Under the pieces are notes generated by a model. That model saw only the letters and a list, made by a program, of their open reading frames with translations. It had not been told where the DNA came from and did not search any database. DNA of 64,000 bases, taken from NCBI RefSeq assembly GCF_036711975.1, contig NC_091971.1, forward strand, positions 9,307,501 to 9,371,500. Direction: 5' to 3'. The translations under genes were made by a program, and so were the position numbers. This stretch comes from Onthophagus taurus (taxonomy: Eukaryota > Arthropoda > Insecta > Coleoptera > Scarabaeidae). The first letter of the stretch is position 1, and the number at the start of each line of letters is the position of its first letter. Below are positions 1-64,000 of this stretch, one piece after another.

Positions 1-3000
1 GTGCCGGAGTCTTAGCCACAAATCGATAAAAGCAATGAAGACGACATCGAATAAATAACGAGAAAGAGATGTTGTGTTCGTGAGTCAATCGAATTCACGC
101 ACGTCACAAATATACTTCTTTAAAGGTGGCACGTAGAAAACCGTTTTTTCATTGTCTTACAATCTCTTTTTTAACTCTCGTTTTGTACAAGATGATTCAA
201 AGCTATAAGTAAAAAAATTGTGATTTTTGAACCAGTTACTTAAAACTTCGCTCACTATCATATTTATAAAGAAAATCTTAGTATTATATCTAAAAAAGTC
301 TGTAATGACACCCATGGGAATATGCCACTGCAATTGAGGAGACTTGTCCAAGTATCATTGTAAAAAAAGCCTTGATGACAGTAGGATTAAAAGTGCAAAA
401 AAGTTTTATGTAACAACTGGCGCTTTGAAGACATCTGACGCCAAGGCCTGCGAAGCAGTATTTGATGATGAGTATAGTGTATAAATGTAGTGCTGGTCAT
501 ATTTGGAAAAAAGTTGGAGATCAGATTGAGAAAGCACAAGGAAATAATTAAATTCTTCCAGATACAACTACGCTAGGTAGAAGAATCTTTTCAAGAATAT
601 AACATGATCTAGCAGTCAGAAAAAATACATATTTTGATTAGAAAAACTGAGAAGTGGCTTTTTACTTTCAACTAATACACAACTACATGAGCTATATCCA
701 AAGGCTGAATCTATATGGATGCAATTAACTTTGCTTTTCCACAACATGACTCCATCTTTTCTATCATTCCTTTCAGGCCTCTAAAAGTTTTCTTCAGTTC
801 ATTTCTAACTATGTTATACTTGTTTTTGAGATGTTGTTGATGAGGATAATTTTGGCCCCTCATCTCTGCCTTCTCCTCAGTCCACTAGCCGTAACTTTTC
901 CACCTTGTTTTCTTCGCAAATGTTCTTTTCTCTTTCGACCGGTGTTCTAACGTGATAAAGATGTCCTGGTGATAACTTACTTTCTCTTGTGCGCTGATGT
1001 TTCACTCAATAGATGGCTTTCCCTGCTTTACATTGACGAATGCTAAGTAAAATGCATTCTGTCCATTAGCAAGACACTCTTCCTTCACCCAGTCGATTTA
1101 TAATTAAAGTCTTCGACTAATTAAACTCTACTAAACCTTAGTATGGCAGAATTCCTCTATCGGCTTATTCCGAGAGTAATAAGTTTTATCTTATGATAGC
1201 CGTTCCACCTCCAGATTATAATGAACGTCTATATCTACTTATGTAATAGCTGATTCGTCTATTCCTGTATTTAATATCGCTGGTATACTGTTGGTGTCAT
1301 CTTGTGATTTTGAAATTTTACATCTTTTCGTGCAGAGCTCCAAACACTTATCTCACCATTCTCCTGAATCCAAATTCACCTTTGACTACTTTCTTCTCTT
1401 TACTTCTGGTTGTTATGATCTTACTTAATCCATCTCTGTGTTTTGTTGCCATCCTTCTCAATGAAATTTATAGATAGCGCATACCTCAGGAGTTGTTGAA
1501 ACTAGGTTTTTGGTACACATAAATAAATATCAACCTGAAATGTTAGTATTACCTATTCTCCATTATTTGAATCACCCTGTACATACAAGTAGTGAATAAA
1601 ATATTTTTTTTATTATAGTTAATACATGTTGCTCCATTAGATTGGACGGTTTATGGTTATTACTGTGCACTCTAGCGAGTAATGTATATATTTTTCGAAG
1701 GGTACGTAAGGAACTAAGCGCGTCAGTATAAATAAAGTAGATTACAGTAGCGGGAGCATGCCCCGAAGCGGTGACTTTTATTTAGATCCAGAACATATAT
1801 TATCCGGGCACGGCGGATACCGCACTAATGTGACCAGGCGAAGTGATTTATAAACAAGCAACCCTTTAGAGCCCCAGAGCGGAGAAGTGTGTAATGTTCA
1901 GGTGAAACTCGCGTTTTCAAATATATACGTGATGCATACTCCCTAGTAATATTTCATAATCATTTCAGTTTATATATAGTGCACGCAAAGGCAACATATT
2001 CTGCGGATTAAAATCTATTGTGGTTTTACATCTCTTTTTTTATTTCAATTATTACGTATCTACAAGATGTTTCAAATTAATATGACGACATTCCATTTCT
2101 ATATAATGTACACTTCATTTTCTCGTTCCACACCCAATATCCTCAAAGCTTTTGAAGTCAATTTTGTTTATTTAAAAAAAATAGTTAATTTAAACTAATT
2201 AAATACGTTCGGTTAATTATCAAACTACACCGTAAGCGGCTCCGTTATAATCTCATTCCTGTAATAACATGCTACAAACCCGATTCAGTACGCTTGATTA
2301 AGGAATCTCAATAGGACGTTAGACACATAATTAATTTCCCTAATAATACGTTTAATTGATACATTATTAAAACGAAATTTCTTTTGTAAATAAATATAAA
2401 CGCCCTGTAGTATACGAAAACTCTTCACATGACCATAGGATTTAGGGAGTGCCAACGTAAAGGGTTTGTTGGGCAACAGCTGAACCCTTGTTGGACAAGC
2501 TCCCGATTAGTTTATTCAGTTCACCTGCACCACAGCTCTTTACCTCTAACACTTTGATCATTTTATACTTAGACGGCTTTTTAACTGCACGGTTCTGTTT
2601 GGTTAAATTAATGTTAGATGATTAATTTCAAAAGGGACTAAAAAATATAAAATGAAAACTAATTTATTTAACCAGTTTTTTTATGGCTTAAAACATACGA
2701 TATCAGCACAAAAAAAGAACTTATTTACGATCATAGTAAATTTTATTTCGTCAGCAGTAGCATCGGCGCGGTCCTATTTGTATTATTTCTGCACGGAATG
2801 ACACAGAATCACTCATCCGTCACGCGATTTATGTAACCTATAAATCAAATCCCCACCCGTGACCCATAGTACAAGTTTCGAAAAGCTTCAAAGTTTTACT
2901 TCTAAATTTTGGAACGTTTCGAAGACGTTTTACGATGCAATCAAGGTATGTTGTGAATGCATTACGGTCGGGAGGAAAATGGCCAAGAGGTCATGAAATT

Positions 3001-6000
3001 CTGTTTTATGCACCTCATAAAATATACTGCAACCCAAAAGTTTTCCCCATCGGGCTACGGTATCATATATGATGGTAACCTTGAAAATACATTACTTTAT
3101 CAAGAAAAAAATTTAATACTACAACATTATAATGTAACAACTTAAAATATAGAAGTTAAAAAAACTATTAAAACACCTACGTACAATATAACACATTGTG
3201 GACACATCAAAATCGCTTTTGGAGCATTGATATTTGTCGATTCGAAAGCCGTTTCGGATAATCGAACGAGCTCGAAACAAATTGGCTCTAAGCTCTCTGG
3301 CGTGCAACTAAACAAATCAGTCGGGGGTGGTTCGTCGATTGAAATTCGATCGCAATCACGTTTTCCGGTCATATAAACGTCCTGAAATTCGTTATAAAAG
3401 GGTACCCGGATTCTAGCTCTAAAGGGAAACCTTGAAACTGATAAATTATGCACTTTGGGTGCTTGCCCGGAATACGAGGGATCATTTGTTTAATTGTACC
3501 TACAAGAGAATTAAAATTTACGAATAATCTAAAGTTGCAATTGGAAAAAAAAGCTTTAAGAAAATTTAGCTGAATTCGTTCTGGAAACGTAGAGATTTTT
3601 CGGTTTAATGCATCAAAATCCAATTCGTTCGAGGTGGCTCCTTAATCTCCCTCTCCCCTCCTACACCACGATTCCTTTATATCGTTTGCAGCTCGAACTC
3701 GAGCACCTAAAGGCATCGTTTATCGCTTTCACATGATCACGAGTACAAAAGAAAGATTAAGCGCCCAATACACTTAAGCAAATGGGCGTCCAGAAAAAAG
3801 ATTACGACCGCAAACTGTAATTCGATTTTCGAATGGGGAAAAATTTATATATCTATTACATAACTACTGGGTAGTGCAATGCATAATTCAAATCTATAGT
3901 TGAATGCTAATCTAGTAAAGCCGGACGTTTAAGCCGCGCGCGTTGCTAAAGCAGAATGTGGATAACTTTCTGGAATAATTTAGTTGTGACGGATTATTCA
4001 GGTGCGGAAGCTTCCACAAGGATTTAAAATTTTATGTTGTATGAAAATACAACAACTTGTATTTATGAATTGTTATTTATGAATTATTAAATGAGATATG
4101 AAAGATTAAGTTTGTTTAATGTGTAGTGGTTGTTTATAACAAAACAGGAGATGTCAAAGACAGGTTTTAATTAAAATTTGTTTTTATGATGTTTTCTTTT
4201 GACAAAGCAAAGTAGGAGTTATTAATTAGAAATTATACATAAAATAATAGAGTTGATGTACTTTACTCGTAATGCTATATTAAAATTTCTATAATGATTT
4301 AGACGGATTGTCATCTTTAAAGAGCAATGAGGTTACCGTTATGTTATAAACTCTCGTATATTAATTAGATCGCTGCTGCAAGCAAAACCTATACACTCCA
4401 ACGGCGAAAAATCTTCTGAATTCATAACTTCAAAGGTAAGTAGTTGCAAGCAAAAATGTAATGAAATTAAAGTACTGAACTTATCCGATATAAAAGCAGC
4501 TGTATAAGTAAGTCTTACAGTATATATTTTCGATATGATATCTAGTTGATTACCAGGACTCATAAATTTAGTTCTTTCATCATTGACATTAGATAGATTA
4601 GAAAGAAAATTTAAACGGCTTTTGTAAATGTGCAATGTGCGAAGAAACTCAAAGCTGAGTAATCTTTAGAATTGTTTCCTTTACGTTTCGCCATAGTTAA
4701 TAGTCATATTAACTATTATACTACTATTATATTTATTCACTGCAATTTAGATCTTGAAGACAATAATAGATAATCAGAAAACGATAATCAATTTAGCTTT
4801 GTAACTTTACTAATAGAAATGGAACTACAGGCATAATGACACGTGGTCTGATATGATATGATGAAACAATACGTTCAGAAGAATTTAACCTTGGAAGCGG
4901 CAACCACCTCCACACCAAGTGTCCGTTAGAACGGCTTCCATGGAAATGCATCATATTGATATCGAAAGGTGACCGAGCTAAAAGGATAATGATAGGCCTT
5001 TGTCAAAGGTATTTCAGAATCAGGACCTACGAACCCCTCTTATCTTGATATCTTAATGTCTCAGGTAAAGAATGTAACAGTGTTTTGAGAAGCCAAAATC
5101 GTAGAAAAAATCTGCTTTCAGATTATCGAAGTCTGAAAAAGATGATAGAGTATTTTATTCATGTGACGTATTCTCTGTTCGAGAAGAGCTGAGAGTGATC
5201 CAGTGCAATCTACATCACAGTGCAATCTACATGTTATGATAAACGCTATAACACTAGTCCAAGAACCTTGGATTTTTAAATCCGAAATAAATACCTTAAT
5301 TACTACCAGGAAGTAATCCGTTACTAATTTGGCCTTGGTGTCACATGCTGACCCGAGACCACAACCTTTCAAGGAAGATTTTAACCTCTAGCGGAGCTAT
5401 AAGCACGAGATTAAATTCCGACTGAAGCTGCTATAAAAGCAACCAATCCAGTTAAAAAAAAATATTCATCGCAGAAAAAGAGAGGATTAAGGAGATTTTG
5501 TGAAAAAGTCACATCTGCTATCTTAATGATAGCATTCAATATTTTCATTCGTTCCAAGATTTATATTTTGTGCCAAAACTTTTTAACATGAAGTCATTGA
5601 TTTATCTTACATCTCTTCATTTTAATATAAACATGTTGGTTTATTCTCTGTTGGGCACTCTAATAACTCCAACTTTTCATTTTTAAACCACAGTGAATTC
5701 ACGTTCAGCCTTCCCTGTTTTTATCTTATCAATCTCTTCCAGGTCTGTTTGAGATTGAATTGGAAAGCGAGATGTTTTACCTCAAATATATTTGAATGGA
5801 GTGTTTTGAAATCGAGGTTGAATCATAAAAATTATCTTTCAATATGGAAATTGGAGGCTTAAAAGATTCGGGAAAAACCAAAACCGCTTTTTTTAAATCG
5901 AAATATTTCGAGTCCTATTTTTATTATTTTTTTTCTTTTGTTTTATTACAATCCACATTTGACAAAATTATTCGCCTAAATAAACTACGAGGCATATTTT

Positions 6001-6620
6001 TACCAATATATATTGTAAAATAAACGATATCGACCGAAACAATACAGCTCTGTTTTCCACAAAATAATAAAGTTAAAAGCCAAACCTTGTTCGGTATTTT
6101 TCTATCAAGGAAGGTATTTAAACTTTATTTTTATTTGTATAGTAACAACACCGGAAAATTTTCTGTTTTCTTTTCACAATATCGCGCGAAATCTATGACA
6201 TTATTTCTACAAGCTTTAAAATTTATCAATACATATTTTTTTTCTGAAAATGCTGAATGTGTAAGCGAATGCAATGAATGAATGTGCAATTTCTGTACAT
6301 TTTAACAATAAAGTGATTTTTACAAATGACCAACATCGACTGGAAGTATCCTGGAAGGTGGACGTGCGACTTGAATGTTAAGCGGCAATCTAAGGGACAT
6401 AAGATCACGTCCGAGATGTCACAGAGAAAAATTGAATTCTTTTGTACTGTCCGTTGTAAAATTTACCCCCATGGGTGGAGTGCTGCAACACTTTCTCGAT
6501 CCTCTCTACTCCGAAGAATGAGATATGTCCAAACGTGATATAAGAACGTGAAATAACACTTCTGACACTCAGAATTATTCAATTAAATCTCAATATAACG
6601 GACTAATACGGCTTAAGACC
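1..6620. other. Gene-poor non-coding stretch
   Basis: No reading frame here looks like a real exon. Those present are short, low-complexity and lack coherent splice signals. The stretch has AT-rich sequence with GC-richer patches at about 1,660-1,900 and 3,280-3,700, which could be regulatory but carry no recognisable motif. A 15-bp direct duplication (CAGTGCAATCTACAT) lies at about 5,201-5,232. The motif CACCCTGTA near 1,570 matches repeat tails elsewhere in the window. Confidence 0.6.
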
Positions 6621-6629
6621 TATAACAGA

Positions 6630-6842
6630 AACATTCGGGTTTAGTCGTCTTAAGAGACGTACGGCTAAACCCGAATATTTCTAGTTCGAGGTCTAGTGTT
6701 AGTTCTAGTTTTAGTTCAATGAAAAATACACAACAAGCTAACGCTGGATAACAACTAACACTAGCATTAGAACTAACACTGGACCTAGAGCTAAAAATAT
6801 TTGGGCATTAGAACTAACATTACACATAGAACTAGAAACCTT
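6630..6842. repeat. Fold-back repeat family, copy A
   Basis: The arms ATTCGGGTTTAGTCGT (6,632-6,647) and ACGGCTAAACCCGAAT (6,661-6,676) form a hairpin with a 13-base loop. They are followed by a tail of CTAGTTCTAGGTCTAGTGTTAG-like words and their complements (AACTAACACTAG) down to about 6,842. The same vocabulary recurs at 21.4, 33.8-34.4, 44.8 and 47.4 kb. There is no coding capacity, so this is likely a non-autonomous mobile element. Confidence 0.8.
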
Positions 6843-6849
6843 TTGAAAA

Positions 6850-8930
6850 ATATATATGAATAAAGTAATAATGCATAATGTAAAGAAATTTTAAAGTGTT
6901 ATTAGGTTGAGATTGCGTTGAACGAAAACGTGTAACTCTCCCACAGGGATGGAATACAATAATTTATACCCTACACACACACATTCTCGTACAACTCCCA
7001 CTCGGTGGTTCGATTTCACCCTATTATTGATTACGTTCATAAATTTTCGTAAACGCCCCGAAGTTGCATATAATTCATATCTCACGCGTAATTTTTCTTC
7101 CGCGAGTGTGCAAATATATATTTTTTGACACCTTTGCATCTCGTTAAATTTTTTATTCGTTCAGTTTTTCGTTGTTTGTTGAGTAAATTTCCATCAAACA
7201 GTTTCAATAAAACGTCAAATTATTAAATACCGAATTTGACTAAATTATTTAAAATATCTCTTTCAAAACGATGAGGATCAATAGTAATTTTCAACCGTTT
7301 GAATATTTGGTGCGGCGCAGAGTACATTATTACATAATCAGGCTCGTGGGTAATGTATATATGCGTATTGATTTTCGAAAAGCCGCCTGTATGGGAAACT
7401 GAGGATGAAAATTACATTTTTGACTCATTGTTTAGCAGGCAATTGTGTTAATATTTCGAAATGGTACCATTTCAGCCAACGGCGATTTCATGGTAAACGT
7501 TTCAGCGACAGCTCCCCAACGAAAACAAAGCGGGAACTAACACAATTATTTTAATGAAACTAAATGTTTCGATATATTGAATTTTTTATAAACAGCGTTA
7601 TAAATTTTTTTTTAAATAATAATGTAAAGTAAACTCTCTTATTATACAAACATAGGAATATTTTATAACCCAAGGTTTGCATATAAATATTCGCATAAAC
7701 CACCGTTGAATAAAAGATCCATTTTTATTAGACTTTTATATCGTAATAGTGTTCATATAAATTTTATGACTACCCAAGATCCCCACAAACTGGAACAATA
7801 CCTTCATCACAACTTATTTTTATCTAAATCCACAAACAATAACCTACAAAAACAAAATGAGCAATAATGGATTAAAACTAGAGACACTGCCATGAGTTAT
7901 TATAACCCAATAGTGAACAAAAACCTAGAAACAATCCTAGAATTCCAACAGCTTTTTATATCGCAGTGCAAACGAAAATGGCTTGAATGTGAACGTTTCG
8001 CAACAAGACGTGATAAGGTTGAACGAGGTGGGCCCGTTATCAATACGTGATGCGATTAGAAAAGTAAAGTCGAGCAATTTCAGTTCATTTCAGACTAGAG
8101 AGGTTGTTCGCCTGTTAATGCCCTCATAATTACCTACATTTAAGGTGATTCAAACACCAGACTCATCTTTATTAATCGAAAATCGATTGGAATTAAAAAG
8201 ACCTCTTCAATTAAATAATTTCTTTTATGGTTTATATTATTTCTCAATGAAAATTTGAACTATTGTATGAAATGCTTTGTCATCGTTTGCGACGTAGCAT
8301 CAGATCAATGTCAGAGCTTTCAGCTTTAGGAATTTCTCATTAAGCTCTCCGGGTATAGTACATTTTAATAGGAGACTTAAAAAGGGAACAAAGTTTAAGC
8401 TCGAGTTATCCCTGGGACGTTCATATTATCCTACATCTAAACTAATTTCTCAGAACACATACAAACAGGTAGTCAAAATATCCTTACAACCATTTAATAA
8501 ATGAAACGAAAGTGTATATTAAAGTTGTAGTCTGCAGATTCTTTTAAATTATACTCCGTTTCCGAGTTCGCTGCTTCAACTCAATCTTAGGAAAGTACTC
8601 CTAGAAGTTGTCGGTTGTTCCGGAAGCATTTTAAATTACATTTACGTAGACTAAAAAGTGAAACAATATAGGATGTTATTTTATATTGAAATGAATTGAA
8701 AGAATTTAATTTAATAATTTTATCAGCATTATCATTTTTGAAAAAAATCTTAAAAATTCTACCAAATCTTATAAACATCGACTCATAAATTAGCAATTTG
8801 TAAATTTCAAGTTGAGTTATTGAAGAACCAACAATTAAAAATTAAAACAAACGATTTGAAACGTAACTCAAAAGCTATAGATTTCAGTTTCAACCTTAAT
8901 CAACCATCTATAATTCATCACCTATCTATA
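6850..8930. other. Non-coding stretch
   Basis: This is AT-rich sequence with no supported gene. A GGTTCGATTTC word near 7,012 resembles a tRNA B-box, but no A-box or cloverleaf stems surround it. I see nothing else of note. Confidence 0.5.
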
Positions 8931-8949
8931 GTTCCCTTGAGATGAGATA

Positions 8950-9257
8950 AATCCGACGACTGCCGAATGAAGACGTACGCTATCTCTGGACTCTATGGGG
9001 TGGTAAATTGTTTACCCATGCGTTGGAGTATCGATCAAGTTGGAAGCCGCGATGGTCCGAAGCGCACATGATGCTGGCGGGGTTGGCCTGGCTCTCTACT
9101 CACATCGGGAACAGATAATTCTACAGCCCTCCTGACGACCAGTTTACCACTGATCTGACCGAACTACCACCGGATTACCATATCTGGCGTTGGATACGAC
9201 CCCCTATGCCGAGTTATCCAATGTCAATCTACTCCGTTGGTTATACCACGTTCTAAT
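8950..9257 (+). pseudogene. GC-richer reading-frame remnant, unidentified
   Basis: A block with clearly higher GC than its flanks holds one frame open from about 8,950 to an internal TAA near 9,118. It is open again in the same frame to a stop at about 9,257. The predicted pieces look protein-like, with many Trp, Pro and Tyr residues, for example TLWGGKLFTHALEYRSSWK before the stop and LPPDYHIWRWIRPPMPSYP after it. There is no upstream ATG in the frame and no convincing splice site to remove the stop. It could be a decayed gene or transposon fragment, or a chance frame in a conserved non-coding block. I do not recognise the family. Confidence 0.3.
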
Positions 9258-9259
9258 TG

Positions 9260-10360
9260 TGTTTCGAATTAACGAAATAAAAGAATATAACGTTTTAAAT
9301 AAAATAATTAAATTAAAATATGATGAGGGTTTTACATTTTAGCTTTTCGTATAATTAAATTTTCTCGACATCACTGGACGTAATTTAGTCCTTGGGGTGC
9401 AATTTTGTAGAAATTTATTTTCTGTGACAATCACTGAGATTGTGCTACGGTGCACAGTAAATATCTGAAGTAAAACGAAAAAAATAATAATAAAGGACGC
9501 GCTGTTCACTTGGTTTCATATAATTTTTAAAATCTGTTAATTGCTAAAAGCTTTTAAATTAACATCGTTCGTACGTTTCTATTAACACGGAGAGCGTACA
9601 TAATCTGCCGTCGACAATACGTCGTAATTTTAACGCGAATTCGTATAAATTAAATGTGTCACAGTTTACCAATGTGCGCGCTTTGTTTCACAAATAAAAC
9701 ATTACTCATTCATCGAGATGTATGTATATGCATTGAATTAAACAATAGACATCACAGTTTCAAATTTAGTTGCTATTGTTGAAAACTTTTCCATTTTGTT
9801 GTGATTTCCATTAAATCTAATGGAAGTTATTATAAGATAAATGTATGCGAAATCGACGTAACGGTTGAAATTCCGACCCGCACCTAACCCATAAAGCGCG
9901 TATTGGAAAAACGTCATCCGAAAATCCAGTAATACCGCAACACACAAAAATCGAACAACAACGGTGGTGGACGGCGCGGCGCATGATGAATGGCCGGTCC
10001 GCAAAAATTACAAAATTTCCACCAGTTGGTAATTTAATTAATCACGTGTCTGGAGTGTACCTGATGTGCTCGCATAGATGGGGTACACGTCGGCGTCGGT
10101 AATGAACGGAATAAACCGTTGATATATTGCCAAAGGGGGCTAAACCCATTTACTCGGATGGAACAATTTAAAATTCTCTTTAACGGGAACCTATCGAATC
10201 AAATGACAAATCTGACATTACCACTATTAAATTATTACCGCATTCGATCGCTTTATAACCTTTGACCCATAACATCCACTCCAGATTTCCCTTTAGTAAT
10301 ATTATAACTCAATAATACTATTCTAAATTCAAAAGTTAATCACCCGGTAATATTAAACCT
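9260..10360. other. Non-coding stretch
   Basis: No gene is supported. The sequence is AT-rich with a small GC-richer patch at about 9,860-10,000. Confidence 0.5.
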
Positions 10361-10364
10361 GGTA

Positions 10365-10500
10365 GGCCCGTTCGTGACGTCACGTATAGGTAGGCAACTA
10401 ATATTTCACTCTTTATATTAGCAAATGCTTAATTTATTCTATTCGTGTTTTGTAATATTGTTAGTTTGGGACTAAGGTTCATAATATAAAATAAAGATCT
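10365..10500. repeat. Fold-back repeat family, copy B (terminal part only)
   Basis: This runs from GGCCCGTTCGTGACGTCACG to AATATAAAATAAAGATCT. It is the reverse complement, with scattered differences, of about 34,235-34,366, where the same segment forms one end of the large composite copy. It shows that the GTTCGTGACGTCAC terminus belongs to a mobile repeat. The hairpin part is missing here. Confidence 0.8.
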
Positions 10501-10594
10501 TGATCAAAAACATACAAATAACAAAAAAGTATCGCATCTTTTGTAACATTGAAAATAAGAGCAAGATCTTGACGAATGTTTTTAAGTAACTACT

Positions 10595-10808
10595 GCCATG
10601 TCTCAGCAAGGCGACGACTTAAATCTACCATATATTGTGATATCTTACAATATACACTGTGTGTCATTAATAATGGGAAATATTTTAACTGGAGATACTA
10701 CGAATCAAATAATGACCAAAAATAGCCTTATTCAAAATAGCACCGTTTTCGAGATAAAAGTCCTCAAAGTTCCTAAAATTTCTCATTATTAACGAAACAC
10801 CCTGTATA
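10595..10808 (+). repeat. Repeat-like block ending in CACCCTGTATA
   Basis: A short frame (10,598-10,792) ends just before AACACCCTGTATAG. The word CACCCTGTA, or its complement TACAGGGTG, also occurs near 1,570 and 47,030, each in otherwise unique AT-rich DNA. I infer this is the tail of a dispersed repeat and the frame is not a host gene. The element family was not identified. Confidence 0.4.
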
Positions 10809-10809
10809 G

Positions 10810-13470
10810 ATGAACATACACAGAGGCCATCTTCTCATTTTCCTATTGCAATACATTTAATCGACTTGGTTCATCTTTTCTAGCTTATTTCTCTTCCATC
10901 AAACATGAGCCAGTGCAGTAAAAGCATAAACCTGTCACAATTCATGCAGACATTATCGTATCAAACATATGTCTGGCAGTTGGATAGTTGATCCTTTTTA
11001 CAGCCGAAAGAATCAAAGTTTGCAAACAGAGCCTGTAGTGCTTCTTTAATATACTGTTATATTACTATATTTAGTATCACTACAGGCTGATTTTTTTACT
11101 AGTATCAAGTTGAGACGGGATTTCTCTTCTTTCAAGTCTGCCTTAAATACTCCAATATGAAGAATTTGACTAAAAAAGGCAGTTACCCAACATGGCATAA
11201 AAAAATAAGAAACACCTACACAAAAACATGTTGTTATCCCCATTGGTATTATAAGCTACAAAAAAGTCTGGCTTAAATAACCTAAAGTTTAATACGGAAC
11301 ATAAACCTCTCCCTAGAAATCCAATATATTGTTTTTCCGACGTGGGACAGTAGAACGTAGGATTTTCATCTGGACAGGAAAATTCTGCGTTACCCTATCT
11401 ACGAAAAACCCAAGGGGATGAAAAAAAATGGACCGGGAACGTGGGTGTGGAAAAGATAGATGAAAAACAGACGTGTGTGACCGCACTCGAAATACAAGAT
11501 ATATTTTAGCAAGACCTCATTTGTTGTTCCGTTATATCTTATTATCGTGGGCGAATAAAAAGTTCATTGGTTCCTTGAAAAAGTTTCGTTGGAAAATTTG
11601 TTTTCTGTTAGGGATTGTCCTGATCGATTTTGCGAACAAAAAATAAATGAGATTTTTTTATGGGTTTTCGATATAAATCCTGTCCTTTTATAGCTTTCGT
11701 CAAAAATTACATGTTACGTTCAATTTTATGGTTCCATTTTGGTAACGCAATTTAAACAGACCCTTTATCAAAATATATATTTTCTTAAATTAGTAATTTT
11801 AAATCAAAGGTTTTATAACGACATACATTTGAAGTTGTAGGAGATCGGTAAACATTACAAGCACGTTTTAACGATGAAAAAACGTTTTGTTTACATAAAA
11901 ACCTGCTCCATTTCACATTCAAATCCATAATAAGTGTGGAAAACGCATAACATACACGTTTTAATTCCAATATGACGCTCACGTTTTTACCGTTTTTCCG
12001 GTACTCGATTGGTTGTACCGTGCTTTGAATCGTTTGCGTGCTTTGTGGTTTGTAGATACAGGAACGGAATTAATTGCGATTTATGGTGGCAGTGTGTATA
12101 CGAGAAATTCAAAATTATTACTGGTTTAATTTATTTCCCATCGTGTTTTAATTTAAACCACTTTTTTTCTGGATATTTATTATAACAGCGTTAATCATTC
12201 TTGTGTTGCTAAAATCATATACAATGTCCTTCCTGGATTTTCCATTCACTAACCAATTATCTGATTTTACACTGTATGAGGTAATCATTAAAAGCGGTTT
12301 CATAATAGCCAACGAACTGAAAATTTATAATGCCCGTAAATTACAAAGAAATTTTTTTGGTGAACACAATTCACAAAAAGAAATCTTTTTGTGCATTGTT
12401 GGAATTAATGTAAAACAAGAAATACAAATTATTTCTTATACAGAGAACATACTAGTGGAACTTATGTTAAAGGAAATGCAATTTGGCACAATGAAGCTTG
12501 AGAGTTGGGGCCGGAAGTAACGATGTATCGCTGTACGGGTAGCAGCAGCTACACCATAAGGGATAATCTACAATATCTGTTGCCCTTAACGACCGGCCGT
12601 TCCGGACGTTTCCGATCCTTTTTCAAAATCGTCCAGAGTGGCTCCTGAGGAGCAATAGAATCGCAATCGATACTTCGATTCGCACACGAAACTGCCGTCG
12701 TAACGCAAGGACGTGTCAGATTGAAAAAATAATAAGTGATCTTGCTGGATTTAATCTAGGTCATAGAAGAGGATAAGGGTCACGACGTATTCAGGTTAAG
12801 GGGTATAATTTTATTTTATTTTCTTCACCAATATTTACAAAAATCCCCAAATGTTCGATTTGATTTGCAAAACTAATTTTCAACCGACCCACAAACAACG
12901 TTCTTTTCTAACACGTTGACACTATATCAATCCTAATGGGACGTGCCATTGCAGTTCGCGGTTTGCAGCTCGACGCAATTCGTCTCCGTCGAAATATTTG
13001 CATGTGAGACTAGTAGGTAGTACAGCGACCTGCAACATCGGCGGACAGTTTCGCCGATTAACGAGGTGCAGGCAATAGGAAATGCCCGCTAACAAGAACG
13101 GAACATATGCGCATTATTAATGGCGCGTTTCAACAAATGTTCCGTACCTCGCGTCCATTTTACCATTAACGCGACGGTGGTTTGCGGCTACCGTAACGGG
13201 CACGTTAATGTCATCCACCGCCCCAAATAATTATCTATCGTACTCAAAGGATATGTGGAATAGCGTCCCAGTCTCGCTACAGAAACTCAGACGAGATTAT
13301 ATGTATTCAAGTGAGATTCCTAAGCCGATGAACCAAATTACTATTTCGAAATCCTAGATAATACTTACATTATAAGTTTAGATCAATGTCTAATTAACTT
13401 ATTGTAAAGTGTATTTGAAATCTCGGACGTGGAATTTTAGGTACTTGTTGGTCGTAATTACCATGATTAA
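10810..13470. other. Non-coding stretch with a GC-richer patch
   Basis: No gene is supported. 12,490-13,260 is richer in GC and CpG than its surroundings and includes a small stem-loop (GCTCCTGAGGAGC, about 12,640). It may be a regulatory block, but no specific factor sites can be assigned. Confidence 0.5.
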
Positions 13471-13479
13471 CAATTTATC

Positions 13480-14290
13480 TTGTGAATTATCTGGGATCGT
13501 AGAGTGTCTTGAAGAATTTTTCAGTTACTCAGGTTCTGCAGACTCTGTCAAATCTGGAGTGTTTGAAATGGCTCTAACACACTCTGACTTTCTACTGTTC
13601 ACCTACTCTGCAATCTGGCTTGCTAAATAGTCTAAAATAATTCTGAAATAGAGAGTGTAGAGTAATTTTGAGGTTTGAACTAGTTATTATAAGATAGATG
13701 TAAAATCCAGGATGCTTTGGAGTATATTTGAGGCACTCTGGAAACTCTAGAAACACACTCTGAAGCCTCACGAATACCTTTGAACCACTATATAGCAACT
13801 TTGAGCTACTCTGAAAAGTCAGGAATTGTTCAGAAGGAGTGTGGTTAATGTACAGAAACTGCGACCTAGTCTGAAATGTTTGAAACGAGTCTAAACAAAT
13901 ATAAAGTAACACTGACCTAATCTTGGGATACCGGAGTAACTCCTTTATTTCATAATTTGGTGCCTTCACTTTAGTGTTACAGAATATCATTGACATTCGA
14001 GATAATTTGGCGTACATTATGTTTTTAAAAGTGTTTTACATGTTTTACAGAAAGTTTGGAATGATTATATCACACTCTAGCGTAACTCTTAGCTACTCTG
14101 GAGGATTTAAGATAATTGTTGTCCAGTATAGTGTCACTCTGAATTGAGACAGTACCATCCAGTGATGCTCTGACCTATTCTACAGTAAGTATAAGGAACC
14201 TACAACAATTTTGAATGACCTTGATCCGTTACCTATACAATATTACCTCTACGTTGCGCTGTAGACCCTGGAGTGACTCTGAAAAGTAGT
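13480..14290. repeat. Degenerate interspersed ACTCTGA repeat array
   Basis: The words ACTCTG(A), TACTCTG and AGTCTGAAA recur every few tens of bases over about 800 bp, separated by diverged spacers rich in TTTGAA and AACTT. On the minus strand this creates a 141-codon open frame rich in FQTFQ and LLYSGS-like stretches, which I take as a by-product of the repeat. There is no crisp unit length, so it is an old decayed satellite or minisatellite. Confidence 0.5.
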
Positions 14291-14299
14291 TCTTATCTA

Positions 14300-16500
14300 T
14301 ATTAAAAACTTCCTGGTATTAAGTATTTGTGAACTGTAGTAAGAAGGAAATAATGATCTTCTGCGGGATGGGTAAGAAGCAGTTCATAATAACGTCAAGA
14401 TGCTAAAAGTAGCAGTTTAACAGTAGAAAGCCCATGACAGGAGCAACGACGAGTTCCATGAAGATTATAATTGCTAATAACTGATGCCACGAATGATAAT
14501 TTTTAAACATCTTTCACTCCTCCAAAAATAGACATACATATGGCCGAAGTAAACCGTGAGGATCCACAAAGGGACCGCTGGGGCCTAAGTGCTTTGGTTA
14601 CACCACCTGTTGTTTAACCAACCTCACTTGCTCTTGGAACTACATACATACATACATCTGATGCCACTTCAAGTACTTAATAGAATACACTCATCGCATT
14701 TGAAAACATAAATAGTCACGATCACGTATTTATAAACCTGATCCTTGTATGAAGGCACTTTAGGATATCACTTCGGGATGATTCCTGCTCACTCTACAAT
14801 CAGTCTCTGATAAAAGTCCAAGTATGTCCCCACCCAGCCTTTGAACGAATCATCTTAGGAAGGCTTCACGCCTTATCCTAGGGGAGAGGTGTTGCTTTTT
14901 GTCTCCTTTGTTTGAGAGTCAAAAATCAGTATACAGTCTTGAGATGCGAATTTCTTAAAGTGAAATTTAAAATATAATATGTGAGAGTTAAAATATGATT
15001 GATATCTTGAATTTTTCTTAAAGGATTGACGTTCAAAAAATCGTGATATCTTTAGTATCCTCTCCTTTATAGTGCGTAATAAATAGTTCAATCAATATAA
15101 GTGGGTGTGATAGTGAAATAAATTTGCTCGAAGTCGTTTGAATAGACGAACGGTTAAAATGGGAGGAGTGGGTCGTTAATTCTGCACGCCGAGGAGGTAA
15201 TTGATTGGTCGTTTTGTAAATAAAAATTTGCCTGCAATGGCTAGGAGGGTTTTAAGTACTTTTTCTAGACTTTCTAGATTTACCACCCGCATAAATTTTC
15301 TGTGAAACACAACCCAATTAATTGCGGGTAGAAGTTGCCTATTCAGAATTATTCTAAAGACTAATACAACTTATTTCTTTAATATTATGAAAAGATTTTC
15401 TTTCCATAAAAGTATTGATAAATCATTATCGATAAGAAATATTTTGAAGTCACGTCGTCGAGTGCCACAACAAAGTTCCTAAACAATCATATATTTTATT
15501 CAATAACTCCGAGATTGCAATCTTTACGATCTTTCCCACTGGTGGCGCGGTAACGAATTGCGGTAATAAACATTCTCCACGGCCCCTCATAACTCCTTCC
15601 TGTGTACCCGAGATGGTGGCAGAGTCGACTTCGAAATATCGTACTCATTGGGGGGTTGTAAAAGAATATGACGTATTTATAATTGACCACATCTCGAATA
15701 GTTCACCAATACTTTCCATCAGATTCTGATTCGTGTAATGGTTCTTATACGACTCCCTTTTTGGCCATAATAAAGGATTCTCTTTTATCATCACCATAAG
15801 ATCTTACCATCTAACTAGGTCAAAACATACTTTATTTTACTAATAGTTATTAATAAAGAATTAATTTTCAAATATTGCTTCTTATTAACCAATAAAATCT
15901 AACGATCTCCCGAGGACATAAAACTGATTAAAGTTGTAAACTGAAACTAGTTAATTTTCGTACGATATTTGCTATGTGCGAAGTTTTCGTGTACCATCAA
16001 ATAGCAGCGGGTTGTCTGGCAGATCGTAATTCATCTACAAATCCTGTATATTCCCTAAATTCGTATAGAGAGGAACCCCGTGGAGGTACACGTGTGTACT
16101 TTCCGCTATGTATGCAATAAATTGGATGGTAGCGCCGTTGTGATATTCCTCGTTGCACTAAATAAACATATGCTAATTATATGCATTGCGACGGTATCAT
16201 GTTAATAAGAGAGGGATTCGAATTTTGTTTACGAAAACGATAGGCATGAAATTCCGTTTTGGTGAGGATTCAATTCCATTGTACTACTCAACCAACCTTC
16301 CATGGAGAGGTAATTAATCAGGCTTTAAACCAATAACTGTTTAGATCTCGAATTACTTGACGCTATAGAACTATAAGATCCTATTAATACTAGTATTCGA
16401 ATGTAATTTCACGAATACGTCCATCCTATTACGCAGCACAAACCGTATGTAATAAACGTAATAATTGATTATAAGTATACATATATTATTATAAGATAGT
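14300..16500. other. Non-coding stretch
   Basis: No gene is supported. A short TACA tetranucleotide run (ACATACATACATAC) lies near 14,642. The region ends in the presumed 5' flank of the MARCH-like gene. Confidence 0.5.
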
Positions 16501-16536
16501 GAAGGGAAACGTCAAAATGATGAAATTGTCGAAATT

Positions 16537-17241
16537 ATGTCTGTCGTTAGTCTGAAAGACGACAAAGAACACAATGGTATCAAAACTTCGATTGATGCAA
16601 AACAAAGTCCGTCCGTGGCGGATGGTTCATATGGAGTAACAAATGTGCAAGTAGAATCTGATAAATCCAGACCAGCTACGGCAACATTTTCGGCCAGTTC
16701 GATCGTATGCAGGATATGTCAGACTCATTCCGCCGATGAGATCCTCATTTCACCATGCAACTGTAAAGGGACGTTAGCTTACGTTCATTTGCCATGTTTA
16801 GAAAGATGGTTGAACCAAGTAAGTAGGACATATTGCGAATTATGCATGTTTCGATACAATTCGATTCAAACCCAACGATACGGATTATGCGAGAGTTTAA
16901 GAATTTGGATTCGCCATCCTCGCAACAGAAATCACGTTCAATCGGATTGTGTCATCGCAGCACTTCTTACAACAGTCACAATCGGTCTTATAGCCGTTTG
17001 TATTATGGGAATGCAGTATTTTGTGCTTGAAGCGAAAAAATTGGGTATTAATCAGATCTGGACTAAGGGATTCGTGTCTGTATTTTTATGTATCATTTTA
17101 CTTGGATATGTTATCACCTTGTATTTAATGATCAAAGATCAATTTTTACCCTGGTACCATTGGTGGAAGACTACTGTTGATGTAAAATTACTTTTAAATC
17201 CTTCTGTAACAATGATTGAAAAGCATTCGACAAACACGTAA
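16537..17241 (+). CDS. MARCH-type RING-CH E3 ubiquitin ligase
   Basis: This is a complete 234-aa single-exon protein, predicted to be a membrane ubiquitin ligase of the MARCH2/MARCH3 type that marks membrane proteins for endosomal trafficking or degradation. A RING-CH (C4HC3) finger is visible: C58, C61, C74, C76, H84, C87, C100, C103, with the family words ISPCNCKGTLAYVH and ERWL. Two hydrophobic segments follow, at about residues 138-163 and 178-199. This gives the cytosolic RING / two-TM / cytosolic tail layout of the subfamily. The start chosen is the ATG at 16,537. An upstream ATGATG at about 16,517 is out of frame and short, so it could act as a uORF. AATAAA lies 12 bases after the stop. 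The lack of introns is notable beside the intron-rich neighbours. The exact orthologue is not assigned. Confidence 0.93.
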   Translation: MSVVSLKDDKEHNGIKTSIDAKQSPSVADGSYGVTNVQVESDKSRPATATFSASSIVCRICQTHSADEILISPCNCKGTLAYVHLPCLERWLNQVSRTYCELCMFRYNSIQTQRYGLCESLRIWIRHPRNRNHVQSDCVIAALLTTVTIGLIAVCIMGMQYFVLEAKKLGINQIWTKGFVSVFLCIILLGYVITLYLMIKDQFLPWYHWWKTTVDVKLLLNPSVTMIEKHSTNT

Positions 17242-17244
17242 TAA

Positions 17245-20200
17245 GTATTATTAATAAATTTATTTTGTTTTTAATTATTTGTTATTTTTAATCGAATAAA
17301 TTTTAATAACAAATTTATCTATTTCTTAATACTTCAGTTATTTTCGTTTGAAACAACAAGTTCAAAGTTCAATTATAGTCTGTGTTTGCAAGGCCAATAA
17401 AGATTAAGAAACAACAATATAAACAGGTATGTCTAGGTGCGAATACGAACTATTTTTAAAACAATCGGTTTTAACCCAATCTATTTGTATTTCGCTAAAA
17501 ATAAATAACTTAGTAACAAATATATAAATTATTTATGAAATTTCTTTAAAAAATCATTCCTCCAATAATCTAATGTACGCATCAAAAATGTTTAAAGAGA
17601 TGAACGCAAACACGTCGATTTATTATTAGACCAGAAACTGATAGTAACCCGACGAGTTCGTGTACGCAGCACAGTTTATCGGAGAGACACATTGTGTCAT
17701 CTATTTAGTTCAACTTTTAAAACGTTTGCGAAGTATCATCAATCAATCGAATCAATTGCAAATACAGTATTTTAAGTGATTTTCTTAGAACATCGCGACG
17801 CTTTAACGGTTCGATTTTAAAGTCGGATTTGAAAGCAGCGAAACGAACAGCACGTGAGTTAATTTGAATTGTAAAAATCTTATTCTTCCATTATTTTATT
17901 TGTCCTACTCAGCATAGCGCAGTCGTTTAAGTTTCGTTTCGCGATAACACCTCGCGAAAATATTTAGAGTTAAAAATAAACCCGGTTGCATCCGAGTAGT
18001 GAATTCCTTGCGCTTTAACCTTAATCAAGAGTACGTACAATTTCGATAAGGTTTATTAAATCACATTTTTAATTCAAATTATCTTATTAATATAATAATA
18101 AATCAAATTTTCAATAACAAATTCGATGAAACATTCCACAACATTTTTTATTATACCCTTAAATATTATATACAAATCAATCGAAAATAATTCCTGTTGA
18201 ATAATTCAATACTTTTATGTTTTCAAAGTTTTTCACTTTGATTGCTAAAATTTTATTACAAAAAATTTCTCTATACAAAACTGATTGGAAATATGAGTAC
18301 TGTGACCAATCCAATTTTATTTTGTACGAAACAAACGTAAAAAAACATTCATACAAAAGTCCATTTCGAAAGATAACATGTTAATTTAAAAAATGCTTCC
18401 AACAAATCCATACGTAACGGGATTTATCGTTGTACATCCCCAGTTGAAAACTCTCCGAGAATCCCGAGGGACGTTTTTATCTCCCACAAACAAAAAACGT
18501 TGTGGTCAGAAAACCACTACAGCAACACGAATGTGTACAGGTGTTTTTTCTGTTTCTTCTTGGTCCATTTAAATTAATTGTTCGATTTGTTGAATCAAAT
18601 TCCCCTTTATTGTGTGTTACCCCATTTACTCTTCACCATCAGCACGTTAATTAGGTGTAGAAGACTTGAAATATGCTCGGAAATGCGGCCTCGTACCCAA
18701 CCAATTTAATAAAAGGGGGCCTGGCTGAACTTGATTAGCACTCACACCGGGTCCAATAAAAACAAAGCGCCCCCCAATTAAGGTGTTTATGCAGGAATAG
18801 ATTACGCGGTCGTCCTACGAGCTTTACGGCCACTTTCGGCAATTTACATACATACGAGGTTTGCATATTTAAGTTTTCACAAAGTACAAAGTACGAATCG
18901 CATAAATGTCGGCGCTTCTCAAAGTTATAACCGGTATTAGATTTTCGAATGAGCTGCTACCTCTCAAGCTTTATGCATTGTATGCAAGTCAGGAAGATTC
19001 CTACAATATATTCATGTACGATGTTATAATCTTATTTAAAAAATATACTGTGTTACTATGAATGAAGTAGAAATAATATACAAAAATAAATTTGTTTGAA
19101 TAATTAAATAAGCTACATTGTACAACATTCCACTGTACATGGGAAAAATTTGGGGAGAAATATAACGTTAAAGGTATACATGTTGACTTGTTTCCATGTT
19201 CCATGTTACATGTTTCCTTCTATGAAGTGGAAATCTAGGGCTTTCCTTGACTTTCACCTAAATTAACACGAATGACGATTGTCTTTTTGAATATTTAAGA
19301 TATGCACTATATTGTCTTCTTCAACACAGTAAATCTCTTTTGGGTGGGTTAACAAAATTAGAAGTTGTGCAAAAATGTAAACACTTCTTGTTGATTGTCC
19401 ATTCTGTATCTTAATCGAAAGTAATACCTCATTGGTATTTGGGTTGGGTTGGGTTTACGTCGAGGTTGTAAGCCAACCTGCTTGTTGAATGCTTGGGTTA
19501 TTTATTTATTTATCTGGTAGAAATCTTTCTTTTTTCTTTAAATTCTTTTTGTCGCATATCCTTTCTATGCTACAACAAAGCTTGGATTACTCACCTCTTC
19601 TGTTATGGATGGTAATGGGATGAAACCTGTTGTTATCAGAAAACTAATTCGTCTAAATTTTAACGAACAGATTGCCAAAGTTTCAACGTAGATTTGGAAC
19701 AATTGATTCAACTCTTAGTTCCATTAAAAACTGAGGAACAATTACACCAAGATGTTGAATTACTTGCCAAGATAATACAGCATGCAATATTTGTTTACGA
19801 TACTACATTACATCTGCAAATTACATCTATAAACCAAATTAATACTAAAGCAACAAAACAGAGCGAATATATTTCCTTACAACATACTCAGTATCTACGC
19901 AAACACAGCAAAATAGCTGAAAATAACACTTAAGGCAAAACTACGTTTATACAATCCACAATATAACAACATTCTTATATTTCTTTAGTTTCTGTTCTTA
20001 TCGGTTTCATTTTATTTGGTTCTATGACACGTTTTCTTTAATCTAGAAAGTATTCTTATAAAAAACACGTATGAAGCTTTGCAGCTATAGTTTTAGATAA
20101 AATCATATTGGCAGAAAATTAAATTAGGAGCTTTTGTAACATTTTGTCATGAATATGCTTCCCATCATTCTCAAGAAGTCATTATCTTGTCGCGGTTGTC

Positions 20201-21425
20201 AATGCTTGCTGTGGTGAAGTATGCTTGTGGTTGAGGAAAATTGCTATTTCATCTTTATTGATTAATTCCTTTATATCCCAAGTTACAGGTATTATGTACC
20301 AAATTTTTGGCCATAATTTGTAAATGATATACTATGTGTAAAGATCACTTTAGAAAATTTTGTATCCTTATACAGGTGCATATACACTTTCCTTTTTTCT
20401 CAAGATACTGTTATTTACAAAATTATATTTTTATATTGACAATTCACAAATCTTCATCTTCCTTTCTGGCATCCATAGAGATTTTTAAAAAATTGGTTGA
20501 TATTTCAAGGTATTATCACTTATGCCATTTTTTGTATATCTGAGTTCGGGAGAATATTGGCAGAGCTGAGCGATCTCTTTTCCTCTATTAGGAGCATCGT
20601 ATTGTAAAAGGAAAGATAATATAAATACATGTATATGGTAAATAAATATACCCAGTAATTTTAACACATCTGTACTTTTAAATCGAATAAATAGATAGAA
20701 AGTAGTCGTCCGTGATCCGGATTCGCTTAGCACTTTACGAAGCACTCCACTTCCATACAAATTGCCAGCAAGAAGGAAGTACCTCTTCTATACACACGAT
20801 ATTGCGTTAAGCTGAAATAAGGATCCAAGGCCCAAGCTACTATGGAGATCAAAGCTTCGGTGCTCTGATTGGGTTGGAACGTTTACGCGGCGGAATATAA
20901 ACGACCGCTTTAGGCCGGATCGCTTTTCAATTTCAACGGAAACGACACAAGGCAAAGAAAAAATTTCGTAACGAATACATTAGCAAATAAATGCGACATT
21001 TTCATCTTTGTATAATTATTATCGGTTTAAAGGGGATATTGTTTAACGCGTATGTGTTCTCTCCCCCTCGGTAAATTATCATATTGTAATTTTGTCTGTC
21101 AACAAGTGAAACGGGCGCGTCGTTTCATGTAAACTACATCGACTTCCGGAACGTTCAAAGTTATTCGGGTCTATATAATTTAACACTTGGTTCTCTAAAC
21201 TCAACAACAATAATAATACGTAATTGTTAGTTTCGAAACATTCAAAAACTAACGGGTCATCAAACTAATTAATTTATGTTGATACAAACACGAAAGGAGT
21301 TTTTAGAGCAGAAAATTATATTATACAGTGAATTTTAGCTAAAATGCAATATAAAAAAGTATATTTTCATAGAAACCAGGGCGGCCTACTTACTTTGTCC
21401 CACATAAAATGCAACATATCTAAAT
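17245..21425. other. Non-coding stretch
   Basis: The first part is the 3' flank of the MARCH-like gene, with further AATAAA signals near 17,297 and 17,396. A GC-richer block at about 18,600-18,850 contains homeodomain-like words (CAATTAAG) and could be a regulatory element; this is inference only. A short TTGGGTTGGG run lies at 19,438-19,456. No exon is convincing. Confidence 0.5.
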
Positions 21426-21431
21426 GTTTCT

Positions 21432-21836
21432 TGTTCTAGGTCTAATGTTAGTTCTAGTGACAGTAGTAGGTAGCTCTAGTTAATATAACATATCACCAAT
21501 GCCCACTTTAACACCTCTTGATTAATTTATCCGATAGATAAATTCGCGTTCTTATCAAATGAGAGAGCTTAAAACCACCGTAACCATGGTAATTATCTCC
21601 CTTAGTTAGTTTATCTGGAGGATGGTAAAAGTGGACCTAAGTTGCATATTTTTACTGAACTAAAATTAGAACTAACACAAGACCTAAAACTAGAATCATT
21701 CGGGTTTAGCCGTCTTGAGAGACGTGCGGCTAAACCCGAATGATTCTAGTTCTAGGTCTTGTGTTAGTTCTAGTATTGCACTAGCACTATCGCTAGAACT
21801 AACACAACACTTAGAACTAGAATCATTCGGGTTTTT
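21432..21836. repeat. Fold-back repeat family, copy C (long hairpin)
   Basis: Arms of about 46 bp at 21,667-21,712 and 21,727-21,772 are complementary with about one mismatch and leave a 14-base loop. They begin TAGAACTAACACAAGACC and centre on ATTCGGGTTTAGCCG / CGGCTAAACCCGAAT. Further CTAGTTCTAGGTCT words flank both sides, from 21,432 to about 21,836. The transcript would fold into a very stable hairpin. No protein is encoded. Confidence 0.85.
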
Positions 21837-21839
21837 GAG

Positions 21840-22776
21840 TCGTTTGAAATTTTAAAGGATTTATATTTAATATATACATATTGGTAGAAATCTGTTTAAT
21901 AAATTTATTATTTAATTTTATATTTAAATTAGATTAACAGGTGTGAAAATTTCCCAATAATATGAGAGGATTATTTTTTATGAAATCAGTTCCGTTGCGT
22001 CGGAAACACGTGTGTCCTTAGTTACCCATAAAATTGCAATTAATTAACCAAATAAATATTCTACAATTTTAATTAAGCTCGTATCAATAATTTATAAAAC
22101 CTGTTAGTTACACGAAATGCATTTATTTATTGTAAGCGAATTAACTCGTTTAAATAAATTCATTCGAATCAATATCTTTTTTATTACAACAGCATTTTTT
22201 AATTCTCTTTTAATACAAATAAAGTGTCTATATACTATTCTAATATTGATTTTTATTTATTCATTACTGTTTGTACAATTAAATAAATTTTAGTTTCCAT
22301 AAATATTATTGTGATGAAGTTGAAGCTATTATTCGAAACGCAGTGTTTTGAATAATTTGAAAATGAGGTCATTTAACCTTGTATTTTTCAAATAAACAAA
22401 TTACAAAACAAGATAATTACGGCTCAGTTGTATCGTCTAAATTTATTTATATAAAAAGAACTCCATGATAACGACTCCAATTAATGTTAAGGAAATATAC
22501 TCAATTAGACAAAGAAAAATGTATATTCCAGAAATGCAAATCTTATTATAATAACATATTTCCTCTTGTTTACCACAAAAAGCAAAGTTTATCGTTACCA
22601 AGTTCAATAACTCACTGACATTTAAAAGATAACCGAAAAACACAAAAAATAAAATAAATAAAAAATACAACGTTATCTCACATTTTTAGTTATTTGTCTC
22701 GACACAGTCTGCGTATAATATCATGTTTTAAAACATATTTAAAGAAATCTCTTTCAAATTAAATTCATTCGGCGAC
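21840..22776. other. AT-rich upstream region of methyltransferase copy 1
   Basis: This is very AT-rich sequence with no exon. A 75-codon minus-strand frame (22,443-22,670) is hydrophobic low-complexity and not believed to be a gene. The stretch presumably contains the promoter of the downstream gene, but no clear core element was seen. Confidence 0.45.
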
Positions 22777-25103
22777 ATGTTCCTTACAGGACACAAGATG
22801 CCTCCGGGAGTTGGTAGTTCCGCGCATAAGAAAATTGAAGAACCACCAAGCGAACTAAAACGAGAAGACATCATTATTCTTGATGGTGGATTTGCATCGC
22901 AATTAAGTTGTCATGTTGATAAACCAATCGATGGTGATGTTTTATGGAGTGCTAGGTTCTTAGCTACCGATCCAGAAGCTGTTATTGAAGCACATTTGGA
23001 TTTTTTGAGAGGTATGTCTTATTTTTGATTAATAATATTATACAATTCAATCGTTTTTGTTGGCATCTGGTGTTACAAGCAGTATCAATCCAGCCGATCC
23101 ATACATTAATAATATTTATGGTAATCAGCATGTAGCCCGCTTAATTCATCCATAGATGCCCACGTAATCAAAGAGGTTTATTGAGACTAAAGGAAAACTC
23201 TTGAGTGAGTAATGTCCATCAAGATCAACCAAGGATCGTTACAGGAATGTATCAAATAACACGACTAGTACAAAAATAGTAAGACTTAATTAAGTAACGC
23301 GATAGTTAGCAGTTCAAGAAATGCTGAAAAAGTTAAAGTCGCAAATTTATAATATAGATCTAGAACACCTAGGGAGCAAGTACACACAGCACACCAATAT
23401 GCACATACTACTACAACGAATACTCAACCAGAGATTTTCAGAATCTAAACAAAAGCAAGACACATTGGTATCCTCTGAGCTAGCACAACAAGCCAAACTT
23501 TTGTCACGAGATTAAATGATGCAGCTTTGGAACCTCACAACTATAGATGGAGTAAACCAAGACGTAGACCAGAAACAGATCTAATTTTTTGTCCGGAAGA
23601 TCCTTAATCTAATCATAGTAAAACTGATATATCGACTGCGTGGCCATACTTAACCTAAATTTACAAATAACATTGCAAAAAAGAACGAAACAAAACTAAT
23701 CTATTAATAATTAAATAATTGTCACAGTATTGTTTATTATTAATTCATACATAGGTGTTAATATTGCTTTCTGGGGCGATTGTGTTTCAGCCGGATCGAA
23801 CCTGATAATGACCAACACGTACCAGGCGAGCGTCGGGGGATTTGTGCAACATATGAAAATGACCGAACCGGAAGCTTACGAGTTAATCAAGAAATCCGTT
23901 GAATTAGCCAAAACTGCCGTGAGGAAATTTCAATTGGAATATCCCGAATGTCGTAAGTATTACGATTTCAATTTACGAAGGATTATAAAGTGTTAATAAC
24001 TTTATTAACTAAGATTAAATTAGTTTTAAACTGATTTAAACGAACTTTCGAAATGAATTTCATTTATTTTTCCTCTTTATTTTAGCGCAGCCTTTAATAG
24101 TCGGTTCGGTGGGACCTTATGGTGCGTCTTTACACGACGCGTCCGAATATACGGGATCTTACGCTAAAACAACGTCGGTAGAAACCATGAGAGATTGGCA
24201 CAGACCTCGAATAGAAGCTCTAATCGAGGCCGGTGTGGATTTATTAGCGTTGGAGACTATTCCTTGCAGGATTGAAGCGGAGATGCTGTTGGATCTGATA
24301 AAGGAATTTCCGAATGTCAAGGCTTGGCTCGCATTCAGTTGCGCGGTGAGTGTGTTACACAAAGTAAGGGTTTGGAAAGATGGGTATACTGGGACGTAAA
24401 ATAGGGTAGCGAGAGAGAATAGGGATAAGAGGTATACGGTAAAACAGCAAATAGACTATGATAGGTTTCGAAGTAAATGGGGTGACAGGTTATCGTGTAT
24501 TCGATGCATGCACACTTCATAAAGATCTGTGCTACACAATATTTTGTTTAGTTTTACACACAAAAAATCCGTTTAAAAAAATGTTACATTCATTTTAGCA
24601 AGACGGAAAATCAATAGCTAATGGTGAAAACTTCCAAGAAACCGCCCGAAAGTGTTACGATTTAAATCCAAGACAACTGGTGGCGGTTGGAGCAAACTGT
24701 CTAGCGCCGAGACTTGTTGAATCATTATTCAAAGATATAAATAAAGGACGAAGACATAAACCTTTACCTCTCATCGTGTATCCGAATAGCGGCGAGAGTT
24801 ACAACGTGAACCAAGGGTAATTATTTTTCATTTAGGTTTCTTAGATAAGAGTTCTTATATTTATTTTATTTGTATAGATGGATTAACAGAGATAAATGCG
24901 AACCGGTAGAGCAATATATTCCTCTTTGGTTGGATATTGGAATAAGATGGGTTGGAGGATGTTGCAGGACCTATGCAACTGATATCATGATGATAAGGAA
25001 TCAAGCAAAAAGATGGCAGCAAAAAAGACTGGTGCTTACTAATGCAAATCTTAATGAACAAATTCAAATTGGGTTCAACAAAGAATTAACTTGCTCAAAT
25101 TAA
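22777..25103 (+). CDS. Homocysteine S-methyltransferase, copy 1
   Basis: Spliced model: 22,777-23,011, 23,791-23,952, 24,086-24,345, 24,599-24,816, 24,878-25,103. All introns are GT-AG and the product is 366 aa. The enzyme transfers a methyl group (from S-adenosyl- or S-methylmethionine in this family) to homocysteine to make methionine. Visible motifs are ILDGGFASQL at the N-terminus, GSNLIMTNTYQAS, VGSVGPYGASLHDASEYTG, LALETIPCRIEAEM, and the zinc-binding cysteines in GANC (C253) and GGCCR (C320, C321). The first ATG is at 22,777; the ATG at 22,798 is an alternative start 7 codons later. The gene converges on MED11, with stops 79 bp apart, and AATAAA lies at 25,145. Intron 1 contains a short frame (23,321-23,515) judged spurious. 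Confidence 0.93.
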
Positions 25104-25181
25104 CGATCTCTATAGCTTTTATTATAAACTCAAATTAAATCTAAAATAAAACTCTAAATTATCTTAAAAAACTTTATTTAT

Positions 25182-25663
25182 TTAAGTTGAGGAAGCTGAA
25201 GCAGGAACAGTAACAACACCTCCATTTCCATTAGAACCACTTTGCGCTTGTCGCGAAGTCGGTCTCCCTTGCATATGTTTAAGTTTTATACGATCCAACT
25301 CATTTACTCTAGATCTTGCATGTTCCAATCTATGCCAAGCCATTTGTAACACTTTTTGTGAAGAGTAACCAGATCCTTCATGAGGTTGACCAGTTGAAAC
25401 TTGTGTTAAATAATTAATTTGCTCGGTTAATTTATTTTCAACGTTCCCCAATGTCTTTAAAAATGTATGCGTGTGGTTTTCTGCTTGTTTCAAACTCGAT
25501 TTATCTTTGCTTAACTCCAGAAAAACTTGTCCTTAAAAAGTGAGGTTAGTTTTCTTATTTAAAGTTTTTTATGCCATTTAGTCTTACCGGCGCTATGTAA
25601 ACAAGTTATTATATCTTTTTCTATAGCATCTAACGTATGAATTCGCTCCACAGCAGCGGACAT
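25182..25663 (-). CDS. MED11: Mediator complex subunit 11
   Basis: The two exons are 25,588-25,663 and 25,182-25,531 on the minus strand, giving 141 aa. MED11 is a head-module subunit of Mediator, the nuclear bridge between transcription factors and RNA polymerase II. The start MSAAVERIHTLDAIEKDI followed by TCLHSAGQVFLELSKDKSS and the helical KTLGNVENKLTEQINYL are typical of the family, which forms a helical bundle with MED22. The C-terminal part (ARSRVNELDRIKLKHM, then a Gly/Ser/Ala tail) is insect-like. The gene is convergent with methyltransferase copy 1 and tandem with copy 2. Confidence 0.92.
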
Positions 25664-26025
25664 AGTAAATATTTGTAATAATCTAAATGATTAGAAGACG
25701 GCTTTTATTGACAGAAGTGATAATAACAGCTGTGAAGATAACTGTAATACCAACGTCAAAAAATTATTTAAATTAAAATTATATTTATAAATTAAAATAT
25801 ATAGAAGAAATTGTAGCAATCAAAAAGAAAGGAATAATAGAACTTTATTGTTTTAGAATATTTTTTAGCTTCAATATCGAATTAATTTTCTAATGTAAGA
25901 AAAAAACAAGTGTGAAGTTAACGCCAAAAGCTTAAAGTTTAAACTTCATTTTTGAACAAATCAAACTAAACTTTTTGCTTATTTTGGTTTAATTTATAAG
26001 AAATTATAAAAATTGTAAACTATCT
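25664..26025. other. MED11 upstream spacer
   Basis: About 360 bp of AT-rich sequence with no exon. It must hold the MED11 promoter, since MED11 is read leftwards from 25,663. Confidence 0.4.
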
Positions 26026-26340
26026 TTTACATAGGGTGACATCATTTCAAAAGCATTTCTGATGCAATTATACATGGTAATTTTTTAAAAGCTAATATAC
26101 TTCACTGTCTATTAAAGCTTTTATTCCATTATTATAGCATTAAAAAAATGATAAATAAACTGGTATAAAGTAAACTAAAAAAGCTTTTTTCATAGGGTAC
26201 ATAAAATCTCTTAAAGTATAATATGTGATCTAATTTTTCAAGGTGATTTTGTTTGAAAGCTAATCAGCTGCCTATTAAAGCTCCTGTTTGATTATTATAG
26301 GATGCTTTTAAAAGAAGAAATGATTGTTTGTAAAAGAAAA
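26025..26340. repeat. Imperfect tandem duplication, period about 162 bp
   Basis: CATAGGGT(G/A) occurs at 26,030 and 26,191. TCTATTAAAGCTTTTATTCC (about 26,108) corresponds to CCTATTAAAGCTCCTGTTTG (about 26,271), and AAAAGCTAAT matches GAAAGCTAAT. The two copies are well diverged. The array sits between MED11 and methyltransferase copy 2 and has no coding frame. Confidence 0.55.
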
Positions 26341-26431
26341 AAAAAAGAAATTTGAAATTAATATTAATAAACAAAATAAACTTTATTGTAGAATAAAAAT
26401 ATACTATTAATATATAGAGCAATAAAAAAAT

Positions 26432-27555
26432 TCATTTCTTTTTGGAATATTTCTCAACTTCAACTCGAATAGCAGAAATATCAGAATCATACACCCTACA
26501 ACAACCACCAATCCACTTCACACCCAAATCTAACCATTTCGAGACATAATCAGCTGGTTTTAAACAATTTTCACGCCCAAACCACCTAAATGAAATAATA
26601 ATAATAAACTTGATTTTAATTTAGTTCCAACAAACCCTTTCTCTTTGGAATAATCTTCACCACTATTTGCATAAACGATTAAGGGAATTGCGATACTTTT
26701 ATCACTGTGAACCTCGCTTAAAAGTTCTTCAACAAATACAGGAGAAACGCAATTAGTTCCTATAGCTACTAATTGATCGGGATTTAAATTATAGCAGTAT
26801 AAAACGGTTTCTTTAAAATTTTCACCTGAAGCTAAACAAGTTCCATTCTAAAAATTAATAAAATTGAGAAGTTTTGATTTTTTGGGATCAATTAGTAATA
26901 AAAAAACCTTGCAATTAAAAGATAACCAAGCTTTTATATCTGGATATTCTTTTAAAAGCTCTAAAAGCACTTCCGCTTCAATTTTACAAGGTATAGTTTC
27001 AAAAGCTAATAAATCCACACCACTATCAATTAAAGCTTCTATTCTACCGTTATGGTACTCTTTTAAGATCTCTTTACTTATTGTATCACGATAAGTTCCT
27101 GTATATTCAGATCCATCATGTAGCGAAGCTCCATAAGGTCCAACAGACCCAGCTATTAAAGGTAATTTACAATAAGGGTTTTCTAAAATATAATTATCCC
27201 TAGCAGTCTTGGCAAGTCCAACAGCCTCTCTTATTAAATTAAGACTTTCTTCTTTAGATAATTTCAAATGGTTCTTAAATCCTTCAACACTAGCTTGATA
27301 AGTATTAGTTCCAATTATATTTGATCCAGCTAAAAAAGAAATAAATACATCATAATATAAGAACATTAAGTATTAGAATTTACCACGTAAGAAATCAAGG
27401 TGTGTTTCAATAACCGCTTCTTTATTTGTAGTCAATAAGCGGGCACTCCACAAGGCATCATCATCAAGAGATTTATCGATGTGTTTTGCAATTTGGGTTC
27501 CAAAACCCCCATCGAGGATTTTAATCTCGTCTACGTCGTAAATACCTTCTAACAT
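26432..27555 (-). CDS. Homocysteine S-methyltransferase, copy 2
   Basis: Spliced model on the minus strand: 27,384-27,555, 26,908-27,329, 26,636-26,847, 26,432-26,585, giving 319 aa. It makes the same reaction type as copy 1. It keeps ILDGGFGTQIAKHIDK, GSNIIGTNTYQAS, GSVGPYGASLHDGSEYTG, LAFETIPCKIEAEVL and the zinc ligands in GTNC (C231) and GGCCR (C297, C298), so it should be active. Three introns sit at the same positions and phases (1, 0, 2) as in copy 1. The intron that in copy 1 interrupts the segment just before GSVGPYG is absent here. Two donors are weak (AAG/GTTTTT and AGG/GTTTGT) and should be confirmed by RNA. The two copies are inverted relative to each other and flank MED11. Confidence 0.92.
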
Positions 27556-28499
27556 AATTACGTAAATTAATAACGATGAAATTGTAAGTTTTTGTTGACA
27601 ATATCGGTGGAATGTTCAATAAATTACTAAATATATGTGGTAACGTTGCATTTCAAATACTTCGTCTGACAGTTTTGATGTGAATGATGTGAAGTAGGAA
27701 ATGTCATCTTATTTATTTAATAGATTTGAAATAAATTCGATTTCAAAATTTATTTTAATTTGTTATTAAGTATATCAACATATTTATTTATTTAAATTAA
27801 TTTCAATTAATTAATTTTGTTGAAAATTAAAGGCAACTTCATGTTTATTAGGTTACATTATCTGTCATGTTTGAAGTGAAGTAGGAAATTTAATGATTTT
27901 AATGTTTTAAACAACATTAATTTTTATATTATATAATAATATCCGGTTTAATTTTTGGTTAAATTTTCAGTTAAGTGATTCAATTAAGTAATTTGAGCAT
28001 TATTTGTAGTTTTTAGGTACATATTTGATTATGGTAAATACAGCTAATATCACGTTTATTGGGTTAATTGATGTTTTTGTAATCTATTCTCGTAATAAAT
28101 TTTAGTTTATTTTCATTTTTACGAGAAACTTTATGGGTTTTGTTGTAAAAAGGTATCAATGAACTTATTTATGTAAGTATTAAAGACAATATAACCATGT
28201 AAATTACGTCGTTAACCCAAAATGTGAACTTATTTATAGGAACATTACTTGATTGTAAATTTATCTTTTCATCCTATTATTTTTTTTTATATCAACATTT
28301 GGGCGGTGCTCATTATCTGTTTAATATTCTAACACATTTCAAGGATTTTTTAATACTTTACCCAAAAAAATCAGTATTAATAATTTATAAAAAAATCTAT
28401 TTATATCAACTCATTGTATACATTTTGGGTTCTTCAGGAACATCTATTTATAACTTGAAATATACATTGTTGTAGTCTTTTTGTTCTTTTAACATTTTT
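27556..28499. other. Divergent intergenic region between methyltransferase copy 2 and PIX
   Basis: AT-rich sequence. Two similar words (GTGAAGTAGGAAATGTCATC near 27,690 and GTGAAGTAGGAAATTTAATG near 27,877) hint at a small duplication. A mini-exon-like ATGAACTTATTTAT followed by GTAAGT occurs near 28,158. It could be the first exon of the small frame downstream, but this is speculative. Confidence 0.35.
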
Positions 28500-28682
28500 T
28501 TGTCTATATTCGTGTATCGAAAGAAGAGAAATCCTCCAAAAAATTATGAATTATTTGGCAAATATCCAAACAAATACGGAGATGCCTTTGCCAAGAATGT
28601 GATGGTAGGCAAAAATTACTTTAGGGACGGATCATGGCCAAAATTTCTTGTCATGGCTAACCTTTTAATAGCTTTAGTGTAA
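28500..28682 (+). CDS. Possible small gene or terminal exon, unidentified
   Basis: An open frame of about 60 codons has protein-like content, including KRNPPKNYELFGKYPNKYGD, KNVMVGKNYFRDGSWPKF and a hydrophobic end MANLLIALV. No in-frame ATG precedes it closely (the frame begins at TTG), so it is more likely the last exon of a spliced small protein. The pyrimidine-rich stretch ending near GTATCGAAAG could be its acceptor. It ends 58 bases before the PIX start codon, so it could also lie in PIX 5' UTR. I do not recognise the family. Confidence 0.35.
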   Translation: MSIFVYRKKRNPPKNYELFGKYPNKYGDAFAKNVMVGKNYFRDGSWPKFLVMANLLIALV

Positions 28683-28740
28683 CGACAATTATTTAAATGT
28701 TTTTCTCACATACAAATCATCCGTTCCAGTGTCAATCAAG

Positions 28741-31700
28741 ATGAGTGGAGAACCTTTAGTTGTCCAGGCCATTTATTCATTTAAGGGGACAAATAACGAT
28801 GAGGTGAGTCATCTAAACATATTTGGTTTTTATTATTTTGTGTGATTTTGTTTTTAGTTATGCTTTAAAAAGGGAGATAAAATTACAATTACACAGAAAG
28901 AAGATGGAGGTTGGTGGGAAGGAACTTTAGGTGGTAAAACAGGATGGTTTCCAAGTAATTATGTTAAAGAATGTCGAGATGTTTCCGGTCCACCTCCTTT
29001 AACAACAATAACTCAGCAAAAACAATATCGAGAGGTTGTTCTTAAAGATGTTGTTGATTCAGAAAAAGCTCATGTTACAGAACTTCAGGGATTAGTTAAT
29101 AACTTTTTGAATCCTTTAGAAAAAAGTGGAATGTGTGTTTTATCTTTTTGTTATTAATTATATTTTATTAATTTAAATATTGTAGTTTATCACCAGATGA
29201 ATTTCAACAATTAATTAGTAACTTATATGAAATTGTTGATACTCATCAACAGTTGCTTAATACACTTGAGGAAGAACTTAAACTCAACCATGAAGCTAGA
29301 GTTGGTCATATTTTTCTTACAAGAGCGCCTAAAATTAAATCTGTACATCAAACATATTGTTCATTACATCCTCGAGCAGTTTGTATATTGGATAAATATA
29401 AGTAATTCTTTTAATTTATATTTTAACATAATTTTATACTTTAATAATTATTTTTAGAGATGAATTAACAAAATTTATGGAATCATGTAATGCAGCAGCA
29501 CCAGGTATTTTAGTATTAACAACAGGTTTAAGTAAACCATTTAGAAGACTGGATAAATACTCTGGTATGTTACAAGAATTAGAAAGACATGTCGAAGAAA
29601 GTCACCCTGATAGAGGTGATACTCAACGATCTGTTGTTGTTTATAAAGAAATCGCTGTAAGGATTATTATTATAAACAAAAAAAAATATTTATTTTATTT
29701 TTTTTAAGGCAACTTGTGAAGCTACACGGCGACAAAAAGAATTAGAGCTTCAAATTGTAACAGGTCCTGTTCGAGGTTGGGAAGGGCAGAGTCTTTCAAC
29801 ACTTGGTGATATCATTTATATGGGTTCTGTGGCGATTGGTCCACAACACCATGATAGATATTTAGTATTATTTCCTAGTACACTATTAATGTTATCTGTC
29901 AGTAAACGATTGAGTGCTTTTATTTATGAGGTAAGAATTGATTTCGTTTTAAGAAATAATTTAATTTAAAGATGAGTAGGGCAACCAAAAATATGCTCCA
30001 AAAATAGTAGTTTAAGCGCTTAAAAAAATGTTCTATAAAAATCAAAATATGCTCTATAAAAAATTGGAATTAAATATTAAAAAATGGATATCTTTTAAAT
30101 CTGTAGGTGAGGTTAAACAAAGTAAATGATAACTAATATCTATTGAGATTTAGAAAATATTGAAGAAAATACAAAAAACAAATTGTTATACTGAAGTTAT
30201 AGGTGCAAATTTAAATGCTTTAGTGCTTCACTAACGTTATTTCTGTAGATCCTTTACTCAAACATGTAGACATTTCTTTCAAAATAGAGAAACCATGTTT
30301 TTTTTTAAATAACCGTACCCATTTATGATCAGCAAACGGCTCAAATTTTCCATAGTGCTTCGTCGTGCATGCTTTGATTTTCCGTTTCTTGTTGACTCTG
30401 CAGTATTTTTGTTTTTAAAGCGGCTTTTTTGGCATTTTCTGCGCATTGTTGGTTAACAAATCCAATCAATTTGAATCGTGGATCTAGAAATGTCGAAACA
30501 GTTAATACATTGTACATTTCTATATTATCAAATCCACTAATCAGCTGAGATTTTTATGATTATTTCTTGTATGATAGTCAATTCGCTAAAAAGATTACGA
30601 AAGAACCTGTGGGATAGTTTTCTACCCTTATAATTTTAGCAATTTTTTCAAATGGTTTTAGAATCTTGCATAATTTATGACACATTTTCCATTCATCTGA
30701 ACTTAACAGAGAAATATCTGCATCCAATATTGCTATGGTACTTTTAATGGCATTTTCTAATTCGACAAATCAGCTCAACATATAATAAGTCGAATTCCGG
30801 CGTTTTTCCGGAATTTTCTTGAAAATGTTTCATTTGCAATAGTGCTGCTTTTAAAGTGGGGTTTATTTTTGATATCAACAGGGAAATATGAGATGTTTCC
30901 AAACAATTTTGCAACACTAAATTTATTGAGTGAGCAAAATATCCAAAATAGTTCAGTTTTAGTTCAGCTGTAATAGCATTTTTAATATTCAATACATTGT
31001 CAGAAGATCTGCTATATTCCAATCTGAAATTATGTTTCTAATTTCAATGGTTAAGTTTTTACTTGTATGGTGTCCTTCCATTATTTTACAATCTAGTAAA
31101 ATCGTTTTTAATTCAAAGTTTTAATTTATCATATGCGCTGTAAAAGATATATAACTTTTGGTGTTTATGGAGGTCCAACAGTCATAAGTATCTACAGCTT
31201 GTTACCATTTCTTGGCATTTTAAATAGCATTTTTCGAATAAATTTGGAATTAGCTCATATGGTTTATTTAGTGATTTTACAATCAGAATCCTGGTAACTG
31301 CTAAGAAAAGAACTGGTGGTGACAGTGATTTTAAAATCACCAGTGAAAACTAACCGGTATCGATATATCGCTCATCACTAAATTGTATTTGTATCTGTTG
31401 TCTTTTTTTTAATAGGGAAAACTACCATTAACTGGAATTGTTGTAACAAGATTAGAAGATAACGATCAATTTAAAAATGCTTTTGAAATAAACGGACCAA
31501 TGATTGAAAAAAGAATTGCAGTTTGTCAAAGTCGCGATGAAGCAAATCATTGGGTAGAATTATTAAGGAAACATATGCCCAACAGATCGAACAGTATTCA
31601 TCAAAAACCGCTATCAACCCACGTGGAAGTTGTGCAACAACCTCACGTAAGATTTCAAAAATAATTTTATTTTATTTTTTAATATTAAATCAAATTTAAT

Positions 31701-34700
31701 TGAAATAGTTAAATCAAAGGGGTTACAGCACAAGAACTTCAATTCTTATATACTCACCACAAATCAATTTTAAACCTACTTATCCCCCTCGGAATTATCC
31801 AAGCGCAGCACCATACGCCGGTTTAACAGAATTTTATCATAAATTAATCAAATCAAAAATTATCAATAAAAACGTAGTTAAATTTTTGCTTTATTCGGAA
31901 TATAACAACGTTAATTTGGATGGCGTTAAAAGAAGACAACATCGAACTGAGTTCGTTATAAAACCTCATTCAAGAAAACGTGATAATATTATAAAATGTA
32001 GCACAGACACAGATTCGGATAATTCATCAAAAAATTGTTCGAATTATTCAGAAAATAAAAAAATTTCCCGCCAAAATGCAATCGATGAAACATCTTCTTC
32101 ATCGGATGACGATGATGACTCAAATGAAAGTAATCCTTTCGGTTACATACGTTATTATAACCCACAAACATGTTCGGAGCAAGTTCGGTATGAAAGCGTA
32201 ATCGATTACGAAAATATTTCACCCCCAAAAAAAGAAATAAAATTAAAATCAAAACCAAGCATTGTGTTAACATCAACAGCAAACGTCCAATTAATAAAAC
32301 AAACATCGGAAACTTCAGATGCAAGTTCTTGTTTATTACAAAAACCATTTACGGGGTGCGAAGATTTAGTTAATATGGATAGTAGCTTTGAAATTGATCA
32401 CAATTTACAAAAGCCGTATTTTCCAACGACCCGACAAAGTTGTCCCACGAAAATGGTTGGAAACAAATTTAGTTCATCGAGTTTAACAACAATTTATATT
32501 CCAACATATCAATCGAATAGTGAAAATAATATTAGTAACATAAATTATAATAACGAAAATAAAAAAAAATCGTCCTGTGAAAGCGAAAGTACCACAACGA
32601 CTCATTCAAGCAGTATTGATATCCCCGTTAATGTCGCACCACTACCTGATGCTATGTTAGCGGAATTATTGTATAGTGATAAAACGGAATCGGAAATTGA
32701 AAGCGATCGTACCGAATCGACGGTTATAAAACCACCGGTTATGTTTCAAAACGATGAAAGACTATCAATTCAAAAAACGAATGCTAATTTTCGTACTCAC
32801 AGTATTAATTCCGACAAACCAAAACCAAAACGAAGATCAACCATTCATTTAAGCGGAAAAGATAGTAATAATTTATTAAGACGATGTGTTTCCTATAAAT
32901 ATTTAGAGATGTCCTCGCGCGAAGATACCAGACAAAGTCAAACTTGCTGTTGTTGTCAAAGTCCGAGATCTTCTGATTCGGGTATGGCAGGAAGTTGCAC
33001 CTTAAATTCACCGGATATAGCCCCACATCACGAAATCGAAGACACAAACAGCATGGATATGTCAGTTTTGTTTGAAAAATATAATCGATTTTCAAATCCA
33101 AGAAATATGTTATCATTAAGCGAAATTGAAGCGAGAACTTACGAATCTGAATGTCAATGCACATCCCCTTTTGGGTCAACGCCAAGAACTTCTTGTCAAC
33201 CTTCAATCTCTGGAAATACTTACTCAGATTCGCAACATGATTCTGCAAGGACTTCCGTTACTTCAACTAGCGTTGAATTAAGAAATTTAACGACGAATCA
33301 ATGGAATAACGAGGACAACAAAGATCTTTATAAACCGAAAAAATCGAAATCTTTAACTAATATGTTTGAAGTACAAAACGTGGGGTTAAGTGTAAAAGAA
33401 AATGAGGAAGAAGCTGGAAAACAAAAATTATATAAATCGGGGTTGTACGCTCATTGGTGGATGAAAGCTAAGATTCCGATTGAAGTTGTTAAAGGAATTT
33501 ATGAAGAATCAGCAACAGGCAAGGGTGCGCAACGTGTGGATTTCATGTTTTTTTTGGCTTTGATGTGCTTGGAGATTAAAAATTAACCTACAAAAATTTA
33601 ATTTTAACTAGTTTAGAGTGCAACCCTTGCCTGTTTATTTTTTACTTTCACCCCTAATTTCATTTATCATTTTATGTTAACCTTTTAACGCGCACATTTC
33701 ATTTACAGTACCTCCATATAACGAACCTTGATATAAAGGACAAAATATGAGTATATTATAAAAGTTAGCCCTCATAAATAGAATCCAATTCGGGTTATTT
33801 TTCAAGTTCTATTCCATGTTTATAAATAAACTCAGGGTATTCCCCTGAGAGTTGTTTATACGACGTATAAATCAAGGACGGTAGTTCTAGTTTTAATTGT
33901 TATTCAGTGCTAGATTATTGTATATTTTTATTGAACTAACACTAGATCTAGAATCAGAATCACTCGAGTGTAGCCGTCTTGAGAGACGTGTGGTTAAACC
34001 CGAATGATTCTAGTTCTAGTTCTAAAAATGCAAAACTAGAATTAACACTAGACCTAGAATCATTCGGGTTTAGCCGCACGTCTTTCAAGACGGCTAAACC
34101 AGCATGATTCTAGTTCTAGGTATAGTGTTAGATCTAGCAACAGTGCTAGTGTAAAACTAGAAATAACACTAGACCTAGAACTAGAAAGTTTCGGGATTAG
34201 CCGTCTTAAGAGACGCACGGCTAAACTCGATCGAGATCTTTATTTTATATTATGAACCTTAAGTTCCAAATTAACAACATTACAAAACACGAATAGAATA
34301 AATTAAGCATTTGCTAATTCAAAGTATGAAATAGTAGTTGCTATGCGTGACGTCACGAACGGGCCTTCGAGCTGTGCATCTTTTCCTGGGATGTACCAGT
34401 CCTCTTAGTAAGATTTTACTGTCCTTGGTAGCCCTCCGAATCTGCGTGCATTAAAATTATTCATTCATTCGTTATATTGAGGTTTTACTGTACTTCAAAT
34501 TTTATTTTAAATAATAAAAGAAACCCATAAAACAATTTTCGAATAATCTCAACAATCAATTTTTTTTTTTAATTTAATTTTGTAATTTTAATTTTAGCCA
34601 TCACCCCTGGTATCGACAAGAGGCACGAACAATCGCCACGGAGGCCCCCCGAACAATAACGAGTCCCGGTTAATATCGACACCCCCTTCTCACGGTTCGT

Positions 34701-35744
34701 TTATCAATAATAATAACAACAATAAAGATTGGTCTGCGAGTTGTTTACGACCGGCGCCCCCTTTAAGTCCTTGTTTAGCATTTGGATCGGCTCCATACGA
34801 TCCCCATCATCGCGCAAATCGTAAAACCACCAATTACAAAGAGGATGCTCTTATTCTCGATGTAATCGAAGCTTATTGTTGTACAGGAAAACAAAGAAAT
34901 ACTGTTAATTCAGGTAAGGATGAGATATTTTTATGGTTTATAACTTAAATTTTAAAAACAAAGAGAAAATGAATTTATTGTTTATTCTTTTTTGTTAATC
35001 TTTTGGATGGTGATTAAATCACGCAGTGGAGCTGTTGACAGGTGGTAACGTACAGATGCATGATAAAATTGCACGTAATCAGTTGCACTCGTGTAATAGC
35101 GTTGTTGATTTGGAGAGTTCAACGCCCGCGTTCGCCCCTTTGCTCCATCCGAGGAGTTATAGACCGCACGCGCCTCGTGCATCCACGTGGTGTTGTGGCA
35201 ATATTGTTATTAAACAATTGCGCAAAACGCAACATTTAGAATAAAATCTCCTCAAATCAGTAGATATAAAAAAGTGTTCTTTATTGTGTGTTTTTTATAA
35301 AAAAAATTAAAATGTGCCTTCAATATTAAATTTATACCATTTATGATCAGTATTTGATATTAGTAAACAAGATAATTGTAAACTGTGATGATTGTGGCTT
35401 TTGGTTTTTCTTTTTTCAATTTATATTGTGTGGTAGATCTCACTTTAAATAATTACCAACAGTTTTTTTTATATTATTACAACGATTGTTTTACAGTTAA
35501 ATATAATCAGATGCAAAGAAGTAGCGAAGTCGAAAGAAATTTGTTCGAGGTCGTGCAGATTTTGCAGGGTCAAGTGAAGAATTTAGAAAATAATTTATCC
35601 ACGTTAACGTCTCAATTAACGGAAGAAAAAATTGCGAGATGTACTCTTCAGTTGATTGTGAAGAATTTTCTTTCCAACCATAATACAAAAGATAGTGATA
35701 AAATTGAATGGCCCGCTGGTATAGAAAATAATTTATTAACGTAA
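28741..35744 (+). CDS. Pix: PIX / ARHGEF7-type RhoGEF (coiled-coil isoform)
   Basis: Exons: 28,741-28,803, 28,858-29,132, 29,186-29,401, 29,458-29,656, 29,709-29,930, 31,416-31,646, 34,598-34,913, 35,497-35,744. Phases all fit and the product is 589 aa. PIX activates Rac/Cdc42 and scaffolds PAK and GIT at adhesions and synapses. Domains in order: SH3 at residues 8-62 (AIYSF, GGWWEG, GWFPSNYV) that binds PAK; DH at about 80-260 (GILVLTTGLSKPFRRLDKY); PH at about 278-385 (GKLPLTGIVVTRLED); then SCLRPAPPLSP and the GIT-binding-type segment EDALILDVIEAYCCTGKQRN; then a C-terminal coiled coil (FEVVQILQGQVKNLENNL). The frame ends NNLLT with TAA overlapping a GTAAGT, so one more exon is possible. 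Two alternative ends are listed separately. Introns 5 and 6 contain repeats. Confidence 0.95.
29967..31380 (-). mobile_element. Decayed hAT-like transposon in PIX intron 5
   Basis: A minus-strand fragment (30,744-31,022) reads FGYFAHSINLVLQNCLE, the hallmark of the hAT/ZBED transposase catalytic region. Further degenerate coding lies around 30,240-30,730. The right end reads TATCGCTCATCACTA, which reversed gives TAGTGATGAGCGATA, a typical hAT terminal repeat. A diverged partner, TAAAGATGAGTAGGG, lies near 29,967. The 8-bp target duplication is not clear. The frame is broken, so it cannot move on its own. Confidence 0.7.
31709..33586 (+). CDS. Pix: Alternative 3' exon of PIX: long serine-rich tail
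   Basis: An open frame of 625 codons starts exactly at an acceptor (AAATAG/TTAAAT). It is in phase 0, the same phase as the PIX exon ending at 31,646, only 62 bases upstream. Splicing yields a 1,027-aa PIX with SH3-DH-PH plus this tail, replacing the GIT-binding and coiled-coil ends. The tail starts LNQRGYSTRTSILIYSP. It has acidic Ser/Asp runs (TSSSSDDDDDSNESNPFGY), a basic patch (KPKPKRRSTIHLSGK), a Cys cluster (CCCCQSPRSSDSGMAGS), and ends with an ordered-looking module (YAHWWMKAKIPIEVVKGIYE ... VDFMFFLALMCLE). It is mostly predicted disordered. An in-frame stop just upstream (31,706) rules out read-through without splicing. It could instead be a nested gene, but no good ATG starts the frame. 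The tail family is not recognised. Confidence 0.75.
   Translation, partial: LNQRGYSTRTSILIYSPQINFKPTYPPRNYPSAAPYAGLTEFYHKLIKSKIINKNVVKFLLYSEYNNVNLDGVKRRQHRTEFVIKPHSRKRDNIIKCSTDTDSDNSSKNCSNYSENKKISRQNAIDETSSSSDDDDDSNESNPFGYIRYYNPQTCSEQVRYESVIDYENISPPKKEIKLKSKPSIVLTSTANVQLIKQTSETSDASSCLLQKPFTGCEDLVNMDSSFEIDHNLQKPYFPTTRQSCPTKMVGNKFSSSSLTTIYIPTYQSNSENNISNINYNNENKKKSSCESESTTTTHSSSIDIPVNVAPLPDAMLAELLYSDKTESEIESDRTESTVIKPPVMFQNDERLSIQKTNANFRTHSINSDKPKPKRRSTIHLSGKDSNNLLRRCVSYKYLEMSSREDTRQSQTCCCCQSPRSSDSGMAGSCTLNSPDIAPHHEIEDTNSMDMSVLFEKYNRFSNPRNMLSLSEIEARTYESECQCTSPFGSTPRTSCQPSISGNTYSDSQHDSARTSVTSTSVELRNLTTNQWNNEDNKDLYKPKKSKSLTNMFEVQNVGLSVKENEEEAGKQKLYKSGLYAHWWMKAKIPIEVVKGIYEESATGKGAQRVDFMFFLALMCLEIKN
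33831..34366. repeat. Fold-back repeat family, copy D (largest) in PIX intron 6
   Basis: The copy begins with a small hairpin, CTCAGGGTATTCCCCTGAG. It has three successive ATTCGGGTTTAGCCG-type hairpins joined by CTAGTTCTAGGTCTAGTG words, and it ends in a segment shared with copy B finishing GTGACGTCACGAACGGGCC. It therefore defines both ends of the family. It is inserted between the long-tail exon and the next PIX exon. Confidence 0.85.
35027..35244 (+). CDS. Pix: Alternative short C-terminal exon of PIX
   Basis: The acceptor ACGCAG at 35,021-35,026 matches the phase-1 donor at 34,913. The exon would add VELLTGGNVQMHDKIARNQL and then a Ser/Arg/Pro-rich end with SYRPHAPRASTWCC, stopping at 35,242-35,244, to give a 579-aa isoform lacking the coiled coil. 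Vertebrate PIX genes also have an alternative end without the coiled coil that, from memory, carries a SYR...CC pattern. That resemblance is weak and unverified. An internal donor (ACAG/GTGGTA near 35,041) could instead make this a 15-base microexon. Confidence 0.5.
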
Positions 35745-38700
35745 GTTTTAAAAAAATTAAATTAAGTATAATTTTTGTGTATTAGAACAAAAAAAATTAT
35801 AACGGATTTAAAAAAAAATAACGAATTGTGTTCACTAATCAATATTAGAAACTTTACAATAATTATTGTTATTATAAAAATATATTTCTACAGAGGCTTT
35901 TTTGAGATTTATGTTATTAATTATTATTAATTTAAATGTATTAGGAATAGTTTTATTTAAAGGCTGAAGAATTAATAAATTCTAAGTATACGTATTTAAA
36001 TATTTTTTTTTATTTTATTTGTTAACTAAGAAGACATTGAATAATGTGATAAAACCAATTAATAAGTAAGTAATAAGAATGATTGTTTATATAATAAACA
36101 ATTTTTATTTTATACATAATAACTTAAATATTTAATTTAATTATCACTAATATTGCTGTTTTATCAATTTCCGTTTTAAACATCTTATTTTATTAACTTG
36201 TAATTACCTAAAATAATTTAGTGATGAAATAATTTAAATTTTAAGTACATGGAATGATTTTTTTTGATATAATTGCATTTCAAACTTTTCTCTCACAATT
36301 TCCACAACCAATATTTTAATTAAAAATTAATTTTAATTTATTCATTTAAAGGAAGATAGTTATGGAAGGCAAAATGTATAAGTAAGAAAATAGAGGGTGA
36401 AACATAGATTTAAATCTGTTATCATCCACCCCTAGTAGCATTTTTGATTTGTTGTTCTACAAGATGAGTCACAAATCCTTCAATAATTGTGTTAATAATA
36501 TTTCAAATTATAACTCAACCCTGCTTAATAGATTTTGACGATTTCATGTTTAAATTGTTTCTTGTACGAAACTATTTGATTTTTTTGGGACATTCTTTAG
36601 ATGTTCAAATTATGGTACTGCAATCAATGGAGGATTGGATTGAATACGGAGAATACTAGGCTTTAGCAAGAAAAGCTCTCTAGACATCCCAAAGAAGATA
36701 GAGATGAAGAAAGAAATCACATACCTAGTGATCTTAACGCCGAAAAGCAAGCAGCTAAGAGGCTAGGCATTGCGAGAAGAACGACAAATAAGCTCTGCTT
36801 CGTGATAAGAGCACAGTCACTCCAACAACAACAGAGGTTAAAATAACAGAAGCTATAATATCGTCGCAGTTCACATATGGAGTGGAAATTTTGAAGAATC
36901 ACAAAAATGTGAAGAAATTGGAAATAGAATTCTGCGTTCAGCAATGAATACTTGATATTACATCCGGAACGCAGAGATGTTGGAAGCTATAGAGAAAAGG
37001 GCATTGTGCTATATGCTAGAAGAAAGAAAATCCAAGTTGTTGAAGAGGTTGAAAGAAAACTCCAAAAAAGGTCCACACAGTAAGAGTAAGATGAAAATAG
37101 AAGAAGTGTGGTCCTCAAGAGAGGCCGGAAATGGAGGCGTATAAAAACGCATGATAAAAGTCTAATGCTTCAATGCTAACATTGAAAATTTCAGGTCAAA
37201 TTAAAAATTTTGATGAACGCAATTCTAGTCGGGAAGTGTCACAAGTCACACTAGCTTGTGTCTTCAAGTTGAAGCGGGTCCACCTCGTCTGTGGGTCCAC
37301 GTAAACAATTAATTAAGCAGTTGTTAACGGTGGGATAACAGAACAGACATCAAACATAAACAAAGGACCACGTGGCACATGCTGGTTTACTTGCCGCTGA
37401 TGGCAGTGGGTGTGAGTGAGTCACGTGACCTGCTAGCCTCCGCTACCTGGCTACCAAAATAGAACATGTCCAATTTCACTAGCCGCTGACAAATAGACGG
37501 GTGGCGGCGACAGTGTCGAATTTTATGCTCACACCAAGCTGATTGATGGCTGACAGCAACTCGTCTGCAAGCGATTTCGGTGAAGTGAGAATAAATTAGA
37601 GTGTTATGCACTTGATTTTCTTTTCCAGGCATAAAATGAGCAATATCATCTAATATAGATGAAAATACTTGAACTAGGGATCATTTAGGAGAAAGATAAA
37701 ATTTAAGTACTGGCCGCCGCTGACTTGGTTTTCTGGTGACTAAAACATAAGCACCACCATGTTTGGATATTCACTCCTCGAGGGCGTTTGAAGTTACTTA
37801 ACGCAAAAACAACATTGTGGAACATTCTGGAGTTTCTCTTGGAAGTTGTTGAATAGGTAGTAAATCATGTATAATAATCAGGGCCTGGACAGTTCAGGAA
37901 AGTGACTCACAAACGCCTTCCACTGCAGCCTTAATGTTGAGTGATGAAAAACGAAGCGTATGGAGGTACCCATAAATAATACTCTACGAAATTATTTACT
38001 CACTGAAGATCTATCAATCTACTTGCGTTCTCGAAAAATCAACTTGGGATGTTGCTATCATTTCAGAGCTTTGGACGATCTTCTTAGACTATTTTTGTAG
38101 CCGTTTCATGTGCTAGCAACTTTTTAATTACAAGTTTGTAAGACAAATACAAACATCTACAGAGTTACATACCTTCCCATAATGGATCCATCATGTATGT
38201 AAATACCATGCTATATAACGTTAATATATCGCTTCAATTTATTGAGTAGGGTTGAAGATTTTAATTTATTCTTAGCGAGTTGCAAAATCTTGGAGTTAAC
38301 GGTTGTGACGATTTAAATAAATTGTATATTTCACCCCAGCATGAACATATTGTTTTATCATTACCTAATTTATCCTAAAATCAGGTTTCGCCCCTAACAA
38401 TAAATCAATTGTAGTCTCAAACCACTAAAATAATTCAGTACAATTAAAAATTTCCTATTTCTTCATGACTCATCATGTACAACAACAACAAAAATTAATC
38501 TAATCTAAAAATAAATAAATACAGTTATATAAAAATCGTTTAAAATAAGCAAAAACAATTATTTTAAAAGATTTTTTAGCCTAATTAATTATTTAACATA
38601 GAACCAACCCAACTCATTTTTTTCCTCATTTATATTTACATGTATTACAATAATGTAAGTATAATTTACGTACTTAGGCCCTACGTAATTATATCTACCA

Positions 38701-38790
38701 AGAAAAAAAAATGTAGCCCCAATTTTCCACAAAATCATAAAAAATAATTGAAGTATCACAGAAAATAAAGCAAAAAAGAAACATTAAAAA
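35745..38790. other. Convergent intergenic region between PIX and TBC1D25
   Basis: 35.75-36.3 kb is very AT-rich and presumably holds the PIX 3' UTR and polyadenylation sites. 36.6-37.15 kb is purine-rich, with broken frames resembling an old transposon, but no diagnostic motif was found. 37.2-37.6 kb is GC-richer. The part adjoining 38,790 should contain the TBC1D25 3' UTR. No gene is supported. Confidence 0.45.
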
Positions 38791-41700
38791 TTAGCAATCT
38801 TCATTTCGAATAGTAACTTTTTGTTGAGCCATCATATATTTAGCATACATTTGTCTAGCTTGATTTAAAACTTTTACAACGTTATGTTTACGAACCATTT
38901 TATCAAAATGCATAGCCATTTCATTGTAATCCATGGCTTTTCCAATTATATGATCACGATGTTGCAATAAAACGGTAATACATAAAAACATTAAAAACGG
39001 ATTACCACCACCAAATTCAGTGGGTGGTGGTAAAAACGTACTTCGTGGTACTTCAGTAACTTCTTCACAAGAACTTGTTAGATTTGGAAGATCAGTTTTT
39101 AAGAAATCACTTAAATCTTCATTTAAATTGGTGTTTTCTGATGATTTCATTTCAGTTTCAATTTTTTTATTCTTCTCATTATGAATTTTTTTATTAATAT
39201 TAATTGAATGATTTAATATTTTAATTGGTGTTATCGTTTTATTCGATGAAACTTCATCAACCATTTGTCCCAACTCCGAATCAAATTCTAATTCAGATTG
39301 TTCATCTGGAGTATGAATAGAAGGATTAATTTGTTTCACCGTATTCGGACTTGATTCATGAAGTGGATTTTGCCATATAAAAATATCATCCCGACTTTTT
39401 TTAGTATTATCTTTTAAAATATTTGGATTTGAATCAATTTGGTCGGAACTTTTTTTAATGTTAATTTCAATCGATTTCGTTTCGTTACAATCGCTCGACG
39501 GGGATTCAGATTCTAACAAACGCTCGTTATAACCGTTTCCGAATACCTGACGATCTAAATTTTCTAATTCAATCCGTAATTCTCTCGTAACTGAAGTTGT
39601 CATTGGAAAATATTCTTGTGAATCATCGGGGCTGCATTCATCGAATGTGTCGTCGTTTGATGTTGATGAGGGTTTTTCGAAATTTGTTGAGGTTTTTTCG
39701 TAACTTGAAGATTCGGATTCTTCAAAACTTGATTTTGTTAACATAATTTTTGGTTTATCTAATTCGGAATATGTGTTTATTTTTGTTAATTTATCTGATA
39801 TTTTGTTTTTATTAACTGCTGCGAAATTTAAAAATTCGTTAAAGTTTTTAACCATTTTTCCTTTTGGTTTATTATCACCTTTATCATCTTTAACAGTATC
39901 TAAACCATCTAATGAAGAAAAAATATTTATTTTGTTATTAGTGATTTTTTCTTTTAATTCTTTAAAATGTCCATTTCTTTTTGTTGTTTTTATTAAATTA
40001 GTCATGCTTGATGATAAACTATTACTTCTCGTTTTTTCCAACATTATTTGCGAGTTTAATTTGTTATTATTTAAAATTATTGAATCTGATTTTTGCTCCA
40101 AAGGAGAAACAGACCGAGGTCTTAATTCCAATTTTCCTGATAAACTATTATTATCGCAACTATCAATGTTTTTAAGTGATTTTGGTGGTGAACGTTTTAA
40201 TAAACTAGCATCATCTAAGCTTTGATGCTTTGGTTTAGTGTCATAAATATTTTTAATCCTCCCAATAGTTTCATCCAAACTATGATTTTGCCGTTTTACG
40301 GCAGTGCTTTTTTTACTTGAATAACTAGCTAAAGAGATTGACGAACTTTGTCGCCTTAAAGCGCAAACTTTTGTGTACGCATTTTCTCTTGGTGTTTTTA
40401 CCATTGGACTAATAGGCGGAGTGACCGAGGGTAAATGAAATTTAGAATCGAACAATTTTAATTCTTTTTCTGGGGGATCTGGCGGAAGAGAACTCCACAA
40501 CACCTCCAACATCCTCAACGAATCATCAAAAGCAAATTCGCGCTTCATTTCAAGTAATAACCAACGATAGCAAAATAGTAAATCATCAGCTTGATGAATT
40601 TTTAAATAATTATAGAACTCAGAGTCGTAGTATAAAAGCCCCTCAGCTAAATGAGTGAATTTTTGTGTCATTGCAATACCATCTATCATAAAATTGGTGC
40701 TTAATCTTGACATAAGTGCACAAAAGCAAATGTAAGCATGAGCTTCATCACCCATTGTGACTAATAATGGAGAAGCTAAATCACTCATTCCTTGGCAGTA
40801 ACTTACTTTTGGATGATTTAATGCGTATCTATAAAATTAAAATATATTAAATAACAAGTTTTCAACATTTGACTTTTTATGTCAAAGTTGGACATAACCT
40901 CAATTATTATTTTTATTATTTTATCTAAAAATATATTTTTTTTAAGAATAAAGCTAAATGTAGATAAAACAATCCGGATTATTATATTTATTGCATTTTT
41001 TACAATCTAATTAAAAAAAAAATTAAGAATTTTAAAAAAATTGCGCCATCTTTCGGAATTAATCAATACTAATTTGAATTTGACATTAATGTAAATAAAA
41101 ATTGAGGTTATGTATTAGTAAAAGTAATTATCAACGTTATTTTTTAAATAAAAACTACTTACGTAGTTAGAATATTAAATAAAGACGCTATATTTTGATT
41201 ATCATCACTTCCTGCATAAAATGGATGATGTCTATCAGTTCTCAAAACATCTTTTTTAACCATTCCCGTTGTATAAGCTAATTCTCCAACAACTGGGCCT
41301 GCAGCAATAGCAGCTTTCCAAGTTTCTTTTAATTGTACATATTCCAAGGCTTTTTTGCGAATGTAATCCATTCGTTCTTTTCCAGTCATTCCATCAGGAT
41401 ACACATTTAATATATGTTTCCAAACCACTTTTCTATAAAATTAAATAAAAACAAAATATAGTTTTAGTATTAAGGAGTAAATAATTTACCTTAAACTTGG
41501 ATCAATTCCTCCAAAATAAATAAACGATCTTAATTCTTTGATATGAACAATTTGTCCCAAAGGGTCCAAAAACTTACGAAATTCAGCGTCGGAAAGTGGT
41601 GGTCTTGTTGGTTGAATGGAAATGTTGCCATCTTCCCCAAAATTAAAAGCTCTTTGTACCATATTTAAGGTTTTTCCCACCTAAACAATAAACATTTAAT

Positions 41701-42291
41701 TATTAAACTCTCATTTATTTATACCTATTAATACTTGATTGAATATTCCATGTAATCTTGGTGCAGTTTTATTTTCTTGTAATCTTATTTGAGTAATAAT
41801 TGGTGTTTTAACTTCCCATTCATCAGGACATTCCTCGAAAGATTTTAAGTCGACTCGTAAGCACAAGCAAGGTTCGGTGGCAGTCACCATAGAAGAATTG
41901 TGAGCTCTAAAACAATAATTTTTTCTTTATACATAAAAAATTTACATTAATTAAAACTTACTTTATAAATGCTGATTCCAATTCCCAATCGGTAAGTAAT
42001 GGCATGTAAGTCTCACAGCCGTTAACATCTTGAGCCTTATAACTAATTGCAAATTCCCCTTTTAAATCAAACGCTTTAGCTAAAATACTTTGTAAAACTT
42101 CGAAAGATGTTATTTGAGGATCTACACTAAATTTTCTAAATTCAGGTTGCAGGGATCCTTCACATTTCTATGTAATAACAAAAATTAAAAGGGAAGTGAG
42201 GTTAGGATAAATAAAAACATCTAAAATATTATATTCTTACCTTTACTTTAACTCGAACAGCTTCTCGACTGTAGCCAAACGTTGCAGACAT
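38791..42291 (-). CDS. TBC1D25: TBC1 domain family member 25 (Rab GAP)
   Basis: Exons on the minus strand: 42,241-42,291, 41,962-42,167, 41,735-41,906, 41,490-41,680, 41,163-41,432, 38,791-40,828, giving 975 aa. TBC1D25 (OATL1) is a GTPase-activating protein, known in mammals to act on Rab33B and bind autophagosome ATG8 proteins. Visible features are an N-terminal region MSATFGYSREAVRVKVK...; RPPLSDAEFRKFLDPLGQ; the TBC domain with NVYPDGMTGKERMDYIRKK, the arginine finger in LRTDR (R274) and the glutamine finger in YCQGM (Q309); DDLLFCYRWLLLEMKREFAF; and a conserved C-terminal block GNPFLMFLCITVLLQHRDHI (about 905-924). Between them about 480 residues of Ser/Asn/Lys-rich, likely disordered linker lie in one exon, making it longer than the vertebrate protein. 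The exon 3 donor is placed at CAA/GTATTA. Confidence 0.94.
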
Positions 42292-42852
42292 TTCTAATAA
42301 AATATTAATAAAAACAAAATTATTAAAGTTTTTATCCAACCAGGAAATCAATTGCGGATGTGGTTTGCGAATACATAACTACTTTTAAACGGCTTGTGTC
42401 GTTGCACTTTCATTCAACATCATCGGATTAATTTTAAACTTTTATAAATAAAACATTCTTTAGCAATTTGACACTTCACAATGTTGATTAAATGTCAAAT
42501 GGCAGGGATGGAAACTAACGAAACGTCAAATTTTCTAGTGGAAAATTAAAATGTCACCAAAAAGTTTTATCATTCAAGTATCGCTTTCCTTAAAAACATT
42601 TTCACGAATTCATGCGGTTTTATGATTTCGTTATGAGATTAAAAGCGGTTTTACTAAGCTCGGATGCGGTTTACGTATTTACGCAGGAAACTGGTGATTT
42701 CTATTGTTAATGATGAAACTCTGAATTTCACCAGAATTGGAGCATATAAAATTATTATTACTTTTACGAAATTTATATGTTTAAATTAACTTTATTTCTT
42801 ATTTCATTAAATTTTATTTGGTCATTAAAATAGACGTTTAATTTTATTGATT
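42292..42852. promoter_or_regulatory. Upstream region of TBC1D25
   Basis: About 560 bp of sequence upstream of the TBC1D25 start codon, read leftwards. It should contain the promoter and 5' UTR. No TATA box is obvious. No gene lies in it. Confidence 0.35.
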
Positions 42853-43500
42853 TTAAATTCCTAATACATACGTATCTTTATATGGGCTGAGAAGCAAAAG
42901 ATCTGGTGCTAAATGATAAGCATGATAACACCTTAATGAAAGGATGCGAAGTGCCCTTAACGAAACTAAGATGAACAACAATGGAAGATGGGAAGGAGAA
43001 ATACGAAGCTGACTACAAAGGGGTAAAAACATAACAAAAGCCATAAACATCCTTCTTTGGTCAAAAAAGATCTCAAAGCAAAGAAAACAACAACTATATT
43101 CCACTATCTTCATCCTCGTGGTGCTGTCCGGATGCGAAACCTGGTAATTACATAAACAAATACAGAATCAGCAGCTGGCAGTTGATATTGATTTCTGGAG
43201 AAGAGCAGCTGGCAAGACTAAACTAGATCGAGTGTGAAATATCGACATACGAGAGATGATGGGGCGCAAACAACGATAGTCGACGAAGTCCAAAGAAGAC
43301 AACTCCAATATCCTCGTTCAAAGAGAAGAATTCCGAAGAAATCGATGTAATGGAGTCTAACAGAAAGAAGAAGTATTGGACGCCCAAAAACGGGATGAGC
43401 ATCGGGGATAAAGAAGGCGATGTTCGAAAGATATCTGGCATCAGGGTACTGGGAGGACCGTAAAAGCTGTAAATTTGCAATTGGACGGCGGAAAAAGCTA
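42853..43500 (+). mobile_element. Non-LTR retrotransposon 3' end, decayed
   Basis: Broken plus-strand frames match the C-terminal end of a LINE reverse-transcriptase ORF: a WSKKISKQRKQQLYSTI-like stretch, then LSGCETW, then AVDIDFWRRAAGKTKLDRV and NIDIREMMGRKQ. Internal stops and frameshifts show it is dead. It is 5'-truncated, as is usual for LINE insertions. The clade was not assigned. Confidence 0.75.
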
Positions 43501-43521
43501 TAAACTGAAATTATATATATT

Positions 43522-43667
43522 TTGTTGTGGTCGATCCGAGGCAGACTGCCGACAGGAGACTACGACAACGCTCTGAAGATGCCTGGTGATATCTTGGCGA
43601 AATGTCTGCCCCTTTCCAAAGGGAACCAACAGGAAGAACGGATGAAATCTCGGATCGACCACAACAA
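43522..43667. repeat. 19-bp perfect inverted repeat at the LINE tail
   Basis: TTGTTGTGGTCGATCCGAG at 43,522-43,540 is the exact reverse complement of 43,649-43,667. The 108-base interior reads GAAGATGCCTGGTGATATC and CTTGGCGAAATGTCTGCC, in the style of LINE 3' UTRs. ATATAT-rich sequence flanks both sides. It may be the 3' UTR fold of the preceding LINE or a small separate inverted-repeat element. Confidence 0.7.
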
Positions 43668-43689
43668 TACATATATATGTATACATATA

Positions 43690-44430
43690 AATTCATAATT
43701 AATAAAATCATCGTATTTGTTTAATTGTTCTGTGTAAATAGTATAATAAAGTAAATATTTGGTTTTAATTTTTCATCCACCTGCAAAATTAATTATTGGA
43801 AATATTATAAAAAAATCATCTATGGACATAATCTGTACACATTTTTAATTGAATGTATTTTACGAATACACAATATCTGAGTTTAATTTTGTTTTAATTC
43901 CATTCACGTATTCAATTTTAAATCAATTAAAATTTATTTCAATGTTGATTTTTTTTATATTCTGTATGTGGATGATGTATCTATATTAATTAAAATTGAA
44001 TCGAAATATTGTGGTATTTATTTGCATGGAATATGTAGGTAATTAATAAAATATATTCTTTCTACTTTAGTAGAAATTTCAGTTCACGATCTATTAATTT
44101 CTTTTAAATCTGATATTCTATCATTACCATTTAACGCATTATTTAATTGGCTAAAGTTACAATGATGTTGCGTTATGAATAATAAATAATAATGGTTATT
44201 AAATAATAAATAGTTTCTACAGTGATTATTAACTTTGTTGATTAGAGCTAATTCAAGTGCTATTATTCGTATGAAGCGAAAGGGAATTAGGTGGTTATTA
44301 TGAAAGTGCAATCAATAGTTTCGAAGAAATAATGATCGAACTATTTAAGATAAAATTATTCACCATAAAGATAATAAATTAAAAACCAAAATGAAATCAG
44401 AAGGAGTTATTATACTATATTATATAACAT
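43690..44430. other. Non-coding stretch
   Basis: AT-rich sequence with no supported gene. Confidence 0.4.
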
Positions 44431-44433
44431 TAT

Positions 44434-44529
44434 GATGTTATAACTGCAATAGGCTTTTTTGATTTGTCTGGAGCGTTTGATACAATTGATTATAAACATC
44501 TTACAAGAAAATTCAATTACGAAAAAGTA
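44434..44529 (+). mobile_element. Reverse transcriptase fragment (non-LTR type)
   Basis: The frame reads VITAIGFFDLSGAFDTIDYK followed by HLTRKFNYEKV. FFDLSGAFDTID is the conserved catalytic-region motif of CR1/Jockey-like LINE reverse transcriptases (first catalytic Asp). Only about 32 codons remain, so it is a small dead fragment. Confidence 0.75.
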
Positions 44530-44811
44530 TGTCATACTTTAACTCTTAACCAAAACGTTTTGACAATAGGTCCATTTTGACATAGGTCCATTTTACATAG
44601 GTTTTCACATAGGCATTTTGAAATCGCAACAATTGCATCTAAACAGTTAAATTGGCATGGGCATGTGATGCTTGAAAACCGATCCCCAAAAAGAGCTCTT
44701 GAATATGGATATCAACATAGAAGAAGGAGAGCTGGATCAAGTATATGCTGGATTCAAGAATTATGACTGATCGAACCTTACCGGAAAAGAAGTGGAAGAA
44801 TAGAGAAGAAG

Positions 44812-44870
44812 AAAAATATACAACAATCTAACGCTGAATAACAACTAAGACTCGAACTAACACAAGAATT
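44812..44870. repeat. Fold-back repeat family, copy E (fragment)
   Basis: AAAAATATACAACAATCTAA, CGCTGAATAACAACTAA and GAACTAACACAAG match the tail of copy A around 6,722-6,780. There is no hairpin here. Confidence 0.65.
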
Positions 44871-44874
44871 ATTT

Positions 44875-47390
44875 TGATCACCCCTGGATTATATATATCA
44901 ACATTTAGGATAAAACTGAGAGTAATACAACTGCGAGTATTCAGGAAGCGAAGTTGAGCTTTTCAGTAGTACATGTAATATATAAAAATGTTTTGAAACA
45001 TGATTTCAATTCAATGAGGATAAAAGGTGGTAGATGTATCACATCGAAAATTGATTGAATGCTTGATCTATCTAGCAACAACATCAAGGCTAGACAATGT
45101 GTTCTATGTCAGTTTTAAGTAAGTTTTTGGACAACTTAAGTGAGGGCATCTTGGAAGGCTACCTAAAGAATTTTACTTTATTTGAAAGAGACACGTGAAA
45201 AAGGAATAAAATTCGTAATAGGTTCAGAAGAACTGACTTTTCCACAGTAGCAAATCGGTTTTCGTAGGGTTACTAACTGCGGATGTTGAATATGTAGTAG
45301 CAGCAACATTTGTTCTTATGTCATAAGAAAGTGTGAAGTTGTGTCAAGGCATTTTGAAAATGCACCAGATTTGCGTTTTTGTAGATGATTTGGGTTTTTA
45401 TAACCAAAGGAGACTCAAAGCGAGGGAGTGTATTTGGAATTGTTGTAATTTTGTGGTTAGTACTATGTAGCAAATTCAATATGTAATTTCAACCCAACTC
45501 AACCTCATTTAAATACACAACAGAAATGTCAAAAAATTAAATTAAGCAACAAAGTTCAAGTACCAACCTGTTATTTACAAAGCTTTACAACTTAAACCAA
45601 ATAATACAAAAACATTTACATCTTACAAAAATGGGAACGTTGCCATACAGCAACAGCGAACCTTTGAAACCGAACATCAACAATAACATCATATTCGGTA
45701 TAAAATCGCCATAAGTATTCATGGTTGAGAAAAGTTTAGAAACAGCTTTTAGTTGCCAAAAAACATAAACGTATCTCCCACAATTGACATTAATGGTAGT
45801 AAAGCCTTTTATATAATGTTAACATCATCCTTTCTAAGAAGGAAGAAGCTTATTAATGTCAAACATAACTGATGTACACAAATTGGTCATGTCGCTTGAA
45901 CAAAGAAGAAAAATTATAGTTTATATGAGATTTAGGATTAACCAGTTTCAGTGCGACTCTTAACCAGTTAGAATTTAAAAGTTAAAAGTAACTTTAATTA
46001 GAAGAATATGAAAGAAGTGAAAATATGATCTGTCAATTAACTGAAATATAATTAATACGTAAATAACTTTCTACTGCCATTAAATATTTTTTGCGCACAA
46101 CCTGAAAGAAAGTAGCGCGCGCAACCCCCTTGATATAACAAAATAAGATAGGTTCTACCCCAATATAAACGTGGGGAAAGCGCTCGGGAGCTTTCAGTGG
46201 CTTTCGCGCCGCGATATCGCGTCGAACCCTCTTCAAAGTTCACGTTTTCAACATCGACGAGCTTTTCGACGAAACACGAAAAGGAGCGGCACCTGCTTTC
46301 CAACACCCGACCACTTCCGGCACCTACTTTGTATGTCTGGTACACACTTTTCTACTCTTTTTATCTTTTATTTTCTTTTATACTCTTTTTTTTTATTTCC
46401 GGTATCCGTTTCTTCAGTTTTATCTTTATTATTTTTTCATTTTTGTCGGCGTGTATAAAGAAACAGAGCATGTAGTTTTATTTTTTATTTTATTATTTTT
46501 CGAAATAGGTGATAAATTAAAAAAAAATCGTATTAGAACTAATTGGGAAATAAACTAGATTTTAAATGGTATTCTTTTTTGAAAAGTGGAAGCGTTCGTT
46601 TCTCCACTTCTTCAATTCGATCGATCGATTCTTTAATTACACGGATAGAGACCCGGAAGACCTCCGAGTCAGAAGAGGAGGTCTATTAATTCAGGGGAAC
46701 GTTAAAATTGGGTCGCCAATAATAAAAGTAGACGTTGTTCGGTTTTCGAATTACTCGAATAAAGATAGGAACTGAAAGGAATGGAAGAGGGGTGGAAAGG
46801 AAAAAAAATTAAAAATATTCAATGGCGTGCAATTTAATAAATCTGGACCAAACCACCGATAATTCACGTTATTGATTTTCAAACGAAATAATTTTGACGT
46901 CGACGATTTCAATCAATTCACCCCATTCAAATCGCGCTAGTTAATTGTTTGCTGTAGCCTCTCTACACTGTTTTGCTATTTATCTAGTTCTAGCGTTTAA
47001 TGTGAATCTAATACTAAATATATAACATACAGGGTGTAAACTGCAATTGAAATTTATTATAAATTGATGCAATGGTTAATTGGATTATTTTTTTACCAAA
47101 AAAAATATCGTAAAGAAAACTTGATTATAATCAAATTCTTTTTTGTTGACTTTTTCACCTTTTTAATTAACGTATTGAATGACGTCGACGTTTTAAACGC
47201 AATCAAGTGGAGTTTTGTACTCGCCAAGCTTTCGCCGGCAAAAAATCACTAAACGGGTTGCTTTGAAAAAATCATTCGTTAATTCTCAATTGATTGACGT
47301 TTTGGAAAACACGTCAAAAGCGTAATTTCATATTTACAATTTTTAATATACAACTTTTAATTTGCAATTTCAAATTTATTATTACTCGGG
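44875..47390. other. Non-coding stretch with a CpG-rich island
   Basis: No gene is supported. 46,080-46,340 is strikingly GC/CpG-rich for this window (GCGCGCGC, CGCGCCGCGATATCGCGTCG) and carries overlapping open frames in both plus frames. It may be a promoter or 5' UTR exon of an unseen gene. A TACAGGGTG word lies at 47,029. Confidence 0.45.
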
Positions 47391-47394
47391 TATT

Positions 47395-47510
47395 CCCCGA
47401 GTTGTCAATACGATACATAAATCTAAATCTAGGACAGTAGTTCTAGTTTTAATTTTCATTCAGTGCTAGTTTTTGTATATTTTTATTGAATTAAAAGTAG
47501 AATTAACTAA
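47395..47510. repeat. Fold-back repeat family, copy F (left end)
   Basis: CTCGGGTATTCCCCGAG forms a terminal hairpin like that of copy D, with compensating changes (copy D: CTCAGGGTATTCCCCTGAG). It is followed by the shared segment GGACAGTAGTTCTAGTTTTA and CAGTGCTAGTTTTTGTATAT. The paired changes suggest the hairpin structure is maintained. Confidence 0.75.
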
Positions 47511-47514
47511 TAAA

Positions 47515-48300
47515 GAACATAACGTTATGGATAGACGTCCGAATTTGGATGTAAATTATTCATTCAAACAGTTTAAAGTGCAAATTAAAAATTCATAACC
47601 CGTATTAATGCGTTATATCGAAATTTTGAGTATTAATAAATGTTTTACTTACTTTTCGATTTATAAAAATTGCTTTTAAATTTTCCCATTTTAACTTTTT
47701 TAGATCACCCAAACACAAAAAATATTTTCTTCGGTAAATTTTCGTAGTCACCCCACGTATTTTCAGTTTACAGAGCTGTCATGTCGCATGAATATCCTTA
47801 TCCGTACGTGGGACGTCTGGGCACATCGTCGACGATTATCCTGAAAATGTTCATGCATGGTCGAACTGAACTCATGCTGTATATCAATACGACCCTGATA
47901 TGTAAATATTTAACGTATTTATGAGTCCTCTTTTTGTACTATTCGGCTTTGACATACATTTCACATCACTTGGTTTTAAAGCGATAAGAAAGGAATTTTT
48001 AAAATTATTGCAATTATTATCTGGAACACGTGGTTTTTTATTTCGCTCGAGTTTTTAATTAGGAATTGTTTAAAGTTGAAGTTGACTAAGTAAATGTGAC
48101 TTATTAGTCCTTGAAGAAAAAAAAAGTCACTTGGTAACAATTTTTTATCTTAAAATATTCCATGAAATGAATATTCCATTTATTTTTGAATTACCTCAAT
48201 GCTTTACATTTTCAAATAAATATTCTAAATTGAAATAGTTTGTGTACAGGTTCTAGTTAAATATGGTTTTATTCATTTTAAGGTAGATGTAGAGTAAAAC
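47515..48300. other. Non-coding stretch
   Basis: AT-rich sequence without a supported gene. A GC-richer patch lies near 47,750-47,850. Confidence 0.4.
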
Positions 48301-48304
48301 AGAG

Positions 48305-48336
48305 CAGCAGATGTTGGAATATTCTAACATCTGCTG
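48305..48336. repeat. 32-bp near-perfect palindrome
   Basis: CAGCAGATGTTGGAAT and its complement ATTCTAACATCTGCTG abut with no loop. One G/T mismatch breaks an otherwise complete 16-bp arm. No mobile-element flanks are evident. Confidence 0.85.
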
Positions 48337-48339
48337 AGT

Positions 48340-51300
48340 ACAGTTCATGCATAATTACTAACCGCTCCTCGCACTCTGCCAAAAATCCAATAATCCGTTA
48401 ATTAATGCACCGAATGCCCCCCAATAAGGCATTCAAAAGTTTTAATCCTTTTAAACAAATTACAACTTCTTTAAGAGAATCCCATTAAAAAGTTTTGTAG
48501 CTGTACCAAAAAGTTGCTTGTCTCGGTACAATATTCCACAGCGGAGGATTTTTTAACAACCATCACCTGCATATTGAACAGTATAAAGCGAGTATGTGCA
48601 TGCGTGCCTTACTTAACATCATTCTACTATTTTCTTCTAAATTTATGCCGTTTTTATCTTGTACTAGATTTTATTTATTTTTTTAAGCTTGATGTAATAG
48701 ACTTGGAGTTGATGGGAAAGCTACAATAATGAAAAGTCATTTCCTCATAAGGGTAATGGACCTTCGTGCTGAAAAGCAACTTGCCCGGTTACGATGTTCG
48801 CCCAGAGTAAATGCAATAAAACTGCGCATAATAAATGATCATTAATTAAACGATCGATAAGATTCGAAATTGGTAAAGAAAGGGCGTTGAACACGATTAT
48901 ATGTTATTTCTTAGGAGTATAAATTCATTATATTATTAATTTTCATAAATAAATCTAGAATAGTTTCATTTCAAAATTTTCCATTGAAGAGATTGTTGTT
49001 GAAACTCGTTCATATTCATAAATAAATATGTCAACGTCTAAAATTCTTTCATTTAAAAGTTTTCCATTGAGGTTGTTATAAAAACTCGTTGAAAAAATTA
49101 AATTGATTTTAAATCACTGTATCTCAATAAGTTATGATTCTTATTATCTTCTTTATCAAAAAATACATACTTTTCTTAAATATATTTGGAAGTTTGATCT
49201 TGTTTTGTTACGACATCAAAATTATACGATTTTATAAAGATGGAGTAAAAATCAGTATTTAACTACTCCACACTTCATCTTTTTAGTTGTTACACCTTCA
49301 AAAAGGTATGGAGATGAGATGAGTAGAAGCTACAAGCAGAACTTAATCTATTTTGAACTCAATTGGAAACCCTAGAAGATACAGCTAAGTTCTGAACAAG
49401 ACACGTCAAATTTTAGGTAGGATGGGATTAGAAATGTTCAAGTCTTTAACTTATAAAATGCTGTTGGTTAGCAATCGTTTATACAACAGGAGAGTGCTTC
49501 CTTGGCACCAGATTGTATAAAGACGTTTCTACGTATAAGAACATGCTCCTATATTTTTTGTCTTTTGCAAAACCCTATTTTAGACAGCAGTTGTACTTAT
49601 ATAGGAGTACTTCTGAGTACGCAATATCAGCGTTCATTGAAAATCAGCAACGAATTTTACTGTAAAGGTTACAGCCACACTTTCATGGGTAGAAAAGACT
49701 TAGGAGTATTCACACAAATTGGTTCGCATATCCCTCTCTCCCCACAGTTATAGGATGTTTCTGCCAATCTCACTGGAGTGATCCCAAATCTATAGATTAT
49801 TCATTATTGGTTATACACTCCCGCATTTATCGTGGCATCGATCTATAAGTTGATTTTCTCTTGAGGTATTGTGATCCAATTACAATTTGTGCAGTAGAGC
49901 TCGTAAGATCGGTGGGTAATGCAGCAAGTTCTTGTATCTGCTTCCAATAATGTTGAAAAAGCTCGATAACCAAATATAGTGAGATCGGGTTGGTTATGAT
50001 AACACATTGACATGAACCAATGCCTAGAATGTCTTGCAATGTTGGGACGATCATTATCCTGCTAGAAAGCTGGGTCTTTCAGTTTCTAAGTTGTTACACC
50101 TCAGACCATAATCCCCATAGTTTGGTGCAGATACAGCATATTGGTATTTGATCGTGTAATGTGGCCAATATTGGTATCTTTGTGAAATTATCATCATTCA
50201 TTTATTTCTAAAGATATGGTTATCACAGCTAGAGTTTCGCCATTTGGAATGTGGACACTTTTAAGTATAATTCTGCCTTTTAGATATGATTCGTCTTCTA
50301 TTTAAAATCATTTTGCTATGTTTAATATTTTTAAAATTTTTTCCTCTTTCCAGTTTAATATTTTGCTTATTTGTATCAATAAGTTTTAGTCTCATTTCTG
50401 CCTTGATTCAGCTTTCATGTTCCTGCTTCAGCTCTTGTCTTACATTCCCCATTCTTGTCTTACTTATGGATGATTTGCAAATTTTTGCGATATCTTGCAT
50501 AAAAGAACTAGTATGTAATGCTACAGACAAATATAATATCTAAGAAAACATTTGGCTAATTATAATTTGTTAGACAAAAACTAAGTTTTTACTATTTCTT
50601 CAATGAATACTAAAATAATAACGTAGATAAAGCCTTTAACATGGGGCATTAAATCTTTGCAACGGACGCGTCACGGAAATGGCACCGCCATAAATACTGC
50701 CTCACTTTGCACCCCCGTCAGGCAAACGCCTGAGGGCGAAAACCTGGTTTGCATCAATTAAAATGGAATCCGGAAAATGGTCGATAAATTTTGTAAAAAT
50801 ACAGCCGAACGAAAGATAAATTACCTTTCCCTCAACATTCCAATTTTCTTGATTAGAACAAAAAAAAACAAATTGAAAGAGTATTTATAATGAATTTATT
50901 ATTAGAACTCGAAACATATGTACCATGTTTTAGGTCAAGTTCTTTCTCTTCTATATTTAGAGCAAAATCGATGTTTTCATCGTACGTGATACAATCTTAT
51001 GGATTTTATTTTGTGAAAATAATGAAATCAATTTTTGTAAACTTTAACATCATAGTTAATTTGCGATTATCAGTTAATTAGATTTCCGCGTGTCAGGTCA
51101 TTATCTACATATTCCGTTCGAAGATAAGCTCATGTTAATTATATCGACAAACGTATTACAATGTGACACGACCAGTGCAAGGTTTTGTCGCATAACGTTC
51201 TATTGTTGATTAACATTTCAGTAAGATTATTATTGTCAGAATTATTATTTCCTTTAAAATAATGAAAGAAAACTCAAACAGCATTATCTAGTAAACAGAG

Positions 51301-51740
51301 GTAATGTCTTGTGTTTATGGTGGTTTCTGATTAGTTCCGCTTACTGCCCACGATGGTGCGATTATTAACTGATGTCCTCTCCAACTGAAGCAATATTACA
51401 GTGGTACTCCATCACCATTAACGCCAAATTACCCGAACGTTGTGTGTAATCCGTTGCAGACCTCCTAAACATTTGATAAGACAAATTGAACCACGTATTC
51501 AAGATAATTTAAAAGTTGCAAAAACTAATTTTTATGTGTGAAAAGCGATTTTACGGCATTAAAACTAAAAAGTCTTCCTGAAACTTTTCCATAATTCCTA
51601 CCTCAAGGTTTATCGAGCGGTTGAGGTAATCTTCCATACAGCAGCGGTGAGCGAATCGATGAACTTTTTTAGATCGAAAATTTATGACTCTCCAGGAAGT
51701 TGCGGTGCGCCGATAGTTGAATGATAAATTTTAATAGGAA
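48340..51740. other. Non-coding stretch
   Basis: No gene is supported. A GC-richer block at 50,660-50,750 contains a small stem-loop (TCAGGC AAAC GCCTGA, 50,718-50,733). Its function is unknown. Confidence 0.4.
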
Positions 51741-51748
51741 AAGAGACT

Positions 51749-51780
51749 TATATAAGGTGGTGCACCGGTGTGTGCAGTTT
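51749..51780 (+). promoter_or_regulatory. Candidate core promoter (TATA plus initiator)
   Basis: TATATAAG at 51,749-51,756 is followed 27 bases later by GTGCAGTTTG, whose A (51,776) fits an arthropod initiator (TCAGT-like). A GC-richer, stop-rich leader follows, up to 52.6 kb. It may serve the exon at 53,681 or an unseen transcript. This is a motif match only. Confidence 0.35.
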
Positions 51781-53680
51781 GCATCATCAAGAAGATCTAA
51801 ATATTTAAACAAACGTACATCTAAACCGTTTTGATAAATTTGATAAATCGTTTACACGTTATCGAGCGTATTCCGGAAGACAATTTCGAAGAAACTGTTA
51901 TCGACTACCACTTTCTGTCGTATCTCTTTCGTACCTCATTTGCGCTTTCGCGCTGACGAGTCACGTATTGCATCCTCGAGATTGCACCTTGTCGACGACG
52001 ACGAGCGTCCTCACAAAAACACGTCAACCCCACCCAGCCTTCCCAATTCCCCACGGCCCCATCGTCGCCGTTTTCATATCGGGGGAACCACCGCTTTTAA
52101 AGCATCCACTAAACCACGTTTTAATTACTTTTTGTTGTCGCTTATTTGAAGTTTCGTTGAAATTTCTTTGATTTTAATATACTTCGTTACGTTAATAGTT
52201 TTATAAGGGTTTATAAACAGGAAGGTTCACATATCACCTCGACCCTAATTTAAAGTTAAGCAAACTTGGAAGATTCCAACCGCCACCGTCGGAGCATAAA
52301 CGTAACGTGCCGGCAAATTAACAAAGAGACAAAAAGTGGTTAAAACTTTTGGGGTGTTGTCTTCGTCTATGGGGGTAATTTGTTGGAATCGACTTTTCCA
52401 CATTTGACATGTCTGGATCGAATTTACCGGAGAAATCAAAAAGAAATTTCAGTGGATTTTTATTTCTCCCCCGTCGACGTCCCACTGTAATATGTGAGTT
52501 TACCGCCCTTTTCGTTCTTCGCCCATGAGGAATTTTACGTCGGCTTAATACCCTGCAGGACAATTTGGGGCTTGACAAGAGACGAGCTTCAGTGGTAGTC
52601 CAGGAATGCTTCCAGGCATCCCACACAGCTCTGATGTGAGTCCTTCTGCTCATTGCTGTACATAATTCGAAATTTATGAAATGCATACTTTGAATAGTGG
52701 ATTATATTTATTGTTTTCAAAGGAAATGTTTGATTAAAAAACTTTTCTTTATACCATATAAATATTTATTATATAAGAAAAAGAAAATTTAGTGTTAATA
52801 TTTAAAGAAATTTACGTCAGGCGAATTATTCTTCAAAGAATATCCTTTTTGTCGTAAAACGAAACAATGAGGGGCGTAGCCGTCTGAATTCAGATGGAGC
52901 GCTCGAAATTACGTTCTGCCCGTTTCGGGCCCTAATATTTTAATAGAGATCGCTGATGAACATCTTTGAGTTCAAAGAGGGCCGGAATCTCTCGGCGGAG
53001 TTAAGTAACCTTGGACGAGTAATGAGGGTAATTGCGATGGAAGAAGAAGAACTCCGCTTGGATATAAAAAGAAATTTCTAAAGAGATGAAACGAGTAAAC
53101 TAATAATATTTCAAAACGAATGCAAAGAAGTGAAATGGACTTTTTTTGTAAACAAAATAAAAATCGAAATTTTTAAAGCTGTAATGGGATCTTTTGAGAT
53201 GTGAGAAAAAAGGAATTTTATACAACAACAATTTAATGCCCGTCAAAAGTAAAGGGTACATAAAAAGCTCGAAAGCTTTGTGAACAGCAATGGGACAATT
53301 TAGAACTTTCAGATATCGAACAGCCGCGGATATTGCTCGTACGTTTCCAAGTAGAACGCAATCTGAAACGTTTGTAGGGGTCGCACACAACGTCCCTCTC
53401 ACTTATCGTTTCGGACATCTGATTTACGTCTTGTTGTTAAAATCGTGCCGCATAAATTCAAACCGTTCACCTTTTGGCATTTCAATGATATAACCATTTG
53501 ATGAAATTAAATAAAAATATTTTGATGAATTGGATTTGAAGGAAAATCTCACGTTTATCCGTATTTATTGGAAAAGTTGAGAGCGCTCACGTCCGAACCA
53601 CTCGGAAAGAGCGGGTTTATTTTCCAGGTTAATCTGAACCTGGGGATAAAAGCGCCACTGCCGCATAGAAAAACTTCACA
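51780..53680. other. CpG-richer leader-like region
   Basis: 51,890-52,150, 52,480-52,640, 52,860-53,050 and 53,270-53,420 are GC/CpG-richer than average and contain short open frames on both strands. None has a convincing start with splice sites or a known motif. This is compatible with 5' UTR exons or regulatory DNA of a developmental gene. Confidence 0.4.
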
Positions 53681-53820
53681 ATGGGGGAGGGCTATATCCC
53701 AGTCGACCATTTAACTTTGCATGGCGGTAGCGTTGGAGGTTTGCACCCACCATATTTTACCTCAAGTGACTATAGAAATTGCGGTTTACATTCTTTAGCT
53801 TGGAAAAACATTCAGAACGT
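53681..53820 (+). CDS. Probable first coding exon of an unidentified gene
   Basis: The ATG in CTTCACAATGGGG opens a frame encoding MGEGYIPVDHLTLHGG, GLHPPYFTSSDYRNCGLHSL and AWKNIQN. This is balanced, protein-like content unlike the surrounding AT-rich DNA. It ends at a good donor (AAC/GTGAGT), after which the frame quickly degrades. A GATAAAAG word lies about 35 bases upstream. No downstream exon was recognised up to the window end, so the rest of the gene probably lies beyond 64 kb, across a long intron. The family was not recognised. Confidence 0.5.
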
Positions 53821-53899
53821 GAGTAACCCCAGGTTACGAAACAAAGACTCATTTCTATCCACGCAAAAAAAGTCTTTTTTTACCCTATTTTCTTTATAA

Positions 53900-54410
53900 C
53901 TATTTTAAGATTGGAGTAAAAATAAGTTTTTTCGTTACTTGCTGATGTTAGTTTTATGATTTTCCTTGAATACGGTTTTAGTGAATTTTACACTATGGGC
54001 TCAAGTCTTAGATATGATATGAAATGATTCTTACATCAAATAAAAAGTCTTTTGAAGAGTAGCAGATAGAGAAAACTAGTAAATGAAACGGATAAGACAC
54101 CAAGAGTAGATATGAAGTGGGATGGATTTCCGAAAATATACAAATAAGGTGAAGTCAAGATACAAAAAAGTAGCAGACAAAGATGTAACTGTTCCAAAAT
54201 CTGTATTCTATGTCTAGAGTTTGTATAAAAGACTCTGCAGATAGAGAGAAGTAAATATTGGATTTCATCCTGAATAATGTGCGTGAAGGTCAAAAAAGAG
54301 TCGACGAATAACGAAATAATCAAAGTTACGCAAGAGATAAAGGAATCAGAAAGGACAATCAAACAAAATATATATTTGAAAAACTGACAGGGATATTCTC
54401 AAGGCTTTAT
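53900..54410. other. Non-coding stretch
   Basis: AT-rich. A 108-codon minus-strand frame (54,036-54,362) is hydrophobic low-complexity and is not believed. Confidence 0.4.
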
Positions 54411-54414
54411 TTGT

Positions 54415-54990
54415 GTCAATAAATGTCATAAATTTTTATCTATACCATTTTACTTACTACTACTTGAGCGAAGGAAGGTCGGACTTCCCCTCGTTCGTCT
54501 TCTATATCCATGACTCACTGCCCCCTTACCACTTCAGTACATCCTTCTTTCTCCTAACTGCATCTCGTTTTCTTATCATTCAGTCCACGATCGGAAACAA
54601 GACAATCCTCCTGTATTTTCGGCTTACAGTTTACTACTTACATGTTACCTGGACGAAGGGAGGAAGAGTCCCTCTTTCTTCTTTTATTACCATGACTCTC
54701 CTTGACATTTCACTGTAGTTTTTTCCCATCCTACGTTGTCTCTTCCTTTCTTAGTTTGGCTATCGGACAGAACAAACAGAGCGAAACACATTCCTTACAT
54801 ATTTTGGTCTTACTCTTAGCTATTTGCATTTTATCTGGAAGAGAGGAGGTTGGATCAAGTTACCATCATTATGTTGGCTGCTCCTCAACCCAACTCAATC
54901 CAAATAAACCCAACTCAACCCAACCCAACAAAACCCAGCCCAAACCAAACCCAACCCAACCCATCCAAACCCAATAAAACCCAACCCAAG
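54415..54990 (-). repeat. Pyrimidine-rich repeat ending in a CCCAA (TTGGG) tract
   Basis: A CT-rich block (54,470-54,870) leads into a degenerate pentamer tract, CCCAACTCAACCCAACCCAA and variants, at 54,885-54,990. The reverse complement resembles the GA-rich and TTGGG-bearing repeat at 63.15-63.8 kb. It is probably an inverted copy of the same family. Confidence 0.5.
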
Positions 54991-54999
54991 CCGAAATTA

Positions 55000-57900
55000 A
55001 ACCGCATTGGAATTCTGTTAATCATTGAAATTCCTTAGTAGTCATTTTAGCTTCAAGTGGCAATTGTTCAAAACGTTTTGATATTAATTGATACTAATTC
55101 ATCGCTTACCTATAACTTGTATCTATCATCTTTATTTCTTTGTATGACATTGGCTATACGTTTAACTCTTATGTGGCGAACTCCTCACACCTTTTTTCTG
55201 CGAGCTGTTTTTCTGTTCATGAGAAAACCATTAAAAACAAAATTATAAAAAATTTTACAAGTCTAATTTTATAATATAATTTGTCATCTAAGTCAAGGGG
55301 TTAAAGAACAAAGAAAAACACATTTTCATAATTAAAACGATAAAGTTTACAACCCGCCAGTATTAATTACATCTTAAGAGAATTAAAAAAGAAGATCTTG
55401 GTAGTAGCAGCTGTTCGTGCACCGATTGCAAATTTCGTTAAGTGGACACTAATACTGAGCACGTGTTAATTAACTCCTCTCTTTACTACATCGCTCCCTG
55501 CGTTCTTGGAGTCTGTAACAGTTTACTTGTGCACTAACACTCGTAGTTTCAATGTTCCAACGATAGCGATATCGTAGTACAGCGGTAAAATAGTACGTTG
55601 TGCAATTCCAGTTTGGAAAACGGTCCCGTTAAAGGGAAACAAGGTTGAACCATAAGGAAAGCGACGCCTCCATAAATTTTCTGGCTCAAAAAAGAGGCGA
55701 ACAACTTGGATTGTGATGCGGGCAGATGTCAGTTCGTCCCGTTAGGACTCCGAGAGATACACAATGGTGAAGGCAACGGGAACGTAACGTGTTACCGGAC
55801 GATCAATTATTTAGTGTCCATTTCGGACGGTGGGATACCGGTCGTATATTTTATATATTTTTTGAAATGAACTTGGTTGATGTATAGCTTTCAGGATTGT
55901 TTTGTTGGGATTTTCTTTCACACACATTTCATCATATAACAAAGCAACTTCAGTAATAAACATTGTTTCTTTACAACGTGGAAAATAGATAATCATCGTG
56001 AAAAAGTAGACAATGGCAAAATAAAATTCAAATATTTATGAGAATCGATACGGTTTTGTAAACATACACGACACTTCGCAAGTATAAAATACGGTGTTAA
56101 GCTGAGAAAGAAGAAGAACTTATAACCGAACGAGGAAAAAGCACATCGTGCGGGTCAGAACCAATACACGTCAAGAAAAGTTTTAAAAGTAAATCGAAGT
56201 ATTATAAGAACTCTTTCGACGGCCGCCGTCGCCGCCGGCTTTTAGGTAAAACTTCCTTTTGAAATTCGCCCGAGTTTTGTACCGCGCGACTTCTCGCTTC
56301 GAGTTTGACCGCAAGTCACGTCTGGAAAAAAACCTGAAACGTTGAAAACGCCGCTGATGTTGAAGGCAGAATGCTTCTGAAAACAAAATGGCAACCGTCT
56401 ACCCGCAAAAGGAAGCAATTTCAATTCTTTGCAGGTCATAGATTAAAGCTAAATTGTTTCCGAGAATAATGAGACTTATGGGGTAAAGTGAAAATGGTAA
56501 TTGAAAACGTTTGTGGTTGTTGAAGTCGTCGGTGTTTTCTAGTGAGGATGAGTGTTCTCAAAAATGAAGTGATAAAACTAATATTAAGTGAAATACCATT
56601 GAGAATTCTAATTCCCTTTGGCCTCTTTTCCCATGCATACATAAATAGTCACGCAGAATTGGAACCAAGCGTCCGGGCGTCGTCGAAAGGAGCAAAAACA
56701 AGCGCTAAAGGCTAAGATCGATAGTCGTTTTGCGAACGCGGTGCGATTTAAATGAGAAGAAAACGAACGGGGAGCCTTTATTATTCATGGAGGGTGATCG
56801 CCGTCGCCGCCGTTCTGGTCTCCGGCGTATTTTCTCTTCAAAAGCAGAATGTCGTATTTGGATTTGTGGTGTTTTTTTTTCTTTTCTTTTTCCGACCACG
56901 CCAACCAGAGATTCATTAGCCAAGTCACGCCGAGTGGAGTTTAAAATTTCGATATCGCCGAGAGGACTTTTGGTTGCAATTTGCGTGAAACCGTTTTCAG
57001 GGCTCAGCCCCAAATAGATTGGATTTGACTTTTGCGTATATAGCCAAACCAAAACCGAACCCTACCGTTCGAAACAGGGGACGACGACGACGACGCACCG
57101 CATAACGGTGGGAAATTACTTGTGGCCGGGATTATCTCGTTAAATTAAATGTTTAGGCTGGTTACGCCTTCGAACCATTATAGCCTATAGCGATTGAAAA
57201 TGGAATTGATTCCGAAGGCGACGTACGACAATTGAACGAAGCCGAATCGAATACGAATCCTCCTCCCAGGGTGTACAGATTGAAAAGGATTTCACGCTGA
57301 AATGGAGAGACTTCGTCTTCGGGTAGAAAATTCATTAAATTTCTAACCCTAACATTTTCTTCAATAACGTCAATATAAATATGGTTATAATATTTTATCC
57401 CTGCCATAAATAATGCATTCACATAGGGATCCTCTTTTCACACCTCAAATAGCCAGGATGGTTACACATGCAACATTAATTTTATTTAGGCCTACTGAAG
57501 ACAAATTGTATACGAGATGGCGCAGATGCTGTTAGTTTCACTTATTTTTGGTGTTGAAATACGAGCTGGCCGTAATAATAGCGTTTTTTGCCACATCAAG
57601 TATTTTTACATGTTCCCATAACTCCGGTTTAATCTTCCGTGGATAATTCCATCGCGCTTTTAAACGGTTAATGTAGATGTTACAGTCCCGCGAGGAGGAG
57701 CAGTAAATCCACGGGACTACTTAAAGCCCTCCAGGGGGATGCACTAAGGTCCTTTCTTGTCGGTCTCGCGAGGATTTACCACAAAAGATCGACTGTACCG
57801 GGTATTCGTGGAAGGATCGGGAGAAATTCGATAATCGAACCGTGGTCTTTTGTATCAAAACCCGCACTTCCTATCACAATGAAACCCAAACAACCCACTT

Positions 57901-58450
57901 ATAATTAGAGTTTCTATCAGTATCTATGTAGTAATACCGTTATTGCATTATTAGTGTTTTAGTTTATAACACAAAGTGTAATCTAGTTATAATTCCGTTT
58001 AACGAACATTTCTAAATAATCAATATTTTTGTTGTCAATACAAAATACGCATTACAATAGCAAATATACTCATGTTTTATAACAATAGATAACTCTGTAT
58101 TATTTGAAATATCCATTTCAATGCATTCGAAAGTTATCTTGCAAACCGGAAAGCTCATTTAATGAATAAAACATTCAGAAGCCAAGACTCTTATCGGTAT
58201 AACTTCAAAGTCAATATTCAACATCAACATAGAAAAGTATAAATCTTTCATGGGTTCACTTCGAGAATGCGTCAAAATAGCTTTTAAGTGAAGAAATATT
58301 ACAAAATAGACGGTAATATAGTTCTATGAACAAACAAAGCCATAAATACAAAACTCATCTGACCGTGATATAAGAAAGAAACTCAATGGAATTAATCATA
58401 ATAAAAATGTCGAGTTGTATTGATATATAACGTAAGCGAAGTTTGCTCGC
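55000..58450. other. Non-coding stretch with CpG-rich islands
   Basis: 56,200-57,100 includes CGACGGCCGCCGTCGCCGCC (about 56,218) and a run of GACGAC/CGACGCACCGC near 57,080. A 115-codon minus frame and a 95-codon plus frame overlap here without splice or motif support. 57,620-57,850 is another GC-rich block with repeated GCGAGGA words. These could be promoters, 5' UTR or enhancers. No gene is supported. Confidence 0.4.
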
Positions 58451-58462
58451 AATTTTTTCAGG

Positions 58463-58496
58463 TCTCAAATAGATTGACATGTCAATCTATTTGAGA
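58463..58496. repeat. 34-bp perfect palindrome
   Basis: TCTCAAATAGATTGACA (58,463-58,479) is immediately followed by its exact reverse complement (58,480-58,496), with no loop. Such perfect loopless palindromes are rare by chance in this amount of sequence. Confidence 0.95.
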
Positions 58497-58499
58497 GAT

Positions 58500-58880
58500 A
58501 GTGTTTTTGTCTATACCACGAGAATTTTTAAATCGATTTCGATGAATGATGTCTCAATCGAAAGCTTAATACTGATTTAATATAACTTAAAAGGAGGAAA
58601 AAAACGAATACATCAATAATTTCCATAGAACCTCTTCGATGAAGGTAACAATGCGGCAAAAGATAAGAAAACTGAGCCAGATATAACACACTTTATCAGT
58701 GATTTTATTGTGTATGATAGGAATTGAGAATCGAACATGATTCCAAAACGAAGTAGTTGACCTTTTCTATACAACATAGTCAAGTTGCGACTACATTTAG
58801 AAATCATGGACGAAATAGTCCGAAATCTGACAGATTATGTGGCGAAAGAGATTCAACAAAATCTGACACTCTAGCGGAGA
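58500..58880. other. Possible upstream part of the LINE fragment
   Basis: Broken frames without a clear motif. Part of this may belong to the LINE fragment that follows. Confidence 0.3.
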
Positions 58881-58881
58881 G

Positions 58882-59091
58882 ATTAACAGCAGAAGCGCGC
58901 TAGCGAATGAAGCCATTACTAGACTAACAAATATATGGAGAAGTCGTGCAATCTCTTTGACAACGAAAATGAGACTGGCAAGGCGCCTGGTGTTCTCTAT
59001 CGTTCTTTATGGATCAGAGTGCTGGTCGTTAAAAACCACGGACGAAAAGAAAATCGATGCCTTGAAGATCTTTTGTGGGAACAACACCTGA
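58882..59091 (+). mobile_element. Non-LTR retrotransposon fragment (RT C-terminal end)
   Basis: A 69-codon clean frame encodes NSRSALANEAITRLTNIWRS and, further on, SIVLYGSECWSLKTTDEKKI. LYGSECWSLK is the conserved end of the LINE reverse-transcriptase region (Y-G-x-E-x-W). It ends at a TGA and the downstream sequence is frame-shifted. It differs from the 42.9-kb copy, so it is a different family. Confidence 0.75.
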
Positions 59092-59459
59092 AATCACAAA
59101 AAGAAGCTGAAAACATTGTACAATTTTTTGGCAAAAGATCACGTGGAAGATCTTTACAAGGTACACCGACATTATCACAAATATCACGGTAAAATCTAGC
59201 GCGCACATTCAAGATGGCTGAGAACAGGAATGAATGGCGAAATGCTCTGGAGAGTAACTCATGTTAAGCACGATTCTAGAATATGAGATTCCAACTTAGA
59301 AGAAGAAGTTGTCATATAAAATGCTATAATAAGATCTTCAATTGCAGTATCACCAAACTATTTTACATGAAGATACTACAAAGGTTCTTTAATGGGAGTT
59401 TAGGGATTTGCAATGAATTTAGAACAGCAAGTTCAACATTAGATGTCCTATGCCAGTGT

Positions 59460-60130
59460 CTGTTGTGACGAAATATCCAATTATAATATCTTTAATGAAT
59501 TTTTAATGAAGATAATCCAATGGATATCTAATGACAGTACCAATATTGGGTTTTCAAATATTTCAAATGGTAATAACACTATTAGCAGTGTTATTGGAAT
59601 ATGATAATGGAATGACATGATTCTATTGGATCTTTCGTTCTAGTATCTGGAGTGGCAAATCGTTCAATTGCTATTTAGAATAAAGGTATTCCAATGGATC
59701 TCCTAATGGATCTCTTAAAACTAGTCATCTACAAGGAGTATTCATCTGGCACTTTGACAGCAATATCTAGTCTTTCTCAGCAGTATCTACTCTTCTACAA
59801 GCGTAAGTAGTCTTGTATAAGCAGTATTAATTCTTCCATTACTAGTATCTACTATTCTGCTACAAGTTTCTAGTCATTTGTCAGCAGCATCTACTCCCAC
59901 AAGCAATAAGTAATCTTCTGCAAGCAGTATCAAGTTTTGCGTTTCTAGTATCAAGTCTTCTGACAGCTTTACCTAGTCTTTTCTCAGTAGTATCTACTCC
60001 TATAAACAGTAAGTCTAGTGTCTGGAGCGGCAAGTCCTTTAATTGCTATTGAAGGCATCCCATATTGTAGTGGATTTATAACGGCAGTATTTGCAATAAT
60101 AATATTTACAGTATCCAGTTCACTAATCTA
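59460..60130. repeat. Degenerate AGTATCTA / TCTTCTACAAGCAGTA repeat array
   Basis: The words AGTATCTA(G/C)TCTTCT, CAAGCAGTA and TTTCTCAGCAGTATCTACTC recur at irregular spacing between about 59,750 and 60,010. This core is flanked by a longer direct repeat: TCTGGAGTGGCAAATCGTTC (about 59,648) and TCTGGAGCGGCAAGTCCTTT (about 60,021), each followed by AATTGCTATT. It is an old, diverged satellite-like array. Confidence 0.55.
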
Positions 60131-60134
60131 GATT

Positions 60135-63100
60135 AAATTAGTAGTACAGATTTTCCAATAACACTCCAATGAAATTGGACTTTTAAAAATAATTCAATAA
60201 TAATAACACAGAGAGCCTGTTATGATAGTATCTTTGAATTATGTCAGTATTTGCAGTGAGAAGATCTCCAATTGCAATACCTGCTATATTCGGTTTTCAA
60301 TGCATCTGAATTAGATACTTTTGTAAACAGGCAATCGATTAGGATAGTTATCTCCATTTTATATAAAAAATTATTTCTAAAGTGATTTAAAGCAGGGCGA
60401 AAGCGCACCATTTAGGTAGTGTTTGAAAGAAATAGATATGCAAACTAATAAGCAGATACATAAACTGAATGATAAACTGTTGAAAAAGTTTAAGTTTTCG
60501 AATAATTCCACATGATGGAACGAACAGGTTGAATGTTCACATATAAAACCTATTTCGATTGCGTATCGCTGCTCGAAATCGTAAATGTGTCATCCAAAGA
60601 ACAATAAAAATAAATTTATGGTCCAAGAAGGAGATATAAAATTAAAGAAGTATCCGACCAATATGATCGATCACCATCCTCCATTTCTTACCAAAAAACA
60701 CGATAAGTTTATATGTAGATGAAATTACTTCCTTAGCTTCCGTTTCACGGGCTGTCACACTTAATTCCGGCGACAAATAGGTTAACGGGCACGAAGGTCG
60801 CAAGTATGAGACACTCCCATTCTCTCGCCTTGCGATTTTCTTCCGTCTCAAGAGATTCGCAAAATTGAATTCCGTATGATCGAATGTTCTGTATCTTGAA
60901 TATAAATTGAGTTTAAGTCAATTGTATCTTCAATTTACAATTTTTTCTGGTAAAAAATTAGAATTTTTTAAAAAAGATTTTAATTAATTAGATTTTTAAT
61001 AAATTCATTGCTGGTATAATATTATAAAAGAAGTATTATATTTTTAAATAATAGCATAAAAATGTTCTCTATGGAATAACAATTTGTATTTGAGAAAGCT
61101 TTGTTCAACGTACACTAAAGTTGAAATTCTGTGATCTGGTCGTTATGATAACAATATCGTTACGATGCCCTCGCGGCGAGAAAAATTCTTTAGGGTTACC
61201 GTTCTTTACTGCGGGGTTTAGATTTTTTTAGTTTTACGAAAAGCATACAGATGGTGCATTTACCGGCGTCTCCACCATTAAATCATCTCTATGTGCCAGT
61301 ACAAAATTTCCCGAAGAGCCGGAAGCATTTAATATTTTATGGGAGGGTAAATTTTTTTCGTGAGGTAAAATTTTAGCGGATTCGCCGATAAAGTCAATTG
61401 TTCTTTTTTTACGTATTTCATTCAAGTTGTAAACTAGCTCAGCGGGAAAACAGCGTGGCGATTGCAGATTTTATCCTCAATTATAACTTTTCCGAGTTAA
61501 ACTCGAATCTTATAATTTTCAGTCATTAAAACTTTTGTCATCAGTCGCGAACGGGACTTCCATCTAATTGGAGGACCTTAAAAAACCGTCAACAGAGATT
61601 CGGTACGCGCCTTTGAAAATTAACGGACGTCGCATCTCGCGATTTCCACTTTGAGGCCATCCAACTTCCTTTTGCCTTTTCATTTTATCTCTTTAAAGCT
61701 TTTCTTTAATTAAAAATATTTCTACTACTTAAAAATTCGATTAAACACAAATGATGTACTTAATTAAACGAAAAAAAAAAGGGGAACCAAAACGTTCAAC
61801 AAAAAAGGTGTTGTTAGGGATGGTGATAAAGAAAACGTGGTTCATATAATGGATAGGAACTGTGTGAAAAAAGCATTACAATAGGAGGAGAGTAATTGTC
61901 GAAAATGTCGACGCGCAGGATGCCAGAAGAGAAAACGAAGCCTCACAAATGAAATGTCATTAGCACGATACCGTGAAATCTCTTCAGTTGAGGGTGACAG
62001 CGGACAGGATCGTTAGTGGGAATTGTCAACGCCCACACTTGTCCCGGTTAATAGATATTTAATTGGACTGTGGTACACTTCAATCTTTCCACATTCATAA
62101 AACATAAAACAAAAAATTTGATGAGACTTGTTTTAAAATATCGTTTGGATTCATTACCGTTTTACGAAGATAGCACTATAATAGCATCTATTAATCAAAA
62201 TAACGATTCAATTTAACCTCCGGAAGCGATGAATGGTTACGTTGTAAGTGTTTCTCGCAAGTGCAATTCATTCAGGGCGGCGCGTACGGCCACCTTTTTT
62301 TTTCATGCATCCATTAGAGCACGAACCCGCCCTCGTCCTTCGCAAAAGCCCTTCCAATAAATTATGGTCGAACGACAGCAGTCGATGGATTCCCACCGCA
62401 AATTGACAAAAAAAAACTTGCTGCAGTAGGGAAAAATATGGGAACGGCATCTGGATGCAAATACACGAACGCCATACATCACAGACTTAGCGTCGGTGGA
62501 GACTTTACGTCCATCCAGCGCGGTGGGGTCGTGGGGTCAAGAGGGCACACCATGAATGGTGCCACCACTGAACTTCGGGGGTCAGCTTCAAAATGGCGAG
62601 GTTACCGCTAATCCAACGACGAACCGTATTATGCCATTGTCACAACCTGCTGTTACATTGGTTTTCGAGCTGTTCATTAATATATAACCGCAGATTAATT
62701 AAAAAGCATGTTTTTATCACCAATTCATTTTAGAACGTGAACCATCCTAGATTTAATAAGCTTCTACATGTAAATCCCCATGAAATATATTATTTCTCAC
62801 CATCTAATACCTCTTTGTGATATCCGACAAACATTAATTATACAAAGCACTACATTGCGTTCCGCACGTAAATACCTTATTTAACAAGGGTTGGGTTGAA
62901 CCCTTATGTCTTAATAGCCGTAAGAGGCTGTTCGGTAATATTATAATTTACAAGCTAGAAATTGCATAATTTCTAAAATGTCGTTTCAATCGATCGTTGT
63001 TGACCCAAAGAAATTATATGACATAAAATTATTAATGATTACATTACAAAAAGTTCCCATTACTTAGATTACTTCGTTTACTGCAATTATGGGAATCATA

Positions 63101-63150
63101 AAAGTTAAACCATTGTAAATGACTCAATATGTCAGTAACAAGTTTTGATG
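60135..63150. other. Non-coding stretch
   Basis: No gene is supported. GC-richer patches lie at 60,640-60,850, 61,550-61,660 and 62,270-62,640; the last contains GGTGGGGTCGTGGGGTC. A short GGGTTGGGTTGAACCC lies at about 62,887-62,903. Confidence 0.4.
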
Positions 63151-63153
63151 CAA

Positions 63154-63815
63154 TTGGGTTGGAATGAGTTAGGGTTGGGTTGGCTTGGGTTATATCCAGC
63201 TTTTACTCTTTCCATATCCAACGGGAAGAGGTCTTGGCCAAGGAAGAAGTGGAGGAGGTCAAAAGGAAAAGTGGAGAGGTAGGTGGAGGAGAGACACCAG
63301 GAAGAGAAAATGGACCAAGAAGAGTCCATCTCAAAGAACTCTTGATTCATGGTTGTTTTAAGGCATATTTATACAACCATAAGAGAGTAGAAGGTGAAAA
63401 GTGGACGAGATGGACCAGGGAAAGGAAGCTTGTCAAAATCAGGATGAGACAAAGGAAAACAGCATGGCGATGATGTCTGGTAGCCGAGAGGGATGGTCCA
63501 TCACGGAAATATGATTGATGAAGATCAAACAAGAAAGAAGGAGAAGAGGAAGACATTGTGATAAAAACTCGTAAGGGTGCTTCCGGAGGAGAGGAGGAAG
63601 AGTTTTTGTCGGTCGGCAACCCAAGAAGGAAGTCAGTTCGATTCTATCCGGCAACATGACAACTTAGACGGGTGTCTGTTATTATATAGAGGAGGAGTGA
63701 AGATTGAAATAATGGCTAGGGGGTTGCAAATACCTACTACTTTGGGCTTTGTTGGGTTGGGGTGTATTGTGTTGGGTTGGGTTGGGCTAAATTATCCAGC
63801 TTTTCATGTCCATCG
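63154..63815 (+). repeat. TTGGG tract / TATCCAGCTTTT repeat, two junctions 600 bp apart
   Basis: A GGGTTGGGTTGGCTTGGGT tract leads into TATCCAGCTTTT at 63,193. A second tract, TGTTGGGTTGGGTTGGGC, leads into the same TATCCAGCTTTT at 63,793, exactly 600 bp on. The interior is GA-rich (GGAGGAGG, GGAAGAAG). This suggests two tandem units or a repeat with long direct ends. Open frames inside are purine-rich by-products. Confidence 0.6.
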
Positions 63816-63819
63816 AGAA

Positions 63820-64000
63820 ACGACTCTAAACTCTGATTTTTAAACGTGAAGGATATCCTGTGAATGCTTTGTATTCTGAACCTCCAAATTTATTCCTAAT
63901 ATCATTAGGCATACTTAATTTTCACAATGAACACATCTTGGAATATACTTTAGGTGAGTTGTTATATTTAAAACTAATACAACACCTCCGGTTTATACAA
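63820..64000. other. Window end, non-coding
   Basis: AT-rich sequence with no recognised feature. Confidence 0.4.

Follow-up and report, generated by a model that had tools for sequence, protein, structure and literature searches.

A long reading frame 62 bases downstream of the PH-encoding exon as a candidate alternative last exon of a beetle PIX gene

The window analysed here (the whole 64,000-nucleotide stretch of Onthophagus taurus DNA) contains a PIX gene, which we take to be the counterpart of ARHGEF6/7 and of Drosophila RtGEF/dPix. A frame of 625 codons (31709–33586, + strand; hereafter the tail) lies between two exons of this gene. The tail is a real protein-coding stretch, beyond what chance would give. 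It is probably an alternative last exon of PIX, one whose use would deprive the protein of both its GIT-binding region and its coiled coil. Of the readings weighed below this is the best; it is plausible but unproven.

Results

Coding character of the tail

The tail encodes a Ser/Asn/Lys-rich protein and closes with a TAA stop at 33584–33586. It had been described from the letters of the window as the longest intact frame apart from a TBC-domain exon, and this is correct: among the 13 closed frames of at least 120 codons listed, it ranks second behind the 681-codon TBC-domain frame at 38791–40836 (− strand). The in-frame stop claimed just upstream was likewise found, as a TAG at 31706–31708. 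Stops make up 6.4% of window triplets and the per-site chance of a stop-free run of 625 codons is ∼1e-18; the longest frame in 1000 base-composition shuffles of the tail was 140 codons.

Codon usage was scored after training on 1331 codons from PIX exons 1–6, the TBC exon and the frame of a RING-variant protein (16495–17241, + strand; presumably MARCH-like). The tail scored +0.129 versus a background of −0.216 (SD 0.042, maximum −0.059), i.e. ∼8 SD above it. This background comprised 1470 windows kept of 2000 drawn (those overlapping ∼26–41 kb were dropped), with stops removed. The five other frames of the same stretch scored between −0.605 and −0.241, stops being counted as penalties. The first 222 codons of the tail contain no stop (P ∼ 4e-7) and have a coding-like score (z = 4.9); taken by themselves, the first 100 reach only z = 1.9.

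The PIX gene and its standard C-terminus

Six exons on the + strand encode the constant part of the protein. Exon 1 (28741–28803) carries the ATG and the start of SH3, exon 2 (28858–29132) SH3 and the start of DH, exon 3 (29186–29401) DH, exon 4 (29458–29656) DH up to a phase 0 donor, and exon 5 (29709–29930) the region after DH and the start of PH, again with a phase 0 donor. Intron 5 (29931–31415) is occupied almost throughout by a dispersed repeat, and exon 6 (31416–31646) supplies the end of PH before the phase 0 donor CAC/GTAAGA. When joined, these exons give 402 residues in the SH3–DH–PH order of the PIX family, with SH3, RhoGEF and PH each above the Pfam cut-off. A PDB search with this product retrieved 61 sequences at E ≤ 1e-10; the top match was the PIX DH domain 1by1 (E = 1e-52), and ARHGEF7 and ARHGEF6 SH3 chains were among the others.

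The standard path continues through exon 7 (34598–34913) and a last exon at 35497–35744, and yields 589 residues. RhoGEF67_u2, the region in which we presume GIT binding to reside, scores above its cut-off of 26.8 bits both in exon 7 by itself (41.4 bits) and in the 589-residue protein (35.6 bits). The coiled coil is tentatively assigned on a match of betaPIX_CC in the frame of the last exon alone (21.6 bits, E = 2e-4), which is below the Pfam cut-off of 26.8; no betaPIX_CC match at E ≤ 0.001 was found in the joined 589-residue protein, nor in a search of the whole genome (290.8 Mb in 33 contigs, as for all genome-wide searches here). GIT_SHD has one match above cut-off elsewhere in the genome, and the GIT protein that it marks is the likely partner of PIX.

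The standard form ends in ...ENNLLT (its last codon at 35742–35744), unlike the DETNL end of vertebrate beta-PIX. A further frame, 35027–35244, follows exon 7 in phase, and its stop overlaps an AATAAA (35240). As a third C-terminus devoid of the coiled coil it is unsupported, with a codon z-score of 0.64 and an acceptor outscored by 67% of AGs.

Entry into the tail

The first methionine of the tail is residue 223. Since the frame runs for 222 stop-free, coding-like codons without one, it must be entered by splicing. The nearest PIX donor, that of exon 6 (31646/31647), lies 62 bases upstream and in phase, and agrees with the donor consensus at 7 of 9 positions. The putative intron (31647–31708) would be of ordinary size, inferred PIX introns 1–4 being 52–56 nt long. 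Joining 28741–31646 to the tail maintains the frame and gives 402 + 625 = 1,027 residues; the proposal of a 1,027-residue protein that keeps SH3, DH and PH is thereby borne out at the level of the predicted product, in which all three domains exceed their Pfam cut-offs.

The agreement of phase is to be read with caution. The putative acceptor takes its AG from the in-frame TAG at which the frame is closed on its upstream side, so that phase 0 is automatic; of the 4094 + strand stop triplets, 792 (19%) are TAG. Moreover, four of six PIX donors, that of exon 6 included, are in phase 0, and the match of phases is therefore weak evidence. The acceptor at 31709 is itself weak: of the 6178 AGs on the two strands of the window, 34.3% score higher. 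The weight matrix used for this comparison was built from 10 acceptors inferred by eye, seven from PIX and three from a homocysteine S-methyltransferase gene (26400–27560, − strand). When these acceptors were left out in turn, 8 of the 10 fell within the top 3.4% and the remaining two at 17.9% and 51.8%. Weakness of the acceptor does not conflict with alternative splicing, yet provides no argument for it. The sequence-only reading had taken as a cue that the frame opens exactly at a phase 0 AG acceptor matching the donor at 31646; the coordinates and the phase are right, but the cue loses its value as independent evidence.

End of the tail and flanking repeats

Among the GT sites in 31709–33620, ten reach 6 of the 9 donor consensus positions and none exceeds that number. 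The seven inferred PIX donors score from 5 to 8, two of them at 6 or less, so a weak donor inside the tail might still be used. The first AATAAA on the 3′ side of the tail stop (33825–33830) falls within a dispersed repeat that starts near 33755. A hexamer beyond the stop and no stronger internal donor are as would be seen in a terminal exon, which the tail may well be.

A perfect 13-bp inverted repeat (33514–33526 and 33623–33635, 96 nt apart) brackets the stop. The predicted RNA fold of this stretch was better than that of 199 of 200 shuffles (z = −3.1), and the 161 bp around the stop have a single match in the genome, namely themselves. The inverted repeat might form a hairpin close to the stop, or it might be an isolated insertion.

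The dispersed repeat beyond the tail (33755–34430) contains nested inverted repeats, with 93-nt arms that are 83% complementary. It has at least 236 matches in the genome, the window's own included; one listed piece was 68–70% alike. The 1485 nt of intron 5 gave 75 genome matches, again including the query itself; the others cover query positions 3–394 and 430–1457 and, among those listed, are 71–97% alike and in pieces. With intron 5 nearly all repeat, little room is left inside PIX for a separate 5′ exon, and PIX is the most economical source of a splice into the tail.

The tail has one full match in its own genome; two further hits, both weak, contain stops (E = 0.057 and 0.135). The possibility that it is a transposable element was rejected on account of this single copy.

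Tail protein

No family was found for the tail in Pfam and no match in PDB, both searched at E ≤ 10. Searches of viral sequence (viral_contigs) and of prokaryotic sequence (genome_contigs) returned 7 and 56 pattern matches, respectively, none of which was confirmed; these collections are uninformative on insects. Three peptide words of the tail matched no paper in the open-access literature, and a long PIX tail of this kind did not turn up among the open-access papers listed on RtGEF/dPix, CG10043, ARHGEF7 and PIX isoforms. Annotated database isoforms may already include such a tail.

The residues S, T, N, E, K, D and Q make up 54% of the tail. An AlphaFold model of the tail alone had a mean pLDDT of 34 and a pTM of 0.18, with 20 of the 625 residues at 50–70 and none higher; being run on the single sequence without an alignment, the model is weak evidence. 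On both grounds the tail appears to be disordered.

A PxxxPR motif occurs at tail residues 23–28 (31775–31792), possibly by chance. PAK binds the SH3 domain of PIX through a ligand of the PxxxPR form. The same form is seen in the CBL ligand of the CIN85 SH3 domain, according to the accessible part of the source (PMC7994203). Of 5000 shuffled versions of the tail, 388 (8%) also contain the motif, which is therefore treated as a lead only.

Alternative readings

The tail could belong to PIX and yet be used differently: it might be entered from an earlier donor, or it might be an internal exon that is left through a weak donor ahead of its stop and followed by the GIT-binding region and coiled coil. 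Phase permits other entries: exons 4, 5 and 6 are all in phase 0, and exons 2 and 3, in phase 2, fit the AGs at 31720 or 31729, both of which score slightly above 31709. Each such join would cost part of the conserved protein, however, i.e. PH when made from exon 4, the end of PH from exon 5 and much of DH from exon 2 or 3. As for an internal exon, a phase 0 donor-like site at 33380 (6/9) would join exon 7 in phase, and the last 24 codons of the tail are not coding-like (z = −0.2, with little power). On the other hand, no donor in the tail scores above 6/9, and the last 60 codons are still coding-like (z = 2.3). We consider these uses of the tail unlikely, though deserving of more weight than those that follow.

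Neither of the two readings that detach the tail from PIX function seems probable. In one of them, which we hold to be quite improbable, the tail would form the 3′ portion of an independent gene that lies within PIX in the same orientation and has a promoter and a small 5′ coding exon of its own. The Pfam and PDB searches revealed no relative of the tail, hence no proven link to PIX, and the weak acceptor does not favour a splice from PIX; but 222 coding codons would have to be accounted for without an ATG, and introns as short as introns 1–4, together with the repeat-filled intron 5, offer no obvious site for the 5′ exon inside PIX. In the other, the tail would not function as an exon, being either a coding stretch in decay or one of recent origin that has yet to gain such a function. 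A weak acceptor, the lack of a recognised domain, the low-confidence fold and the repeat insertions on both sides would all suit such a history, whereas 625 stop-free codons with their codon bias would need continuing selection or a very recent change, and we give this reading hardly any credence.

We thus return to the alternative last exon. The initial proposal of a C-terminal exon of PIX is upheld in part: the frame must be entered by splicing, an in-phase donor lies only 62 bases away, repeats leave little space close upstream for another 5′ exon, and a second genomic copy was not found. The part that leaned on the splice sites has been weakened, the argument being partly mechanical and the acceptor poor.

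Discussion

If the tail is an alternative last exon, the phase 0 donor after PH would face a choice between two splices. With the near one, 62 bases would be removed, the transcript would end in the tail exon and a protein of 1,027 residues would be made. With the far one, ∼2.95 kb would be skipped to reach exon 7, the coiled-coil exon would follow, and the product would be the 589-residue form. The long form would keep SH3, DH and PH and would be devoid of the GIT-binding region (34598–34913) and of the coiled coil (35497–35744). Both of these regions have scaffold roles in PIX proteins. Their loss implies that the exchange factor should be free of the GIT scaffold, and the long form might thus act on Rac/Cdc42 outside the oligomeric PIX–GIT complex. 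The suggestion that GEF activity would in this way be separated from the scaffold follows from the regions lost, and it goes no further than that. The long, mostly disordered and Ser/Thr-rich tail could in turn provide a platform for phosphorylation and for short linear motifs.

It is conceivable, as a long shot, that the PAK-like PxxxPR motif of the tail occupies the PIX SH3 domain in cis or in a neighbouring molecule and blocks the binding of PAK; a single splice choice would then uncouple the exchange factor from GIT and PAK alike.

PIX is known for acting in an oligomeric scaffold with GIT. A natural isoform that has the exchange-factor domains and not the scaffold part would, if real, make the two functions genetically separable, through loss of the tail exon or of the distal exons alone; were the tail species-specific or unused, its significance would be small. 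In Drosophila, as stated in the accessible part of the source, a dPix altered at a key residue of DH rescued egg production in the same way as the full-length protein (PMC6555532).

The proposed arrangement can be compared with three known systems. In alternative last exons generally, a donor chooses between a proximal terminal exon and distal exons. The tail would fit this scheme in that it lies near the donor, is closed by a stop of its own and is followed by a poly(A) hexamer, with distal exons as the alternative; it differs in that its hexamer lies within a repeat and its use in splicing is putative. Mammalian beta-PIX also exists in a form devoid of the coiled coil, beta2-PIX. Among the other isoforms of this protein (ARHGEF7) are the ubiquitous beta-Pix-a and the neuronal beta-Pix-b and -d; both neuronal forms have an insert region, to which beta-Pix-d adds 11 residues, as given in the accessible part of the source (PMC7135283). 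As in the candidate described here, one gene combines a constant SH3–DH–PH part with alternative C-terminal parts. The difference is one of extent: among the forms described in that part of the source, none exchanges the whole GIT-binding and coiled-coil end for a tail of 625 residues (PMC7135283). The third system, RtGEF/dPix of Drosophila, is an insect PIX gene like the one studied here, and several transcripts of it are annotated in the fly. The same partly accessible source reports seven annotated transcripts for the dPix locus, isoform A having been cloned for containing all major conserved domains (PMC6555532); that it was chosen for holding all of them suggests that other dPix forms may not.
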